Made by a program: the position numbers and the translations under genes. Shown one piece after another: positions 1-64,000 of a DNA stretch of 64,000 nucleotides (the stretch's first letter is position 1; each line of letters begins with the position of its first letter). The stretch spans positions 1-64,000 of the forward strand of contig JAIOAU010000015.1 of the NCBI GenBank assembly GCA_019873655.1, written 5' to 3'. This DNA comes from Chloroflexota bacterium. GTDB taxonomy: Bacteria > Chloroflexota > Anaerolineae > Anaerolineales > Villigracilaceae. The notes beneath the pieces are model-generated. The model ran no database searches. It was not told the DNA's origin and saw nothing but the letters and a program-made list of their open reading frames with translations.

Positions 1-42
1 GCTCTGCTACCGTCAATGGTCGCCGATGCGTTGACATTTCTC

Positions 43-65
43 CTCCAAAACCAAAGGTTTGGAGG
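43..65 (-). terminator. Hairpin downstream of purF
   Basis: An imperfect inverted repeat (CCTCCAAAACC / GGTTTGGAGG, one-base bulge, 3-base loop) lies about 75 bases past the purF stop. No clear T-run follows on the minus strand, so it could be a weak terminator or an RNA-stabilising hairpin at the end of the purine operon. The direct repeat AGGTACGA also occurs at 63-70 and 87-94. Nothing else is seen in bases 1-139 apart from the heptamers listed next. Confidence 0.35.
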
Positions 66-104
66 TACGATTTTATGAGATTGTAAAGGTACGAATTAAC
101 GAGA

Positions 105-132
105 CACTACACACTATTCACTATTCGACTAT
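105..132. repeat. Heptanucleotide array
   Basis: Four tandem 7-base units (CACTACA, CACTATT, CACTATT, CGACTAT) lie just downstream of purF. They belong to the same kind of 7-base-period array seen at 3804, 4872, 8765, 63029 and 63486. Confidence 0.6.
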
Positions 133-139
133 CCACCCC

Positions 140-1558
140 TCACCGAATCCCCCTCTCGAACCCCGTCTTCACCGACGCCCAGTCCACCGCCACCGGATAC
201 TCGCCCGTGAAGCAGGCCTCGCAGTAGCCTTCCGTGTAGCCGACCGCCCGCCTCATCCCGTCCAGCGAAAGGTAGTAGAGCGAATCCGCCCCGATGTGCT
301 GACGGATTTCGTCCACCGTTCGCTTATGCGCAATCAACTCCTCGCGCGTCCCCATGTCCACGCCCATGAAGCAGGGATGCGGAATCGGCGGGCAGGTGAC
401 GCGCACATGCACCTCCGCCGCGCCGGCCTCGTAGAGCAGGCGCACGATGGGGCCGGTGGTGTTGCCGCGCACAATCGAATCGTCAATCATGACCACGCGC
501 TGGTTCAGCACGTTCTCGTTGATGACGTTGAACTTCAGCGCCACGCCGCGCTTGCGCAGCGAATCGGTCGGCTCGATGAACGTCCGGCCCACGTAGCGGT
601 TCTTGATGAAGCCGTCGTTGTAGGGGATGCCCGACTCCAGGGCGTAGCCAATCGCCGCCGGGATGGCCGAATCCGGAACCGGCACAACCAGGTCGGCCTC
701 GGTCGGACATTCGCGCGCCAACTGCCGCCCCAGGTTCTGCCGCACCTGATGGACGCTCTTCCCGTCCCAGACCGCGTCCGGGCGGGAGAAGTAAATCATC
801 TCGAAGACGCAGCGCGCCAGCGGCGCGGCCGGCGGGAGCGCCTGCGTCACCACCAGCGCCTTGTCCGAGAGGGTGACGATTTCGCCCGGCCGGACCTCGC
901 GGATGGCGCGGCAGCCGAGGGTGCGTAGCGCGCCGGTCTCGGAGGCCGCCGCGTAGCCGCCGGAGGGCAGCAGCCCCACGCTCAGCGGACGGAAGCCCCA
1001 GGGGTCGCGCGCCGCGTAGACGCCGTCGCGCGTCAACAGCACGACCGAGTAGGCCCCCTGCCAGCGCCGCATGGCGTGAGTCAGCCGTTCCACCCAGTCG
1101 CCGCCGCCGTTGCGCGCCAGCATCATCGTCATCACCTCGCTGTCCGAGGAAGACGAAAGCCCCACCCCGGCCGCCATCAGTTCCTCGCGCAGCGCCGCCG
1201 AGTTGACCAGGTTGCCGTTGTGCGCCAGCGCCAGCGGCCCGTGAATCGTCTCGATCATGAACGGCTGGGCGTTGCGGATGGACGAGGAGCCGGTGGTCGA
1301 GTAGCGCGTGTGGCCGATGGCGTAATGACCCTGCAAATCGGCCAGATGACGCGAGTGGAAGACCTGCGAGACCAGCCCCACGTCCTTGTGCAGGCGCATG
1401 ACCGTCCCGTCCGAGACGGCCATCCCGGCCGCCTCCTGCCCCCGGTGCTGGAGGGCGAACAGGCCGAAGAAGGCCATGCGCGCCACCTCTTCGCGGGGAG
1501 CGAAGATGCCGATAATCCCGCAGGCTTCGCGGGGAGATTCTTCGCGGAACTCATTCAT
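140..1558 (-). CDS. purF: Amidophosphoribosyltransferase
   Basis: Catalyses the first committed step of purine synthesis, PRPP plus glutamine to phosphoribosylamine, in the cytoplasm. At 472 residues it has the usual size. The short propeptide ends before Cys13 (REACGIIGIF), the Ntn-type glutaminase nucleophile. The C-terminal half carries the PRPP-binding motif VVMIDDSIVRGNTTG. Cysteines in RCVFEM, CPPIPHPC and YCEAC match the pattern of Bacillus-type PurF, which holds a structural 4Fe-4S cluster. It is the last gene of purLQCEF and overlaps purE by ATGA (1555-1558), implying translational coupling. Confidence 0.97.
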   Translation of the reverse strand: MNEFREESPREACGIIGIFAPREEVARMAFFGLFALQHRGQEAAGMAVSDGTVMRLHKDVGLVSQVFHSRHLADLQGHYAIGHTRYSTTGSSSIRNAQPFMIETIHGPLALAHNGNLVNSAALREELMAAGVGLSSSSDSEVMTMMLARNGGGDWVERLTHAMRRWQGAYSVVLLTRDGVYAARDPWGFRPLSVGLLPSGGYAAASETGALRTLGCRAIREVRPGEIVTLSDKALVVTQALPPAAPLARCVFEMIYFSRPDAVWDGKSVHQVRQNLGRQLARECPTEADLVVPVPDSAIPAAIGYALESGIPYNDGFIKNRYVGRTFIEPTDSLRKRGVALKFNVINENVLNQRVVMIDDSIVRGNTTGPIVRLLYEAGAAEVHVRVTCPPIPHPCFMGVDMGTREELIAHKRTVDEIRQHIGADSLYYLSLDGMRRAVGYTEGYCEACFTGEYPVAVDWASVKTGFERGIR

Positions 1559-2034
1559 TGGATGGATGCGTCATCCTCCAGGATTTTCTCGGCCGCCCGC
1601 CGCCTCGACCGGGCGACGGCCTCCCGCACTCCGGCGTCGGCCAGCCCCAGGATTTTCGCCGCCAACAGCGCGGCGTTGGCCGGTTCGAGGACGACCGCCG
1701 GAGCCACCCCCGACGGCATGCGCAGGGACGAGAAGATGTCCGCCCCGCCGAACGCCTCCGAGAGCGGCGGACAGGCGATGACGGGCGCGTCCACCGCTCC
1801 GTCGGTGAACCCGCTCAGGGCGTTGCTCCGCCCGGCGACGGTGATGTACACCTTCGGGCGCGCCTCGGCCTCGTATTCGGCCAACAGACGGGCGACATGC
1901 TCCGGCGTCTTGTGCGCCGAGCCGATGCGCAGAACCGCCTCCAGGCCGTACTCGCGGCAGGCGGCGGCAATTTTCTGGCTGTGTTCCAGGTCGGCTTTGG
2001 ACCCCATCAGGATAACGACCAATGGCTTATTCAT
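1555..2034 (-). CDS. purE: AIR carboxylase, class II PurE type
   Basis: Converts aminoimidazole ribonucleotide to carboxy-AIR. The 159 residues include ILMGSKADLEH, SAHKTPEH and AGRSNALSGF. The last motif is the form found in class II PurE (treponemal PurE and the animal PAICS domain), which uses CO2 directly, rather than the AAHLPG form of class I mutases that need PurK. No purK lies in the operon, which agrees. The gene overlaps purC (2031-2034) and purF (1555-1558) by ATGA. Class assignment is from remembered family motifs; assignment to PurE itself is firm. Confidence 0.94.
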   Translation of the reverse strand: MNKPLVVILMGSKADLEHSQKIAAACREYGLEAVLRIGSAHKTPEHVARLLAEYEAEARPKVYITVAGRSNALSGFTDGAVDAPVIACPPLSEAFGGADIFSSLRMPSGVAPAVVLEPANAALLAAKILGLADAGVREAVARSRRRAAEKILEDDASIQ

Positions 2035-3014
2035 TTTTTCTCCTCCAGATAACCGGCGGCGCGAAGATTGGCCTCCAGGCGCGGCCCAATCGGATACGCG
2101 CCGGGGACAAACGACTGGCCGGTCAGCATTTCATAGATTGCGATGTAGCGCTGGCTGACGGCGGCCCACAACGCGTCCGGCATGACCGGCGGCTCGCCGT
2201 CGCCGCGGTAGCCCTGCTCGGCGTAGGCGATGCGGATGAACTCCTTGTCGAAGTTCTCCGGCTCCTCGCCGGCGGCAAAGCGCGCCGCGTAACTCTCGGC
2301 TTTCCAGAAACGCGACGAATCGGGGGTGTGGACTTCGTCAATCAGCAGGAGGCGGCCGTCGGGGGCGCGGCCGAACTCGTACTTGGTGTCCACCAGAATC
2401 AAACCGGCGCGCCGGGCGACCTCCTGGCCGCGCTTGAAAATCGCCAGCGCCGCCGCCTGGACCTCGTCCCAGGTCGCCGCGTCGAGGTAGCCTTTTTCCA
2501 CCACCTCGGCGCAGGTCAGGCGCTCATCGTGCGCCCCGCCCACGCCTTTGGTGGTCGGCGTGATGATGGGTTCGGGCAGGGCCTCGTTCTTGCGCAGGCC
2601 TTCGGGGAAACGGTAGCCGTAAATCTCGCGCTCGCCGAGCGAGTAGCGGTACCACAGCGCCGTGGAGGTGACGCCGGTGATGTAGCCGCGCACGATGACC
2701 TCCACCGGGAACGGCTGCGCGGCGACGACCACCGCCGCGTTCGGGTCCGGGAGCGAGACGAGATGATTGGCGACGACGCTGCTGGTCTGCTCGAACCACC
2801 AGGCCGACAACTGATTCAGCACCTGTCCCTTGTAGGGGACGCGCCCCAGGACGCGGTCAAACGCCGACAGGCGGTCGGTGGTGATGAAGAGGCGTTTGCC
2901 CTCCGGCAGGTCGTAGCCGTCGCGCACCTTGCCGGAGACGCGTCCCGGCAGCGGCAGGTCGGTCGCATCGAGCGCCAGGGGCAGCAAGCGCAGAAGGTCT
3001 TCTTGAGCAATCAT
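2031..3014 (-). CDS. purC: SAICAR synthase
   Basis: Joins aspartate to CAIR using ATP. The protein has 327 residues, matching the longer PurC subfamily rather than the ~240-residue E. coli form. Visible family segments are GRVSGKVRDGYDL (nucleotide-binding beta-hairpin), RLSAFDRVL, VEVIVRGYITG and ILVDTKYEFG, with LLIDEVHTPDSSRFW near residue 230. The start is 16 bases after the purQ stop; the end overlaps the purE start by ATGA. Confidence 0.97.
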   Translation of the reverse strand: MIAQEDLLRLLPLALDATDLPLPGRVSGKVRDGYDLPEGKRLFITTDRLSAFDRVLGRVPYKGQVLNQLSAWWFEQTSSVVANHLVSLPDPNAAVVVAAQPFPVEVIVRGYITGVTSTALWYRYSLGEREIYGYRFPEGLRKNEALPEPIITPTTKGVGGAHDERLTCAEVVEKGYLDAATWDEVQAAALAIFKRGQEVARRAGLILVDTKYEFGRAPDGRLLLIDEVHTPDSSRFWKAESYAARFAAGEEPENFDKEFIRIAYAEQGYRGDGEPPVMPDALWAAVSQRYIAIYEMLTGQSFVPGAYPIGPRLEANLRAAGYLEEKK

Positions 3015-3030
3015 GGGACTCCTTTTCAGA

Positions 3031-3801
3031 TTAGAGTTGAGCGGCGTAGCGCACGCCGTTCTCGAACAAGGTTAACCCGCTGCGGCCGCCAGCGCGCCGC
3101 GTCCAGCGCGGATGCTGCCAGGGGTGGATGTGATTCTCCGGGTGCGGCATCAGCCCGAGGACGTTGCCGGCCGGGTTGCACACGCCGGCGATGTCCAGCG
3201 CCGAGCCGTTGGGGTTGGCCGGATACGCGCCCCCGGCGGGCGAGCCGTCGGGCAGGACGTAGGCGAGGGCAATCTGGTCGCGGGCGCGGAGCGCAGCCAG
3301 GACCGACTCGGGGGCCTGGAAATTGCCCTCCCCGTGCGCCACCGGGCATTCGAGGATGTCTTCCAGGCCGCGCGTCCAAATGCACGTCCGCGAAAGCGGG
3401 CGGAGGGCCACCCAGCGGCACTCGAAGCGGCCGCGGGCGTTGAAGGTCAGCGTGGCCGGTTCTCCCTCGCCGGGCAGGATTCCGGCCTTGACCAGCGCCT
3501 GGAAACCGTTGCAAATGCCGATGACCGGCCTGCCGGAGGCCACAAAGGCCTGAATCTGGTCGGCGAAGTAGGTTTGCAGGTCAATCGCCAGCAGTTTGCC
3601 CGCTCCGAGCGCGTCGGCGTAGGAGAATCCGCCGGGCAGGACAAGCATCTGATAGTCATCGAAGCGCCGCCGGTCGGCGCGCAGGAGGTTGAGGGGCAGG
3701 ATTTCGGGGTCCGCGCCGGCCAGCGTCAGGGCTTCGGCGGCGTCCTGGTCGCGGTTGGTGCCGTGGGCAAGGAGGAGGAGGGCTTTGGGTCTTGTAGTCA
3801 T
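3031..3801 (-). CDS. purQ: FGAM synthase glutaminase subunit
   Basis: Class I glutamine amidotransferase that supplies ammonia to PurL. With 256 residues it fits the family. The nucleophile Cys is in ICNGFQAL and the catalytic His/Glu pair in MPHPEN near the C terminus; GGFSYADALGAGK shapes the oxyanion strand. An open frame continues upstream to 4089, but homology starts at MTTRPKALLLLAHG, so ATG at 3801 is chosen. Only 20 bases separate it from the purL stop, and that spacer is a degenerate heptamer array. Confidence 0.95.
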   Translation of the reverse strand: MTTRPKALLLLAHGTNRDQDAAEALTLAGADPEILPLNLLRADRRRFDDYQMLVLPGGFSYADALGAGKLLAIDLQTYFADQIQAFVASGRPVIGICNGFQALVKAGILPGEGEPATLTFNARGRFECRWVALRPLSRTCIWTRGLEDILECPVAHGEGNFQAPESVLAALRARDQIALAYVLPDGSPAGGAYPANPNGSALDIAGVCNPAGNVLGLMPHPENHIHPWQHPRWTRRAGGRSGLTLFENGVRYAAQL

Positions 3802-3803
3802 GA

Positions 3804-3824
3804 GTCGCTGGTCGCCAGTCGTTA
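3804..3824. repeat. Degenerate heptamer array at the purL-purQ junction
   Basis: GTCGCTG, GTCGCCA and GTCGTTA lie in tandem on the plus strand; the last unit contains the purL stop codon (TAA on the minus strand, 3824-3822). The array therefore forms almost the whole purL-purQ spacer. Confidence 0.5.
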
Positions 3825-6800
3825 GTGGAGAGGGGTGTTCCAGGCCTCGACGAGGGCCGGGACGGGAAGGCTGAAGAGGGCGCGGCCGCCCGCCGAGACG
3901 GTCAGGGCAGGCGTCCCGGCGACGCGCCCCAGTTTGCGGAGGGGCAGGCCATCGAATCCGGCCTCGAAGGCCGCCGCCTGCTCGGGAGCGACTTCGACCA
4001 GCAGACAGCCAGTCGTCTCGCCGAAGAGGAGGCGCAGGGGGCCGCCGGGAGGCAGGTCGAGGTCGAGGCCGAGGCATCCGCCGATGCACATCTCCGCCGC
4101 GGCGACGGCCAGCCCGCCCTCCGAAAGGTCATGCGCGGCGCGGACCCGTCCGGCGGCGACGGCGCGGTGCAGGGCCGCGTAGACGCGCGGCGTGACGGCC
4201 GGGAGAGAGGGGACGGGTTCGCCAGCCGCCGACGGCAGAGCGCGGACGGCGGGCGCAATCAGGTTGAAATGACTGCCGCCGAAGGTCGGGGCAAAGTCGC
4301 CGACCAGGTAGAGCAAGCCGCCCGCGGCTTTCAAATCCATCGTGACCGCCTGGGTCACATCGGCCAGGACGCCGATGGATGAGATGAGCAGGGTCGGCGG
4401 GATGGCGTGACGCTGGCCGTCCGCGCCGAGGTACTCGTTGTTGAGCGAATCCTTGCCCGAAATGAACGGCGCGCCGAAGAGGAGCGCCGCGTCGTGACAG
4501 CCGCGCGCCGCCTCGACCAGCGCGCCGAGCGTCTCCGGGCGCAGGGGGTCGCCCCAGCAGAAGTTGTCGAGCAGGGCGATGCGCGCCGGGTCCGCGCCGA
4601 CGGCGACCAGGTTGCGCACCGCCTCGTCCACCACGGCCAGGGCCATGCGGTAGGGGTCGCGCTTGCCGTACTCCGGGTTGATGCCGTTGGCGAGGGCAAT
4701 CCCCGCCCGTCCGCGCGCGCCGGGCGGACGCAGGACGCAGGCGTCGGAGGGTGCGTCCATCTGCGCGCCGGTCAGCGGCTTGACCGCCGTCCCGCCCTGC
4801 ACCTCGTGGTCGTAGATGCGGATGACCTCCGCCTTGGAGGCGATGTTCGGGTGGGCGAGGAGGGCGAGGAAGTAATCGGTGATTAGTGAATAGTTATCAG
4901 TATCGTCCGCCGACGACTGGCGACTGACGACTGGCGGCTGACGACTGACGACCGCCTTCAACCGCCGCTGGGGAATGCCCTTGTGGAGGAACTCGTTGTC
5001 GAGGTCGAGGACGACGCGTCCCTGATAGCGGACGACGAGGCGGCCGGAGCCGGTAAATTCGCCGATGTCCATCAGGTCCACGTTGTGGAGGGCGCACAGT
5101 TCGCGCAGGGCGGGCAGGTGTTCGGGCGGGACGGCCAGCGCCATGCGTTCCTGGGCCTCGGAGAGCCAGATTTCCCAGGGAGCCAGGCCGGGATATTTCA
5201 GGCGCACGCGCGTCAGTTCGACCTCGCAGCCAATCTCGGAGGCCATCTCACCGACCGCCGAGGAGAGACCGCCCGCGCCGCAGTCGGTGATGGCGGTGTA
5301 GAGGCCGCGGTCGCGCGCCGGCAGAAGCACGTCCACCAGCCCCTTCTCGACGATGGGATTGCCAATCTGCACCGAGGCGCCGGAGACCTCGCCCGTCTGG
5401 GCGTCCATCGTCATCGAGGAGAAGGTCGCGCCGCGCAGACCGTCGCGGCCGGTCCCGCCGCCGAGGACGACGACGCGGTCGCCGGGACGCGGGCCGCGCA
5501 CCCGCCGTCCGCGCGGGGCCATCCCCACCGTCCCGCAGAAGACAAGCGGGTTGGCGGCGTAGCCGGGGTCGAAGAGAATCGCCCCGTTGACGGTCGGGAT
5601 GCCCATCTTGTTGCCGTAGTCCTGCACCCCGGCCACCACGCCCGAAAAGATGCGGCGCGGATGCAGCACCCCGGCGGGGAGTTCATCGAACGAGGCGTCC
5701 TGCCGCCCGAAGCAGAGGACGTCGGTGTTGGCGACCGGCTTGTGCGAGACGCCCAGCACGTCGCGGATGACGCCGCCGACGCCGGTGTTGGCCCCGCCGA
5801 AGGGTTCGATGGCCGAGGGGTGGTTGTGAGTCTCGACCTTGAAGGAGACTTCGTTCTCGCCGTCCAGGTCAATCACGCCGGCGTTGTCCACGAAGGCCGA
5901 AAGCACCCAGGGGGCGGCAATCTTTTCGGTCGCAGCGCGGATATAGGTGTTGAACAGGCCGTTGACGGTGAACGGCGGCCCACCGGCGGCGTCTTCGACT
6001 TCGATGAGGGCTTTGAAGGTCTTGTGGACGCAATGCTCGGACCAGGTCTGGGCGATGGTCTCGAATTCAACGTCGGTCAGGTCGCGGCCTTCGCGCTCGC
6101 AGTAGGCGCGGATGGCCTGCATCTCGGCCAGGTCGAGGGCGGCGCGGCGCTCAGCGGAGAGGGCCAGCAGGGCCTCGTCCGTCAGGCCGCGCAGGCGGAG
6201 GGTTTCGACCTCGCCGCTCGATTCGGCCTCGACCGGGAAGGAGGGTTCGATTTCGCCCAGCGCCCAGCGGTGGATGACGGGATTGACAACGGATTTGACA
6301 ACGGACTCTGTCACGGAATCACGGACGGGAACGGATTTTGTGTCGGACTCACGGATAGAACTCGATTCGGCCTCGACCGGGAAGGAGGGTTCGATTTCGC
6401 CCAGCGCCCAGCGGTGGATGACGGGATTGGCAACGGATTTGACAACGGACTCTGTCACGGAATCACGGACGGGAACGGATTTTGTGTCGGACTCACGGAT
6501 AGAAACGGAGGGGGAAAAGAAGAAAAGATAGCGGAAGCCGGTCGCGGCGCGGCGGACGCCGCTCAGGCCGAGTTGATGGGCGGCGCGGACGACTTCGTCC
6601 GCCACCGGGTCGGTGACGCCGGGACGCAGAGCCACCTCGACCACCAGCGCGTCCGGTGGTGGGTCGGCGGGCGGGGCGGACAGTTCGCGCCACTCGGCGG
6701 CTTGAGTCAGCGGGTCAATTAAAAGCGAGAGGGCCAACTGCTGACATTCCTCCGGCGACAGTTGGCCCTCGATGAAGAACAAATCCTGACACTCGATACG

Positions 6801-6902
6801 CGCCAGGTCGCTGAAACCCAGGGCGCGGGCGTCAGCAAGCAGGCCGACCGAACGCGGGTCGTCGGCGCGGCGGAAGCGAACGATGAAACGATAGACAGGC
6901 AT
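3822..6902 (-). CDS. purL: FGAM synthase, PurS-like domain fused to PurL
   Basis: Makes FGAM from FGAR, ATP and ammonia from PurQ. The 1026 residues split into an N-terminal PurS-like region with two similar halves (about 1-65 and 80-133), a linker, and the two-lobed synthase (NHPSAIEPFGGANTG around 360; a second lobe from about 680). There is no C-terminal glutaminase, so it is intermediate between small PurL plus PurS and the ~1300-residue enterobacterial PurL. Two stretches are not expected: residues ~134-229 are a 48-residue unit occurring twice, and residues ~650-677 are encoded by heptamer repeats. Both stay in frame and catalytic motifs are intact, so the gene is probably functional. 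First gene of the operon. Confidence 0.95.
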   Translation of the reverse strand: MPVYRFIVRFRRADDPRSVGLLADARALGFSDLARIECQDLFFIEGQLSPEECQQLALSLLIDPLTQAAEWRELSAPPADPPPDALVVEVALRPGVTDPVADEVVRAAHQLGLSGVRRAATGFRYLFFFSPSVSIRESDTKSVPVRDSVTESVVKSVANPVIHRWALGEIEPSFPVEAESSSIRESDTKSVPVRDSVTESVVKSVVNPVIHRWALGEIEPSFPVEAESSGEVETLRLRGLTDEALLALSAERRAALDLAEMQAIRAYCEREGRDLTDVEFETIAQTWSEHCVHKTFKALIEVEDAAGGPPFTVNGLFNTYIRAATEKIAAPWVLSAFVDNAGVIDLDGENEVSFKVETHNHPSAIEPFGGANTGVGGVIRDVLGVSHKPVANTDVLCFGRQDASFDELPAGVLHPRRIFSGVVAGVQDYGNKMGIPTVNGAILFDPGYAANPLVFCGTVGMAPRGRRVRGPRPGDRVVVLGGGTGRDGLRGATFSSMTMDAQTGEVSGASVQIGNPIVEKGLVDVLLPARDRGLYTAITDCGAGGLSSAVGEMASEIGCEVELTRVRLKYPGLAPWEIWLSEAQERMALAVPPEHLPALRELCALHNVDLMDIGEFTGSGRLVVRYQGRVVLDLDNEFLHKGIPQRRLKAVVSRQPPVVSRQSSADDTDNYSLITDYFLALLAHPNIASKAEVIRIYDHEVQGGTAVKPLTGAQMDAPSDACVLRPPGARGRAGIALANGINPEYGKRDPYRMALAVVDEAVRNLVAVGADPARIALLDNFCWGDPLRPETLGALVEAARGCHDAALLFGAPFISGKDSLNNEYLGADGQRHAIPPTLLISSIGVLADVTQAVTMDLKAAGGLLYLVGDFAPTFGGSHFNLIAPAVRALPSAAGEPVPSLPAVTPRVYAALHRAVAAGRVRAAHDLSEGGLAVAAAEMCIGGCLGLDLDLPPGGPLRLLFGETTGCLLVEVAPEQAAAFEAGFDGLPLRKLGRVAGTPALTVSAGGRALFSLPVPALVEAWNTPLH
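4872..4956. repeat. Heptamer array inside purL
   Basis: Two blocks of 7-base units lie in the purL reading frame: GTAATCG, GTGATTA, GTGAATA, GTTATCA, GTATCGT (4872-4906), and GACTGGC, GACTGAC, GACTGGC, GGCTGAC, GACTGAC, GACCGCC (4915-4956). They encode roughly residues 650-677, including two copies of VVSRQ. The conserved sequence resumes at LALLAHPNIASK. Confidence 0.85.
6217..6504. repeat. 144-bp tandem duplication inside purL
   Basis: Two adjacent 144-base copies (6217-6360 and 6361-6504) differ at one base (6286 A, 6430 G). Each encodes 48 residues: a SIRESDTKSV / VRDSVTESVVKS part made of short TCCGT-containing microrepeats, then the normal-looking linker NPVIHRWALGEIEPSFP. The near identity implies a recent duplication or gene conversion. 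Confidence 0.95.
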
Positions 6903-6932
6903 GGACAGTTCCGGGAAAAGAAGTCGCCCCTG

Positions 6933-6961
6933 ATTCTACCCCGGCAGCATTGTCTGGTCAA
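6933..6961 (-). promoter_or_regulatory. Promoter of the purine operon
   Basis: On the minus strand, TTGACC (6961-6956), a 17-base spacer, then TAGAAT (6938-6933). Transcription would start near 6926, leaving a leader of about 24 bases before the purL ATG. That is too short for a purine riboswitch. Confidence 0.6.
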
Positions 6962-7007
6962 TAAATTTGGGAAGGAAGGTGATGATTGTCAGGCGGAGAA
7001 ATGACAG

Positions 7008-7029
7008 GGGGCGGAGTTGCCTCCGCCCC
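7008..7029 (-). terminator. GC-rich hairpin after the small secreted protein
   Basis: A perfect 9-bp stem (GGGGCGGAG / CTCCGCCCC) with a 4-base loop starts 12 bases after the stop at 7041. There is little T-run after it. Confidence 0.5.
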
Positions 7030-7040
7030 GCTGCAAGGGA

Positions 7041-7511
7041 TTAGGGATTGGTGGTCTGCCAGCGCCAGCCGCGCTGCATGCCGGAGCCGAGGGGGACGCC
7101 CGTCCCGCCGCAGGATCCCCGGCCGGCGCCGCCCATCATACCGGCGCGGCCCCGTCCCTGACCGCGGGCCAGCATCCAGTCGGCCTGCTGCTGGGTGATG
7201 ACGCCGTCCGCCAGCGCCGCCTGGACAGCCGCCTGGCGCACTTCCGTCATCAGGGCCGGGAACTGCTCGGCCGAGACGCCGTTGGCGAGGGCGATCTGGT
7301 AGAGAGTCTGTCCGGCCACGAGGGCGGATTCGACTTGCTCGACGCTCAGATTCAAGCGGGAGGCAAACGCGGCCACCATGTAGGGATGCAGCACGCCGCC
7401 GCAAGCGCCTTTTGCCGAGGGAGGCGTCTCCCCTTGGGCGGCAACCTGTCCAATGCCGACGCCGGTCAACAGAACAGCCAGTAAAGCAACTGCAATGAGG
7501 GTCTTCTTCAT
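7041..7511 (-). CDS. Small secreted protein, Gly/Arg/Met-rich tail
   Basis: Not recognised as a named family. The 156 residues start with a clear signal peptide (MKKTLIAVALLAVLLTG, cleavage near AAQG). The middle (about 35-115) is helical with LNLSVEQVESALVAG and DGVITQQQADWML, a pattern seen in short Chloroflexota exported proteins that repeat a 'counting by enzyme-like helix' unit. The tail is rich in Gly, Arg and Met with one Cys pair candidate. The ATG at 7511 is chosen over an upstream GTG at 7520 because AAGGAG (7525-7520) sits 8 bases before it. Confidence 0.8.
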   Translation of the reverse strand: MKKTLIAVALLAVLLTGVGIGQVAAQGETPPSAKGACGGVLHPYMVAAFASRLNLSVEQVESALVAGQTLYQIALANGVSAEQFPALMTEVRQAAVQAALADGVITQQQADWMLARGQGRGRAGMMGGAGRGSCGGTGVPLGSGMQRGWRWQTTNP

Positions 7512-7610
7512 TTTGCACACTCCTTATAAGTGAATTTCTTGCTCATAGGATACCGCATGAATGTAAAGGTTCGATAAAGACTGTCTCAAATTCTGGCAAA
7601 TAAGGGGGAT

Positions 7611-7638
7611 TTGCAGAAATCGAAAAGATGAGTATAGT
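7611..7638 (+). promoter_or_regulatory. Promoter of the 7685 gene
   Basis: TTGCAG (7611-7616), 16-base spacer, TATAGT (7633-7638). A start near 7645 would give a leader of about 40 bases with AGGAAAAGAGG before the ATG at 7685. The rest of 7512-7684 shows nothing further. Confidence 0.55.
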
Positions 7639-7684
7639 GGTTTTGCGGCAACCGTTTTTCTAAACGCCCAGGAAAAGAGGACTT

Positions 7685-8764
7685 ATGAACCAAAACAATC
7701 AAAAACTCGTCGTCCGCGATTACCCCGTCGCGCTCTGGTTGTTCGGCGTCCTGACCGGCGGGTATGCTCTCTATACCTACTTCAGAATGCCGAGCCAGAC
7801 GGCTATCATCGCGGCAGGGGCGGGAATCAGCGCCCTGATCTTCCTGCTGACCACGGTCGTGACGGTCACCGCCGATCGGCAGACCGGAATGCTCACCATC
7901 CGAAACACCGGCATATTGATCCACAGAAGGCGCGAAATTCCCATCGCCGAGATCGCCGCCATCGAGTTGGAGCATTCCTATTCGTCCGGTTCGTACCGCC
8001 ACTCTGCGCCCACCTACCGGATTGTGGTCTTCACCAAAGGCAACGAAAAGATTCCCCTGCGCGCCTCCTACACCAGCGGACGGCTCGCCCACGAAGCGCG
8101 TCTCAAGCGTCTGCGCCAGTTCCTGAACGTCGGAGGCACGACATCTCTGACAGACATGTTCCAAGGGACCTTGACGCAAGCGGCCGAGCAATTCCGCCAG
8201 GAGCAGGAGTCCATCACCGGCAGGCAGGACGAGGAGCGCGTCACCGACGGCGTGCGCTGGACGCTGCAGACGCGCGCCGCCGGCGGCGCCCCGCTCTCGG
8301 TCTGGCATTCGCCCGATTTCCACTGGCCCGATAACTTTCTGTATCTGGTCCAGAAAGCGCCCGGGCAACAGTCGACCGGCGGCGTCATGGCTTTGATGAG
8401 CAAGACGCTGCTCAAGACTTCGTTGAACCTCTATGGTTTCCGCAACGAGATGACGCTCGGCATGGAGAGAGCCTCGCAACTTGCCCCGCTCGACCCGCAA
8501 CTGGAGCCGCACTTCATGGCTTTCACCAGCGACCCGGCCGGGGCGCGCCAGATTCTGAATCCGTGGGTTCAGATGCCGCTGGCCGCCTGGGTCCAGAAGT
8601 ATCCCGTCCGACCCGGCGAGGGGGGAAGCATCCTTCAACTGGTGGTGCTGTTCTGCCCGCAGGGCGTCTACCTGGCCATGCTGGGACTGCTGAACCCGGA
8701 ATTTCTGGAGGAACTGACCCGCCTCGGCGTGGAACTGGTCAAGGCCCAGGGAGGGACAAGATAA
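7685..8764 (+). CDS. Membrane protein with two N-terminal TM segments
   Basis: Unrecognised 359-residue protein. Two hydrophobic segments (about residues 15-33 and 40-58) are followed by a cytosolic domain. Residues 60-130 alternate beta-like strands (TADRQTGMLTIRNTG, EIPIAEIAAIELEH, YRIVVFTKGNEKIPL), resembling a PH-like or bacterial membrane-flanked fold. The C-terminal 180 residues contain no known motif. It stands alone between a divergent small secreted protein and convergent uvrB, so context gives no function. Confidence 0.85.
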   Translation: MNQNNQKLVVRDYPVALWLFGVLTGGYALYTYFRMPSQTAIIAAGAGISALIFLLTTVVTVTADRQTGMLTIRNTGILIHRRREIPIAEIAAIELEHSYSSGSYRHSAPTYRIVVFTKGNEKIPLRASYTSGRLAHEARLKRLRQFLNVGGTTSLTDMFQGTLTQAAEQFRQEQESITGRQDEERVTDGVRWTLQTRAAGGAPLSVWHSPDFHWPDNFLYLVQKAPGQQSTGGVMALMSKTLLKTSLNLYGFRNEMTLGMERASQLAPLDPQLEPHFMAFTSDPAGARQILNPWVQMPLAAWVQKYPVRPGEGGSILQLVVLFCPQGVYLAMLGLLNPEFLEELTRLGVELVKAQGGTR

Positions 8765-8792
8765 AACTGAAGACTGATGACTGACGACTGAT
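8765..8792. repeat. Heptamer array between convergent genes
   Basis: AACTGAA, GACTGAT, GACTGAC, GACTGAT in tandem fill the 27-base space between the 7685 gene and the uvrB stop. The GACTGAC unit is the same as in the array inside purL. Confidence 0.7.
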
Positions 8793-10834
8793 TACTGCTC
8801 TTCGCCCGCCAGCAACCTGATTCGCTCCCAAGGCTTGAGGCTCTCGTCTTCGGCCAGGATGGCCTTGAGTTCGTACATCTCGTCGCGCAGGGCGGCGGCG
8901 CGCTCGAACTCCAGGTTCTTCGCGGCCTCCTTCATCTGCTTTTCCAGTTCGGCAATGACCTTTTGCAATTCGGAGCGCGAGGTCACGTCCTTGCGCCTGC
9001 CGGCCTTGTACTCGCCGCGCGCTTCGGCCACCGCGGCCGGCGTCATCTGGTCGGTCAGGTCGCGGATGGCCTTGTGAATGCTGACCGGCGTGATGCCATG
9101 TTCCTCGTTGTAACGAATCTGCTTGGCGCGGCGGCGGTTGGTCTCGTCAATGGCGCGCTTCATCGAGTCGGTCATCCGGTCGGCGTACATGATGACGCGC
9201 CCGTTGACGTGGCGGGCGGCGCGGCCGATGGTCTGGATGAGAGCCGTGTCGGAGCGCAGGAAGCCTTCTTTATCGGCGTCCAGAATCGCCACCAGCGAGA
9301 CCTCCGGCAGGTCGAGGCCCTCGCGCAGGAGGTTGATGCCCACCACCACGTCGAAGACGCCCAGGCGCAGATCGCGCAGGATGCTGACGCGCTCGATGGT
9401 CTCGATCTCCGAGTGCAGGTAGTGGACCTTGACGCCGAGTTCCTCCAGGTACTGGGCCAGGTCTTCGGCCATGCGTTTGGTCAGGGTGGTGACCAGCGCC
9501 CGCTCGCCGCGCGCGACCCGGGCGCGAATCTCGGCCACCAGGTTGTCGATCTGGCCGCGCGTCGGGCGGACTTCCACCTCCGGGTCCACCAGGCCGGTCG
9601 GGCGGATGATTTGTTCGACCACCTGTTCGGCGCGCTGCATCTCGTAGGGGCCGGGCGTGGCCGAGGTGTAGATGGTGTAGCCCATCACTTGCTCGAATTC
9701 CTCGAAGGTCAGCGGGCGGTTGTCGAGGGCCGAGGGCAGGCGGAAACCGTATTCGACCAGGATTTCCTTGCGCGAGCGGTCGCCGTTGTACATGCCGCGA
9801 ATCTGCGGCACGGTCATGTGTGATTCGTCCAGCACGAGCAGGTACTCGCTGGGCATGAAGTCGATCAACGTCCAGGGATGCGAACCGGGCGGACGCTGGT
9901 CGAGGTGACGGGAATAGTTCTCGATGCCCGAACAGTAGCCGACCTCGCGCAGCATTTCCAGGTCATAGCGGGTGCGCTGTTCGAGGCGCTGAGCCTCGAG
10001 CAGTTTGCCCTGCGACTTGAAGAAGGCCAGGCGCTCTTCGAGTTCGGCTTCGATGTCGGCGATGGCCTGTTTGAGTTTGTCCTCCTGGGTCAGGTAGTGT
10101 TTGGCGGGGTAGATGTCCACCTGCTCCAGTTCGGCCAGGATTTCACCCGTCAGGGGATTGAACTCGACGATGCGCTCGACTTCGTCGCCGAAGAAGGCGA
10201 TGCGGAAGCCCGTCCGGTCGGCGTAGGCGGGCAGGATTTCGAGCGTCTCGCCGCGCACGCGGAAAGCGCCGGGCTGCAGGTCGTAGTCATTGCGTTGATA
10301 CTGGCCCTCGATCAACTGGCGCAGGAGGGCGTTGCGGCGATAGAGTTCGCCGGTCTGCAGCCGCACCACGCCGCGGCCGTACTCTTCCGGCGACCCCAAC
10401 CCGTAGATGCACGAGACCGAGGCGACGATGATGACGTCTTTGCGCGACATCAGCGAGGTGGTGGCCTTCAGACGCAGGCGCTCGATCTCCTCGTTGATTT
10501 CGGTCTCCTTCTCGATGTAGAGGTCGTGGCGCGGCACGTAGGCTTCGGGCTGATAGTAATCGTAGTAGGAAACGAAATACTCGACCGCGTTTTCCGGGAA
10601 GAACTCGCGGAACTCGGCGTAGAGTTGCGCCGCCAGGGTCTTGTTGTGCGCCATGACCAGGGCCGGCATCTGCAATTCCTGGATGACCGAGGCGATGGTG
10701 AACGTCTTGCCGGTGCCGGTCGCGCCGAGCAGGACCTGGTGACGGGCGCCGCGTCGGACGCCTTCGACCAGGCCGCGAATCGCCTCCGGCTGATCGCCGG
10801 TCGGCTGGAAGGGGGCGTTGAGTTTGAACTTCAT
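8792..10834 (-). CDS. uvrB: Excinuclease ABC subunit B
   Basis: Damage-verifying helicase of nucleotide excision repair, acting with UvrA and UvrC. About 680 residues, as expected. Walker A is GATGTGKT, the beta-hairpin region [12 protein letters not shown], motif [19 protein letters not shown], motif [11 protein letters not shown], and a C-terminal UVR domain ([22 protein letters not shown] cut at the end). ATG at 10834 gives MKFKLNAPF; a GTG six bases upstream (10840) is the alternative start. Confidence 0.97.
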
Positions 10835-10867
10835 AAGCACATCCCAAGAAAAGCGAACGAGTGTTCT

Positions 10868-10876
10868 ATTCTAACA
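10868..10876 (-). promoter_or_regulatory. Extended -10 of uvrB
   Basis: TGTTAGAAT on the minus strand, about 33 bases before the uvrB ATG. No good -35 is visible. No LexA-type box was recognised. Confidence 0.4.
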
Positions 10877-10877
10877 C

Positions 10878-10917
10878 AAAACGACGAAAGGCAGGGAAAA
10901 ACTGCCCTTCGTCGTTT
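10878..10917 (-). terminator. Rho-independent terminator of the 10945 lipoprotein gene
   Basis: A 16-bp stem with one mismatch (AAACGACGAAAGGCAG / CTGCCCTTCGTCGTTT) is followed on the minus strand by TTTTGTG. It sits 28 bases after the lipoprotein stop and directly before the uvrB promoter. Confidence 0.8.
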
Positions 10918-10944
10918 GACCGCGTCTGTCTGAGAGCAGCCGCC

Positions 10945-11745
10945 CTACGGAATGCCGGCCGGCATGGGCGGATAGCCGCCGCTCCAATCCACCACGTCGC
11001 AGGTGACGCTGCTCCCGCCCGAGACGACCACGATGGTCAAGCAGCCGCCGGCGTGTCCGTCGATGTCGTAGGCCACCACCTGATAATGACCGGCGGGCAA
11101 TTCGTCGAACGAGTACCAGGCCACGCCCATCGGCGTCCCGACCCAGTACCAGTAGCCGGTGTCCTGGTTGCGCGCCACCACATACATGTTGGGCAGACTG
11201 CCATACGGGTAGCCGTAGATGCCTCCCGAAATCGAGCCGCTGCCCGTCAGCGGCGAATAGCCGGGCGGATAGGGCACGTCGAACGGCCCATGACTCCAGT
11301 CGCAGACATCGATGCCGGTGGTCTGCTGGCCGGCGATCACTTGAAACGCGCCGCCCTCGTGGAGGACGCCGATCGAATAATCGGGCGGCCAGCCGTAGAC
11401 GGTGTACGTCCCCGGCTCGAGCAGGATGCGGTACTCGGTCTGCGGGCGCGAGACCGGGATGTCGATCACCGCGCCGGTGGCCGTGTTGGTGAAATAGAGC
11501 GTCAACTGCGACATGGCGCTGTTGCGGTAGCAAACCTGTCCGCTGACCTCGCCCAGGTTGGGGGTGGGGCTGGCAGACGGCGTCGAGGTCGCCTGGGGAG
11601 TGGACAACTCGAGGGCGCTCATCGTCTGCTGGACCATGGTGGCCACGGTCTCATCGCCGGGCGTGGGCGCTGCGCGCGGCAGATTGCAGGCCAGGACCAG
11701 CGCAGCAATCCCAACGAGAAGCGAAATTCGCCGGATCAAACGCAT
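10945..11745 (-). CDS. Lipoprotein with beta-sandwich domains
   Basis: 266 residues with a lipobox (LVLAC, Cys20), then a Thr/Pro-rich tether (about 45-65) and two beta-rich modules. EYRILLEPGTYTVYGWPP and SFDELPAGHYQVVAYD each resemble the carboxypeptidase regulatory-like fold, which often carries short extracellular prealbumin-like modules. The Gly/Tyr-rich centre (ISGGIYGYPYGSLPN) is unusual. Likely exported and membrane anchored. No enzymatic motif is seen; adhesion or structural roles are guesses. Confidence 0.85.
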   Translation of the reverse strand: MRLIRRISLLVGIAALVLACNLPRAAPTPGDETVATMVQQTMSALELSTPQATSTPSASPTPNLGEVSGQVCYRNSAMSQLTLYFTNTATGAVIDIPVSRPQTEYRILLEPGTYTVYGWPPDYSIGVLHEGGAFQVIAGQQTTGIDVCDWSHGPFDVPYPPGYSPLTGSGSISGGIYGYPYGSLPNMYVVARNQDTGYWYWVGTPMGVAWYSFDELPAGHYQVVAYDIDGHAGGCLTIVVVSGGSSVTCDVVDWSGGYPPMPAGIP

Positions 11746-11786
11746 CGTGTTTCCTTATAAACCCAATCAAAGAGCCGTCAGCCGGG

Positions 11787-12761
11787 TCACAGCGTCAGCC
11801 AGACGCCGATGCCTTTCTCGCGCGCCCGCCGATAGATTTCGGGCGCGACGGCCATATCGTCCATCGCCAGGCCGAGATTGATGGCCAGCGTGCGCTCCTC
11901 CTCGGACTGGCGGCCCGGCTTGAGACCGGCGGCCAGTTCGCCCAGGTCGGCGTACGGGTCGGGGGTCTGCTGGAAGTAGCCGACCGACTTGTAGTACTGG
12001 AATTGGGCGTGGTCGTCGGTGGCAATGCGGTCCATCTGGGCCAGCGCCGCGCCGGTCCAGTACGAGTCGAAGTCCACGGCCGAGCCGAACGCGCCGGGGC
12101 GCAGCCAGTCTTTCTCGATGGTCGGGGTCGGGTGCTTGAGAATCGGCCCGGAGGTCACGACCAGGTCCGACTCGACCACCGCCTGCTTCGGCTCTTTGAC
12201 GCCGATGACCTCGAAACCAAATTTGGCCCGCATCTCGGCGACGTACTTTTCCTGCACGTCCGGCAGGATGTCGTAGGCGTAGACGCGCTTGATGGGGAAG
12301 AGACAGGCCAGGGCTTCCAGGTTGGTGCGTCCCTGCACGCCGCAGGCCAGAATGCCGACCACCTCGCTCTGCGGCCGGGCCAGGTACTTGGCCGAGAGCG
12401 CCGACGCCGCCCCCGTGCGCATGGCGGTGATCCAGGTGCAATCCATCACCGCGTAGGGCAGGCCGGTCTCGACGTCGTTCAGGATGAGCAGGCCGGTGAT
12501 GTACGGCAGGCCGTGCTTGTAGTTTTCCGGGTAGCCGCTGACCCACTTGATGCCCGCCGAGCGCATGGACGGGATGTAGGCCGGCATGGCATGGATGAAG
12601 GCGTCTGGCATGGTGTGAATGCCCGGCTTGGGCGGCATTTCCACTTTGCCGTGGCCTTTTTCGATAAAGGCCTTCTCGAGCAGTTCGATGATGGTCTTCA
12701 TATCCAGCGCCACGGCTTCCACATCGGCGCGGGAAAGGTAGAGGAGCGAATGTTCGGCCAT
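11787..12761 (-). CDS. Ornithine cyclodeaminase / mu-crystallin family protein
   Basis: 324 residues of the OCD family of NAD(P)-dependent enzymes (ornithine cyclodeaminase, alanine dehydrogenase Ala-DH type, imine reductases). The N-terminal part shows MPPKPGIHTMPDAFIHAMPAY for substrate binding. The Rossmann segment GILACGVQGRTNLEAL and the conserved AMRTGAASALSAKYLA are typical. Substrate cannot be told from sequence; an amino-acid dehydrogenase or imine reductase is as likely as true ornithine deamination. The upstream frame runs to 13425 but homology begins at MAEHSLLYLS. Divergent from the 12859 gene. Confidence 0.9.
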   Translation of the reverse strand: MAEHSLLYLSRADVEAVALDMKTIIELLEKAFIEKGHGKVEMPPKPGIHTMPDAFIHAMPAYIPSMRSAGIKWVSGYPENYKHGLPYITGLLILNDVETGLPYAVMDCTWITAMRTGAASALSAKYLARPQSEVVGILACGVQGRTNLEALACLFPIKRVYAYDILPDVQEKYVAEMRAKFGFEVIGVKEPKQAVVESDLVVTSGPILKHPTPTIEKDWLRPGAFGSAVDFDSYWTGAALAQMDRIATDDHAQFQYYKSVGYFQQTPDPYADLGELAAGLKPGRQSEEERTLAINLGLAMDDMAVAPEIYRRAREKGIGVWLTL

Positions 12762-12801
12762 GGGGAATCTCCTGGGAAGAGGGATGAGAAATTTTGCATT
12801 C

Positions 12802-12810
12802 ATTATAGCA
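12802..12810 (-). promoter_or_regulatory. Extended -10 of the OCD-family gene
   Basis: TGCTATAAT on the minus strand, about 40 bases before the ATG at 12761. Confidence 0.5.
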
Positions 12811-12827
12811 CCCATCCCTGCAAGACA

Positions 12828-12836
12828 TGCTACAAT
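12828..12836 (+). promoter_or_regulatory. Extended -10 of the 12859 gene
   Basis: TGCTACAAT on the plus strand, 22 bases before the ATG at 12859. It faces the OCD promoter across about 17 bases, so the two units start from one short divergent control region. Confidence 0.5.
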
Positions 12837-12858
12837 GAATGCGCGGAAAGACAAAGCC

Positions 12859-13440
12859 ATGTTCACCGAAGATTACATCCTGCGCATGATCAACCAGGCG
12901 ATGGCCGTGCTGGCCCGGCTGGCCGGCCTGAAAGCGGCCAACCGCCGCCAGGAGGCCCGCCAGGCGATCGATCAGGCGCTGGAAATCCTGCTCGGTCTGG
13001 ACGCCCGCCTCGTCCGCCAGCTGGACGACGACGGTCTGCTCATGGCCCTGACGGTCGGCGACCGCCTGGACGCCGAGCGGCTGACCGCGCTGGCCGAGGT
13101 CCTCGCCGCCGAAGCCGACCTCCTGGCCGAAGACGGCCCGGCGGAAGAGAGCCGCGCCGCCTTCCTGCGGGCGCTCAACTTCTACATCCTGGCTGCCTGG
13201 AACCGCGACCCGAAATCGCCGCCCGAACCGGACGGGCGAATCGGGGCCGTGTACAGCCGCCTGGGCGGCTATCCCCTGCCCGAGGCCGCCGCCCTGCAAC
13301 TCGAAGATTACTACACCCACCTCGCCCGCAAAACCGACCAGGAACTGGCCGCGGCCGACCTCACACGGGCCGAAATCGAGCAAATCCTGCGCGCCCTGCG
13401 CGCTAACCAATCGGAAAAAACGCATCAGGAGGCAGAATGA
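12859..13440 (+). CDS. Helical protein, DUF6483-like
   Basis: 193 residues, almost wholly alpha-helical. It opens with MFTEDYILRMINQAMAVLARL and an EARQAIDQALEILLGL helix, which I associate with the uncharacterised DUF6483 family; this is from memory. The body looks like TPR-type antiparallel helices that count processed items (FLRALNFYILAAW). The longer frame from 12760 is rejected because the promoter lies inside it. It overlaps the MBL-fold gene by ATGA. Confidence 0.85.
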   Translation: MFTEDYILRMINQAMAVLARLAGLKAANRRQEARQAIDQALEILLGLDARLVRQLDDDGLLMALTVGDRLDAERLTALAEVLAAEADLLAEDGPAEESRAAFLRALNFYILAAWNRDPKSPPEPDGRIGAVYSRLGGYPLPEAAALQLEDYYTHLARKTDQELAAADLTRAEIEQILRALRANQSEKTHQEAE

Positions 13441-14120
13441 ACGCCCTCGAATCCTTCGAGACCGACCGCTTTCCGACCTCGGCAGGCGAACTGGCCATCA
13501 CCTTCCTCGGCCACGGCAGTCTGCTGCTGACTTTTGGCGGAAAATACATCTACGTTGACCCCTTCAGCCGGGTCGCTGACTATACGAAATTCCCCAAGGC
13601 CGACCTCGTCCTCGTCACCCACGAGCACCGCGACCACCTCGACCCCCAGGCGCTGGCCGCCATCCGCAGCGACTCCACCCTCCTCGTCCTGACCGAAGCC
13701 TGCGCCCGCGAAATCCGCGGCGGCATCGTCCTGCGCAACGGCGAGAGTCGGACCGTGATGGGCATCCCCATCCAGGCTGTGCCCGCTTACAACATCCAGC
13801 ACAAGCGCGAGAGCGGCGAACCGTTCCACCCGCGCGGCGTCGGCAACGGCTATGTCCTCGACTTTGGCGGGACGCGCGTCTATGTGGCCGGCGACACCGA
13901 AAACATCCCGGAGATGAACGAACTGCAAGACATTGCCATCGCCTTCCTGCCGATGAATTTGCCCTACACGATGACCCCCGCGATGGTCGCCGCGGCGGCG
14001 CGGGCCTTCCGGCCGCGCATCCTCTATCCCTATCACTACGGGAACACGGACGCCAACGAATTGGTGAACCTGCTGAAAGACGAGAAAGACATCGAGGTGC
14101 GGGTGCGCCGCCTGGCGTGA
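13437..14120 (+). CDS. MBL-fold metal-dependent hydrolase
   Basis: 227 residues of the metallo-beta-lactamase fold, closest in style to the UPF0173/UlaG group. The zinc-binding loop is THEHRDHLDP (HxHxDH form), a later His is in AYNIQHKRE, GDTE supplies a bridging Asp, and YPYHYGN a late His. A phosphodiesterase or lactonase role is possible but the substrate is unknown. Translationally coupled to the helical protein upstream. Confidence 0.9.
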   Translation: MNALESFETDRFPTSAGELAITFLGHGSLLLTFGGKYIYVDPFSRVADYTKFPKADLVLVTHEHRDHLDPQALAAIRSDSTLLVLTEACAREIRGGIVLRNGESRTVMGIPIQAVPAYNIQHKRESGEPFHPRGVGNGYVLDFGGTRVYVAGDTENIPEMNELQDIAIAFLPMNLPYTMTPAMVAAAARAFRPRILYPYHYGNTDANELVNLLKDEKDIEVRVRRLA

Positions 14121-14148
14121 GCCGACGAAAGACCAACGCCCCGACTGA

Positions 14149-14191
14149 ACGGGAGCAAGGGCTGCGCCCCGAATAAACAGGAGCAAGAGCT
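14149..14191. repeat. Imperfect direct repeat between convergent genes
   Basis: ACGGGAGCAAGGGCT (14149-14163) and ACAGGAGCAAGAGCT (14177-14191) match at 13 of 15 bases, 28 bases apart. The second overlaps the mfd stop. No terminator stem was convincing here. Confidence 0.45.
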
Positions 14192-17100
14192 AAGCCGCTG
14201 ACCGCCTCAACCGTTCGAGCGCCTCGAGCAGACGCGCCTGCCAGTCTTCGTCCCGGCCGAAGGTGCACCAGTAAGCGCCCTTCCCGCCGCGCAGGCCCGG
14301 ACCCAGGTCCGGCAGCCGGCGGGCAGATTTTTCGTCCGCCGGCGGCGGATAGCGCAGGACGATCTGTCCATTTTCCCAGCCGACCGCCACCAGCCCGGCC
14401 GCTTCGGCGCGCAGTTTGACCCGCATCTGGTAGAACAGGTTGCGGGTCATTTCCGGCAGCGGACCGAAGCGGTCGGCGAATTCGTCGGCCAGGGCGTCCA
14501 GGGCGGCCTCGTCGGTCACGTCCGCCAGGCGGCGGTACAGGCGCAGACGCAGACTCTGATCGGCGATGTAATCGGCGGGGATGCCAATCGCCAGCGGCAA
14601 GTCCACGTTGACGGGCAAACTCACCTCGGCCAGCAGCGCGGCAGGCTGGGCCGGCTCAGGCAGGCCGCGCGCCTGGCGCTGGGCGCGGACGGCAGCGGCC
14701 AGCAAGCGCGTGTAGAGGTGAAAACCAACCGCGGCAATATGCCCGGACTGGCGCGTGCCGAGCAGTTCGCCCGCGCCGCGCATCTCCAGGTCGCGCATGG
14801 CAATCGAATAGCCCGCCCCCAACTGGGCGTTCTCGGCGATGATCTCCAGACGCTGCTGGCCTTCGGGCGTGGGCAGCAACTTGCGATGACGGAAAAAGTA
14901 CGCGTAGGCGCGCGCCGCGCCGCGCCCCACCCGGCCGCGCAGTTGGTACAACTGCGCCAGGCCGAAAGCGTCGGCCCGGTCCACGATGAGGGTGTTGGCG
15001 TTGGGGATGTCCAGCCCCGATTCGATGATCGAGGTGCACAGAAGGATATCCACTTCGCCGGCGGTGAAACGGCGCATGACGGCGGCCAGTTCGTTCTCCG
15101 GCATCTGGCCGTGCGCAATCGCAATCCGCGCCTCGGGCACCAGTTTCTCCAAATGCATGCGCATCGCCTCGATGGTCTGGACGCGGTTGTGGACGAAGAA
15201 CACCTGTCCGCCGCGCTCCAATTCGCGCAGCACCGCCTGTCGCACCAGACGAGGCGAGTACGGCCCGATGTGAGTCACAATCGGCAGGCGTTCCTCCGGC
15301 GGCGTGTTGAGGCTGGAAATGTCGCGCACGCCGGTCAGGGCCATGTAGAGGGTGCGCGGGATGGGCGTGGCCGTCAGAGTCAGGACATCTACCTCGGTGC
15401 GCAGTTTCTTGAAATGCTCCTTGTGGGTCACGCCAAAGCGCTGTTCCTCGTCGATGATGACCAGGCCGAGGTCCTTGAATTGCACGTCCGGCGAGATGAG
15501 GCGGTGTGTGCCGATGACAATGTCGATCGCGCCGGTCGCCAATCCGTAGAGAATTTGACTCTGCTCGCGCGGCGTGCGGAAGCGCGAAAGCATCTCGACC
15601 GTGACGGGGAACGCGGCCAGCCGCTGGCGAAAGGTCTCATAGTGCTGCTGGGCCAGGACGGTGGTCGGGACAAGGACCGCGGCCTGCTTGCCGCTCATGA
15701 CCGCCTTGAACGCCGCCCGCAGGGCGACCTCGGTCTTGCCGTACCCCACGTCGCCGCACAGCAGGCGGTCCATCGGGCGGGAGGACTCCATGTCCTTTTT
15801 GATTTCGGCCAGGGCGCGGGTCTGGTCCTCGGTCTCGATGTACGGAAAAGACGATTCCAGTTCGGATTGCCAGGGCGTGTCGGCGGCAAAGGCATAGCCC
15901 TCGGCCACCTGACGACGGGCGTACAAATCGAGCAACTCGGCGGCGACCTCCTGGACGGCTTCGCGGGCGCGGCGTTTGGCCTCCGGCCACTCCTGGCTGC
16001 CCAGCGCGCCGGGGACGGGCGGCGTACCGTCTGCACCGATGTAACGGGTCAGGCGGTCGGCTTGATGGATGGGGACGAAGACCTGATCGCCGTTGCGATA
16101 CTCGACGCACAGGAACTCGCGCTCCAGCCCATCGAGCGTGCGCTGCACCAGGCCGACGTACCGGCCGATCCCGTAGTCCACATGAACGACCCAATCGCCG
16201 GGCTGCAGGTCGGCGTAGGCCATTTCGGGGGTCTCGGCTGCCAGGCGCGGGCGGGCGCGCGGCTGCGGGCGTTCCCAGCCGAAGATTTCCGAGTCGGTGA
16301 TGAGGACCGCGCCGGGCAGAGAAAAACCGGCGGAAAGCGATCCCTCGAGGAAAACGAGCGAGGGACCGGCCTCGTCCGCGCTCGACGGCCTGTCGTCCAT
16401 CGTCTTTTCCATCCACAACTCTTCGAGCCGCCCGGCCTGACGGGAGACGATGACCACCTGCTGACCGCCCGCCAGCAGGCGAGCGACGTACTCGATAAAG
16501 GGCTTCAATCGGCCGCCGAAACGCTCGATCTGCCCGAACTGCGCCCCAAGAGAGGCCTCCGCCTCACCCCGGCCGCCGACCTCTTCCGAGGCATAGCCCA
16601 AGTCGAGGCAGACGCGGCGCTGCAGCCCATCGGCCAGTTCGGACCAGGAGACGTAGGGGACAGGAAAATCCGCCGCCAGCGTCCCCTGGGCAATCGATTC
16701 GGCGCGCAGGGCGACGGCCTTCTCTTCGATCTCGGCGGCTGCCGCGGCCAGCAGACCGAGGTCGTCGGCCAAAATCAGGGCGGGCAAAGGCAGGTAATCG
16801 AGCAGCGTGGCCGGCAAGGGGTGGAGAAGCGGCAGGTGAAACTCGTTTGGAGCCTCGGGCAGAGACCATTTGCCTTCCCCCTGGACGCCCGGCGCGGGGA
16901 GCAGGAACTCGCGCCCCGGCGTGATGAGCAGGCTCTCGACGGCATCGATCGTGCGCTGATCGGCCGGGTCGAAGCGGCGCAGGGCCTCGATCTCGTCGCC
17001 GAAGAAATCCAGGCGGACGGGATGGGATTCGCACGGCGGCCAGATGTCGAGCAGGCCGCCGCGATGAGCAAACTGCCCCGGCTCCAGGACGGTATCGGCA

Positions 17101-17615
17101 GGCTGATAGCCGAGACGCACCCATTCGTCCAACAGACGAGAGGGCGAAACAACCTGGCCAATTTTCAACAGGCGGGAGGCTTTGAGAAAATCGCGGCGCG
17201 GCAGGGTGCGGGTCATCAGGGCGCGCGCCGAGGTCACCAGAATGGGGGGAGTGGAGGGTTTCTGGGCAAACGGCAAATGATAGACGGCCAGGGCGGTGAG
17301 CGCCTGCAACCGTTCGCGGCGGGTGGCCGCCCCCCAGGCAGCCTCCTCGTAGAAAAGAGGGGTCGGTTCGGGGAAGAGATAGCGCGCCGCTTTGCCCGTC
17401 CAGAAAGCCAGTTCGTCGTGCCATTGGAGAGCGTGATCGGCGCGGTCGGTGACCAGAAGAATCGGCCAGCCCAGGTCGGCGTGGAGGGCAGCCAGAAGCG
17501 GAAGGCGGGCGGCGCGCGGCAGGGCCAGGCCGGGAAGAGAGCGGCCCGTCTGCAGCGCCTCGAGCAAGGAACGATACGGCGGGAGGGCGCGAAGCCGGTC
17601 GAGGAGGATCTCCAT
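14190..17615 (-). CDS. mfd: Transcription-repair coupling factor
   Basis: Removes stalled RNA polymerase and recruits UvrA. 1141 residues, a full-length Mfd. The N-terminal UvrB-homology module is followed by the CarD-like RNA polymerase interaction domain ([20 protein letters not shown]), then a RecG-type translocase with Walker [37 protein letters not shown] and QLRGRVGRG, then a TRCF C-terminal domain. It is 10 bases after pth and convergent with the MBL gene. uvrB lies 3 kb away on the same strand. Confidence 0.97.
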
Positions 17616-17625
17616 AGCCCTGTTC

Positions 17626-18204
17626 TCAAACCGCGCTGCCGTTGAAGCGGTTCATCGCCGCTTCCAGGCCGTCGGTCACCCAGGTCAGGACGGCCTCCGC
17701 CGCCCGATTGAGCATCTCGGAGAGGACGGCTTGCTCGGCCGCCGAGAATTCCTGCAAGACGTAGGCAGCCGGGTCCATCTGGCCGGGCGGACGGCCAATG
17801 CCCAGCCGCAGACGGGGGAAGTCATCCGTGCCAAGGCGCGCCAGAATCGACTCCATGCCGCGCTGGCCGCCTGCGCCGCCGTCCGGCCGGAGGCGCAGGA
17901 CGCCGAGCGGCAGGTCGAGATGGTCATGAGCGACGAGCAGGTGGTCGAGCGGCAGTTTGTAGAAACGCACCAGCCCCTGCACGGCCTGCCCGGACAGGTT
18001 CATGAACGTCTGCGGCTTGGCCAGGAGAATCTTGCGCTCCTGATACCAGCCGTCGGCGACCAGCGCTTTCGACTGCAGACGGGTGAAGCGCAGGTCGAGT
18101 TTCACCGCCAGGCGGTCGAGCAGCATGAAGCCAACGTTGTGGCGGGTCTCACGGTATTCCCGGCCCGGGTTGCCCAGGCCGACGATCAGATACGTTTCGC
18201 TCAT
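17626..18204 (-). CDS. pth: Peptidyl-tRNA hydrolase
   Basis: Recycles peptidyl-tRNA. 192 residues from MSETYLIVGLGNPGREY. Catalytic His is in TRHNVGF, conserved PQTFMNLSG and HDHLDLPLG match the family, with GGAGGQRGMESI for the substrate loop (Gln replaces the usual His-Asn/Lys in GGAGGHNGL of many homologues, worth checking). Start chosen at the homology boundary; the frame continues seven codons upstream. Confidence 0.95.
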   Translation of the reverse strand: MSETYLIVGLGNPGREYRETRHNVGFMLLDRLAVKLDLRFTRLQSKALVADGWYQERKILLAKPQTFMNLSGQAVQGLVRFYKLPLDHLLVAHDHLDLPLGVLRLRPDGGAGGQRGMESILARLGTDDFPRLRLGIGRPPGQMDPAAYVLQEFSAAEQAVLSEMLNRAAEAVLTWVTDGLEAAMNRFNGSAV

Positions 18205-18231
18205 GACGATTCCTTCGAAAGGCAAAGATTG

Positions 18232-18240
18232 AGTCTAACA
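18232..18240 (-). promoter_or_regulatory. Extended -10 of pth-mfd
   Basis: TGTTAGACT on the minus strand, 27 bases before the pth ATG. Confidence 0.4.
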
Positions 18241-18327
18241 CGAAGAGGAAGGCGGGTCAATTCTTTGTGAGGCCAAATCCCAGGCGCGGGGTTATTTCTG
18301 CTAGGTATGCGTGCGCATATCTGGCAA

Positions 18328-18336
18328 TGTTATAAT
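18328..18336 (+). promoter_or_regulatory. Extended -10 of the fabG operon
   Basis: TGTTATAAT, 20 bases before the fabG ATG, with CAGGAG as ribosome binding site between. No consensus -35 is present. Confidence 0.6.
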
Positions 18337-18356
18337 ACTTTCTCAGGAGCAGACGG

Positions 18357-19115
18357 ATGGCCGAAATTCTCTCTCTGGCAGGCAAAACGGCGGTGGTGAC
18401 CGGCGCGTCGCGCGGCATCGGCCGGGCGATCGCCCTGGAACTTGCCCGCCGCGGGGCGGCGGTGGTGGTCAATTATCACCGCTCCGCCGAGGCGGCCCAG
18501 GCGGTGATTTCCGAGATCGAAGCCGCAGGCGGCCGGGCGGCTCTCTTCCAGGCCGATGTCTCGGTTGCAGAACAGGCTGCAGCGTTGATTGCTTTTGCCG
18601 TCGAAACCTTTGGCGATCTGCACATCCTGGTCAACAACGCCGGGATCACCCGCGACCGGCTCCTGCCGATGATGTCAGAAGAAGACTGGCAGGCCGTCCT
18701 CGACGCCAATCTAAAGAGCACCTTCTTGTGCTCGAAAGCGGCGGTCAAGCACATGCTGCGCAAACGGACGGGGCGCATCATCAACATCGCCTCGGTGGCC
18801 GGGCAGATGGGCAACCCCGGCCAGACCAATTACTCGGCTTCCAAAGCCGGACAGATTGGCTTTACCAAAGCCCTGGCGCGCGAGGTCGCAGGACGGGGCA
18901 TCACCGTCAACGCGGTGGCCCCCGGTTTCATCGAGACCGACATCCTGCAGTCCATGCCTGCCGGGACGCTCGAAGCGGCGCTCAAACTCGTCCCGCTCGG
19001 CCGGCTGGGACAGCCCGCCGAAGTCGCTTACGCAGTCGCCTTTCTGGCCTCGGACGCCGCCGCTTACATCACCGGCCAGGTGCTGGGTATTGACGGCGGC
19101 ATGGCAATGATGTAA
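18357..19115 (+). CDS. fabG: 3-oxoacyl-ACP reductase
   Basis: Classical 252-residue short-chain dehydrogenase. The NADP-binding TGASRGIG is at about residue 15, NNAGI near 90, catalytic Ser in NIASVAGQMG and the YSASK active site near 160. The end (YITGQVLGIDGGMAMM) is typical of FabG. Reduces 3-oxoacyl-ACP in fatty acid elongation, although isolated FabG paralogues can act on other substrates. First gene of an operon with asp23-like, nusB and tat genes. Confidence 0.9.
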   Translation: MAEILSLAGKTAVVTGASRGIGRAIALELARRGAAVVVNYHRSAEAAQAVISEIEAAGGRAALFQADVSVAEQAAALIAFAVETFGDLHILVNNAGITRDRLLPMMSEEDWQAVLDANLKSTFLCSKAAVKHMLRKRTGRIINIASVAGQMGNPGQTNYSASKAGQIGFTKALAREVAGRGITVNAVAPGFIETDILQSMPAGTLEAALKLVPLGRLGQPAEVAYAVAFLASDAAAYITGQVLGIDGGMAMM

Positions 19116-19136
19116 AGTTCTCTTGGAGGTAGCGTG

Positions 19137-19487
19137 ATGACCAACGAATATCGTTCTCCTGGCAAGACAACCCTGACCCCCGACGTCCTGTTGACCATTG
19201 CCCGCATGGCGGCTCTGGAAGTGGAGGGGGTCCAATCCATGGCGCCGGTCCGAGGGCTGGGCGGGAGAGGCACATTCGGCCGCGCCCAGGATGGCGTCCG
19301 TTTGAAACTGGAAGATGACAATGTGTTCGTGGATCTGTTCGTCGTCCTGAAGCACGACGTCAACATCCGCGAGACCGGGCGCGCGATTCAGCAACGGGTG
19401 ACGCGCGCCATCGCCGAGATGACCGGTTTGCAGGTCGGACACGTCAACATTCATATTCAAGACATTCACTTTCCACCCGAGGCCTGA
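19137..19487 (+). CDS. Asp23/Gls24 family envelope stress protein
   Basis: 116 residues of the Asp23 (DUF322) family. LTPDVLLTIARMAALEVEGVQSM and HVNIHIQDIHFP match family ends. In Firmicutes these small proteins sit at the membrane or are linked to cell-envelope stress; in many genomes one is placed next to nusB, as here. GGAGG at 19125 favours ATG 19137 over the GTG three bases upstream. Confidence 0.9.
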   Translation: MTNEYRSPGKTTLTPDVLLTIARMAALEVEGVQSMAPVRGLGGRGTFGRAQDGVRLKLEDDNVFVDLFVVLKHDVNIRETGRAIQQRVTRAIAEMTGLQVGHVNIHIQDIHFPPEA

Positions 19488-19493
19488 GACGGT

Positions 19494-19937
19494 ATGAAAG
19501 CACGGACCAGGGCGCGCGGCGTAGCCCTGCAGGCTCTTTACGAAATCGATTTGGTCAACCACCCGCCAGGGGAAGTTCTTCAGCATCGCCTGGAGGAGGA
19601 GAATCTCAGCCCCGAATTGGCCGCGTTCGCCCGCCGTTTGCTGTTTGGGATTCTGCCTCTGCGGGCGCAACTGGACGAAGTGATCGCCCGCTACGCGCCG
19701 GAATGGCCGCTCGATCAAATCGCCCCCATCGACCGCAACCTCCTGCGGATGGCAGCCTGGGAATTTGCCGTCCAGAAAGACACGCCCGTAAAAGTGGCAA
19801 TCAATGAGGCTGTCGAACTGGCCAAGACGTTCGGCTCCGACAGCGCGCCCCGCTTCGTCAACGGCGTCTTGGGCAGCCTGGCCCAGCACCAGAACGAGGT
19901 GGCTCAAATCATCCGCAAAGCGCAGACGGAGGGCTGA
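19494..19937 (+). CDS. nusB: Transcription antitermination protein NusB
   Basis: 147 residues, all-helical. [15 protein letters not shown] at the start, [19 protein letters not shown] and the end [16 protein letters not shown] plus FVNGVLGSL are diagnostic of NusB. It binds boxA RNA with S10 in rRNA antitermination. It lies 6 bases after the asp23-like gene. Confidence 0.95.
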
Positions 19938-19946
19938 TTTCCCTCT

Positions 19947-20315
19947 ATGGAAATTCTGGGCATCGGCCCGCTGGAACTCCTGCTCATTGCGCTGCTGGCG
20001 CTGATCATCCTCGGTCCCCGCGACCTGCAGAAGGCCGGTCGGACCGTAGGACGCTGGCTCTACAAATTCTCCCGCTCGGAATTCTGGGGCAGCGCGCGGC
20101 AATTCTTTCGCCTCATACGCGCCCGGCCCAGCGACCTGATCGAACAGGCCGCCCTGGACGAATGGCGGCAAGAACAGGAAACGCCGTCCATTCGCCCGCC
20201 GGAGAGCGATGCCGCCCCCGCGGGACTGGTCGAGTCCTGGGTGGCCGACCCCGAACCCCCCGGCGAACCGCCGGACGATTTCTCTCCCCGTTTCCCGCCA
20301 GGAATTTCAGAATAG
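19947..20315 (+). CDS. TatA/TatB-like translocase subunit
   Basis: 122 residues. A single N-terminal membrane helix (GPLELLLIALLALIILGP) leads into the amphipathic helix RDLQKAGRTVGRWLYKF, as in Tat A/B proteins. The GP bend and the longer acidic/proline tail suggest the TatB role. No second TatA-like gene is in the window, so one subunit may serve both roles or TatA is elsewhere. tatC follows one base later. Confidence 0.88.
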   Translation: MEILGIGPLELLLIALLALIILGPRDLQKAGRTVGRWLYKFSRSEFWGSARQFFRLIRARPSDLIEQAALDEWRQEQETPSIRPPESDAAPAGLVESWVADPEPPGEPPDDFSPRFPPGISE

Positions 20316-20316
20316 C

Positions 20317-21204
20317 ATGGCGTCTAGATTCTTCGCCGGCCTGCGGCGCGTCGCTGCCTCTCCATTTCGCCTGCTGGGACGACTGGTCCGATCGTTCCTC
20401 GCGGCCCCGCGCCAGACCTACGATTTTCTCACCCGCGAACCGGAAGACCGCCCGCTGGGAGAAGTGTTCGAAGACGCCGTCCAGCAGCCTGCCCTGGCGC
20501 TCGACCATCTCGAGGCTTTGCGCAGGCATTTGCTGCGGATGCTGATCGCGGTAGGGATAGGGGTCATCATCTGCGGCGTCTATGCCCAGGAAATCATCGC
20601 CTGGCTGGCGCAGCCGATCGGCGGATTGCAAGCCCTGCAAGCCATTGACCCGACCGAAACGGTCGGCGTGTTCATGAAAGTAGTCGTCTGGGGCGGGTTT
20701 TCGCTGGCGCTCCCTTACCTGGCCTTCGAATTGTGGCTGTTTGCCGCGCCGGGAGTGGGGGCGCGCAGCCGACGGTTGAGTCTGCTGGCGATTCCTCTCA
20801 GCCTGGTTCTATTCGCGGGAGGCATGTATTTCTCCTACCGTTTCCTGCTGCCTCCTGCGTTGACCTTCCTGCTCCATTTCATGGACGTCGAGACCGTCCC
20901 GCGCATCTCTTCTTACATCAACTTCATCCTCGGGCTGTTGTTCTGGATTGGCCTGGCTTTCGAGACCCCGCTGATTGTGTTCACGCTCACCCTGATGGGT
21001 TTCGTCGAGCCGGGCGGTCTGCTGCGCCAATGGCGGATCGCCGTCGTCGCCATCGCCGTTCTGGCCGCGGCCGTCACCCCGACCGTTGACCCGGTCAACA
21101 TGCTCCTGGTCATGGCGCCGATGATCGCCTTGTATTTCCTCAGCATCGTTCTGTCCTATGGAGCAGTCGCTCTACGCCGTCCGAGGGCCGGCCGCGCGGA
21201 TTGA
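20317..21204 (+). CDS. tatC: Twin-arginine translocase TatC
   Basis: 295 residues with six predicted TM helices from about residue 73 on. The TatC N-terminal signature is LDHLEALRRHLL, and the loop FVEPGGLLRQWR, TPTVDPVNMLLV are family-typical. Unusual: about 60 residues precede the signature, with arginine-rich amphipathic character, where most TatC proteins start within 10 residues. A start downstream would lose RBS support less well, but no better ATG is obvious. Recognises twin-arginine signals with TatB. Confidence 0.94.
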   Translation: MASRFFAGLRRVAASPFRLLGRLVRSFLAAPRQTYDFLTREPEDRPLGEVFEDAVQQPALALDHLEALRRHLLRMLIAVGIGVIICGVYAQEIIAWLAQPIGGLQALQAIDPTETVGVFMKVVVWGGFSLALPYLAFELWLFAAPGVGARSRRLSLLAIPLSLVLFAGGMYFSYRFLLPPALTFLLHFMDVETVPRISSYINFILGLLFWIGLAFETPLIVFTLTLMGFVEPGGLLRQWRIAVVAIAVLAAAVTPTVDPVNMLLVMAPMIALYFLSIVLSYGAVALRRPRAGRAD

Positions 21205-21301
21205 GGAGACAGTCGGTCCGTCCGAGGGGGAAACGATTGGTCTTCCTGGTGTACAATAGAGCCACGCCTGCTCGATTCTTTTTCCGTTCCCGGAGGGAAT
21301 C

Positions 21302-23767
21302 ATGAGAAATCGCACCTTCATCACTTCCAGCCTTCTCATCGCCTTGCTGGCCCTGACGTTGAACGGCTGCACCTTCTCGTTGCTCGACATCCCTGGCCTC
21401 TCGCCGGCCACGCCGACCTCTCCCTATCCGCCGACGCCCATCCCCTCCCTTCAGCCGGTGGCCGAAATCACCTTTCGGGTTGCCCTGCCCCTGCCGCTCT
21501 TGCCCGGCGAGACCTTGCTGTTGAGCGTGGTGGACGAGGTGACCGGCCTGAGCCTCAACCCCTCCAATTACCCGATGACCGCCGAGGACGCCCTGCACTA
21601 CAGCGTCACCGTTCCCTTCACGCCGGGCAGCGTGGTCAAATACCGCTATGTGCGGCAGGCGACGCTCCCCATTCTCGAAGACGACTCGGCCGACCAGCCG
21701 GTGCGTTACCGCATGTATTACGTCACCGGCCCCGGCGTGGTCGAGGATGTGGTCGCCGGTTGGAGCGACGCGCCGTTCGCCGGTCCGACCGGCCGCCTGA
21801 ACGGCCAGGTGGTGGACGCCGCCACCGGCGCGGCCATCCCCAACATCCTGATTGCAGCCGGCGGCCAACAGACGTTGACCGATTCGACCGGCGCGTTCTA
21901 CATCGAAGGGCTGCCGCCAGGAACGCACAACCTGGTGGCTTACGCCCTCGACGGTTCGTACCAGACCTTCCAGCAGGGGGCGCGCATCGAGGCCAACCGC
22001 CGCACGCCGGTCTCCATCTCGCTGACCGCCGCCCCAATGGTGAACGTCATCTTCACGGTCATCATGCCGCGCGAGACCGCCCCGGCCACCGCGCCGGTGC
22101 GCCTGGCCGGCAATTTGCTGCAACTGGGCAACACCTTCGGCGACTTGCGCGGCGGCGTGAACACGGTCGCCAGCCGCATGCCCGTCCTCTCGCCGCTGCC
22201 GGACGGCCGTTACACGGTCACGCTTTCGCTGCCCGCAGGCGCGGACATTCGCTATAAATACACACTGGGCGACGGCTTCTGGAACGCCGAACATCGCAAC
22301 AATGGCGGCTTCGTCGTCCGCCAGTTGATCATTCCGCAAGGCCAAAGCACCCTCCTGGTCGAAGACGCCATCGAGACCTGGCGGGCAGGCAACTCGGCCC
22401 CGATCCTCTTCGAGGTCACCGTACCGGCCAATACGCCGGTCGGCGACATCGTTTCGATTCAGTTCAACCCCTACGGCTGGACAGAACCGATTCCCATGTG
22501 GCCGATGGGCAACAACCGCTGGCGCTATCAACTCTTCAGTCCGCTCAACATGCTCGGCACCTTCGAGTACCGCTACTGCCGCAATGACCAGTGCGGCGTA
22601 GCCGACGACGTGCAAACCAGCGCCGGGCGGCACGGACGGCCGGTCTCCACCGCGCTCATCGCCCAAAACCTGCAAGACAGCGTCTCGGCCTGGAACTGGC
22701 TGCCCGCCAACCCGAACGGACAACTGGTCGGCGTCGCCGTCACGCCGCGCTCGCCGGACTTCTGGACCGGGGTGGAGATTCAACCCGGTTACCACCCCTC
22801 CTATCAGCCATGGACCAGTCTGGCGATGCAAAACATCCAGGGAATCGGGGCCAACTGGGTAGTGCTGACGCCCTCCTGGACGGTCGAACGCAGCGCGCCA
22901 TTCGTCTTTGCGCCGGTTCCGGGCAGCGACCCGCTGTGGGCTGACCTGCTCGACAGCGTCGGCCGCGCCCGGGCGGCGAACCTGAACGTGGCGCTCTTCC
23001 CTCAACCCAACCTGCCCGTCCCCTGGCCGGATTGGTGGCAGACAACCCAGCGGGACGGCAACTGGTGGGAAATGTGGTTCAATCGTTACCAGGCCTTCGT
23101 TTTCTATCACGCTGACCTGGCCTCCCGCTCGGGGGCGCAGGCGCTCATCCTGGGCGGCGACTGGGTCGCCCCGGCCCTGCCCGGCGGTCTGCTGGCCGAT
23201 GGCAGTCCCTCCGGCGCGCCGGAAGACGCCGAGACGCGCTGGCGCAATCTGCTGACCGAGACGCGCCGCCGCTTCGGCGGGGCCATTTACTGGGCCGTCT
23301 CTTACCCGGACGGCCTGGAAACGCTGCCCGCTTTCGTCAGCGAGGCGGATGGGATTTACCTGCTCTGGTACGCGCCGCTGGGCAACAGCGCCGCAGTAGC
23401 CGACATGCAGGCCGAAGCCGGGCGGCGCATGGACAACGACCTGCTCCCCCTCCAGATGGCGCTCCGCAAGCCGATCATCATCGCCGCGGCCGTCCCCTCG
23501 GCGGACGGCGCCGCCCAGGCCAGCCTATCCGAGCAGGCGCTCTTCCGGCCCGGCGTAAGCGGGGCGCGGGTCAATCTACAATTGCAAGTGGATGTGTATC
23601 AGGCGCTTCTGGAGGCAGTGGACGACCGGCCCTGGATTGCCGGTTTCGTCAGCCGCGGCTATTACCTGCCGGCGATTCTGCAGGACGCCTCGGCCTCGAT
23701 TCACGGCAAACCGGCCGCCGACTTGCTGTGGTACTGGTATCCGCGCTTGCGAGGCCTTGCGCCTTGA
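21302..23767 (+). CDS. Lipoprotein with carbohydrate-binding modules and GH113-like barrel
   Basis: 821 residues. The signal peptide ends in a lipobox (LTLNGC, Cys24) and a Pro/Thr tether follows. Residues ~45-150 and ~240-350 look like CBM20/48-type modules (VTVPFTPGSVVKYRYV, VTLSLPAGADIRYKY). Between them, about 165-240, is a carboxypeptidase regulatory-like domain (LNGQVVDAATGAAIPNILI). From ~475 a TIM-barrel-like segment (NIQGIGANWVVLTPSW, AQALILGGDW, IYWAVSYPDGLE) resembles GH113-type glycan hydrolases. Catalytic glutamates could not be assigned with confidence, so it may be a binding protein. RBS GGAGG precedes the ATG. Confidence 0.82.
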   Translation: MRNRTFITSSLLIALLALTLNGCTFSLLDIPGLSPATPTSPYPPTPIPSLQPVAEITFRVALPLPLLPGETLLLSVVDEVTGLSLNPSNYPMTAEDALHYSVTVPFTPGSVVKYRYVRQATLPILEDDSADQPVRYRMYYVTGPGVVEDVVAGWSDAPFAGPTGRLNGQVVDAATGAAIPNILIAAGGQQTLTDSTGAFYIEGLPPGTHNLVAYALDGSYQTFQQGARIEANRRTPVSISLTAAPMVNVIFTVIMPRETAPATAPVRLAGNLLQLGNTFGDLRGGVNTVASRMPVLSPLPDGRYTVTLSLPAGADIRYKYTLGDGFWNAEHRNNGGFVVRQLIIPQGQSTLLVEDAIETWRAGNSAPILFEVTVPANTPVGDIVSIQFNPYGWTEPIPMWPMGNNRWRYQLFSPLNMLGTFEYRYCRNDQCGVADDVQTSAGRHGRPVSTALIAQNLQDSVSAWNWLPANPNGQLVGVAVTPRSPDFWTGVEIQPGYHPSYQPWTSLAMQNIQGIGANWVVLTPSWTVERSAPFVFAPVPGSDPLWADLLDSVGRARAANLNVALFPQPNLPVPWPDWWQTTQRDGNWWEMWFNRYQAFVFYHADLASRSGAQALILGGDWVAPALPGGLLADGSPSGAPEDAETRWRNLLTETRRRFGGAIYWAVSYPDGLETLPAFVSEADGIYLLWYAPLGNSAAVADMQAEAGRRMDNDLLPLQMALRKPIIIAAAVPSADGAAQASLSEQALFRPGVSGARVNLQLQVDVYQALLEAVDDRPWIAGFVSRGYYLPAILQDASASIHGKPAADLLWYWYPRLRGLAP

Positions 23768-23804
23768 TGGCGACTTCGGCCAAAATCCCAAAAACCTTGT
23801 CGAA

Positions 23805-23840
23805 AACAACATGGCCGCCAAATCTGGCGGTCATGTTGTT
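23805..23840. terminator. Bidirectional terminator between convergent genes
   Basis: 16-base arms AACAACATGGCCGCCA / TGGCGGTCATGTTGTT with one mismatch and a 4-base loop. The A/T ends of the stem give T-runs in both directions, fitting use by the 21302 and dedA genes. Confidence 0.85.
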
Positions 23841-23871
23841 CTTATCAGGCAAGATACTCGCTTGCCATTCC

Positions 23872-24555
23872 TCACGCTTCTTGGATTTTCGCTTTCCGCT
23901 TCTCCCTCCGGCCCTTCCACCATTCGACGCCGATGGGCACAACCGAAATGAGAATGATGGCGATGATGACCAGTTCGAAATTACGCTGCACAAAGGGCAG
24001 GTTGCCGAAAAAGTAGCCCAGGAGCAGGAAAACCGAGACCCAGGTCAGGCCGCCGATGACATTCCACGAGAGGAAGTAGCCATAGGACATCCTCCCCACC
24101 CCGGCCACAAAAGGCGCGAAGGTGCGGATGATGGGGACGAAACGGGCCAGGAAAATGGTCTTGCCGCCGTGCTTCTCGAAGAAGGCATGCGTGCGATCCA
24201 TGTACTCCTTCTTGATCCACCTGATCTCGCCTGTGTAGGCGCGCGCCCCGACGGCGTGACCGATCCAGTAATTGGCCGTATCGCCGGCGACAGCAGCGAT
24301 GACCAGCAGCAGCCACAGAAAGCCGATTCGCAGCGGCGGCGCGCCGCCCTCGCCTGCCAGGGCCGGCGAGGCAAACGTCCCGGCCGCGAAGAGCAACGAA
24401 TCGCCGGGCAGGAAGGGAGTCACCACGAAGCCGGTCTCCATGAAGATGACGAAGAACAGCAGGCCATAGGTCCAGGCGCCGTAGTCGCTGATGATGTTGC
24501 TCAGGTATTGGTCAACGTGCAGGAAGATGTCGATCAGTTTCAATAGAAAATCCAT
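23872..24555 (-). CDS. DedA family membrane protein
   Basis: 227 residues with about five hydrophobic segments. FMETGFVVTPFLPGDSLLFAAG and the second half RFVPIIRTFAPFVAGVGRM are the DedA/VTT (SNARE-associated) signatures; both halves carry the proline-bearing re-entrant motif. DedA proteins are linked to undecaprenyl-phosphate or phospholipid flipping and membrane homeostasis. Start ATG 24555 has GGACC-type RBS nearby. Confidence 0.93.
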   Translation of the reverse strand: MDFLLKLIDIFLHVDQYLSNIISDYGAWTYGLLFFVIFMETGFVVTPFLPGDSLLFAAGTFASPALAGEGGAPPLRIGFLWLLLVIAAVAGDTANYWIGHAVGARAYTGEIRWIKKEYMDRTHAFFEKHGGKTIFLARFVPIIRTFAPFVAGVGRMSYGYFLSWNVIGGLTWVSVFLLLGYFFGNLPFVQRNFELVIIAIILISVVPIGVEWWKGRREKRKAKIQEA

Positions 24556-24591
24556 GAGGGGGTCCTTATGACGCGAGATGCAAACTTGGCG

Positions 24592-24597
24592 ATTATA
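24592..24597 (-). promoter_or_regulatory. -10 of dedA
   Basis: TATAAT preceded by TG on the minus strand, just beyond the prsW-like stop (24600), so dedA probably has its own promoter. Confidence 0.45.
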
Positions 24598-24599
24598 CA

Positions 24600-25895
24600 T
24601 CAATTGGCGGGCAGATTCTGCCCCGCCAGGGGACGGCGCGCAGCGCGCAATTGATGGTTCAACACCGGCAAGAATACCGCCGATAGGGCAAAGAGAATCA
24701 CCAACATGCCCATGGCGGCCAACATGGGGAGAGCGAGAAACGCATCTTCGGGAGCCGCCATGAGCAGGAAAGCGCTGTAGACGGTGACGATCGTCGCGCC
24801 ATTCCATAAACCATGCAGGCCGACCGCCAACACCAAAAACAAAACCATCCGGCCATACTTGCGCTGCAAAATGGCGCTGGCGTATCCCCAGCCGGCCAGT
24901 CCGCTGGCCAGGATGTGCATGAGCGAGGCGGCGGCGCGCATGATCAGGCCGAACCCCGCTAAATGGATAAATCCGCTCATAGAGAGCAGCCCTTCCATCA
25001 GGGCAAAACCGGCTCCGCCCAGCGCGCCCAGGGCGAAGCCCTCGACCGGAGAACGCAGCGATTTCCCCGCCAGCAGGACGCCGAGCGGCTTCGCCAATTC
25101 TTCGATCAACGGCACCAGGCCGGCGAAGACGACAAGGATACTGAACAAGATCAGCGGATTGCGGAGGATGGGAGCAAGCAAGAGAAACAGTTCTTCGGTA
25201 TTCCTGATATTTTCGATCTGGCGCTTGAATTGTTCGACAACGGCTTGAAAAGCGGGGTCTCCGGCCAGGAACAAAGAGACCAGAGCAACGCCGACAAGGA
25301 CGAGCAAATACTCGACGATCAGGGCAACGCCGGTGCCGCCCAGCATGCCCAGCCCAAGCGCCGCCCAGGCCCGCCGCCAGGAACCGCCGCTCAGCCCGCC
25401 GACGCCGATCCAGGCCAGGCCAGCCACCGGCAAGGCAATGCCGACCAGGAAAAAGGGGATGGCCAGCACCCAGCCCAGGGAGGCGACATACACCAGAACG
25501 GTCGCCAAAACCAGAACAAAGAACCAGAGAATGAACAGGACGAACAACTGCCAGAGGCGGATGGGCGGAATGTCGGCCCGAGAGAGAGAACGGCCGCTCA
25601 GCGCCCGCCAGGAGCCAACGAACACCGGCAAGAGCGCCAGAATACAAAACAACATGGCCGAGGCTTCGAGCGTAGCAGCGGCCAGGTCCTGGCTCTTGAA
25701 GTCGGCCCGGCGAATGATCGGATAGATGTCCTGAACGACCAATTGGAACACGCGCGCCAGCAGGCCCAGACTGCCCAAAATGCTGAACAGCAGCAGAAGA
25801 AGGGAGCGGCGTTGGACGTCCTGCCTGAGCGGCCCTTCGACAGGGAGGCGGGGCGGGACAGAATCCAGGGGCGGCGGGGTCGGGTTTTCGGACAC
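24600..25895 (-). CDS. PrsW-type intramembrane metalloprotease
   Basis: 431 residues with about nine hydrophobic helices. The family's zinc/active-site clusters are visible: EELAKPLGVLL (EExxK), GAGFALMEG, MHILASGLAGWG and HGLWNG. PrsW of Bacillus cleaves the anti-sigma factor RsiW at site 1; no anti-sigma or sigma gene is present here, so the substrate is unknown. It is separated by 13 bases from the DsbA-cyclophilin gene upstream, likely one transcript. Confidence 0.88.
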   Translation of the reverse strand: MSENPTPPPLDSVPPRLPVEGPLRQDVQRRSLLLLLFSILGSLGLLARVFQLVVQDIYPIIRRADFKSQDLAAATLEASAMLFCILALLPVFVGSWRALSGRSLSRADIPPIRLWQLFVLFILWFFVLVLATVLVYVASLGWVLAIPFFLVGIALPVAGLAWIGVGGLSGGSWRRAWAALGLGMLGGTGVALIVEYLLVLVGVALVSLFLAGDPAFQAVVEQFKRQIENIRNTEELFLLLAPILRNPLILFSILVVFAGLVPLIEELAKPLGVLLAGKSLRSPVEGFALGALGGAGFALMEGLLSMSGFIHLAGFGLIMRAAASLMHILASGLAGWGYASAILQRKYGRMVLFLVLAVGLHGLWNGATIVTVYSAFLLMAAPEDAFLALPMLAAMGMLVILFALSAVFLPVLNHQLRAARRPLAGQNLPAN

Positions 25896-25908
25896 GAGAA
25901 TCTCCTCT

Positions 25909-27147
25909 CTAGGGCTCCTCGATGCGGACGCGCAGCAGGGTGTCGCCGGGCGGCAGCCAGGGGCCGGCCGGCTGAGGGTCGCGCGGCGTCAGGCGGCCGA
26001 GGACATCCAGCCCGCTCACCACCTCACCGAAGATGGTGAACAGGCCGTTCAGTTGCGGCGCCGGCGCCAAAGTGATAAAGAACTGACTGCCGCTCGTATT
26101 TGGGCCGGTATTGTTCATCGCCGCCAAACCGGCCCGGTCGAATCGCATGTCGGCGCGGATTTCATCGTATAGAAAATAACCCGGATTGCCCAGCCCGGTT
26201 CCGCTGGGATCGCCGCTCATCACAAGCGAACCCGGAAGAACGCGATAGAAGGGAATGCCATCGTACCAGCCGCTGCGGGCCAGGAAGATGAAATTGCTGA
26301 CCGCAAACGGGGCCCGGTCGGCGTGCAGCAGGAGCGTCACCTCGCCGCGCTCGGTCTCCAGGATCGCCCGATAGATGCGCAGTGGATCGACCAGCATCGG
26401 CGGGCACTCGCTGAAACGGCGCGGCTGCAACAATTCGAGTTCGACCAGGGCGTCCAGGCTGGCGACGTCCACCAGGCCGGTGTAGGGCGAGAGGCTGTTG
26501 AAGAACATCATGGGCAACTGAGGCTGCTGGACGCCCGCCGCAAAGGCCAGGGCCGCCTCCATCCGGGCCTGCACCGTCTCTCCGTAGAAATCGGTCTCGA
26601 AGCGAGCCGAATCCAGTCCCAGACCGGCGGCCTGAGCGGGCAGCCAGGCTTCGAAGGCCTCCGGCGTCAGGCCGATCCACTCGGCCTGACGGGCGAAAAG
26701 CAGATGGTGCATTTCCCAGAAGCGGCCTTGCAGGTCGGCGGCTTCGGCGGCGCGGATAGCCAAGCCCGATTTGTCGTGAGAAGCGCCGGAGAGCGGAAAA
26801 TGACGATAGACCACCCGCACCTCCTGCAGATGGAGCAGCCGTACCTGCTCCAGGTTGAGGGACAGGAGGGCGCAGCCGGGGCATTGGTAATCGCCATAGA
26901 CCAGGATAGTCACCGGCGCGGAGGCCGGCCCCAGAGCGTGGTCTTCGGGAGCGATGAGGGCGGCCAGGCCGGGCTGTTCCGTCCCGGCCGGGGGGTTGAC
27001 GACCCGGCAAGGGATGGTATCCGGCAGGGAAGCAGCGGGCAGGCTGGGGGTGGCCAGCGGCGTCGCCGCCTCGGGGGAGGCCGGGGCGCAGGCGGCAAGT
27101 CCCGCCAGGACCGCCAGCAAGAGAAGGGAAGCCATTCTACGCATCAT
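25909..27147 (-). CDS. Lipoprotein fusing DsbA-like thioredoxin fold and cyclophilin
   Basis: 412 residues. Signal and lipobox (LAGLAAC, near residue 20), short tether, then a DsbA/DSBA_4-type domain about 60-225 with active site GDYQCPGCALL (CxxC). A cyclophilin-type peptidyl-prolyl isomerase occupies about 245-410 (AVSNFIFLARSGWYDGIPFYRV, MNNTGPNTSGSQFFITL). Both domains fold exported proteins; joining a disulfide oxidoreductase to a proline isomerase on one lipid anchor suggests an envelope foldase. MMRRMAS allows starts at 27147 or 27144; GAGG lies 7 bases from the second. Confidence 0.9.
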   Translation of the reverse strand: MMRRMASLLLLAVLAGLAACAPASPEAATPLATPSLPAASLPDTIPCRVVNPPAGTEQPGLAALIAPEDHALGPASAPVTILVYGDYQCPGCALLSLNLEQVRLLHLQEVRVVYRHFPLSGASHDKSGLAIRAAEAADLQGRFWEMHHLLFARQAEWIGLTPEAFEAWLPAQAAGLGLDSARFETDFYGETVQARMEAALAFAAGVQQPQLPMMFFNSLSPYTGLVDVASLDALVELELLQPRRFSECPPMLVDPLRIYRAILETERGEVTLLLHADRAPFAVSNFIFLARSGWYDGIPFYRVLPGSLVMSGDPSGTGLGNPGYFLYDEIRADMRFDRAGLAAMNNTGPNTSGSQFFITLAPAPQLNGLFTIFGEVVSGLDVLGRLTPRDPQPAGPWLPPGDTLLRVRIEEP

Positions 27148-27153
27148 ACCGCC

Positions 27154-28428
27154 TCATTTCGATATCGCGGCTTGCAAATCCTCGAAGGAATCCATGCGGG
27201 CGATCGTTCGCAGGAACTCGGTCAGCGAACGGCTCTGCTGGCGCAGGGCGCGCACCGCCGGCCCGACCGGGTCCTCGCCCGCCGCCCCGCCGGGGACGTC
27301 GGCGTAGGCCCCGTAGAAGGCAAAGTAGGCCTGGTTGAGTTTGCGAATGGGGTAGCCGTTGAGCCAGAAAATCTGACGGCGTTCCTCCATGTAGGCTTCG
27401 GCCTCCTCGACGCGGCCCTCAGCCAGCAACTCATCGACGCGGACGCGAGTGGCGTGCATCTCGGCGCGGAAGTCGAAGCGCGGCCGGGGGACGCCCTGCG
27501 GCCAGAACGGACCGGCCGGCAAAGCGACCGCCGCGGCCGCATCATATTCGACCAGCAACTCGGGATAGAAGCGCGCCAGGACCATGCGGCCGATCTCTTT
27601 GCCGGCAATCGAAGCGGTCGTCTCGTTCATGGTGCGCAGTTCGGGCGAGGTTGCGTAGTTAACTCCCAGAGGATGCAGGTCCAGCCAGTTGTGAATCCAT
27701 TCGTGGGCGATCACATCCGCCAGCCAGTCCAGCGAGGTGGTGCGAGCCACCATGGTCGGATAAGCGCCAATGCCCCCCACCGGCACGACCAGCGAGGAGA
27801 CGTCCAGTTCGGCGTCGATCTGCGCTTCGAGGGCGGCTTGCTGGTCAATCGTAAGGTCGGGGACGAGAGAGACGACGGCTGCTTGCTCGATGCGGTCGCG
27901 GGGCGAGATGACCAGGTGCCAGGGCAAGGGGCTGATGTGAAACAACACCGGCGGGATGGGCTGGCCGCCAACGGTCAGATCGAGTTCGTCCAGCACCAGG
28001 CTGACCTGCGCTTCCAGCACAGACTCGGCCAGCGGGGCGAGCCGCTGCTGCTGGAGGTAGAGGTCGTCGAGTTCGGCGCGCAAGGGAGCAGAAACAGCCA
28101 GAGGGTCGGCGACGGCAGGATTGGCGTAGATCAGAGCGAGTTCGGATTCGGCCTGCAGGATGCGGTCGGTCAGGCGCAGATAGTCCAGGACCATCTGATG
28201 ACGGGCGTCGTCATCGAAGTAGTGCGGGCTGTGCAGGGCAGCCTGGCCGAACTTGACCGCCAGGGCGTCCAGCATCCATCCGGCGTGGTCGAATTCGATG
28301 TAGCGGGTGTAAAGATGAACGCGCTCGCCGATGGAGGCAGGAGGCGCGGGGACCCCGCTGCTCAACAGGCAGAGGAAGAAGATGAGGGTCGCGGCCAGGT
28401 TGATGGCGCGCTGGATGCGGGTGCGCAT
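27154..28428 (-). CDS. HEXXH-like putative secreted peptidase
   Basis: 424 residues with an N-terminal signal or anchor (AINLAATLIFFLCLLSSG). The zinc-type motif is VIAHEWIHNWLDLHP near residue 235, and NETTASIAGKEIG about 45 residues later would supply the third ligand Glu, as in gluzincins. The rest (EWIH aside) matches no family I know. The likely role is an envelope metallopeptidase; substrate unknown. The start is 8 bases before a -10, so the mRNA appears leaderless. Confidence 0.75.
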   Translation of the reverse strand: MRTRIQRAINLAATLIFFLCLLSSGVPAPPASIGERVHLYTRYIEFDHAGWMLDALAVKFGQAALHSPHYFDDDARHQMVLDYLRLTDRILQAESELALIYANPAVADPLAVSAPLRAELDDLYLQQQRLAPLAESVLEAQVSLVLDELDLTVGGQPIPPVLFHISPLPWHLVISPRDRIEQAAVVSLVPDLTIDQQAALEAQIDAELDVSSLVVPVGGIGAYPTMVARTTSLDWLADVIAHEWIHNWLDLHPLGVNYATSPELRTMNETTASIAGKEIGRMVLARFYPELLVEYDAAAAVALPAGPFWPQGVPRPRFDFRAEMHATRVRVDELLAEGRVEEAEAYMEERRQIFWLNGYPIRKLNQAYFAFYGAYADVPGGAAGEDPVGPAVRALRQQSRSLTEFLRTIARMDSFEDLQAAISK

Positions 28429-28435
28429 GGGGGCG

Positions 28436-28444
28436 ATTATAACA
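28436..28444 (-). promoter_or_regulatory. Extended -10 for a leaderless transcript
   Basis: TGTTATAAT on the minus strand ends 7 bases before the ATG at 28428. Transcription would begin at or within a base or two of the start codon. Confidence 0.6.
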
Positions 28445-28487
28445 AAAGAGGTTGCCCGGCTTGCAAGACGGCCGCCTTTCGACAAAA

Positions 28488-29618
28488 TCAGGCGAGGCAC
28501 TCGGCCAATCGCCGCAGACCTGCTTCGATTTCCGGCTCCGCGTAGAAGGAAAAACTCAAGCGCAGGTAGTCCCCCAGGCCGCCGCGGCCGGAGAAGAGCG
28601 CGCCGGGGCGGATGTCAACCTGCCGCGCCCGAGCCTGCTGGCGCAGAGCGACGGCGTCCACGCCCGGAAGGCGCGCCCAAAAGAAGAATCCGCCCTCGGG
28701 CGGGGTGTACTCGGCCGCCGGCAGGAGGCGGCGCAGGGCGGCGTCCATGAAGGCCAGGCGCTGACGGTACACGGCGCGGAGTTCCTCGATGTTCGCCGCC
28801 AGCCCGCCGCCCTCGATGACCTCGCGCACGACCGCCGAGGCGAACGGATTCATCCCGCCGCCGCTGTCGAGCAGGCCGCAGCCGACCAGACGTCGGATGA
28901 GGCCGGCCTCTGCCTGCAGCCACCCCAGGCGCAGGCCGGGGGCGAAGATTTTGGAGAAAGAATTGAGCGAGACGACCCGGCCGTTCCCGGCGTAAGCCGC
29001 CAGAGGCCGCGGCGGCAGGCGGTGGTAGCCCAGGAAGTGATAGACCTCATCGGCGACGAGCAGGAAGTCGTATTCGGCGGCCAGGTCGGCCAGGCGCGCC
29101 CGCCGCTCGGCCGAGAGAGTCCGGCCGGAGGGGTTTTGGAAGGTCGGGATGACATAGACCAGCCGCGGGCGGGCCTCTTTCAGCCGTTCTTCCAGCGCCT
29201 CGACCACCAGGCCGTCGGAGTCGGTTTCGAGGGAGAGAATGTTCAGGCCATGGTCGGCGAAGATGCGCAAGACCAGGAAGTAGGTCGGTTCTTCGACGAA
29301 AATGAGGTCGCCGGGACGGGTGAAGAGGGTGCAGAGCAGGTCGAGGCCGGCGGAAGCGCCGGAGGTGACGAAGAGGCTGTCGGGATCGACGGGGAAGCCG
29401 TAGCCGCGGCTCAGGAAGTCGGCCAGGGCGGCGCGGAAATAGGCGTTGCCCTGCTCCAGGCCGTATTGCAGGAAGGCCGGATCGCGGCGGGCGAAACAGT
29501 CGGCGGCGGCCCGACGCAGCCGGTCGAGCGGCAGCAGGTCGAAGGAAGGGTCGCCCAGACCGAGGTCGATCATGCCGGGCGGCAGGTTGATTTGGGTGAC
29601 GGGGAGAGGAAAGGTCAT
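28488..29618 (-). CDS. PLP-dependent aminotransferase, class I/II
   Basis: 376 residues, fold type I. The PLP lysine is in SLNSFSKIFAPGLRLGW and VADEVYHFLGY holds the Asp-Tyr pair; IPTFQNPSGRTLS is typical of the MocR/LysN-like subgroup, including 2-aminoadipate aminotransferases. Substrate is not determinable. No amino-acid pathway gene adjoins. Homology starts at MTFPLPVTQINLPPG, and the upstream open frame to 30011 is a shadow. Confidence 0.93.
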   Translation of the reverse strand: MTFPLPVTQINLPPGMIDLGLGDPSFDLLPLDRLRRAAADCFARRDPAFLQYGLEQGNAYFRAALADFLSRGYGFPVDPDSLFVTSGASAGLDLLCTLFTRPGDLIFVEEPTYFLVLRIFADHGLNILSLETDSDGLVVEALEERLKEARPRLVYVIPTFQNPSGRTLSAERRARLADLAAEYDFLLVADEVYHFLGYHRLPPRPLAAYAGNGRVVSLNSFSKIFAPGLRLGWLQAEAGLIRRLVGCGLLDSGGGMNPFASAVVREVIEGGGLAANIEELRAVYRQRLAFMDAALRRLLPAAEYTPPEGGFFFWARLPGVDAVALRQQARARQVDIRPGALFSGRGGLGDYLRLSFSFYAEPEIEAGLRRLAECLA

Positions 29619-29624
29619 GAGATA

Positions 29625-29633
29625 AGTATAACA
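29625..29633 (-). promoter_or_regulatory. Extended -10 for a leaderless aminotransferase mRNA
   Basis: TGTTATACT ends 6 bases before the aminotransferase ATG, leaving no space for a ribosome binding site. Confidence 0.55.
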
Positions 29634-29636
29634 AAA

Positions 29637-29665
29637 GGCAGGGACGAGGCGGCCTCGTCCCTGCC
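29637..29665 (-). terminator. Rho-independent terminator of the gltD-like gene
   Basis: Perfect 13-bp stem (GGCAGGGACGAGG / CCTCGTCCCTGCC), 3-base loop, then TTTTG on the minus strand. It separates the GltD-like gene from the aminotransferase. Confidence 0.88.
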
Positions 29666-29683
29666 GGTTTTTGTCTGGGAGAG

Positions 29684-31120
29684 TTACTTCGAGCGCAGGT
29701 ACTCGTCGATGGCCTTGGCCGTCTTGCGGCCGCCGACCATGGCGGTGACGACCAGGTCGGGGCCGGTGACGCAGTCGCCGGCGGAGAAGACGCCCTCGCG
29801 GGTGGTGGCGCCGGTCTCGCGGTCGACGACGGTGATCAGGCCCCAGTCGTGGGTCTCCAGGCCGGGGGTGGTCTCGCCGATGACCGGGTCGGGCCAGTAG
29901 CCGAGGGCTTTGATGGCGGTGTCCACGGCGATCGAGAAGTTCGAGCCTTCGACGGGGATCGGTTTGCGGCGGCCTTTGGCGTCGGGTTCGCCGAGTCTCA
30001 TTTCGATGCACTCAATGGCGGCCAGGCGGCCGTCCTCGCCGGCGATGAAGCGCACCGGCTGGGTCAGGAAGCGGAATTTCGCGCCTTCCTCTTTGGCCAG
30101 TTGACGGTCTTTTTTGCCGCCGGGCATTTCTTTCTCGGTGCGGCGGTAGAGGCAGGTGACCTCTTCAGCGCCCAGGCGCAGGGCCGAGCGCAGACAGTCG
30201 GAGGCGGTGTCGCCGCCGCCGATGACGACGACGCGCTTGCCGATCTGGGGCCGCTCGCGCATGTGTTCGGGCAAGAGCGAGAGGTCGGTGTTGGCGCGCA
30301 TCAGGAAGTCGGTCGCTTCGTAGACGCCGGGCAGGTCTTCGCCGGGGATGTCCATCTTGGCGTCGATGCCGACACCGACGCCGATGAAGACAGCGTCGAA
30401 GCCCTCTTTGAAGAGGTCGTCGATCGTCTTGTCCTTGCCGATGTAGGTGTTGCCCACGAACTGAGCGCCGGCCTTTTCGAAGTCGCCCCAGCGGCAGAAG
30501 AAGACATCTTTGGAGAGTTTGAAATTGGGAATGCCGTAGGTCAGCAGGCCGCCGGGGGCAGGTTTCGAGTCGAAGAAGGTGACCGAGTGGCCCATTTGGA
30601 GCAGTTGCTCGGCGCAGCCCAGGCTGGCCGGGCCAGCGCCGACCAGGGCGACCCTCTTGCCGGTCGGCTTTCCGACCGGGATGGAAACGCCCACGGTTTT
30701 GCGCTCGTAGCAGGTGACGAAGGTTTCCAGCGGGCCGCACAGGACCGGCTCGTGGGTCTTGTTGAGGACGCAGGAACCCTGGCAAAGTTGGTCGTGCGGG
30801 CAGACGCGCGAGCAGATTTCGGGCAGGGAGGAAGTCTGACGATAAAGTTGGGCGGCCTCCACATAGCGGCCCTGTTCGATCAGCCACATGGCGGAGGGGA
30901 TGTCGTTGTGGCAGGGGCAGGCCAGCATGCAGGGGGCCGGGTCAGGGCAATGGATGCAGCGCGAGGCCTCCAGCATGGCCCGGTCGGAATCGAGCGGGAT
31001 GACGACGTCGCCGAAGTCGCAGACGCGCTCCGAGGGCGGCCGCAGCGACAGGTCGTGGTAGGGCATGTAGACGCGCTGTTTGCGGTCAATTTCCAGATAT
31101 TCGCTCGGAATGGTTTGCAT
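29684..31120 (-). CDS. GltD-like FAD/NAD(P)H oxidoreductase
   Basis: 478 residues of the glutamate-synthase small-subunit family. N-terminal 4Fe-4S domain cysteines occur in CIHCPDPAPCMLACPCHN and CSRVCPHDQLCQGSC. FAD-binding VGAGPASLGCAEQ near 155, NAD(P)-binding VVIGGGDTASDC near 290, and the C-terminal EGVFSAGDC flavin motif follow. No gltB glutamate-synthase large subunit is in the window, so this may serve another partner (NfnB-type, dihydropyrimidine dehydrogenase-like or an unlinked GltB). Confidence 0.93.
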   Translation of the reverse strand: MQTIPSEYLEIDRKQRVYMPYHDLSLRPPSERVCDFGDVVIPLDSDRAMLEASRCIHCPDPAPCMLACPCHNDIPSAMWLIEQGRYVEAAQLYRQTSSLPEICSRVCPHDQLCQGSCVLNKTHEPVLCGPLETFVTCYERKTVGVSIPVGKPTGKRVALVGAGPASLGCAEQLLQMGHSVTFFDSKPAPGGLLTYGIPNFKLSKDVFFCRWGDFEKAGAQFVGNTYIGKDKTIDDLFKEGFDAVFIGVGVGIDAKMDIPGEDLPGVYEATDFLMRANTDLSLLPEHMRERPQIGKRVVVIGGGDTASDCLRSALRLGAEEVTCLYRRTEKEMPGGKKDRQLAKEEGAKFRFLTQPVRFIAGEDGRLAAIECIEMRLGEPDAKGRRKPIPVEGSNFSIAVDTAIKALGYWPDPVIGETTPGLETHDWGLITVVDRETGATTREGVFSAGDCVTGPDLVVTAMVGGRKTAKAIDEYLRSK

Positions 31121-31295
31121 GGCATCTCTCCTGCACTAACAATAATCAATCCTTACCGTTGTCATCATAATAATCAAATTCAGTCAAGGCAGACAGGCGA
31201 AAATGTCATCTCTGCATGCGACAATAATCACAAAGATTAATGCGTTTGTCATAGTCGTCAGACGGCCTCTCGAAGAGGCTGGGAACGCCGAAGGC
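31121..31295. promoter_or_regulatory. AT-rich control region of the gltD-like gene
   Basis: 175 bases of clearly lower GC. ACAATAATCA occurs exactly at 31139-31148 and 31221-31230, with ATAATAATCA at 31167-31176; these may be repressor or activator sites. A short hairpin (GCCTCT CGA AGAGGC, 31265-31279) lies next to the galK stop and could end the trpS-dtd-galK message, though without a T-run. No confident -35/-10 pair was found. Confidence 0.4.
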
Positions 31296-32438
31296 TCAGC
31301 GGGAGAGTTGGGAAGCCCCGTCAACGGCCGCGCAGATGTATCCCTGACCCTCCAGGCCGGTTGATCGACGGTAGGCGCGAATCACCTGGTCGGTGAAGCG
31401 GCGCGCCCCCTTTGCCTGGACGAGGGCGACGGCGCAGCCGCCGAACCCGGCGCCGGTCATGCGCGCTCCCAGGCAGGCCGGATGACGGCGAGCCAGGGCC
31501 ACCATCTGGTCGAGGGCTGGCGAGGAGACCTCGAAATCGTCGCGCAGGCTGGCGTGACTCTGGTCGAGCAGGCGGCCCAGGGAGAGGGCGTCGCCGCGGC
31601 GCATGGCCTCGACCGCCTGCAGGACGCGGTCGTTTTCGCTGATCACATGGCGGGCGCGCCGAAAGGCAACTTCGTCCAGGTCGGCGGCGCAACGCGCCAG
31701 GTCGGCCGGGGCGGCGTCGCGCAGGGCGGGGACGCCCAGGCTGCGGGCGGCCGCTTCGCACTGACGGCGGCGTTCGTTGTAGGCCGAGTCGACCAGGCCG
31801 CGGCGGGTGGCGGTGTCGAGTACGACGACGGCCGTCTGGGGAGGCAGGGGGATGTGTTCGTAGTCCAGGCTGCGGCAGTCGAGGAAGAGGGCGTGTCCGG
31901 CGCGGGCGGCGGCCGAGGCCATCTGATCCATGATTCCGCAGCGGACGCCGACCCATTCGTTCTCGGCTTTCTGCGCCAGGCGGGCCATGCGCGGCGGGTC
32001 CCAGGGCAGGGCCGAAACGGCAGCGAAGGCGCGCGCCGCGGCCAGTTCGACTGCCGCCGAGGAGGACAGGCCGGCGCCGCGCGGGATGTCGCCTACCAGG
32101 ACGCCCTCCCAGCCGCTCAGGGAAAAGCCCTCGCCCTGGAGCGCCCAGGCCACGCCCTTGAGGTACTCGGCCCAGGCGGTTTCGCCGCGCTCCAGGCGGT
32201 CGAGGTCGAAGTCAGCGGTCTGGTCGTAATCCAGGGCGTGGACGAGCAGGCGGCGGTCGGAGCGCGGCCGCAGGGCGATGGTCACGGCCCGGTCAATGGC
32301 GATGGGCAGGACGAAGCCGTCGTTGTAGTCGGTGTGTTCGCCGATCAGGTTGACCCGGCCCGGGGCGCGGACGAAGAAGGTCGGACGAGCATGGAAGCGA
32401 GCCTGGAAGGTCTTCTCGATGAAAGCAAGGGGAATCAT
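31296..32438 (-). CDS. galK: Galactokinase
   Basis: GHMP kinase that phosphorylates galactose to galactose 1-phosphate. 380 residues. Galactose signature GRVNLIGEHTDYNDGFVLP, ATP loop PRGAGLSSSAAVELA and C-terminal GARMTGAGFGGCAVAL are all present. It begins 3 bases after the dtd stop. No galT or galE adjoins, but GH2/GH4 and sugar-kinase genes lie at the far end of the window. Confidence 0.95.
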   Translation of the reverse strand: MIPLAFIEKTFQARFHARPTFFVRAPGRVNLIGEHTDYNDGFVLPIAIDRAVTIALRPRSDRRLLVHALDYDQTADFDLDRLERGETAWAEYLKGVAWALQGEGFSLSGWEGVLVGDIPRGAGLSSSAAVELAAARAFAAVSALPWDPPRMARLAQKAENEWVGVRCGIMDQMASAAARAGHALFLDCRSLDYEHIPLPPQTAVVVLDTATRRGLVDSAYNERRRQCEAAARSLGVPALRDAAPADLARCAADLDEVAFRRARHVISENDRVLQAVEAMRRGDALSLGRLLDQSHASLRDDFEVSSPALDQMVALARRHPACLGARMTGAGFGGCAVALVQAKGARRFTDQVIRAYRRSTGLEGQGYICAAVDGASQLSR

Positions 32439-32441
32439 GGA

Positions 32442-32879
32442 TTATTTTTCGAGCCAGATGGTCACCGGCCCATCGTTGTGGATTTCGACCAGCATATGAG
32501 CGCCGAAAACGCCCGTCTGGGTGGGAACGCCCTGCCCGGCCAGGAGAGCCGCGAACCGTTCGACCAGCGGGGCGGCCTGTTCGGGCGGGGCGGCGTCGGT
32601 GAAGGACGGACGGCGGCCTTTGCGCGTGTCGGCGTAGAGGGTAAACTGCGAGACGACGAGGGCCTGCCCGCCCACGTCCTGGATGGATAGATTGGTCTTG
32701 CCTTGCTGGTCTTCGAAGATGCGCAGGCCGGCGATCTTCTCGGCCAGGAAAGCCGCCTCCGCTTCGCTGTCCGCATGGCCGACGCCGAGCAGGATGACCA
32801 GGCCGCGCCCGATGGCGGCGACCGTCTTCCCCTCGACGACCACTTTGGCAGAGGCGACTCGTTGCAGCAGGGCGCGCAT
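32442..32879 (-). CDS. dtd: D-aminoacyl-tRNA deacylase
   Basis: 145 residues, the normal DTD size. [15 protein letters not shown], the catalytic SQFTLYAD with following TRKGRRPSF, and the [20 protein letters not shown]-terminal stretch (Gly-cisPro type NxGPVT motif) identify it. Removes D-amino acids and achiral mischarges from tRNA. Sits 14 bases after trpS, forming a tRNA-quality pair. Confidence 0.95.
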
Positions 32880-32893
32880 GGGGGAGGACAGCC

Positions 32894-33880
32894 CTAGGGC
32901 AGAGGAATGGCGGCGCGGACCTCGCGCATGGTCTGTTCGGCGATGACGCGGGCGCGGGATGCGCCGTCGGCCAGCACGTCGCGGACGTAGTCCGGCCGGG
33001 CGGCCAGGTCGGCCCGCCGGGCGCGGAAGGGTTCGAGGGCGCGGTTGAGGTTTTCGGCGAAGCGTTTCTTGCAGTCCACGCAGCCGATTCCGGCGCGTCG
33101 GCACTCGACGTTGATCATCTGCACTTCCTCAGCCGGGGTGAAGACCTTGTGCATCGAGAAGACGTTGCAGACATCGGGGTTGCCGGGGTCGCTGCGCTTG
33201 ATGCGCTGAGGGTCGGTGACCATCATCATGACGCGCTGGCGGGTCTCTTCGGGGGTCAGCGCCAGCTCGATGTGATTGTCGAGGCTCTTGCTCATCTTCT
33301 CTTTGCCGTCGATGCCGAGCACTTTGGGGACTTCGGTGGTCTTCATCGCCGGTTCGATGAGCACGTTCGTGTTGAAACGGTAGTTGAACGAGCGCACGAT
33401 TTCGCGGGTGAATTCGATGTGAGGCGCCTGGTCGATGCCGACCGGGACAAAGTCGGTCTTGTAGAGGACGATGTCCGCGGCCATCAGCACTGGATAGCCG
33501 ACCAGCCCGTAGTTGACGTTGTTGGGGTTCTGGCGCACTTTCTCTTTGAAGGTGGGCAGGTCGGTCAGTTTGCCGAGCGGCGTGACCATCGAGAGGATGG
33601 TGTGCAGTTCCATCACCTGGGGAACATGCGATTGCACGAACAGAATCGTCTCCTCGGGGCGGATGCCGGCGGCAAGCAGGTCGAAGGCCATCTCGTAGGT
33701 GTTTTGCCTGAGATTGACCGTGTCTTCGATGGTGGTCAAGGCATGGATGTCCACGATGCAATAGACGCAGTCGTGTTCATCCTGCAGCGCAACGTAGTTC
33801 TGGATCGCGCCCAGGTAATTGCCCAGATGAGAACGTCCGGTAGGACGAATGCCGGAGAAAACGCGGCCTTTCTTGGTCAT
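32894..33880 (-). CDS. trpS: Tryptophanyl-tRNA synthetase
   Basis: 328 residues, class Ic synthetase. HIGH-equivalent is [15 protein letters not shown] is exact ([10 protein letters not shown]), and [17 protein letters not shown] plus [12 protein letters not shown] bind tryptophan and ATP. First gene of trpS-dtd-galK. Confidence 0.97.
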
Positions 33881-33915
33881 TGTTGCCTCATCGAGAAAAG
33901 GAAGTTTGTGGAAAA

Positions 33916-33924
33916 ATTATAACA
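33916..33924 (-). promoter_or_regulatory. Extended -10 of trpS
   Basis: TGTTATAAT on the minus strand, 35 bases before the trpS ATG. Confidence 0.55.
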
Positions 33925-33975
33925 TACCGAACTTCCGCCGCCTGTTGATTGTCCAGCCGTCAGGAGGGGAGGGCT

Positions 33976-34037
33976 TTCTATCGGCCTGCGCTTCGCCTGG
34001 GCCGCGAAGCGGAGTCAGGTAGAAGCGCGTGTTGGGC
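33976..34037 (-). other. attC-like recombination site 2
   Basis: 62 bases. On the minus strand it starts with GCCCAAC (RYYYAAC core) and contains imperfectly paired arms (GCGCTTCTACCTG / CAGGCGAAGCGC, one extra base on one side) around a CCGCTTCGCGG loop, as attC sites do. The outer right end is GATAGAA rather than GTTRRRY. 42 of the 48 internal bases match site 1. Confidence 0.85.
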
Positions 34038-34323
34038 GGCTTTTCGATTTGCCTGATGATTTTGCTTCGCCTTCGATTTGCGCCCATACTTCATCATGGC
34101 TTAATCCACCCGTCTCTTGGATACGCTTTTCCGCTTTATCCAACAATGCTTGAAACTTGGGCGAAATTGCCAGCATGAGACGTTCTAAATCGTCCTCATC
34201 CGAAATACCCATCATTACCGCAACGGGCCTGCCGTTTTTGGTCACGATAACGGGAGCCGTTTGCAGTTGCTTAATATAGGCGCTAAAACGTGCTTTGACA
34301 TCCGCAAGCGGGGCAATATTCAT
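34015..34323 (-). CDS. Phd/YefM-type antitoxin
   Basis: 102 residues. MNIAPLADVKARFSAYIKQL and PVIVTKNGRPVAVMMG are the Phd/YefM DNA-binding half, followed by a helical acidic toxin-binding tail. It follows the toxin with an ATGA overlap (34323-34320), so the order is toxin first. The last six or so codons fall inside attC site 2 and give the basic tail SRPTRAST. Confidence 0.88.
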   Translation of the reverse strand: MNIAPLADVKARFSAYIKQLQTAPVIVTKNGRPVAVMMGISDEDDLERLMLAISPKFQALLDKAEKRIQETGGLSHDEVWAQIEGEAKSSGKSKSRPTRAST

Positions 34324-34640
34324 AGTTTCACTTCCTTTCCACCGATATACAATCGCTCTCGAATCTTGATACCTATTGCCAGAATATGCACCTCTGCTTT
34401 CTCTGGGTAGATGCTGTAGAACAAGCGAAACTCGTTGTTTGCGCCAAAGCGTAATTCCCACCGCGCGCCGAAAATGGTGGCTCTGATGAGTTGCTTGCGA
34501 TTACGATTTTCTACATCTGGCTCAAATACAAGTTGTTGCTCAATCGTCTCACGGATAAGCGAATGATACTTCCGTTCAATAGACCGCATGTGCACGATGA
34601 ATTCTGGATCGTAGATCAGGTGAAAGCGTCTGTCGGTCAT
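34320..34640 (-). CDS. RelE/ParE-superfamily toxin
   Basis: 106 residues from MTDRRFHLIYDPEF. The beta-sheet end (ARWELRFGANNEFRLFYSIY, then VHILAIG) and N-terminal helices (FIVHMRSIERKYHSLIRETI) match RelE/ParE toxins, which are mRNA interferases or gyrase poisons. Longer frame beginning TTG at 34661 overlaps the promoter -10, so ATG 34640 is chosen. First gene of a toxin-antitoxin pair in cassette 2. Confidence 0.85.
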   Translation of the reverse strand: MTDRRFHLIYDPEFIVHMRSIERKYHSLIRETIEQQLVFEPDVENRNRKQLIRATIFGARWELRFGANNEFRLFYSIYPEKAEVHILAIGIKIRERLYIGGKEVKL

Positions 34641-34641
34641 A

Positions 34642-34678
34642 TTGACTAATATTATAGTCAAAATATGCCGCTTGTCAA
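34642..34678 (-). promoter_or_regulatory. Cassette-borne promoter and operator
   Basis: TTGACA (34678-34673), 16-base spacer, TATAAT (34656-34651) on the minus strand, an almost ideal sigma-70 promoter. The inverted repeat TTGACT / AGTCAA (34642-34661) spans the -10 and would suit autorepression by the toxin-antitoxin complex. Transcription would start only about 4 bases before the toxin ATG. Confidence 0.8.
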
Positions 34679-34726
34679 TCTCCTGACCGCCTGATGGAAT
34701 TATCCTGGTCTTTTACAACTCTAGCC

Positions 34727-34788
34727 GCCCAACGGCTTGCACTTCGCCTGCGCCGCGAAGCGGCATCAGGTGGAAGCGCGTGTTAGCC
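34727..34788 (-). other. attC-like recombination site 1
   Basis: 62 bases. On the minus strand: GGCTAAC at the R'' end, inner arms GCGCTTCCACCTG / CAGGCGAAGTGC with an extra-helical base, loop CCGCTTCGCGG, and GTTGGGC (perfect GTTRRRY) at the R' end, which belongs to cassette 2. It follows the GIY-YIG gene stop by 14 bases. Confidence 0.88.
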
Positions 34789-35790
34789 GCCGCTTCTCGT
34801 GGCTATTCTGTTTCGATTACCTTGTCCGCCAAGTCCATACAGTGAAAGCGACCCCAATTGCAAGGTCCCTTCTTCATAAGTCGAAGATTGAGCAGCCGAA
34901 TGGCTGATACTACAGCCGGGTCAGTAATAAACGCTTTAGCCGCTACAGCTGGGATTTCAAAACTCGTTTGGTCTTGTCCACCCGGTTCGTATCGGTGATT
35001 GGTATGCTCTACTGCTATATGTAGCTTATGCAACCGTTGCAAGTTATCACCAAAAGCCTTTTGGAGAGGTGAGAGAGCCACATGCGCGGAAAACCAAAGC
35101 TTTTTCTGGTAAACAAATGCCGTGAATACCTCTTGCCAAAAGATGTTCACCCGTGCATAGGCGCGTATGCCCCGACTGGGCATACATGATAGTGCCCAAA
35201 ACGAAACTTCGCCGCGTCGTATGGCTGGTATGCCCACTCTCACATATGTTCTGACAACATTAACGATGTCTTCAGCGTATGGCGTTCGGGTAAATCGCTC
35301 GTAGGCCCTGTGGAACTTCCGCCGCAGATCGGGGTCAACTAGCCGTTCACCCTGTCCGTCCACAAAGTCAAGATTTTCCAGCCATTGCTCCTGTTCTTCC
35401 TGTGACATGATGAGATCGAAGTCGGACTCGCCTTTAGGAAGGCTGGTGAAAACGACATTGCGTAATGGCCAACCCCACTGTTCCAGTTGCCAAATGATCG
35501 AACGTTCTTCTTCGTTGAGGCGATCCGGGCTTATCGCTTTGAAAGAAATCTTCTCGATATCCTGATGAGTGTTACGATGCTGGATGTATCGGCGGGTTAC
35601 GTCTGTAGCCTGCCCGACATAGAATTCGTCAGTCGAGAAATGCAAAATGTAAATCCCACATCGTTGGTCTGGTGAGAACAAATCAGCGATAGACGCTCGA
35701 CCCCTTACGCGCTGCGTTGGTGCGAAGCCTAATTGTAGCAATGCTCGTTCTTGTTGTATTGCCACGGCTGCTTTGGAACTAGACGGCTAA
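34733..35790 (-). mobile_element. Integron-type gene cassette 1 (GIY-YIG gene)
   Basis: Runs from TTAGCC (35790) to the G of attC site 1 (34733). G plus TTAGCC is the exact complement of its R'' box GGCTAAC, as required for a self-consistent cassette. Contains one gene and 25 bases before the start codon, so expression must come from outside. Confidence 0.82.
34803..35765 (-). CDS. GIY-YIG domain protein in cassette 1
   Basis: 320 residues with a GTG start. GIY-YIG nuclease-type domain about residues 36-110: GIYILHF at 37-43, YVGQATDVTRRY from 49 (YIG variant, catalytic-type Arg near 58), and Glu residues in LNEEERSI near 85. Residues about 120-320 are unrecognised, with a Trp-rich region and a His/Cys-rich end (GPCNWGRFHCMDL). 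Could be a DNA nuclease, such as a defence or homing-like enzyme; unsure. Noticeably lower GC than neighbours. Confidence 0.8.
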   Translation of the reverse strand: MAIQQERALLQLGFAPTQRVRGRASIADLFSPDQRCGIYILHFSTDEFYVGQATDVTRRYIQHRNTHQDIEKISFKAISPDRLNEEERSIIWQLEQWGWPLRNVVFTSLPKGESDFDLIMSQEEQEQWLENLDFVDGQGERLVDPDLRRKFHRAYERFTRTPYAEDIVNVVRTYVRVGIPAIRRGEVSFWALSCMPSRGIRAYARVNIFWQEVFTAFVYQKKLWFSAHVALSPLQKAFGDNLQRLHKLHIAVEHTNHRYEPGGQDQTSFEIPAVAAKAFITDPAVVSAIRLLNLRLMKKGPCNWGRFHCMDLADKVIETE

Positions 35791-36594
35791 CTAGCGTTTA
35801 AACGTCCGCCAGGCATAGAGGGCAATGCCGATTCCGATCAGGAGTAGGATAACCCCCACAATGCCCAGAATCGGCGAGCCGCCCTGTTCCTGCGGGGCGA
35901 CTTCGTCCTGGTTTCTCAACTGGGCGCCAAAGCCGACGTAAGAGGTCTCGCCGGCCCTGACCTCCAGGGTGTAGGTGAGCACGGTGGTGGGGCTGAAGGC
36001 GTCCGGCACGGCGGCGCTGATGGTGTACCGGCCAGGCGGCATGTCGGTGAAGCAGGTGCGCACCGGCTCGCCGGTATCGGCGTCCAGCAGGGAGACGGTC
36101 GGCTTGCTTTGCGAATAGGTCCCGTTGGCGCTGGCGACGCTGACCGCGCCGTCGGCGATGCCCACTTCCGTTTCCTGACGGAGGCCATCGCCGTTGACGT
36201 CGTCGTAGAGCAGCACGCAGACCTGGGCCGTGCCGGAGACCGGCGTGGGCGTCGGCTCGCCCACCGTAGGCGTCGGCTCTGGACCGGTGGTGGGAGTGGC
36301 CCCCGGCGGGCCGCCCACGCCAATGACCAGTTCCTGGCCCTCCCGCAGGGTGCAGTTTTCGTCCAGGCGGTTGGTGGTGCGCAGGTAGTCCACCGGCACG
36401 CCGGTCAGGAGGGAGATGCTGATGCAGGTCTCGCCCGCCTTGACGATGTAGATGATGCGTCCGTCGGGGCCAGGGGTCGGGGTGGCGAATTGCTGTCCTT
36501 GCGCAGCGGGGGCCGCCAGAGCGCGGAGCGTCAGGGCGAAGACGGTCAAGGCGAGCGCCAGAAGAACAGCCAGAAGAGAAGAGCGGATTTTCAT
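35791..36594 (-). CDS. LysM-domain cell-surface protein
   Basis: 267 residues. Signal peptide (to about residue 32), LysM-like peptidoglycan-binding domain (IYIVKAGETCISISLLTG through LREGQELVIG), Pro/Thr linker, an SdrD B-like Ca-binding beta domain (YDDVNGDGLRQETEVGIADG), and a C-terminal TM segment (ILGIVGVILLLIGIGIALYA) with basic end. Likely anchored in the membrane and reaching into the wall. Its TAG stop is directly followed by cassette 1; the G of TAG is the recombination base. Confidence 0.9.
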   Translation of the reverse strand: MKIRSSLLAVLLALALTVFALTLRALAAPAAQGQQFATPTPGPDGRIIYIVKAGETCISISLLTGVPVDYLRTTNRLDENCTLREGQELVIGVGGPPGATPTTGPEPTPTVGEPTPTPVSGTAQVCVLLYDDVNGDGLRQETEVGIADGAVSVASANGTYSQSKPTVSLLDADTGEPVRTCFTDMPPGRYTISAAVPDAFSPTTVLTYTLEVRAGETSYVGFGAQLRNQDEVAPQEQGGSPILGIVGVILLLIGIGIALYAWRTFKR

Positions 36595-36612
36595 CGATTC
36601 ACCTGCGACAGG

Positions 36613-36621
36613 ATTATATCA
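36613..36621 (-). promoter_or_regulatory. Extended -10 of the LysM gene
   Basis: TGATATAAT on the minus strand, 18 bases before the ATG at 36594. Confidence 0.6.
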
Positions 36622-36663
36622 TTTCTGCGCCGCCTTCAGTTGCGCCAGACCGGCGGCGTCCTC

Positions 36664-36672
36664 TGATATAAT
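36664..36672 (+). promoter_or_regulatory. Extended -10 of purA
   Basis: TGATATAAT on the plus strand, 52 bases before the purA ATG. It matches the LysM -10 nine for nine on the opposite strand, 43 bases away. Confidence 0.6.
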
Positions 36673-36724
36673 CCGGCTGCACTTTTCGAGGCGATTCGAA
36701 ACGTTCTGGGAAAGGCAGGGCGAT

Positions 36725-38017
<1,293 letters not shown>

Positions 38018-38113
38018 GCGCGGCGCGCTGACGTCCGGCCGGTCGCCGTCTGGCGGCTCCACCGCCAGGACCAGGCAAACCCCCGAAGCGATCGGCCTCA
38101 TCCGGGAGGAACC

Positions 38114-39814
38114 ATGAAACCTATCTGCTCCTTTCGACTGCTTGGCGGTCTGCTCTTGCTGTTGACCGTCCTTTCCCTGGCTGGCTGCGGCGGATTCTCT
38201 CCCCGCATCACGGCGGCGACGCTCGACCGCAGCGAACTGCCGCGTTACGAGTCGCTCGAAATGACCATCGCGCTGGAGGCCAGGTACGACAATCCCTACG
38301 ACGCCCGCCAGGTGCGCCTGGACGGCGTTTTCACCGCCCCAGACGGCTCCGAGATGCGCGTCCCCGGTTTCTGGGACGGCGAGTCCGCCTGGCGGCTGCG
38401 CTTCACCCCCTCCCAGACGGGCGAGTGGCGCTACGCCCTCACCGTCCGCGACCGGCGCGGCGAGAGTCAGCCTTTCGAGGGGACGTTCACGGTCATGGAC
38501 TCGACGCTGCACGGCTGGCTGCAAGTCGGGTCGTGGGTGAATCCCTCTTACAGCAGCCGCTACCTGGTCTATCATGACGGCACACCCTTCTACGGAGTCG
38601 GTCACTGCGACGCCCTCAACATCTTGACGGACGGCTTCGACGCCGAAAGGGGCGTGCGCCTGTTCGACAACATGCTCGCCGCCGGGGAGAATTTCGTCGT
38701 CTGGTGGCCGCTGTACACCAACTCGCCGATCAACAGCCGCTACGACCAGTACAACGTTGCCAATCTGAAAATGATCGACCTGATTGTCGCCGACGCCCAG
38801 CGAAAAGGGATTTTCCTGATTTTTACCATCTGGGACCATCCCGAACTGCGGGACAACACCCACCCCTGGGGAAACGGCCGCTGGTCCTCCAACGGCTTCA
38901 ATGACCTGGGCGACATCGATTCGTTCTTCACCGACCCCGAAGCCTGGGCCTGGCAGGAGAACTTCTATCGCTACATCATCGCCCGCTGGGGCTACAGTCC
39001 GGCCATTGGCATGTGGCAGACCGTCTCGGAAATCAACGGCACCAACGCCTACGAACAGACCAATCCCTGGCACGAGCGAATCAACGCCTATTTCGCCGCC
39101 AACGATCCCTATCGTCATCCGACGACGGCCAGCATGTCGGGCGACGTGGACTGGCCGGAGGGGTACGCCGTCATGGACGTCCCCCAGGTGCACGTGTACG
39201 AACTGGACGATCCGATCGAGGCTGCGGCGAGGATCGCCTTCTGGACGACTCGAATGTGGGATTTGCAAGCCAAGCCGAACTGGATCGGCGAGTTCGGCGT
39301 GCCCAGCAGTCTGGTCTACCCGGAGTTGTTCCACAACTCGATCTGGGCGGCGCTGGCCAGCGGCGCAGCCATGACTCCTGCCGACTGGAACAGCGGCGGC
39401 TCGTGGGGAGAAATGACCCCCGAAATGTACGCCGATGCAGGCCGCCTGGCGCGCTTCGTGGCCGAGATTCCCCTGGCGCAGTGGAACCCCTCGCCGCTGA
39501 CCATTGCCAGCCGAGACCCCCACGTGCGCGGCTGGGGAGTGGCCGGGCAAGACGGCGGCCTGATTTGGGTGCAGGATTTTTCGCTGCAAGGATTGCCCAT
39601 CTCGGAAATCCGCGCCGGCTGGACCGTCCGCTCTGGCGTGCAGATCGAAATCGCCGGCCTGGCCGAGGGAACCTACCGGTTTACCCCTTATGACACCTGG
39701 CAGGGTTCGTACCTGCCGGCCATCGAAGCGACTTGCGCGCCGGGCCGTCCCTGCCTGCTCGACTTGCCCGACTTCAGCGCCGACCTGGCATTGCGCATCG
39801 AGCGGACTCGTTGA
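38114..39814 (+). CDS. Secreted glycoside hydrolase, DUF5060 plus clan-A barrel
   Basis: 566 residues. Lipobox LSLAGC near residue 24. Residues ~38-125 form a DUF5060 beta-sandwich (GFWDGESAWRLRFTPSQTGEWRY). A TIM-barrel catalytic domain follows: GVGHCDALNIL, IFTIWDHPELRD, MWQTVSEINGTNAYE (Glu as likely acid/base) and NWIGEFGVPSS (Glu as likely nucleophile). Clan GH-A glycosidase, subfamily and substrate unknown. It is anchored outside and lies directly upstream of the two-component system. Confidence 0.87.
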   Translation: MKPICSFRLLGGLLLLLTVLSLAGCGGFSPRITAATLDRSELPRYESLEMTIALEARYDNPYDARQVRLDGVFTAPDGSEMRVPGFWDGESAWRLRFTPSQTGEWRYALTVRDRRGESQPFEGTFTVMDSTLHGWLQVGSWVNPSYSSRYLVYHDGTPFYGVGHCDALNILTDGFDAERGVRLFDNMLAAGENFVVWWPLYTNSPINSRYDQYNVANLKMIDLIVADAQRKGIFLIFTIWDHPELRDNTHPWGNGRWSSNGFNDLGDIDSFFTDPEAWAWQENFYRYIIARWGYSPAIGMWQTVSEINGTNAYEQTNPWHERINAYFAANDPYRHPTTASMSGDVDWPEGYAVMDVPQVHVYELDDPIEAAARIAFWTTRMWDLQAKPNWIGEFGVPSSLVYPELFHNSIWAALASGAAMTPADWNSGGSWGEMTPEMYADAGRLARFVAEIPLAQWNPSPLTIASRDPHVRGWGVAGQDGGLIWVQDFSLQGLPISEIRAGWTVRSGVQIEIAGLAEGTYRFTPYDTWQGSYLPAIEATCAPGRPCLLDLPDFSADLALRIERTR

Positions 39815-39901
39815 GTCTGGCTTCGAAAGTTGAGACTGCCCGCTTCTTGCAACCGCAAAGAGGCGGGCAATTTGATTCTCGCCTTCCCGCCGCCGCGAAA
39901 A

Positions 39902-39910
39902 TGTTACAAT
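39902..39910 (+). promoter_or_regulatory. Extended -10 of the two-component operon
   Basis: TGTTACAAT lies inside the longer upstream frame, which supports choosing the GTG at 39947 as start. Confidence 0.55.
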
Positions 39911-39946
39911 AAGCCCAGCGATTGCGGTTCGCGCTGGAGAAGGTCC

Positions 39947-42900
39947 GTGACACAGAAAATCGTCCGCTTTTTGAGCGTAGGGATGGCCCTGCTGGTCATC
40001 TCGGCTGCGCTGGCAGGTCTGCCCTCTCTTTGGCAGTTGCGCGCCCATCGAGAGCCGCCGCCTTTCGAGCCGCCCACCGGGCGAATCGGCCGTCAAACCG
40101 AGACCGCCCCGACAGCCGCCTTTCTCCCCTCCATCATACGCTTCAGCCGCCTTGGCCCAACCGAGGGACTTTCTCAAAGCGTGGTCACCTGCATCCTGCA
40201 AGACGACCAGGGCTTTCTGTGGATCGGCACCCAGGACGGTCTCAACCGCTACGACGGCCGCACATTTCGGGTTTTCCGCCCCGACCCCTCCGACCCGAAC
40301 TCGATCAGCGACAATTGGATCAACACCCTCTTCCAGGACAGGCAGGGGTACATTTGGGTCGGCACCAACGAAGGGCTGAACCGGTACGATCCCGAAACCG
40401 GACGTTTCAGGCGTTTCCTGAACGATCCCGAAAATCCCGAGAGTTTGATCAACAACACCGTCCAGGTTGTGTTCGAGGACAGCCGCGGCGTGCTCTGGGT
40501 CGGGACGGCCGACGGCCTGGACCGCTTCTCGCCGGCCCGCAACGGATTCATCCACTACTACACCGAGACCTTCCTGCCGCCGGACATTTCCAGCAACAAC
40601 ATCACCGCCATCCACGAAGACGCCAACGGCGGTCTATGGGTGGGGACAAACGGCGGCGGCGTGAACCGCTACATCCGCACGCTCGACGGCTTTCTCCACT
40701 ACACGCATGACCCCGCAGACCGGAATTCGGTCGCCAGCAACAACATCAACGCCATCGTCAGCGACTACAACGGCACCTTATGGATAGCGACCAATCGCGG
40801 CCTCGACCATCTCGACCCGCGCCTGGGGTACGCCGCCCATTACCGTCACCGCCCCTCGGTCGCCCATTCGCTCGCCAGCAACAACGTCCTCAGCCTGTAT
40901 ATCGACCGGAGCGGCAACCTCTGGGTAGGCACCAGCGACGGCCTGGACCGATTCGACCGCCCTACCGGCCACTTCATTCACTACCGCCATCAGCCAGGCA
41001 ACAACTACAGTCTGAGCGCCAGCGTCGTCTCGGCAATCTACGAAGATCGAGGCGGCGTCCTGTGGGTGGGCACCTTCGGCGGCGGATTGAACCGCTATGA
41101 TCACGGTCAAGACCGCTTCGCCCTTTACGACTACCAGCCCGATAATCCCAACAGCCTGAGCGGCAACATGATTTTCCCCATCCTGATCGATCCCTCGGGC
41201 CAGGTTTGGATCGGAACCTACGGCAGCGGCCTGAATCGCTTCGACCCTCAGACCGGCCTGTTCACCCGCTACCGTCACATCCCCGACGACCCCAACAGCC
41301 TGCAGAGCGACGAAATCTGGTCGCTGCACATGGACGAGAACGGCCTGCTGTGGATCGGGACCTCGACCGGTCTGGATTGGCTGGATCCGCGCACGGGTCA
41401 GTTCAGCCACTACCAGCCGGCCGAGGGCGATCCCCGCCCGTTGGTCAGCGAACGCATCTACGTCATCCACGCCGACCGGCGCGGCGTCTACTGGCTCGGC
41501 ACCGACAACGGCCTGTACAAATTCAACCCGCGTACCCGCCGGGTCATCGCCCGCTACACTCATCAGGTGACCGATCCCGCCAGCCTGAGCGGAAACGAAA
41601 TTTACTCCCTGTATGAAGATGAAGACGGCACCCTCTGGATCGGAACCGCCAGCGACGGCCTCAACCACTTCGACCCCCTCAGCGAACGCGCCATCCGCTA
41701 CCAGCACCGCCCCGGCAACCCCGCCAGCCTGAGCGACGATACCGTAATGACCATTTACCGCGACAGCCGCGGCATCCTGTGGGTCGGAACCGGCGGCGGA
41801 TTGAACCGCTACCATCCAGAGAGCGACTCGTTCTCCTACTATCTCGACGCCAACGGCCTGCCCAGCAACCTCATCTACGGCATCCTGGAGGACGCCGCCG
41901 GACACTTATGGCTGAGCACCAACTACGGACTCTCCCGCTTCGACCCCGTCCATGAGACCTTCCGCAACTATACGATGAGCGACGGCTTGCAAAGCAACGA
42001 ATTCAACCTCAACGCCTACGCCGCGGCGCCCACCGGGGAAATGTACTTCGGCGGCATCAACGGCCTGACCGTTTTTCACCCCCTCAACATCCAGGACAGC
42101 GCCTATGTGCCTCCCGTGGTCTTGACCTCGTTGACCACAGAAGGTCACGCTATCGTTGCCGAAAAAAGGATCGAACGGTTGCAAGAAGTCACCATCCCCT
42201 CGACGAATCGCTCCTTCGAATTCGAATTCGTCGCCCTCAGTTTTGCTCAACCTGGCAGGAATCAATACGCCTATCTCTTGGAAAACTTCGACGAGGGCTG
42301 GAATTACATTGGCAACCGACACGGCGGCCGGTACACCAACCTGCCCGGCGGAACCTACACCCTGCGCCTGATGGCCGCCAATCATGACGGCGTCTGGAAT
42401 CCCACGCCTACATCCATTCGAATTGTGGTCGAGCCTCCTTTCTGGCAGACGTTTTGGTTCCGCGCCCTGACCATCCTGGCGGTGTTGGTCGCGGCCGTAA
42501 GCAGCAACCAATTCCGCATCCGGGCCATCGACCGCCGCAACCGAGAACTCGAACGCCTGGTGCAGGAACGCACCTCGGCCCTGTTGCGCCGCAGCGAAGA
42601 AATGCAAGCCCTCTATCAGGCCGACGAGAAGATGCTGCGCTCGCTGACTTTGGAGGACGTCTTCCAGGCGCTGATCGACACCGCCTGCGACATCCTCCAC
42701 GCCGACGAAGGAATCATCCTGGCCTGGCAACCCAGACCGGAGGGGTGGCAGATACGCGCCGCTCGGGGTCTCGAACCGCTTCCCCGACGCGCTTTCAGCG
42801 CCCAGCAACAGAACGACCTGCTCGATCGAATCGCCGCCGGGCGCGAGTCGGTCGTCCTGGATATCCCCGTCCCGGCATCGGAAGCGCGACAGTCGCCAAT

Positions 42901-43726
42901 CTCGGCCTTTCTCTCGGAACACATCCGCTCAGCCATTCTTCTGCCCATCCCCATCGCCGAATCCAAAGCCGCCATTCTGCTGGTCGGATTCCGTCAACCC
43001 CATGCCATCACCGCAGATATCCAGCGTTTGTTCCAGGCGATGATTCAGCGCGCCGCCCTCTCCATCGAAAACGCCCGACTGTTCGAACAGGCAAAAGAAT
43101 TGGCCATCGTCGAAGAGCGCAACCGGCTCGCCCGCGACCTGCACGACAGCGCCAAACAAAAAGCCTTTGCTGCGCTGGCCCAATTGGGAACAGCCAGCAG
43201 TCTTTTGAGCGCCAACCCGGCCGCAGTCGGGCGTCATCTCTCCGAAGCAGAAACGCTCGTCTCCGAAGTCATCCAAGAACTCACTTTCTTGATCCAGGAA
43301 ATGTATCCAATCGCCCTCGAAGAAAAGGGCTTGGCGGCCATCCTCCGCGAATACGTCTTCGAATGGGAAAACCGCAACGAAGCCAACGTGGATCTGACGA
43401 TTTGCAACGAGCGGCGAATTCCTGCGCAAATCGAACAAGCCATCTACCGCGTGGTTCAAGAAGCCCTGGCCAATGTCGCTCGTCACAGCCGCGCCACAGA
43501 AGTCGTCGTCGCGCTGAATTATTTCGAAGACAGCATCGAAGTCTCGATCGAGGACAACGGCTGCGGATTCGACCCATACCGAAAAATGAACGGCATGGGC
43601 CTGCACTCCATACGTGAGCGTATCGAGAGGCTGAACGGCAGACTGCATATTGAAAGCGCTCCGAATCAAGGCGCTCGTTTGAAGGTTCGCGTTCCTATCG
43701 AAGAAAACATTCAACGGGAGAACTGA
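39947..43726 (+). CDS. Reg_prop sensor histidine kinase
   Basis: 1259 residues from a GTG start with GGAGAAGG upstream. An N-terminal TM helix, then a large periplasmic beta-propeller (about residues 65-700) of around 14 repeats of LWIGTxDGLNRYD type, a Y_Y_Y domain (about 750-828), TM helix 832-852, short coiled coil, GAF domain about 900-1045, then HisKA_3 dimerisation with RNRLARDLHDSAKQ (His near 1065) and HATPase (EALANVARHSRA, DNGCGFDP). This ligand-binding propeller architecture is known mostly in Bacteroidetes glycan sensing. No receiver domain is fused; the response regulator is the next gene. Confidence 0.95.
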   Translation: MTQKIVRFLSVGMALLVISAALAGLPSLWQLRAHREPPPFEPPTGRIGRQTETAPTAAFLPSIIRFSRLGPTEGLSQSVVTCILQDDQGFLWIGTQDGLNRYDGRTFRVFRPDPSDPNSISDNWINTLFQDRQGYIWVGTNEGLNRYDPETGRFRRFLNDPENPESLINNTVQVVFEDSRGVLWVGTADGLDRFSPARNGFIHYYTETFLPPDISSNNITAIHEDANGGLWVGTNGGGVNRYIRTLDGFLHYTHDPADRNSVASNNINAIVSDYNGTLWIATNRGLDHLDPRLGYAAHYRHRPSVAHSLASNNVLSLYIDRSGNLWVGTSDGLDRFDRPTGHFIHYRHQPGNNYSLSASVVSAIYEDRGGVLWVGTFGGGLNRYDHGQDRFALYDYQPDNPNSLSGNMIFPILIDPSGQVWIGTYGSGLNRFDPQTGLFTRYRHIPDDPNSLQSDEIWSLHMDENGLLWIGTSTGLDWLDPRTGQFSHYQPAEGDPRPLVSERIYVIHADRRGVYWLGTDNGLYKFNPRTRRVIARYTHQVTDPASLSGNEIYSLYEDEDGTLWIGTASDGLNHFDPLSERAIRYQHRPGNPASLSDDTVMTIYRDSRGILWVGTGGGLNRYHPESDSFSYYLDANGLPSNLIYGILEDAAGHLWLSTNYGLSRFDPVHETFRNYTMSDGLQSNEFNLNAYAAAPTGEMYFGGINGLTVFHPLNIQDSAYVPPVVLTSLTTEGHAIVAEKRIERLQEVTIPSTNRSFEFEFVALSFAQPGRNQYAYLLENFDEGWNYIGNRHGGRYTNLPGGTYTLRLMAANHDGVWNPTPTSIRIVVEPPFWQTFWFRALTILAVLVAAVSSNQFRIRAIDRRNRELERLVQERTSALLRRSEEMQALYQADEKMLRSLTLEDVFQALIDTACDILHADEGIILAWQPRPEGWQIRAARGLEPLPRRAFSAQQQNDLLDRIAAGRESVVLDIPVPASEARQSPISAFLSEHIRSAILLPIPIAESKAAILLVGFRQPHAITADIQRLFQAMIQRAALSIENARLFEQAKELAIVEERNRLARDLHDSAKQKAFAALAQLGTASSLLSANPAAVGRHLSEAETLVSEVIQELTFLIQEMYPIALEEKGLAAILREYVFEWENRNEANVDLTICNERRIPAQIEQAIYRVVQEALANVARHSRATEVVVALNYFEDSIEVSIEDNGCGFDPYRKMNGMGLHSIRERIERLNGRLHIESAPNQGARLKVRVPIEENIQREN

Positions 43727-43727
43727 A

Positions 43728-44381
43728 ATGACCCTTTCTTTCACAGTAATCATCGCCGATGACCATGAAGTCGTGCGCAACGGCGTGCGCGGTTACCTGG
43801 AGACAACCCGCGACTTCAAAGTCGTCGGCGAAGCGACCAACGGCCCCGAAACGCTCCAATTGGTCGCCGAACTGGTCCCCGATCTGGTGCTCCTGGATTT
43901 GATCATGCCGGATATGGACGGGGTAGAAACGATTCGCCGCATCAAACAAATCAGCCCCCGCACCCGGATTGTGGTGCTCACCTCTTATCATGAGGACATC
44001 CACATCTTCCCGGCCTTGAAAGCCGGCGCGATTGCGTATATTCTCAAAGATGTAAAAATGGAAAAACTGGTCGAGGCGCTGCGCCGCGCCGTCCAGGGCG
44101 AGGTGACGCTCCATCCTCTGGTGGCCAAACGCGTCCTGCAAAATATGCGCGGCGAAGATCCGGACGAGCAACCTTTATTTGCCGAACTGACCGACCGCGA
44201 ACTGGACGTCCTGAAATTAATTGCCAACGGCCTGACCAATTCTCAGATCGCCAAGCAACTGGTGATCAGCGAGAACACGGTCAAAGGGCACGTCAGCAAC
44301 ATTTTGAGCAAGTTGCACCTGGCCGACCGCACCCAGGTAGCCGTCTATGCCTGGCAAAAGGGCCTCATGCGGCGCGATTGA
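43728..44381 (+). CDS. NarL/FixJ-family response regulator
   Basis: 217 residues. Receiver with acidic pocket IADDHE, phosphoacceptor LLDLIMPDMDG near residue 57 and Lys in YILKDV, then a LuxR-type HTH (LTDRELDVLKLIANGLTNSQIAKQL). Starts one base after the kinase stop. The pair probably controls the neighbouring glycoside hydrolase genes, by context only. Confidence 0.95.
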   Translation: MTLSFTVIIADDHEVVRNGVRGYLETTRDFKVVGEATNGPETLQLVAELVPDLVLLDLIMPDMDGVETIRRIKQISPRTRIVVLTSYHEDIHIFPALKAGAIAYILKDVKMEKLVEALRRAVQGEVTLHPLVAKRVLQNMRGEDPDEQPLFAELTDRELDVLKLIANGLTNSQIAKQLVISENTVKGHVSNILSKLHLADRTQVAVYAWQKGLMRRD

Positions 44382-44391
44382 TCGAGCGCGT

Positions 44392-44751
44392 TCACCGACC
44401 GTCCACCAGCCAGTCGAACAAATTATCTCCCCCGCTGAATTCGGCCGCCTCGATCAGGTTGCCGGAACAATCCCATGCCCAGGCGTACAAACGCCGCTGC
44501 TCGGCCGGGACCCCAAAACTCCAGGCAAGCGGCAAGCGAATGTCGCGCGATTGGGGATAGCGCAAGACGCCGCCCAGGCGGTTCGGTCCGGCCTCGGCCG
44601 GGTCGGCCGCGCGAGAGACTTGTACGCTGCAAATGGTCTGAAACGACTGATTGCGCACCACCACCGTCACGCCCCCATAGCGCAAAATCAACGCCATCAA
44701 AAGTGCGCCAGCCAGAATCCAATACCACCGGCGGCGCAAGAACTCAACCAC
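44392..44751 (-). CDS. Small membrane-anchored hypothetical
   Basis: 119 residues, GTG start. One N-terminal TM helix (WYWILAGALLMALILRY) then an exposed domain with two Cys (FQTICSVQVS, WDCSGN) that might form a disulfide. It resembles small carbohydrate-context lipoprotein-like proteins of Chloroflexota with a conserved DLF end, but I know no family name. Overlaps the 44744 gene by 8 bases. Confidence 0.8.
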   Translation of the reverse strand: MVEFLRRRWYWILAGALLMALILRYGGVTVVVRNQSFQTICSVQVSRAADPAEAGPNRLGGVLRYPQSRDIRLPLAWSFGVPAEQRRLYAWAWDCSGNLIEAAEFSGGDNLFDWLVDGR

Positions 44752-45238
44752 TTTGCTGCTCTCGTGCAGGCAAACGGGAGGGACGGAACGGAATCAAGAG
44801 CAACAGGCCAATGCAAATAATGGCCTGACCGATTTGCACGCCCGTCGACTGCCAGGGCCCAAAAAAGGGCACGCGCGGCAACGTTTGTGTTCCCATGCCA
44901 AAGACATCGGCCATACCGGCAAAGACCGCAATGACGTAACCCGTCGCGACCAACCGCGACCCGATGTCGGCGGCGATACTGCGTTCGACCTTGCGCCAGA
45001 AAGCCGTCAGCGTCACATAACCGCCCAGACAGATGATCGCCAGCCCCACCAGAAACACAGCAATTTGCACAAAGCCGACCACCGGGCTGCGGTCCAGGCC
45101 GAAGAGGCCGGGGCGCGCTCCCAGCAAAAACACCAAAAATCCGAAAAGGGTCAGGAACAGGCCGACTCGAATACGCATTCGAGAGGGGAGATTGACGGGC
45201 GAGGTATCGGGGGAAAGCGCAACGTCTTCGGACATCAT
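44744..45238 (-). CDS. Four-TM membrane protein
   Basis: 164 residues, mostly hydrophobic. Four predicted TM helices (FLTLFGFLVFLLGARPGLFG, GFVQIAVFLVGLAIICLGGYV, VATGYVIAVFAGMADVFGMG, VQIGQAIICIGLLLLIPF). Start ATGATG; the ATG at 45238 overlaps the dipeptidase stop as ATGA. Unknown function. Confidence 0.83.
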   Translation of the reverse strand: MMSEDVALSPDTSPVNLPSRMRIRVGLFLTLFGFLVFLLGARPGLFGLDRSPVVGFVQIAVFLVGLAIICLGGYVTLTAFWRKVERSIAADIGSRLVATGYVIAVFAGMADVFGMGTQTLPRVPFFGPWQSTGVQIGQAIICIGLLLLIPFRPSRLPAREQQSG

Positions 45239-46326
45239 GCCTCCGGCAAAGTTGCCCTGAGATATTCGCACCAGTTGCCGCCCATAATGGCGACGACATC
45301 TTCATCCGAGTAACCGCGCTCACGCAACAAGGGGGGCAACTTCTGCAAATCGGCAATCGTCTCCAAATCGGCAGGGACCGAGGAAAGGCCGAACCCGCCG
45401 TCGAAATCGCTGCCGATGCCCACGTGACGGGCGTCTCCGGCTCGCTGACAAATGTAGTCGATCATCGCCGCCACATTCGCCAGGGTGATGCCTTCCCGCC
45501 CATCGGATTCTGTCCAGCCGGCTTTGAGAAAACGGCAATAGGGAACGACGCCGACGATTCCATCGCGCTCGATCAGCCGGCGCAAGACAGCCTCGCTCAA
45601 CAGGCGGTTCCCTTCATACCCCGCGACGGCCGCCGCCGGGTTGGCATGACTGGCAATGATCGGGCCGGGGTAACTATCGAGCGCCTGCAGAGCCGCCTGC
45701 TCATCCATGTGACTCAGATCGAGACCGAAGCCGAACTCGGCCATGCCCTTCAAGAGCATGCGTCCATCCTGGGTCAACGGCCCCGGTTCGCGGGTCCCGC
45801 CGCAGAAACGCGTCCCCGCCCAGGCCAGGCCGATGATGCGCAGGCCCATCTGCCACCACTCTTCCAGTTCAGACGGTTTGCGAATGCCCTCGGCCCCTTC
45901 CATCAGCGCCACCAGCCCGACAGGATGACCCTCTTTCTCGCTCCGCCAATCGGCCAGCACCGCTTCCAGGTCCGACCGGCTGCAAATCAGCCGAAAATAG
46001 TCAGGGGAGCGGTCGGTCAGCATGTGATAGGCCGCCAGTTGGGCGCGATATAAGCGATGCGCCTCGTCGAACGATTCATAGACCTGGGTATCCCACGCGC
46101 CCAAGGCGCGGCGCTTGGGCGTGGCGAACAACGTGCCAAAAACGACAGCCACCCGTCCCTCTTGATACTCCGGCCAGCCGAGCATCGTCTCCCCGTTGCG
46201 GGCCGGGGTTTCTGTTCCTCTTTCCAAAGCGCGCGTTTCGAGGGCCGAGCGCCGATAATCCCGCCCCAGCGCCAGCATATTCCAGGCAAGGTCTTCGTGA
46301 GAGTCAACAATCAGGGGACGATTCAT
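45235..46326 (-). CDS. M19 (renal-type) membrane dipeptidase
   Basis: 363 residues from MNRPLIVDSHEDLAWN. Zinc ligands of family M19 are visible: DSHEDLAW (His-x-Asp), LMEGAEG (bridging Glu), DLSHMDE and ASHANP (His), and GIGSDFDGGFG near the C terminus. Hydrolyses dipeptides, including D-amino-acid ones. ATG 46371 overlaps the rpsA stop and would add 15 residues; homology favours 46326. Confidence 0.92.
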   Translation of the reverse strand: MNRPLIVDSHEDLAWNMLALGRDYRRSALETRALERGTETPARNGETMLGWPEYQEGRVAVVFGTLFATPKRRALGAWDTQVYESFDEAHRLYRAQLAAYHMLTDRSPDYFRLICSRSDLEAVLADWRSEKEGHPVGLVALMEGAEGIRKPSELEEWWQMGLRIIGLAWAGTRFCGGTREPGPLTQDGRMLLKGMAEFGFGLDLSHMDEQAALQALDSYPGPIIASHANPAAAVAGYEGNRLLSEAVLRRLIERDGIVGVVPYCRFLKAGWTESDGREGITLANVAAMIDYICQRAGDARHVGIGSDFDGGFGLSSVPADLETIADLQKLPPLLRERGYSDEDVVAIMGGNWCEYLRATLPEA

Positions 46327-46336
46327 AGCAATCAGC

Positions 46337-46360
46337 GGGCGCACCGTTGCGGGTGCGCCC
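46337..46360 (-). other. Hairpin between rpsA and the dipeptidase
   Basis: A 9-bp stem (GGGCGCACC / GGTGCGCCC) with a 6-base loop and no T-run. It is a likely RNA-stabilising or attenuating structure rather than a full terminator. Confidence 0.4.
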
Positions 46361-46367
46361 ATCCAAT

Positions 46368-47699
46368 TCATCCTTCTGCTTTTTCCTCGGGCTGACCGCT
46401 TTCGGGGGCCGCCTCGCTCGCTTCGGCTTCGGGCGCGGGGCCGACCTCGGCGGGCGGCGTCTCAGGCGCGGCCTCCTCGCCAGCCTGCAAGCCGACATCT
46501 TCGAGATCGATCTGTTTGAGATCCAGGTCTTTGTAAGCGCCCGAGTCGACCTTGCGCAGACTCAGGCCGATTCGACGCTGATCGGTGTCGATGCGGATGA
46601 TGCGCAGGGTCACCACATCTCCCTCGTGCAAAACTTCCTTCGGGTGTTCGATGCGCTTCTCGCTGATCTCCGAGATGTGAATCAGGCCCTCCAGGTCGCC
46701 TTCCAAACGGGCAAACGCCCCAAACTTCGCCAGGCGGGTGATCACGCCCTCGACCAACTGCCCGACCTTGAACTTCGCCACCTTGCGCTGCCAGGGATCG
46801 TCTTGCAAGGCCCGCAGCGACAGGCCGATTCGCTTGCGCTCGCGGTCGATGTTGATGACCTTGACCCGCACCTCCTGGCCCACCTCCAACACCTCCGAGG
46901 GATGCTGCACCCGCTCCCATGAAATCTCGGACAGGTGAACCAGGCCATCCGCGCCGTTGACATTGACAAAAGCGCCGAAATCGGCCAGGCTGGTGACGCG
47001 GCCCGTGCAAATGTCGCCTTCCTTGAGTTCCTCGATGACGCGCTCTTTGATAGACTGACGCGTCTCGCTCGAGGCCGCCCGCTCCGAGAGAATCAGGCGG
47101 CGGCGGTTGCGGTCCACCTCGATGACCCGCACCGTGATCGGCTCGCCGATCATCTTCGACCAGCGCTGATCGGCGGTCTCGCCGCTCAGGCTCATCCGGC
47201 GGCTCATGCTGATCTGCGAGGCGGGGACGAAACCGCGCAGACCATGCACCGGCACAATCAGGCCGCCTTTGTTGTAGCCCTCGATCGTCCCTTGGTAGGA
47301 CTCGCCAGCCTCCAACATCTTTTCAACGGCCTGCCAGCCTTTCTGTTCCTGGGCGCGGGTGTACGAGAGAACCACCGTCCCATTGGCGTCCTCGGCCGCT
47401 TGAACATAAACCTGAATCTCCTGGCCAACCTGAAAAGCCTCGCGCTCTTCGGCCGGGATTTGCTCCAACTCGCGGCCGGCGATCACGCCTTCCGATTTGG
47501 CCCCCACGCTGACCAGGATCTGCGTGGGGCTGATGCTGGCAATGGTGCCGGTGCGAATCTCGCCCGGCTGAGGGAAATCCAAAGCCAACCCCTCCTCTTG
47601 AAGGAGGTCTTCCATATTGGTGCTGTTTGCGCCTTCCTGGGGCAAAGTGTTCTCGGGCGCGTCCCCCTGCCCGAGCAAAGCGTTATCTTGTTCCATCAT
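46368..47699 (-). CDS. rpsA: Ribosomal protein S1 (four S1 domains)
   Basis: 443 residues with four S1/OB repeats (about 44-115, 128-198, 220-288, 305-373); the third and fourth contain FGAFVNVNGADGLVHLSEIS and FGAFARLEGDLEGLIHISEI. Enterobacterial S1 has six domains; four with an acidic Pro/Glu tail is normal outside Proteobacteria. Binds mRNA on the 30S subunit. Start ATGATG with GGAG 12 bases upstream. Confidence 0.95.
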   Translation of the reverse strand: MMEQDNALLGQGDAPENTLPQEGANSTNMEDLLQEEGLALDFPQPGEIRTGTIASISPTQILVSVGAKSEGVIAGRELEQIPAEEREAFQVGQEIQVYVQAAEDANGTVVLSYTRAQEQKGWQAVEKMLEAGESYQGTIEGYNKGGLIVPVHGLRGFVPASQISMSRRMSLSGETADQRWSKMIGEPITVRVIEVDRNRRRLILSERAASSETRQSIKERVIEELKEGDICTGRVTSLADFGAFVNVNGADGLVHLSEISWERVQHPSEVLEVGQEVRVKVINIDRERKRIGLSLRALQDDPWQRKVAKFKVGQLVEGVITRLAKFGAFARLEGDLEGLIHISEISEKRIEHPKEVLHEGDVVTLRIIRIDTDQRRIGLSLRKVDSGAYKDLDLKQIDLEDVGLQAGEEAAPETPPAEVGPAPEAEASEAAPESGQPEEKAEG

Positions 47700-47731
47700 G
47701 AGAACTGAACTCCGGCGATTAAGATGGATGG

Positions 47732-47760
47732 ATTATACAGGCGAATGAGTTTTTAGACAA
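47732..47760 (-). promoter_or_regulatory. Promoter of rpsA
   Basis: TTGTCT (47760-47755), 17-base spacer, TATAAT (47737-47732) on the minus strand, with a leader of about 25 bases. Confidence 0.65.
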
Positions 47761-47786
47761 CCCTTGCGCCGCCCAACGAACTTTTT

Positions 47787-47816
47787 TTGGCGCAAGTCGG
47801 ATAAGTGCAGTATAAT
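47787..47816 (+). promoter_or_regulatory. Promoter of the chelatase gene
   Basis: TTGGCG (47787-47792), 18-base spacer, TATAAT (47811-47816), 18 bases before the ATG at 47835, divergent from rpsA. Confidence 0.55.
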
Positions 47817-47834
47817 CCCTGCGCGGAGTTGTCC

Positions 47835-49901
47835 ATGCCTAGCATCTACCCGTTCACTGCCATCGTCGGTCAAGAGCGCATGCGCCGCGCTCTGATTCTC
47901 AACGCCATCGACCCGCGCATCGGCGGCGTGCTGATTCGCGGCGAGCGCGGCACGGCCAAATCCACCGCCGCCCGCGCCCTGGCCGCCCTGCTGCCCAAAG
48001 TGCGCGTCGTCAAAGATTGCCGCTTCGGCTGCGACCCCGATCAGCCCGCCTCCTGGTGCACCGAGTGCCGCGAACGGGCTGCCAGCGGCCAGCCCCTGCC
48101 GGTCGAAATGAAACCGATCCCCTTCGTCAACCTGCCCGTCTCGGCCACCGAAGACCGCGTCGTCGGCACCCTCGACATCGAACAGGCCATCCAAAAGGGC
48201 GAGCGGCGTTTCGAACCGGGCGTCCTGGCCGCCGCCAACCGCGGCCTGCTCTACATTGACGAAGTCAACCTGCTCGACGACCACGTCGTGGACGTCCTGC
48301 TCGACTCGGCCGCCATGGGCATGAACATCGTCGAGCGCGAAGGCATCTCCTTCACCCACCCCGCCCGCTTCATCCTGGTCGGCACGATGAACCCCGAAGA
48401 GGGCGACCTGCGCCCGCAACTGCTCGACCGCTTCGCCCTCTCCGTTGACATCACCGGCATCCGCGACGCCCGCGAACGGGTGGCCATCATCGAGAACAAC
48501 CTGGCCTTCGAGGCCGACCCCGAAGGCTTCTACAGGACCTGGCAGCCGCACGAGGAAAAACTCTCGCGCATCATCGAACACGCCCGCACCCTGGTCGACA
48601 AGATCACCTACACCCGCCGCGACCTCCTGTCCATCGCCGCCCTGACCGCCTCCCTCAACGTGGACGGCCACCGCGCCGACCTGGTCATCCTGAAGGCCGC
48701 CCGCGCTCACGCCGCCTACGAAGGCCGCACCGCCATCACCAACCGCGACATCGCCCTGGCCGCCGAACTGGCCCTGCCTCACCGCATCAAACACGGCCCG
48801 TTCCACCAGACCGAAATCACGCGCGAGCAATTGCAGGAACGCATCGAACAGCTGCAGGGATCCTCGTCCGAGGGCGAACCCTCCGAGCCGACTGAAAAAG
48901 AAGTCAGCGACGAGGCGCAAAAAAAAATCATAACTGAGGCCGCCGAACAGGACTCGACCGCCGAGCCGCCGCCTGCCGAACCTTCCCCCCAACAGGCCGT
49001 CTTCGACAAACAAGACGCCCACTGGTGGGACGGCGGCCAGAAAGTCAAGGTCGGCGAGACCTTCCAGCCTCGCAAACTCGACACCCCCCTCGACAAACTG
49101 ACCCGCCGCCACTCCGGCCGCCGCTCGCGCACCCACACCGAGCGCAAACGCGGCCGCTACATCCAGGCGCGCCCCGCCAACGGCAAGACCGACGACGTCG
49201 CCTTCGACGCCACCCTGCGCGCCGCCGCGCCCTACCAGAAGCGCCGCGCCGAACAGCGTAAGCAAGTCGCCTTCGCCATCCAGAAGAGCGACTTACAGCG
49301 CAAGGTGCGCGTCAAGCGCGCCGCCAACCTCGTCCTCTTCCTGGTGGACGCCTCCTGGTCGATGGCCGTCGCCGAGCGGATGGCCGCCACCAAAGGCGCC
49401 ATCCTCTCCCTCCTCACCGACGCCTACCAGCGCCGCGACCGCGTCGGCCTGATCGTCTTCCAGAAAGACCGCGCCACCCTCATCCTGCCGCCCACCAACT
49501 CGGTACAACTCGCCCAGCGCGCCCTGGCCGACATCCCCGTCGGCGGCAAAACCCCTCTCTCGGCGGGCCTTCTCATGGCCTACGAAGTCCTGATGCAGGA
49601 ACAACTCCTCCATCCCGACATCGAACCCCTCCTGATCGTCCTGACCGACGGGGCCGGCAACGTCTCCATGGGCGTCCTGCCGCCCCAAGAGGAAGCCTAC
49701 CAGTTCGCCGAACAGATCGCCGCCCGCAAAATCCGCAGCGTGGTCATCAACATGGAACACGCCTCTTTCGACCAGGGCCTGGCTCAGGCGCTGGCCGATC
49801 ACCTCAAAGCCCCCTGCTACACCCTGACCGAACTCAAAGCCGAGAATCTGCTCTCCACCGTCCGCGCCGAAATGAGCGAACCGGTCAAGAAAGGAAAATG
49901 A
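47835..49901 (+). CDS. Fused magnesium/cobalt chelatase AAA and VWA subunit
   Basis: 688 residues. The AAA half (about 1-340) has Walker A GERGTAKST, Walker B LLYIDEVNLL, sensor LVGTMNPEEGDLRPQLLDRF as in BchI/ChlI. An acidic, Pro-rich linker (about 345-410) precedes a VWA half (about 480-688) with MIDAS VDASWSMA and TPLSAGL, as in BchD/ChlD. Such fused I-D proteins work with a large H-type subunit for Mg or Co insertion in tetrapyrroles, but are also found as orphan MoxR-like remodelers. No large subunit is nearby. Confidence 0.92.
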   Translation: MPSIYPFTAIVGQERMRRALILNAIDPRIGGVLIRGERGTAKSTAARALAALLPKVRVVKDCRFGCDPDQPASWCTECRERAASGQPLPVEMKPIPFVNLPVSATEDRVVGTLDIEQAIQKGERRFEPGVLAAANRGLLYIDEVNLLDDHVVDVLLDSAAMGMNIVEREGISFTHPARFILVGTMNPEEGDLRPQLLDRFALSVDITGIRDARERVAIIENNLAFEADPEGFYRTWQPHEEKLSRIIEHARTLVDKITYTRRDLLSIAALTASLNVDGHRADLVILKAARAHAAYEGRTAITNRDIALAAELALPHRIKHGPFHQTEITREQLQERIEQLQGSSSEGEPSEPTEKEVSDEAQKKIITEAAEQDSTAEPPPAEPSPQQAVFDKQDAHWWDGGQKVKVGETFQPRKLDTPLDKLTRRHSGRRSRTHTERKRGRYIQARPANGKTDDVAFDATLRAAAPYQKRRAEQRKQVAFAIQKSDLQRKVRVKRAANLVLFLVDASWSMAVAERMAATKGAILSLLTDAYQRRDRVGLIVFQKDRATLILPPTNSVQLAQRALADIPVGGKTPLSAGLLMAYEVLMQEQLLHPDIEPLLIVLTDGAGNVSMGVLPPQEEAYQFAEQIAARKIRSVVINMEHASFDQGLAQALADHLKAPCYTLTELKAENLLSTVRAEMSEPVKKGK

Positions 49902-49949
49902 ATCTCCCCGTCGCGTCGTCAACCGCCCGGTCGGACTGCCCGGGCCGAT

Positions 49950-50291
49950 TTATTCGCCCTGCGATTCCGTCCCGCCCGAGCGCAGCAGGCCGACCAGCGC
50001 CTGTAGCATCTTGGCGCGGTATTCGATTGCGGTCCGCACATTCTGCTGGTGCAGGTCGAAGACGGCCACATCCGCCTCCAGCCCGCCGAACTCGTTCCTC
50101 TTGGCCGGGATGACCACCTCGCTCTCCCCATCCAACTTGACGATCGTGCGCACCATCAGGCTGGCGTCCTCGAAACTGGCCGAATCGAGGTCCACGTACT
50201 TCGTCTCGACCGTCATCACCGCCGCCTCGCGCACATAACGGGCCGCCTCCTCGATGGCCGTCCGCACCGCCTCGCGAATCTCGTTTTCCAT
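49950..50291 (-). CDS. Hypothetical protein
   Basis: 113 residues, not recognised. An N-terminal helix (MENEIREAVRTAIEEAARYV) precedes a strand-rich centre (VMTVETKYVDLDSASF, MVRTIVKLDG) and a C-terminal helix (TAIEYRAKMLQALVGLL). Probably a small cytoplasmic alpha-beta protein. It is convergent with the chelatase gene. Confidence 0.75.
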   Translation of the reverse strand: MENEIREAVRTAIEEAARYVREAAVMTVETKYVDLDSASFEDASLMVRTIVKLDGESEVVIPAKRNEFGGLEADVAVFDLHQQNVRTAIEYRAKMLQALVGLLRSGGTESQGE

Positions 50292-50339
50292 GCTGCGACC
50301 TCCATCCGCACGATTTCTTCCGAACAACACACATTCAAT

Positions 50340-50345
50340 TATACT
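50340..50345 (+). promoter_or_regulatory. -10 of the HAD gene
   Basis: TATACT ends 14 bases before the ATG at 50360, so the leader would be only about 7 bases. Confidence 0.45.
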
Positions 50346-50359
50346 GGTAAACTCAGACC

Positions 50360-51004
50360 ATGTCGCTATCCAAGCCCACCCATCCCGCCCCGCCGCCGGC
50401 CTTCGTCTTCGACCTGGGAGGCGTCCTCCTGGACTGGAATCCGCGCCGCCTCTTCCGTCCCTTCTTCGACGGCGACCCGGCCGCCCTGGAAACCTTCCTG
50501 GCCGAAATCGACTTCCCCAACTGGAACGCCCAACTCGACCGCGGCCGTCCCATCGCCGAGGCCGTCGCCGAACTCTCCCGCCGCTTCCCCCACTACGCCG
50601 CCCCGCTGCAGGCCTATCACCTGCGCTGGGGAGAAACCGTTCTCGGCCCGATTCAACCGGTCGTGGACCTGCTCGCCCGCCTCAAACGGGCCGGACGGCC
50701 CCTCTTCGCCCTCAGCAACTGGTCGGTCGAGACCTTTCCGCTGATGCGCGCCCGCTACGACTTCCTCGGCTGGTTCGACCGCCTCTTCATCTCCGGCGAG
50801 ATCGGCCTCATCAAACCCGACGAGGCCATCTTCCGCTTCTTTCTGGAAACCATCGGCCGCCGCGCCGAGGAATGCCTGTTCATTGACGATTCGCAGGTCA
50901 ACATCGCCGCCGCCTCCCGCCTCGGCTTCCAGACCATCCATTTCCTCTCCCCCGAACAACTGACCGGCGAACTGGCCGCCCGCGGCCTCCTCCCGCCCCC
51001 CTGA
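50360..51004 (+). CDS. HAD-IA family phosphatase
   Basis: 214 residues. Motif I FVFDLGGVLLDW, motif II ALSNWS, motif III Lys in IGLIKPDEAIF, motif IV FIDDSQVN, in the YihX-type subfamily (sugar phosphatase-like). Substrate not predictable. nadD follows after 32 bases. Confidence 0.92.
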   Translation: MSLSKPTHPAPPPAFVFDLGGVLLDWNPRRLFRPFFDGDPAALETFLAEIDFPNWNAQLDRGRPIAEAVAELSRRFPHYAAPLQAYHLRWGETVLGPIQPVVDLLARLKRAGRPLFALSNWSVETFPLMRARYDFLGWFDRLFISGEIGLIKPDEAIFRFFLETIGRRAEECLFIDDSQVNIAAASRLGFQTIHFLSPEQLTGELAARGLLPPP

Positions 51005-51024
51005 CCTGCCGCCTGCGGATGCGG

Positions 51025-51030
51025 TATACT
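51025..51030 (+). promoter_or_regulatory. -10 of a leaderless nadD transcript
   Basis: TATACT ends 6 bases before the ATG at 51037. Confidence 0.5.
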
Positions 51031-51036
51031 ACGCTC

Positions 51037-51642
51037 ATGCCTGCCCTCGGCGTCTTCGGCGGGACCTTCGACCCGCCCCACCTCGGACACCTCATCCTGG
51101 CCGACGAGGCCCTCCACGCCCTCGGCCTGACGCGCCTGCTATGGGTGCTCACCCCCGATCCGCCCCACAAACCGGGCCGGCGTTTTGCCCCCCTCGAAGA
51201 CCGCCGCGCCATGCTCGAACTCGTCCTCGCCGACGAACCGGCCTTCGAACTCTCCACGGTCGAGATCGACCGTCCCGGCCCGCACTACGCCCTCGACACC
51301 GTCCGGCTCCTCGCCGCCCAAAACCCCGGCTGCGACCTCATCTACCTGATGGGCGAGGACTCCCTGCGCGACCTGCCGACCTGGTGCCGCCCCGCCGACT
51401 TCCTGGCCGCCGTCCACGCCCTGGGGGTCATGCGCCGCCCCGGCCTCCCCGCCGACCTGGCCGCCCTCGAGGCCGTCCTGCCGGGCGTCGCCGCCAAAGT
51501 CCGCTTATTTGACGCGCCGCTCATCGAAATCGCCTCCAGCGACATCCGCCGGCGGATCGCCGAAGGCCGCCCCTTTCGCCGCTTCCTGACGCCGCAGGTC
51601 TACGCGTACATTCAGCGGCGCCGCCTCTATCGTTCGGCCTGA
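51037..51642 (+). CDS. nadD: Nicotinate-nucleotide adenylyltransferase
   Basis: 201 residues. GVFGGTFDPPHLGHL with the HxGH nucleotidyltransferase motif and the C-terminal SSDIRRRIAEG plus YIQRRRLY are diagnostic. Makes deamido-NAD from nicotinate mononucleotide. ATG 51037 is chosen because a frame six residues longer has the -10 inside it. Confidence 0.95.
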   Translation: MPALGVFGGTFDPPHLGHLILADEALHALGLTRLLWVLTPDPPHKPGRRFAPLEDRRAMLELVLADEPAFELSTVEIDRPGPHYALDTVRLLAAQNPGCDLIYLMGEDSLRDLPTWCRPADFLAAVHALGVMRRPGLPADLAALEAVLPGVAAKVRLFDAPLIEIASSDIRRRIAEGRPFRRFLTPQVYAYIQRRRLYRSA

Positions 51643-51654
51643 CCGATTCCCCCC

Positions 51655-52821
51655 ATGTCCCTCCTGCTCGACGCCCTCTTCAACGCCGTCGCCTACGGCC
51701 ACCTGATCGTGGATGTCCTCAACGGCCAGCGGACGGTGCTCTTCACCTACTGGAGCCAGGAACACGGCATGAGCAACGCCGTCCTGGCTGTCATTTCCAC
51801 CCTCTACGTCTGGGTGGCTTCGCTCTCGCAGCCCGTCTTCGGCTGGATTTCGGACCGCTTCGGCAAGGCCCGCCTGCTGGCCGCCGGCGGCATCCTGTGG
51901 ATGACGGTCCTGTTCGCCTCGGCCCTCTTCCTGCCGGTCGAGGCCGCCATCGTCTGCCTGGTGCTGGGCAGCCTCGGTTCGGCCGCCTTCCACCCGGTCG
52001 GGACGATGCAGGCCACCCTGCGCGGCAAGTCGCTGCTGGCCGGGCGGGAGACGACCTCCACCTCCTGGTTCTTCGTCTTCGGCCAGTTCGGCTACTTCAT
52101 CGGCCCCATCCTCGGCGGGATGCTGCTGCAAGCCTTCGGCCCGCCGGGCGTGGCGCTGCTGGCCGTCCCCGCCCTGCTCATCGGCCTGAACGCCCTCTGG
52201 CGGCTGCGGCAGGCCGTCATCCTGCCCCGCCCCGCGCCGACCGCCGCCGCCCCCCGGCCTGCCGCCGCGCGGACCTTTCTGATCGCGCTGGCGCTGGTCG
52301 CCTCGCTGCAGGCCTGGGCCCAGCAAAACATGATCACCTTCGTCCCCAAGCATTTGAGCGACCTGGGGCAGAGCGCCTCGGTCTACGGCATCCTCTCCGG
52401 CCTGTTCATGGGCGGATCGGCGCTGGGCAACGTCCTGGGCGGCGCGCTGGCCGACCGCTTCGGGCGTCAGCGGGTGGCCGCCGCCATGCTCGCCCTGGCC
52501 GCCCTGCCGATGACGGCCATCGCTTCGGTCGGCTGGTCGTGGAGCCTCTACCTGCTCATCCCGCTGGCCGGCCTGTTGACCGGCGCGGTGCACAGCATCA
52601 TCGTCGTCCTGGCCCAGCATGCCATCGGCGGCGGCATGGCGCTCGCCTCCGGCCTGACGCTCGGATTCATGTTCTCGGCCGGCGCGCTGGGGACGCTGCT
52701 CTCCGGCCCCCTGGCCGACCGCTGGGGCTTCCCGCCCGTCTTCCAGATGACCACCGGCCTGGTCCTCCTCGCCGCCCTGGCGACCCTGGCCCTGCGCGAG
52801 CAGCCGCCGGCCGACCGCTAG
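51655..52821 (+). CDS. MFS transporter, Fsr-like
   Basis: 388 residues, about 12 TM helices. NAVAYGHLIVDVLNGQRTVLF and WISDRFGKARLLAAGG (MFS loop 2-3 motif D-R-x-G-R) fit the fosmidomycin-resistance-like exporter group. The substrate is unknown. Starts 12 bases after nadD. Confidence 0.9.
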   Translation: MSLLLDALFNAVAYGHLIVDVLNGQRTVLFTYWSQEHGMSNAVLAVISTLYVWVASLSQPVFGWISDRFGKARLLAAGGILWMTVLFASALFLPVEAAIVCLVLGSLGSAAFHPVGTMQATLRGKSLLAGRETTSTSWFFVFGQFGYFIGPILGGMLLQAFGPPGVALLAVPALLIGLNALWRLRQAVILPRPAPTAAAPRPAAARTFLIALALVASLQAWAQQNMITFVPKHLSDLGQSASVYGILSGLFMGGSALGNVLGGALADRFGRQRVAAAMLALAALPMTAIASVGWSWSLYLLIPLAGLLTGAVHSIIVVLAQHAIGGGMALASGLTLGFMFSAGALGTLLSGPLADRWGFPPVFQMTTGLVLLAALATLALREQPPADR

Positions 52822-52828
52822 AATCCAT

Positions 52829-52854
52829 CCGGCCCCCGGAGTCCCGGAGGCCGG
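52829..52854. terminator. GC-rich hairpin between convergent genes
   Basis: CCGGCC... GGCCGG outer arms with a nested CCGG AGTC CCGG, between the MFS and WD40 gene ends. Lacks strong T-runs. Confidence 0.5.
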
Positions 52855-52865
52855 AATGTCGTCGC

Positions 52866-55800
52866 TCAGCGAGTCGGCGTGGGCGTGCGCGTGGGGGTCA
52901 GGATGGACTCCGGCGACATATCCCAGCGCAGCAGCCCCCACCACACGACCGTCCCGTCTCCCAGCCCCCCGGCCAGCCACCAGCCATCCGGCGAAAAGGC
53001 GACCGTGAACACCCTGGCGTCGGCCTCGCCGGTCAACTCGGCCATCGCATTCGGACCCGCCCAACTCCAGTCGGCGGCGGCAGGCAGCGTCCGGAGCAAT
53101 CGCCCGTCCTCCACCCGCCAAATGCGCACCGTCTCGTCGAAGGAAGCCGAAGCCAGCAGAGAACCATCCGGGGAGAACGAGATCGACCAGACCTTGTCCG
53201 TGTGGCCGCTCAAGGTATGAACCAGCGTCTCGTCCTCTATCCGGTAGAGGCGGATGACACCATCCCAGCCGGCGCGCGCTACATGGGTGTTATCGGGCGA
53301 GAAGGCAACCACCGCCGCATACGCTCCGATGCCGCCAATCTGATGGGTCATCTCCCACGTCTGGGTATCCCAGATGCGGATGTAACCGTCGCCGCATCCT
53401 GCTCCGAGCATCGTCCCATCGGGCGAGAATGCCACGTTCCAGACATAATCGGGCAAGGCCGGCAGAGTGCGTAGCACCTGCCAGGTTTCAGTGCTCCAAA
53501 CCTTGACCGTTCGGTCGGCCGAACCGGTCGCCAGGAGAGAACCGTCTGGAGAGAAAGCCACGCTCCAGATCGAATTGTCGTGATCGGTCAACAATCGTCG
53601 CTGCTCGCCGGTCGCCACATCCCAGATGCGCACGGTGGCGTCGTCCGCGCCGGAGGCCAGCAAAGAACCATCCGGCGAGAATGCCACGCTTTCCACCGAA
53701 GACCAGTGACCGAGCATATAGTGCAACGGATAACCATCGCTCGTCCGCCAGATGCGCACCGCCCCATCGGCTGAACCTGTCGCCAGCAGCGAGCCGTCGC
53801 GCGAAAAGGACATCCCCAGCACGATCCCAATACTGCCAGGAGGAAACTGGCGAACAACCCTGCCCCGGGGCACCCAGGAAAGAATCTTCCCATCGTCTCC
53901 CGCGGACAAGAGCAGCGACTCCCGAGGATGAAAGACAACGTCCATCACCCGGCCGGTATGGGCGCCCAAAATCTGCATGAACTCCCAGCCTTCCACCTTC
54001 CACAACCGCAGGGTGTTATCGGCGGAACCGGAAGCCAGCAGCAAACTATCGTGCGAGAAGGCCAGACTGCGCACCGCCCCTGTGTGTCCGCTCAAGGTCC
54101 CGGCCAGGCTCCAGTCCGAGGTCTGCCAGACCGCAATTGTCCCCTCAGCCGAACCTACAGCCATCCAATTGCCGTTGGGAGAAAAGGCAAGACTCAACCA
54201 CTCGCCCGAGGCGCCCGCCGGCGAAGGCATGGACTGCCAATCCGAGACCGCCCAGAGAGATAAGCGGCCGTCGGCCGAGGCGGCCGCCAGATGCGCCCCA
54301 TCGGGCGAGAAAGCAACCGCGTTCACTGTCCATCCCCCGCCGGAAAGCGTCTGCGCCAGGCTGCCATCCTCGACGCGCCAGATGCGGACCTCGCCGCTGC
54401 CCGTCCCGGCTGCCAGCAGAGCGCCATCGGGCGAGAACGCCACCGACTCCACCGATTCGGCCTCCCCGCTCAACGTCAGCAGAAGCCGGCCCGTCGCCGT
54501 CTGCCACACGCGCACCGTCCCATCCCGCGCCGCAGAGGCCAACCGCGACCCATCGGGCGAATACGCCAGGTCGGTTACCAGGGCCGTATGCCCTTCGAGA
54601 AGCCGCTCCCGCCGCCAGTCGCGCGTCCGCCGGATGGCAATCGTATAATCGCTGCGGGCGTCGGCAAAATACTCGCCGCCCGGCGCAAACGCCAATGCGC
54701 CGCCGCCCGTACACTCCCCAGCCATCCAATATTTCATCCCCCAATCGCCAAGGCGAATCTGGTGCAAAATATACATTCCGTCCACGTATACATCTGCCAT
54801 CATCATCGTCTCTGACACAGGCCGAGACCAATAGTCGTTATAATAATCAAAAAGAGAATTCCGAAACGGCTCTGAAAACGCCGCTACCTTCGTCCAATCG
54901 TTCACTCTCAAATAAGTCATTCCATCCTGGCTATAATACAAAAAGTAATCTCCGTCCGGCGTGAAACCAATCGGGAACAGATAGCGGCGCTGCCCGGCAG
55001 GAGGCGCTTCGATATGGTGAACAAGTTGCCGGTCGGCGGTGCTCCAGATGTTGATCTCGCCATTTCTTCCCATGAAAGCCAGCAAAGAACCATCTGGAGA
55101 AAAGACTCCATTCTGCCCTACGGTGGCGGGGTTTTCCCAGAGAGGATATTCGCTGCCATCCGCCACCCGCCAGGACCGAATCCCTTCCTCCAGAACGAGA
55201 AAAATCGTCGTCCCATCCGGGGAAAAAGCAAAATTGGTTCCCGAGGCGTTAGTCTCATATCGAATATCCTGAATTAATTGCCAATCGGTAGTGCGCCAGA
55301 TATATAGGTGCTTCGAATCTCCTCTGGCCGTAGCGAGGAGAGACCCATCTGGAGAGAAAGTATAGATCAGGCGAGATTCGGAAATAGTATGCACCAATTG
55401 CCAATCGCTCGTCCGCCAAATAGATAATGTTGAATCGCGATAGGAATAAGAGGCAAAGAAACGGCCATCTGGAGAAAATTCCGCCTCATCACAATCCGAA
55501 TTCGCCAGCGTTGTAATCAGTCGCCCATCTTCGATCCGCCAAATTTGTACATTATCATCAAGCGCGGATGGCCTACGGCATGATACAAGCAGTTGACCAT
55601 CGGGGGATATGGATCTTAACCATGCTGTATTGAAATAAGGGATCACCCCCCATGAAGTGCGCAAACGTTCCAGATTGCCCACGCTCTCCGGCGAAATGAG
55701 GGGCGGCGTCGGCGTCGGCGTCAGGGTGGGCGTTGGCGTCAGGGTGGGCGTCGGGGTGATGGTGGGCAAAGGCGTGGGCGTGCGCGAGGCCGTCGGGGCG

Positions 55801-55910
55801 GCCGTTCGGTCAACGGCGGCAGGCGCGGCCTCCGGTTGACAGGCGCTCCCCGTTGCCGCCAGAATCACGAACAAGATGACGATGACGCGCAAGTGAGAAA
55901 AACGAAGCAT
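52866..55910 (-). CDS. WD40-repeat lipoprotein
   Basis: 1014 residues. Signal with Cys in ATGSAC (an imperfect lipobox), a Thr/Pro tether encoded by a GGCGTC-type repeat (55690-55800), then about fourteen WD40 repeats of the form SPDGSLLASGSxDxTVRIW to the C terminus, enough for two beta-propellers. Repeats in the C-terminal half are closely alike, the N-terminal ones diverged. WD40 propellers are scaffolds for protein or ligand contacts; this one is exported. ATG 55910 follows GGAGG by 6 bases. Confidence 0.92.
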   Translation of the reverse strand: MLRFSHLRVIVILFVILAATGSACQPEAAPAAVDRTAAPTASRTPTPLPTITPTPTLTPTPTLTPTPTPPLISPESVGNLERLRTSWGVIPYFNTAWLRSISPDGQLLVSCRRPSALDDNVQIWRIEDGRLITTLANSDCDEAEFSPDGRFFASYSYRDSTLSIWRTSDWQLVHTISESRLIYTFSPDGSLLATARGDSKHLYIWRTTDWQLIQDIRYETNASGTNFAFSPDGTTIFLVLEEGIRSWRVADGSEYPLWENPATVGQNGVFSPDGSLLAFMGRNGEINIWSTADRQLVHHIEAPPAGQRRYLFPIGFTPDGDYFLYYSQDGMTYLRVNDWTKVAAFSEPFRNSLFDYYNDYWSRPVSETMMMADVYVDGMYILHQIRLGDWGMKYWMAGECTGGGALAFAPGGEYFADARSDYTIAIRRTRDWRRERLLEGHTALVTDLAYSPDGSRLASAARDGTVRVWQTATGRLLLTLSGEAESVESVAFSPDGALLAAGTGSGEVRIWRVEDGSLAQTLSGGGWTVNAVAFSPDGAHLAAASADGRLSLWAVSDWQSMPSPAGASGEWLSLAFSPNGNWMAVGSAEGTIAVWQTSDWSLAGTLSGHTGAVRSLAFSHDSLLLASGSADNTLRLWKVEGWEFMQILGAHTGRVMDVVFHPRESLLLSAGDDGKILSWVPRGRVVRQFPPGSIGIVLGMSFSRDGSLLATGSADGAVRIWRTSDGYPLHYMLGHWSSVESVAFSPDGSLLASGADDATVRIWDVATGEQRRLLTDHDNSIWSVAFSPDGSLLATGSADRTVKVWSTETWQVLRTLPALPDYVWNVAFSPDGTMLGAGCGDGYIRIWDTQTWEMTHQIGGIGAYAAVVAFSPDNTHVARAGWDGVIRLYRIEDETLVHTLSGHTDKVWSISFSPDGSLLASASFDETVRIWRVEDGRLLRTLPAAADWSWAGPNAMAELTGEADARVFTVAFSPDGWWLAGGLGDGTVVWWGLLRWDMSPESILTPTRTPTPTR

Positions 55911-55981
55911 GAAAACCTCCCCATTTCTCAGAAGTGTTGTCTGCACCAGAAATTATAACCGCTTCTCCCCCTTCCGCCAAC

Positions 55982-56020
55982 AAAAAAGACAGGGGCCCGC
56001 CCACAGGCCAGGACCCTGTC
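55982..56020 (-). terminator. Rho-independent terminator of the 56043 gene
   Basis: GACAGGG / CCCTGTC outer arms with further GC pairing inside, followed by TTTTTTG on the minus strand. Confidence 0.85.
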
Positions 56021-56042
56021 CCTTCGATGAGCCATCAGCCGG

Positions 56043-56747
56043 TCAAGGCTGGGGAGTACCGCTTCCGGCAGGGTGGATGACGATCCCCTGCGCCGCCCAC
56101 TCGGTCGTGGTGACGTCGCGCCGGGCGATGACCGTCACGCGCGCCCCCGCCCGCAAGCTGTCCGCCCGATCGGCGGGCAAAATGCGCGTCTCCTGGCTCA
56201 AGCGGTACGTGTAGGTCTGCCCCGCCGCGTCGGCAATCGTGAGGCTCACGCCGGGCTGATAATCGGTGACCACGCCGACGCGGTGCGTCTGCGTCGGCCG
56301 GCCGGGGACGACCTGGACAGCGCGGGCGGTCAGGACGCCGTCCTCGCCCCGCACAGCCTGAATCTGAACCTGTAAACCGGGCTGCAGATTGGCGGCCGTC
56401 GCCTCGCCGCTCAGGGTCGGGACGCGGATGCGGGTCTCGGCGGTCAGGGCAACCGTAACGGTCGAGCCGTCCTCCGCCGTCACGGTCAGGCTGGCGGCGT
56501 CGGCCGAGACGACGACGCCCTTGAAATTGACGCGTTCCCCCTGGACGTTTCCGCTCCCCTGGCCCTGACCGTTGCCGCCTCCCTGCGTGGCGCGCCGCTC
56601 GGCGTTCTCGGTGGCCCGCGCCGCGGGCGTCCGGTCGGGCGTGCGGCGGTACAGCGAGTCGTCCGCCGGGCTGGCCAGGACCTGCGTGGCCGCCAGCGAG
56701 ACGATGAACAGCACCCCCAACACGACAAGAATCCAATTCTTCTTCAT
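56043..56747 (-). CDS. Secreted DUF5666-like protein
   Basis: 234 residues with a signal peptide (MKKNWILVVLGVLFIVSLAATQVLA). An Arg/Gly/Gln-rich stretch (about 35-70) is followed by two OB-like beta modules: VNFKGVVVSADAASLTVTAEDG and VGVVTDYQPGVSLTIADAAG. This resembles DUF5666 proteins. GGAGG precedes the ATG at 56747 by 5 bases. Confidence 0.85.
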   Translation of the reverse strand: MKKNWILVVLGVLFIVSLAATQVLASPADDSLYRRTPDRTPAARATENAERRATQGGGNGQGQGSGNVQGERVNFKGVVVSADAASLTVTAEDGSTVTVALTAETRIRVPTLSGEATAANLQPGLQVQIQAVRGEDGVLTARAVQVVPGRPTQTHRVGVVTDYQPGVSLTIADAAGQTYTYRLSQETRILPADRADSLRAGARVTVIARRDVTTTEWAAQGIVIHPAGSGTPQP

Positions 56748-56756
56748 CACAACCTC

Positions 56757-57128
56757 CTACGGTTCATAGATAACGGTCAAAACGAACTCGATGACATTGC
56801 CCTCGTAATCGCTGACGACGATTCCAAGCGCATTCGGCCCTTCCAGCAGCGGGACCGATATTTCGAAGGGCTGGCCGCCGTCCAGCAGGTAAATCTCCTC
56901 GTTGACGCTCAGGACGGCGTCCACGTTCACCGCGCCGCGCAAGATCGCCTGCGGCTCGGTCGTCACCGCGCCGTCGGCGGGCGAATCGAGGCGGAAGACC
57001 AGCCCGCCGCTGGTAAAACGGAGGGGCGTCGCCCCTCCTGTTGCCGGTAAAGGTTCTGCCGTCTCGGTCGGCGCGCAGGCCGCCAGCAGAGAGAGCAGAA
57101 CGAGAACGGATACAAGATACACTTTCAT
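56757..57128 (-). CDS. Small lipoprotein
   Basis: 123 residues. Lipobox LLAAC near residue 18; the mature part is one beta-sandwich (VFRLDSPADGAVTTEPQAIL, LEGPNALGIVVSDYEGN) similar to Big/Ig-like glucodextranase-N domains. Likely cotranscribed with the 56043 gene, 9 bases away. A TTG start at 57155 would add nine residues. Confidence 0.8.
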   Translation of the reverse strand: MKVYLVSVLVLLSLLAACAPTETAEPLPATGGATPLRFTSGGLVFRLDSPADGAVTTEPQAILRGAVNVDAVLSVNEEIYLLDGGQPFEISVPLLEGPNALGIVVSDYEGNVIEFVLTVIYEP

Positions 57129-57166
57129 TTTCCGTTTTTTCTCCGCCAATTTCAATCCCCTGAAGG

Positions 57167-58030
57167 TTAGAGCGTACTCTCGCCATGCGCTAGGACATAG
57201 AAACTGCGCCCTTGATCATAGACGAAATCGGTCACCAGGTAACCGGCCGCGAAGGCGCGCTCGAAGACTTCGCGGGTGTAGAAGCGCCAGTCGCGTGCCA
57301 GGGCCAGATCGGAGCGCCGAATCGCCTCGAAGTTACTGGGAATTTCGACCAGCAGGATGACCCCTTCGGGGCGGGGCGGCTCGTCGGTGGGATGCAGGCT
57401 GCCGGTCGAATCGGGACGCGCCTCCAGCAGAGACGGCCGGGCGGCCAGATACTGGTCGAGGGTCAGCGCCGGACGCGCCCGCCGGCTCAAACGGCGCTCG
57501 ACCCGCCGGCTGTTCACCCACCAATCCACCTGGAAACGGTCCGACGGCAGACCGGCGTTCAGGCCGTCGCGCATCTCGCCGTACTCGCTGCGCCGATAGG
57601 TGTTGCAGACCGCCCCCAGCCGGGCGATATTGAGATGGGCGTTGCGGCTGAGCAACGGATCATACGTCCAGGTGATGCGGTCGATTCCCTGGTGACGCAC
57701 CAACTGCCACTGGGCGCGCTTGAGCGCGAAGCCCAGGCCGCGGTTGCGCCAATCGGGATGCACGCCGAGCATGTGCGAGCAATGCTTGAGACGCGGCCCG
57801 TCGGGCGTCTCATAGAAGCCGGGGAAGCCGAAGACAAACCCGACCAGTTCCGCGCCGGCAAACGCCCCCAACACCAGCCCGCCGTTGTGGGCGGCGGTCA
57901 GCAGCAAATGCGAGGGGACGACGTCCGTCTCCGAGCCCGGCCAGACCAGGCGCTGCAGCCCCTCGACCAGACGCATCTCCTCGGGCGTTTCAATCAGGCG
58001 GATGATCCAATCACTGCGCTTTGGGTCCAT
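57167..58030 (-). CDS. GNAT-family acetyltransferase
   Basis: 287 residues. The first half is a GNAT fold with acetyl-CoA-binding HPDWRNRGLGFALKRAQW (R/QxxGxG/A form), and the whole resembles a predicted COG3375-type GNAT protein. The second half adds a partner fold of unknown role (FEAIRRSDLALARDWRFYTREVF). Substrate unknown. Confidence 0.85.
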   Translation of the reverse strand: MDPKRSDWIIRLIETPEEMRLVEGLQRLVWPGSETDVVPSHLLLTAAHNGGLVLGAFAGAELVGFVFGFPGFYETPDGPRLKHCSHMLGVHPDWRNRGLGFALKRAQWQLVRHQGIDRITWTYDPLLSRNAHLNIARLGAVCNTYRRSEYGEMRDGLNAGLPSDRFQVDWWVNSRRVERRLSRRARPALTLDQYLAARPSLLEARPDSTGSLHPTDEPPRPEGVILLVEIPSNFEAIRRSDLALARDWRFYTREVFERAFAAGYLVTDFVYDQGRSFYVLAHGESTL

Positions 58031-58053
58031 AGTCGCTCGCTAAAGAACGAACT

Positions 58054-58190
58054 GATTCAACCTTTCTGCTGCAAAGATTGCCTGGAAGGTAAAGGCATCG
58101 AATTGCGCGAATTCTCCAAATCTTTCGTAAAATTCGTGTCATTCGATGCTGAAGAGCAGCAACGCGCCAGCCGCAGCAAAAGGTTGAATC
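58054..58190. repeat. Palindromic element with nested inverted repeats
   Basis: Outer arms: GATTCAACCTTTCTGCTGC (58054-58072) and GCAGCAAAAGGTTGAATC (58173-58190), complementary except for one extra base. Inner arms: GCATCGAAT (58093-58101) and ATTCGATGC (58141-58149), perfect. The centre holds ATTCG microrepeats. The rest of the 225-base gap (58031-58255) shows only the hairpin listed next. No ORF is inside. Confidence 0.7.
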
Positions 58191-58226
58191 ACCTCAACCA
58201 AAAAATCAACCTGAACGGCGTTCGAT

Positions 58227-58250
58227 GCCGGCGTTTCCTGCAAACGCGGC
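58227..58250 (-). terminator. Terminator-like hairpin after the epimerase gene
   Basis: GCCGGCGTTT / AAACGCGGC arms with one bulge and a 5-base loop, 6 bases past the epimerase stop. A TTTTTT run appears about 20 bases further on. Confidence 0.5.
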
Positions 58251-58255
58251 TACCT

Positions 58256-59194
58256 CTAGGGCCGCCGCCGGAACAAACCCTTGAAATACTCCCGGCCCCA
58301 ATGCACCCCGCGCAAATGTTCCAGGCGGGAGGCGAAACGGGCGGGCATCAGCCCAAACAGGCGCGGCAAACTGTCCACCGGGCAGGTGCGGTTGACGGCG
58401 AAATAGTCCAGCCAGAAGACCGAGGCCGGATACCCCGGAAAGATCGATTCGAGCAGAATCATCAGCGAGCGCATGAGCGGAAGCGGCCAACTGACCAACA
58501 GGCGCGGCGCGCCGATCACGCGGCCAATCGTCTCGAAGACCTCCCGCACGCTCAGGTACTCGCTGCCACCCACTTCATAGGTCTGGTTGACTGTCTTCGG
58601 GTCGTCAAGCGCCCAGACCATGCAGGTGACCAGGTCTTCCACCCACAACGGCTGGACCAGGCTCTTGCCGCCTCCCGGCAGAGGCAGAAAGCCCGGCGCG
58701 GCGGCCATCAACTTGGCAATGCCGGTCGTGAAGTTGTCCTGCAGTCCAAAGAGCATCGAGGCGCGCAGCACCGTGTAGGGGACGCCGCTCTTGCGCACGA
58801 ACTCTTCGGCGATGCCTTTGGCCTTGAGAACCGGATAGGCCGAGGCGCGGTCGGCGTCCAGGTGGCTGAGGTAGAAGAACCGTTCGACGCCGGCCTCGGC
58901 CGCCGCCTGGGTCAGGTTGCGCGTCCCGGCAACGTCCACCGTCTGCAAGTTGGCGCGCGCCCCCTCGCCCTCCTCGCCCGCCAGGTGATAGACCACCTCC
59001 ACGCCGCGCAGCGCCGCCTGCAAGCCGCGCACATCGCCCAGGCTGGTCACCGCCACCTCGACCGGCACCCCGCTGGGCAGTTTGGGCGAGCGCGGCGACG
59101 GCCGCAGCAGCAATCGCACCCGCTGACCGGCCTCCACCAGTTGCCGGGCCAGGACGCGGCCGATGAACCCTGTGCCGCCAGTCAAAAGAATCAC
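58256..59194 (-). CDS. NAD-dependent epimerase/dehydratase family protein
   Basis: 312 residues with a GTG start. Rossmann motif ILLTGGTGFIGRVLARQL at the start, then the atypical-SDR pattern of complex I NDUFA9-like or NAD(P)-binding proteins (YHLAGEEGEG, FFYLSHLDA, YTVLRASMLFG). No YxxxK triad: the position reads YPVLKAKG, so catalysis is uncertain. Function unknown; quinone-biosynthesis or oxidoreductase roles are common for relatives. Confidence 0.9.
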   Translation of the reverse strand: MILLTGGTGFIGRVLARQLVEAGQRVRLLLRPSPRSPKLPSGVPVEVAVTSLGDVRGLQAALRGVEVVYHLAGEEGEGARANLQTVDVAGTRNLTQAAAEAGVERFFYLSHLDADRASAYPVLKAKGIAEEFVRKSGVPYTVLRASMLFGLQDNFTTGIAKLMAAAPGFLPLPGGGKSLVQPLWVEDLVTCMVWALDDPKTVNQTYEVGGSEYLSVREVFETIGRVIGAPRLLVSWPLPLMRSLMILLESIFPGYPASVFWLDYFAVNRTCPVDSLPRLFGLMPARFASRLEHLRGVHWGREYFKGLFRRRP

Positions 59195-59201
59195 GAGACC
59201 G

Positions 59202-59207
59202 ATTATA
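59202..59207 (-). promoter_or_regulatory. -10 for a leaderless epimerase mRNA
   Basis: TATAAT on the minus strand ends 7 bases before the GTG start at 59194. Confidence 0.55.
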
Positions 59208-59257
59208 CTTTGAATGAATCGGGTTTAGAATCACCTCATGCAAAGGAACTCCCCCCT

Positions 59258-61627
59258 ATGAAAACTTTCTTGCACGGAAACTGGCGCTACACCACCGAGG
59301 ACAGCCCCGACTTCGCCCACCCCGGCCACGACGACTCGGCCTGGGCGCAGATGAGTTTGCCGGCCAACTGGTTCCTGGCCGGCCTCGACCATCACGGCGT
59401 GGTCTGGTTCCGCCGCGCCTTCGATTACCAGCCCGGGCGCGGCCAGTTCGTCCGCCTGCGCTTCGACGGCGTGGACTACTTCGCCGAGGTCTACCTGAAC
59501 GGCGTCCTGCTCGGCCGCCACAGCGGGTACTTTGACCCCTTTTCGTTCGATGTGACCGGCGTGCTGGTCCCCGGCCGCAATCTGCTGGCTGTGCGGGTCG
59601 ACTCGCCCTATGAAAAGCCCGGCCTGGACGGCTGGCATCTGCGCAAGAAACTCATCAAGGGCATCCTCAACCACCACGACTGTCGCCCCGGCGGCGGCTG
59701 GGAGCTGGCCGGACAATCCTACAACACCGGCGGCATCTGGAACCGCGTCTTCCTCGAAGAACACGGCGCGGTCACCATCGAGGCCCTCCTGCTGCGCGCC
59801 GACCTCGAGTCCGATCCGCCCGTCCTGCACGCCGAAGCGCGCGTCGAGAACCGCGGCCCGGCGCATCCCGCCCGCCTGACGCTGCGCTGCGCCCCCGACA
59901 ACTTCCCCGGCCAGGCCTACCAGGCCGAGTTCGACCTCGACCTGCCCGCCGGCCAGAGCGTCCAGCGCGTCTCTCTCCCCGTCCCGGCGGCGGCGCGCTG
60001 GCAGCCCTGGGACCGCGGCTTCCCCCACCTCTACCAGGTCTCGGCCAGCCTGGACGGGGCCGAGGCGCGTTCCCTGTTCGGCTTCCGCTCCGTCCGCATG
60101 GAGCCCGGCTACCGCTTCGTCCTCAACGGCGAACCGTATTTCCTGCGCGGCTCGAACTACATCGCCTCCCAGTGGCTGGCCGAGACGCTCTTCGCCGAGG
60201 CCAACAGCGACCGTCATCCCTTCGGCGGCGGGCCGGGGCTGGAAACCTTCAGCCGCGACGTCCGCCTGGCCAAAGCCTGCAATTTGAACATCCTGCGCGT
60301 CCACGCCCACGTTCTGCCGCCCGAATTCCACGAGGCCTGCGACCGCGCCGGCCTGCTCGTCTGGCAGGATTTCGCCCTCCAGTGGGGCTACTCGGACGAC
60401 CCCGCCTTCCAGGAGGAAGCCGTCCGCCAGATGCGCGCCATGGTGACGATGCTCTACAACCACCCCTCCATCGTCCTCTGGTGCTGTCACAACGAGAGTC
60501 CCTGGGACGCGCCCTGGATGGCCGGCGCTGCAGGCGGCCTCTACGACCCCGCCCACAACCGCGACCTGGACGCCCGCCTGGAGGCCGAAACCCGCGCCCT
60601 CGACCCGACCCGCATCGTCCACCGCAACTCCGGCACCGGCGACGGCCACGCCTATCCCGGCTGGTACTTCAGCGAGTACACTCTCTTCCGCGACCTGCCC
60701 GGCGCGCCGCTGGTCACCGAATACGGCGCCCAGGCCCTGCCCGCCAAAGAGAGCCTCCTGCGCGCCCTCGCCCGCCTCGGCCCCGACGGCGGTTACGCCG
60801 ACCTGATGCGCTTCAAAGCCTTCCTGCGCGCCCGCAGCGCCTACAAGCCCATGCCGAAGCCGCTGCTGAAATTCATGAGCGCCCTCATCAACAACGCTGA
60901 GCGCCTGCCGCTGCTCAAACCGCTGGTCGGCAAGATCAACGCCTGGGGAATGAAAGCCGAAACCTCCCCCTACAAGCGCCTCCCGCCCGAAGACGAGATT
61001 CCGCCCGAATTGCGCTCTGCCTATCAGGTCTGGCAAGCCTGGCGCTTCCACGACTTCCAGCCGCCCGAAACCTTCGAGGAAGGCCGCCTCGACCCCGGCG
61101 ATTCGCTCGACGAGTTCATCGTCAGCAGCCAGGACTATCAGGCCCGCCTGCTCCAGTTCGCCACCGAAACCTACCGCCGCGCCAAAGGCCGGGTCAGCGG
61201 CGTCATCCAGTTCGACTTCACCGACCCCTGGCCGGCCATCACCTGGTCGGTGCTGGATTACTGGCGGCAGCCCAAGGCCGGTTACGCCGCCCTCCAGCGC
61301 GCCATGCAGCCCGTCCTGCCCAGCCTCGACCTGCCCGACTCGATCCGCCCCGGCAAAGGGTTCAGCGCCCCGCTCGTCGTGGTCAACGACCTCAATCAAG
61401 CCTTCCCCTCCGTCGTCTGCGCCTGGCGGTTGGAGAGCGGCGGCCGCACCCTCGCCCAAGACGCCTGGAAGGCCGATCTGCCCGCCAACGCCGTCAAAAA
61501 AGTGCACACCTTCCTCTTCCCGGCCCTGCCGCCCGGCGAATACCGCCTGACCGTCACGGTCGCCGCCGCCGACGGCAAACCGCTGGGCGAGAACCTCTAC
61601 ACCCTCAGACTCTCGGAGGAACCATGA
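59258..61627 (+). CDS. GH2 beta-mannosidase-like glycosidase
   Basis: 789 residues of glycoside hydrolase family 2. N-terminal jelly-roll (LPANWFLAGLDHHGVVWFRR, FDGVDYFAEVYLNGVLLGRH), an Ig-like domain, then a TIM barrel with acid/base Glu in LWCCHNESPWD near residue 412 and nucleophile Glu in LVTEYGAQALP near 490. A C-terminal Ig-like segment ends the protein. No signal peptide, so it probably acts in the cytoplasm on imported beta-glycosides. Overlaps the GH4 gene by ATGA. Confidence 0.92.
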   Translation: MKTFLHGNWRYTTEDSPDFAHPGHDDSAWAQMSLPANWFLAGLDHHGVVWFRRAFDYQPGRGQFVRLRFDGVDYFAEVYLNGVLLGRHSGYFDPFSFDVTGVLVPGRNLLAVRVDSPYEKPGLDGWHLRKKLIKGILNHHDCRPGGGWELAGQSYNTGGIWNRVFLEEHGAVTIEALLLRADLESDPPVLHAEARVENRGPAHPARLTLRCAPDNFPGQAYQAEFDLDLPAGQSVQRVSLPVPAAARWQPWDRGFPHLYQVSASLDGAEARSLFGFRSVRMEPGYRFVLNGEPYFLRGSNYIASQWLAETLFAEANSDRHPFGGGPGLETFSRDVRLAKACNLNILRVHAHVLPPEFHEACDRAGLLVWQDFALQWGYSDDPAFQEEAVRQMRAMVTMLYNHPSIVLWCCHNESPWDAPWMAGAAGGLYDPAHNRDLDARLEAETRALDPTRIVHRNSGTGDGHAYPGWYFSEYTLFRDLPGAPLVTEYGAQALPAKESLLRALARLGPDGGYADLMRFKAFLRARSAYKPMPKPLLKFMSALINNAERLPLLKPLVGKINAWGMKAETSPYKRLPPEDEIPPELRSAYQVWQAWRFHDFQPPETFEEGRLDPGDSLDEFIVSSQDYQARLLQFATETYRRAKGRVSGVIQFDFTDPWPAITWSVLDYWRQPKAGYAALQRAMQPVLPSLDLPDSIRPGKGFSAPLVVVNDLNQAFPSVVCAWRLESGGRTLAQDAWKADLPANAVKKVHTFLFPALPPGEYRLTVTVAAADGKPLGENLYTLRLSEEP

Positions 61628-63021
61628 CCCTACCAACCAAAATCGTCGTCATTGGCGCAGGCAGCGCCTCGTTTGGAGAGAACACCCTGGCGGCCCTGCT
61701 CCGTTCCCGCAAACTGCGCGGCTCGACCCTCGCCCTTGTCGACCGCAATCCCGAAACGCTCGACGTCGTCCGCCGCCTGGCCGAGCGCCTCAACCGCGAA
61801 TGGGACGCCGGCCTGACTCTCACCAGCCACACCGACCACCGCGACGCCCTGGACGATGCGACCCAGTTCGTCGTCTCGGCCATCGAGGTCGGGGCGCGCG
61901 AGGGCCTCTGGCGGCGCGACTTCGAAATCCCGCTCCAGTTCGGCGTCCGCCAGCCCTACGCCGAGAACGGCGGCCCGGGCGGATTCGCCCACGCCCTGCG
62001 CAACATCGGCCCCGTCCTGAACATCGTCCGGGACATGGAGCAGGTCTGTCCCCAGGCCTGGTTCATCAACTACACCAACCCGATGATTCGCATCTGCGAC
62101 CTGGTCAACCGTCACAGCCGCATCCGGGCCGTCGGCCTCTGCCACCAGATCTTCATCGGCTACGTCATGGTCGGCATCGCCCTTGCCAAAGACCTGGGCA
62201 TCGAGGTCCCGGAAGGCATCGTCGGCATGCACGCCGACATCACCCAGATTCCGCTCCATGAGCGCGTCAAGGAACAAATCGTCCCGCGCCTCGACATCCG
62301 CGCCGCCGGCCTGAACCACTTCTCCTGGATTCTCTCCATCTGCGACCGGCAGACCGGCGAGGACCTCTATCCGCTCTTCCGCCGCCGCTTCTTCGAACTC
62401 GACCCGGCCTTCGAGCCGCTCACCCGGCGCGTCTTCGAGGCCTTCGGCCTTTTCCCCGTCCCCGGCGACACACACCTATGCGAATACCTCCCCTGGCTGA
62501 CCGATCCGGTCACCAAGCCCTGGGAAAAATACAATATCCGACTCTACGATTGGGACATGATGGCCGCCGTGCGCGAATTCCAGCACGAACGCCTGCAGCG
62601 CATGGCCGACGGCGAACTGACCCTCGAGAGCCTGGAGGAAACCGACTCCGAGGGCGCGTTGGAGATGATCGAAAACGTCGCCGGCGCGGGGACGCATTAC
62701 CACCTGGCCGCCAACCTGCCCAACGCGGGCCAGATCGCCAACCTCCCGCTCGGCGCGCCGGTCGAAACCCCCGTCGTCGTGGACGGAGCCGGAATCCACC
62801 CCGTCCACGTGGGCAGCCTGCCCGAGCCGGTCGCCGAACTCCTGCGCCGCGAGATCACCGTCGCCCAACTGTGCGTGGACGCCGCCGTGGAAGGGAGCCG
62901 CGAAAAGGCGCTGCAATGCCTGCTCCTCGACCCGGTGATCACCGACATCGAGACGGCCAAATCGGTCCTGGATGCCTATTTGACCGAATACAAAGCGTAC
63001 TTGCCGCAATTCTGGAAATGA
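61624..63021 (+). CDS. GH4 family NAD-dependent glycosidase
   Basis: 465 residues. NAD-binding IVVIGAGSASFGENTL at the N terminus, then the GH4 signatures NYTNPM, GLCHQIFIG (metal-binding Cys/His) and GLNHFSWIL. GH4 enzymes cleave alpha- or beta-glycosides through an NAD/Mn redox mechanism. Galacturonidase, glucosidase or galactosidase cannot be told apart by eye, though the CHQ form is nearer to the galacturonidase-like group. Coupled to GH2. Confidence 0.93.
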   Translation: MTLPTKIVVIGAGSASFGENTLAALLRSRKLRGSTLALVDRNPETLDVVRRLAERLNREWDAGLTLTSHTDHRDALDDATQFVVSAIEVGAREGLWRRDFEIPLQFGVRQPYAENGGPGGFAHALRNIGPVLNIVRDMEQVCPQAWFINYTNPMIRICDLVNRHSRIRAVGLCHQIFIGYVMVGIALAKDLGIEVPEGIVGMHADITQIPLHERVKEQIVPRLDIRAAGLNHFSWILSICDRQTGEDLYPLFRRRFFELDPAFEPLTRRVFEAFGLFPVPGDTHLCEYLPWLTDPVTKPWEKYNIRLYDWDMMAAVREFQHERLQRMADGELTLESLEETDSEGALEMIENVAGAGTHYHLAANLPNAGQIANLPLGAPVETPVVVDGAGIHPVHVGSLPEPVAELLRREITVAQLCVDAAVEGSREKALQCLLLDPVITDIETAKSVLDAYLTEYKAYLPQFWK

Positions 63022-63028
63022 ATCGGGA

Positions 63029-63070
63029 GACGAGTGACGAGTGACGAGTGAGGAGTGACGAGTGACAGGC
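63029..63070. repeat. Heptamer array left of the four-helix-bundle gene
   Basis: GACGAGT (3 copies), GAGGAGT, GACGAGT, GACAGGC in tandem, which read as repeats of GAGTGAC. The unit is the reverse complement of that in the array on the other side of the gene. Confidence 0.9.
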
Positions 63071-63109
63071 ATGGCGTGTAATGCATTGGAAATTAGGAGG
63101 GAAACAGAC

Positions 63110-63478
63110 ATGTCACAAGACCGCTTGGAGTCGTTCGAGACCTACAAAATCGCGCGACAATTGTTCGATGATTTCTGGAAAGACTCTGCAATTGCCGGTC
63201 AAGACTACCGCGGCAGAGAACTGGTCAAACAGCAAATCCGAAGTCTGGATTCGATCTGCGCGAACATCGAAGAAGGGTATGGTCGCGGCTTTGGGAAAGA
63301 ACTGCCGCAACACCTCAAAATCGCTCGCGGCGAGGCGCGGGAAAGCAAAGGCCGCTTCGACCGCATGAAACATGTCCTGCCCGCCGACCTGATCGCCCAA
63401 AGGGTCGCCGCCCTCGACCGCATTATCGGCGCCCTGACCAACGCCATCATCAGCATCGAAAGAAAAAAGAATTCCTAA
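63110..63478 (+). CDS. Four-helix-bundle protein (S23/IVS type)
   Basis: 122 residues from MSQDRLESFETYKIARQLF; ATG follows AGGAGG by 10 bases. Helix pattern with QQIRSLDSICANIEEGYGR is the signature of the 23S rRNA intervening-sequence / TIGR02436 four-helix-bundle family. Members occur inside rRNA insertion sequences and scattered in genomes, function unknown. It interrupts the sugar operon and is flanked by inverted heptamer arrays. Confidence 0.92.
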   Translation: MSQDRLESFETYKIARQLFDDFWKDSAIAGQDYRGRELVKQQIRSLDSICANIEEGYGRGFGKELPQHLKIARGEARESKGRFDRMKHVLPADLIAQRVAALDRIIGALTNAIISIERKKNS

Positions 63479-63485
63479 TTCACCC

Positions 63486-63562
63486 GCCACCCGTCACCCG
63501 TCACTCGCCACCCGTCACTCGCCACCCGTCACTCGCCACCCGTCACTCGCCACCCGTCACCC
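63486..63562. repeat. Heptamer array right of the four-helix-bundle gene
   Basis: Eleven tandem units alternating GCCACCC and GTCACTC or GTCACCC. GTCACTC is the reverse complement of GAGTGAC in the left array. Confidence 0.92.
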
Positions 63563-63577
63563 ATCACAGGAGAACCA

Positions 63578-64000
63578 ATGACAAACTACTACCTCGGCAT
63601 CGACGTAGGAGGAACCAAGACCCACGCTCTGCTCGCCGACGAAAACGGCCAGGCGGTCGGCTTTGCCACGGGCGGACCCGGCAACTGGGAGGCGGTCGGC
63701 TACGACGGCCTGACCCGCGTCCTGAACGAGGTCACGCGCGCCGCGGCGGCCATGGCCGGCCTCGAAATCGAGCAGATTGCCGGCGCGGGCATGGGCCTGG
63801 CTGGCTTCGACTGGCCCTCGCAGTACGAAGCCCACATGCAAGCCATTGCTCCCCTCGGCCTGACCGGTCCGGTGCGAATCGTCAACGACGCCACCCTCGG
63901 CATCGTCGCCGGCGCGGAAGAGGGCTGGGGCGTTTCGGTCTGCTCGGGGACCGGCTGTAACTGCCGCGGCTGGAACCGCGACCACAGCCGCGAGGGCCGC
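63578..64000 (+). CDS. BadF/BadG-type kinase, partial
   Basis: Runs off the window end after 141 codons. MTNYYLGIDVGGTKTHALLAD (split across the limit) is the phosphate-1 motif of the ASKHA fold; GAGMGLAGFDWP, VNDATLGIVAG and SGTGCNCRG continue it, as in BadF/BcrAD ATPases and N-acetylglucosamine kinases. Most likely a sugar kinase for products of the GH2/GH4 pair. CAGGAG before the ATG at 63578 lies at the end of the heptamer array. Confidence 0.9.
   Translation, partial: MTNYYLGIDVGGTKTHALLADENGQAVGFATGGPGNWEAVGYDGLTRVLNEVTRAAAAMAGLEIEQIAGAGMGLAGFDWPSQYEAHMQAIAPLGLTGPVRIVNDATLGIVAGAEEGWGVSVCSGTGCNCRGWNRDHSREGR

Follow-up and report, generated by a model that had tools for sequence, protein, structure and literature searches.

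In the window, the stretch of 64,000 nucleotides that was analysed as a whole, a gene for an S23/IVP protein is flanked by two arrays of tandem heptamers that are each other's reverse complement, and the whole is lodged between the genes for a GH4 glycosidase and a kinase of the BadF/BcrAD family (Table 1). The inverted frame had been described in a first-pass annotation and was recovered alike by TRF, by a period-7 scan and by comparison of reverse complements; of the extent given there (63029-63562) the left end holds, while the right end lies 5 bp short of the array, which reaches 63567. The GH4 gene upstream and the kinase gene downstream, also named there, were both matched in a profile search. 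The upstream (U) array starts 7 nt past the GH4 stop codon and contains, according to TRF, 5.4 copies of the unit GACGAGT; the downstream (D) array ends 10 nt ahead of the next start codon and was recovered as a 14-mer (CACCCGTCACTCGC) that consists of two heptamer variants (12.6 heptamers). An in-frame GTG is present at 63062, upstream of ATG 63110, and the latter, preceded by AGGAGGG, is the likely start codon of the S23 gene.

Table 1. Positions of the S23 gene, its arrays and neighbours, and of two gene-less arrays in the window
Feature	Position	Strand	Basis
Gene-less period-7 array, in frame within the purL ORF (3822-6902, minus strand)	4914..4952	+	scan
Gene-less period-7 array directly past a stop codon	8766..8791	+	scan
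GH4 glycosidase, host operon, upstream neighbour of S23	61624..63021	+	profile search
Upstream (U) heptamer array, unit GTGACGA/GACGAGT	63029..63066	+	TRF and period-7 scan
Shine-Dalgarno-like AGGAGGG, 8 nt ahead of ATG 63110	63095..63101	+	sequence reading
S23/IVP four-helix-bundle protein, 122 aa	63110..63478	+	profiles, structure model
Downstream (D) array, heptamers CACCCGT/CACTCGC, reverse complement of the U repeat	63481..63567	+	TRF and period-7 scan
BadF/BcrAD-family ATPase/kinase, host operon, downstream; runs past the window end	63578..64000	+	profile search

The period-7 scan recovered four arrays in the 64-kb window, whereas 20 Markov shuffles gave 0.0 on average. Related arrays had been listed in the annotation at 105, 3804, 4872 and 8765; arrays near the last two places pass the threshold of the scan, the first two stay below it. 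The array within purL is translated as an insert in PurL (stretch 4872-4952). By eye, the sequence near 4875 resembles the repeat of L161, another S23 locus of the window's genome, and the same ORF carries a 144-bp tandem duplication at 6217-6504 (2 copies, 99%). The S23 gene occupies the GH4-kinase junction, not a 23S rRNA helix, and Rfam gave no match up to E 1 in 60000-64000.

The S23 protein of the window passes both PF05635 (44.3 bits, cut-off 33.8) and TIGR02436 (48.8 bits, cut-off 24; match to positions 3-78 of 109). Its AF2 model is helical (pLDDT 91.8) and resembles Xcc0516 and, more weakly, Avd: with Foldseek the best PDB match was 2gsc Xcc0516 (query TM 0.79-0.82, probability 1.00, E only 0.003-0.005), and Avd was matched with a query TM of 0.66 (4dwl_E) and 0.64-0.70 (8ub7/8ub8 chains) at weak E-values of 0.5-0.9. 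A sequence search of the PDB gave no match at 0.001. The net charge of the S23 domain is near zero (mean 0.4), which does not point to a strongly basic protein that binds nucleic acids. Four S23 proteins were compared with known defence proteins in PADLOC, and none matched. The S23 protein of the window was sought on plasmids and in viral contigs, that of L087 on plasmids and that of L101 in phages, in each case with no match; the S23 of L237 matched two unannotated phage records. According to a study on Coxiella (PMC4990558), S23/IVP proteins have no known function and are present in 23S rRNA intervening sequences (IVS), and the Xanthomonas relative that the model resembles assembles into a pentameric ring.

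Inverted arrays around S23 genes

Nine genes matching TIGR02436 are present in the window's genome, and a first look at eight of these showed that L004 and L007 also lie inside inverted arrays, each with a heptamer of its own, and that L002 has an array on one side. The wider set was built from 137 matches to the S23 profile, which correspond to 135 distinct genes (L124 and L139 are short domain fragments); the flanks of 127 or 128 loci were long enough for the array tests. The duplicate loci L001-L004 and L006-L032 were left out, L091 gave no match to the S23 profile, and 20 further loci were used only in the operon-junction comparison, the array-pair count and the solo-array test. The sample is non-random, with 42 loci from one genome-contig scan and the rest from listed profile matches and hand-chosen stretches, mostly of one family. 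The control ORFs were open frames of at least 100 aa, some of which are surely not genes.

Period-7 arrays (score of at least 10, within 300 bp) were found: i) upstream of 47; ii) downstream of 59; and iii) on both sides of 39 of the 127 S23 genes, versus 12, 22 and 0, respectively, of 657 controls. Octamer arrays also occur at S23 genes, and other unit lengths between 3 and 13 were found at most once per side. The annotation had suggested asking whether inverted arrays flank such genes more often than random genes. A more sensitive test, which required that the best inverted match of the 250 bp upstream with the 250 bp downstream score at least 12, was passed by 105 of 128 S23 loci and by 15 of 656 control ORFs. 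After the downstream sides had been shuffled among the S23 loci only 5 of 128 passed, and among the true combinations 14 of 128 scored below 11. Direct matches are commoner at S23 genes as well (25/128 versus 28/656). Where both arrays were detected, the period (7 or 8 bp) was the same on both sides at 61 of 62 loci; 54 of these 62 pairs are inverted, 6 direct and 2 ambiguous, and the six direct ones still reach at least 11 in the inverted test. The summed U/D similarity of own pairs was 823, as compared to a mean of 544 and a maximum of 603 in 10,000 permutations.

Inverted array pairs were also inspected for what they enclose. The 1.65 Mb of fetched loci contain 51 inverted pairs of at most 1 kb, 34 of which enclose an S23 gene, 12 a gap of less than 150 bp and 5 other sequence; the corresponding numbers for the 27 direct pairs are 9, 4 and 14. 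In 800 kb without S23 genes (400 kb of the complete genome G010, evenly spaced, 320 kb of a second genome and 80 kb of the window's genome, the G006 and G000 parts being hand-placed away from known S23 places) we found 30 arrays, one inverted pair with a gap of 3 bp and no pair that encloses a gene. Equal occurrence of arrays beside any gene, which the annotation had named as refuting its proposal, is thus not what the control ORFs and these 800 kb show. The inverted bracket is specific to S23 genes. A chance origin is ruled out by the Markov shuffles, the control ORFs and these 800 kb.

By record titles, units of an S23 gene with arrays are present in at least seven phyla: Chloroflexota, Verrucomicrobiota, Planctomycetota, Cyanobacteriota, Bacteroidota, Spirochaetota and Pseudomonadota. 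Short rRNA motifs revealed no 23S rRNA insertion among the fetched loci. Plasmids provided an independent check (26, 13 and 25 matching records listed, 18 places read), with cyanobacteria, Bernardetia, Treponema saccharophilum, Azospirillum and Ca. Chlorohelix as hosts. The inverted test was passed at 15 of the 18 places, the exceptions being Pseudanabaena, Calothrix and one of two Bernardetia loci, and period-7 arrays were detected on both sides at 12; at L241 (Nostoc sp. UHCC 0870) the inverted match that passes is not a heptamer array.

On plasmids of Planktothrix, Ca. Chlorohelix, Dolichospermum and Gloeocapsa, the S23 genes of L249, L244, L237, L245 and L247 are located in operons that resemble DISARM/BREX (with DrmD and PglX, by annotation, in that of Planktothrix). 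A helicase or DUF1156 gene lies on one side and, on the other, a DNA methyltransferase, a Swt1-HEPN gene or, in Dolichospermum, a hypothetical and a methyltransferase gene. On a plasmid of Anabaena cylindrica PCC 7122, S23 (L243, 2489-2836) and its arrays are flanked by cas2 and cas1, which are encoded on the other strand.

Repeat and S23 clade

Loci with similar S23 proteins tend to carry the same repeat, also where the surrounding sequence is unrelated. Among 3358 locus pairs without flank homology, the fraction that shares an array (at least 12 of 14 bases, same strand) was 0.02 below 30% S23 identity and 0.04, 0.12 and 0.06 in the three bins that follow. It rose to 0.51 at 60-70% (75 pairs) and to 0.72 above 70% (29 pairs); the repeat is common to 57% of the pairs at 60% identity or more and to 2% of those below 40%. 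The Mantel correlation between repeat and S23 identity was 0.246 and was reached by 0 of 2000 permutations, with the pairs in this and the clade tests not being independent. Base composition does not account for the link, as a GC-stratified comparison showed: 58% of the pairs with at least 60% identity still share the repeat when their GC differs by 5% or more (n=67), versus 2% of the pairs below 40% identity with GC within 2% (n=573). S23 genes of one genome with less than 40% identity never share it (0/37). The 4-fold sites are saturated in all identity bins (0.29-0.30), yet array similarity in the two highest bins is 0.80 and 0.85, over a background of 0.61; the arrays are therefore kept far longer than neutral sequence. 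In places the link is loose, the mean similarity within clusters ranging from 8.6 to 12.6 of 14.

The clade of the window's S23 includes members from Chloroflexota, Planctomycetota, Verrucomicrobiota and one deltaproteobacterial MAG (record titles). All 14 members viewed by eye have GTGAC- or GTGGC-type repeats on both sides, including some that the scan had missed; in L064 and L070 the upstream side contains a hairpin of both orientations. The S23 of L163, a locus of the window's genome with the repeat ATTTACG, is 60-66% identical to S23 proteins of Planktothrix, Ca. Chlorohelix and Gloeocapsa, whose arrays contain GATTTAC or GATTTTA. Since units related by both protein and repeat occur in several phyla without flank homology, gene and arrays travel or persist together. 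As judged from the sequences, the repeat is tied to the S23 clade and the pair persists across phyla without shared flanks; hitch-hiking and array homogenisation could explain part of the link.

Operon junctions and solo arrays

The units fit closely into the space between cistrons. Measured from the preceding stop codon, the upstream array starts after a median of 1 nt (quartiles -5 and 7; n=60), and from the end of the downstream array to the start codon that follows the median is 5 nt (quartiles -12 and 17; n=69). Both neighbours point the same way as the S23 gene in 103 of 124 cases, versus 641 of 1076 for other genes (directions and gaps taken from a simple gene caller of our own).

Orthologous junctions differ in what they hold. 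At a carbamoyltransferase-carbamate kinase junction (neighbours as read), three genomes have S23 with arrays and two have gene-less inverted arrays (by eye); at the adjoining junction one genome has S23, a second has gene-less inverted arrays, and a third is empty (by eye). In another operon two genomes carry S23 at different junctions, and of the counterpart junctions in the respective other genome one is empty and one has an array without S23. The annotation had conceded that its proposal would fall if orthologous gaps always held both arrays and gene, which is not the case, as junctions may be empty or hold arrays without S23. It had also suggested looking for a remnant array in the GH4-kinase gap of relatives: in two genomes of the same genus another gene, by its motif probably a ChbG/YdjC-type deacetylase, directly follows GH4, with the kinase homologue beyond it. 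The site in the window is therefore not a clean insertion. In G019 (L168) a solo CAATTAC array follows the GH4 gene.

Gene-less arrays that carry the repeat of a resident S23 are found at other places of the genome. For the 83 arrays at a distance of more than 1.5 kb from every S23, similarity was 11.22 of 14 to S23 arrays of the same genome versus 10.54 to equal numbers from other genomes (p=0.002), which is a modest effect, and 25 of them match the array of a resident S23 at 13/14 or better. An example is the solo array between atpA and atpG of the window's genome (L180, G000:C5, 6592-6671), which has the repeat of the window's S23, GTGACGA. In the 30 genomes examined of 36 with an atpG match, the atpA-atpG gap is at most 52 bp in 25 and 72-198 bp in 5, the window's genome being one of the latter; it measures 44 and 46 bp, without GTGACGA array, in two genomes of the same genus. 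In G026, which belongs to the order but to a different family, this gap holds an inverted pair of the GTGACGA type without a gene, and G017 has octamer arrays of both orientations.

A proposed cassette class and its alternatives

We would give even chances to the reading that the unit in the window belongs to a widespread class of S23 cassettes, whose protein recognises the repeat of its clade and promotes the spread or upkeep of the arrays. A cassette would comprise one S23 gene inside inverted 7- or 8-bp arrays of its own clade's repeat, set into operon junctions along the direction of transcription, typically from stop codon to start codon. The S23 protein would recognise its own repeat, probably as a hairpin or stem formed by the inverted arrays, and may help arrays to spread or to be maintained at operon junctions, in the way in which RAYTs act on REPs. 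Copying or transfer of the DNA itself may be left to an enzyme of the host, and the host operon would tolerate the insert because it stands between cistrons and is able to fold out as a stem. The arrangement suggests an undescribed kind of small genetic element.

REP/RAYT systems have a gene between inverted copies of its own short repeat, with related repeats scattered over the genome; the RAYT proteins belong to the HUH (Y1) transposases, and REPs are palindromic. S23 units likewise have their own repeat inverted around the gene and dispersed in the genome (the latter a modest effect), but the enclosed protein is an S23 four-helix bundle, not a Y1 (HUH) transposase, and the repeats are tandem 7- or 8-mers. 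If it is true that S23 spreads the arrays, this would be a repeat-propagating system without a recognisable nuclease.

The annotation had gone further and proposed a small mobile unit that leaves heptamer scars, which our data back in part: gene and arrays occur together in several phyla without flank homology, and solo arrays with the repeat of a resident S23 exist, although these may, instead of scars, be insertions or remnants. Its other part found no backing, as there is no transposase fold and no target-site duplication was identified at sites without S23, where the divergence between the species prevents the ends from being placed. No genome was seen to carry near-identical copies at several sites, as would be the case for a classical IS or MITE. 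The closest relative in the sample lies in the same genome for only 1 of 91 S23 genes, and none of the 76 with a sampled paralog is 90% or more identical to it (maximum 76%, with not every S23 per genome sampled); within-genome copies being this divergent, there is no sign of recent copying. Reverse-transcriptase dependence was rejected, since no RVT_1 match was found in the S23-rich genomes G006 and G026 (at least 22 and at least 16 S23 genes, respectively); the window's genome has one, on another contig. The Avd protein of diversity-generating retroelements has a similar fold (weak E-values), but these elements need reverse transcriptase and the S23 loci show no sign of such dependence.

The main rival to the cassette reading, in our estimation rather unlikely, is an IVS-like RNA cassette, in which RNase III cuts the array stem in the operon transcript and frees the S23 mRNA and the flanking cistrons, with selection acting on RNA pairing. 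According to PMC4990558, the Coxiella IVS (428 nt) has an S23 ORF between ends that form a 28-bp stem and is excised by RNase III, and tandem heptamers (GACAGAT), whose copy number varies between strains, lie just 5' of the S23p ORF. 23S rRNA IVS (e.g. Coxiella, Leptospira) and the unit in the window both have an S23 ORF between complementary stem-forming ends and are of similar size, S23 genes are placed co-directionally in operons, and in the predicted RNA fold of the window the arrays pair and close the S23 ORF (z -2.56). The units described here differ from the IVS, however, in that they sit at junctions of protein-gene operons (at least 22 S23 genes in one genome), have arrays on both sides with a repeat for each S23 clade, and have gene-less counterparts elsewhere in the genome. 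A stem tuned for G.U pairing was expected to show an excess of G.U-compatible changes, which is absent: in 120 elements the differences between U and D include 134 compatible versus 191 incompatible transitions. Moreover, gene-less and single-sided arrays exist, and pairing alone leaves the clade-specific repeat unexplained.

An improbable alternative is that the arrays are part of a non-mobile operon device, acting as translational couplers, spacers or transcript stabilisers with S23 as regulator, and that their apparent spread reflects ordinary horizontal transfer of operon pieces. A study on cyanobacteria (PMC2670836) describes hairpin-forming 7-bp repeats in Nostoc and suggests that such heptamer hairpins stabilise transcripts or couple translation, and the typical span of the arrays from stop to start codon agrees with this. 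A device of this kind is, however, dispensable for the operon, as orthologous junctions can be empty, and pairs of S23 and repeat are common to loci without flank homology. Very improbable is a mere by-product, with hairpin-forming tandem repeats that grow by slippage at operon junctions and S23 as a captured passenger, for which one may cite period-7/8 arrays without S23 and varying array lengths, but gene-enclosing inverted pairs are nearly confined to S23 and the link of repeat and S23 clade outlasts the saturation of synonymous sites.

To return to the cassette reading, a bolder version seems possible to us though doubtful: S23 rings would form a new class of repeat-specific propagators, with a 7-8-bp repeat of its own for each clade to recognise, that seed, extend and mirror arrays between the genes of operons, also in trans (atpA-atpG), in the way of RAYT/REP without a transposase, and the 23S rRNA IVS and many heptamer arrays (cyanobacterial STRRs, Xanthomonas GGGAATC) would be their specialised or orphaned products. 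The accessible parts of PMC2670836, PMC4692102 and PMC4679880 leave the role of heptamer arrays in cyanobacteria, Xanthomonas and Beggiatoaceae unsettled; the Xanthomonas GGGAATC arrays are described as mostly intergenic, with 70-75 inverted pairs (PMC4692102). STRR and GGGAATC arrays are tandem heptamers like those of the window, and those parts of the accounts make no link with S23, whereas the cyanobacterial plasmid S23 genes analysed here sit between heptamer arrays. Among the matches listed in a search of the open-access literature, which is no proof of novelty, none links S23 genes in general to inverted repeat arrays, and only the Coxiella IVS study (PMC4990558), as far as its available portion goes, puts heptamers beside an S23 ORF. 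The data join proteins that have no known function with arrays that have no settled role, with one repeat per protein clade, and this makes both S23 function and array role testable by binding of own versus foreign repeat.

At two loci (L153, about 7000-8750, and L137) octamer arrays separate further small ORFs beside S23, one of which appears nucleotidyltransferase-like by eye, as if the arrays punctuated a larger cassette.
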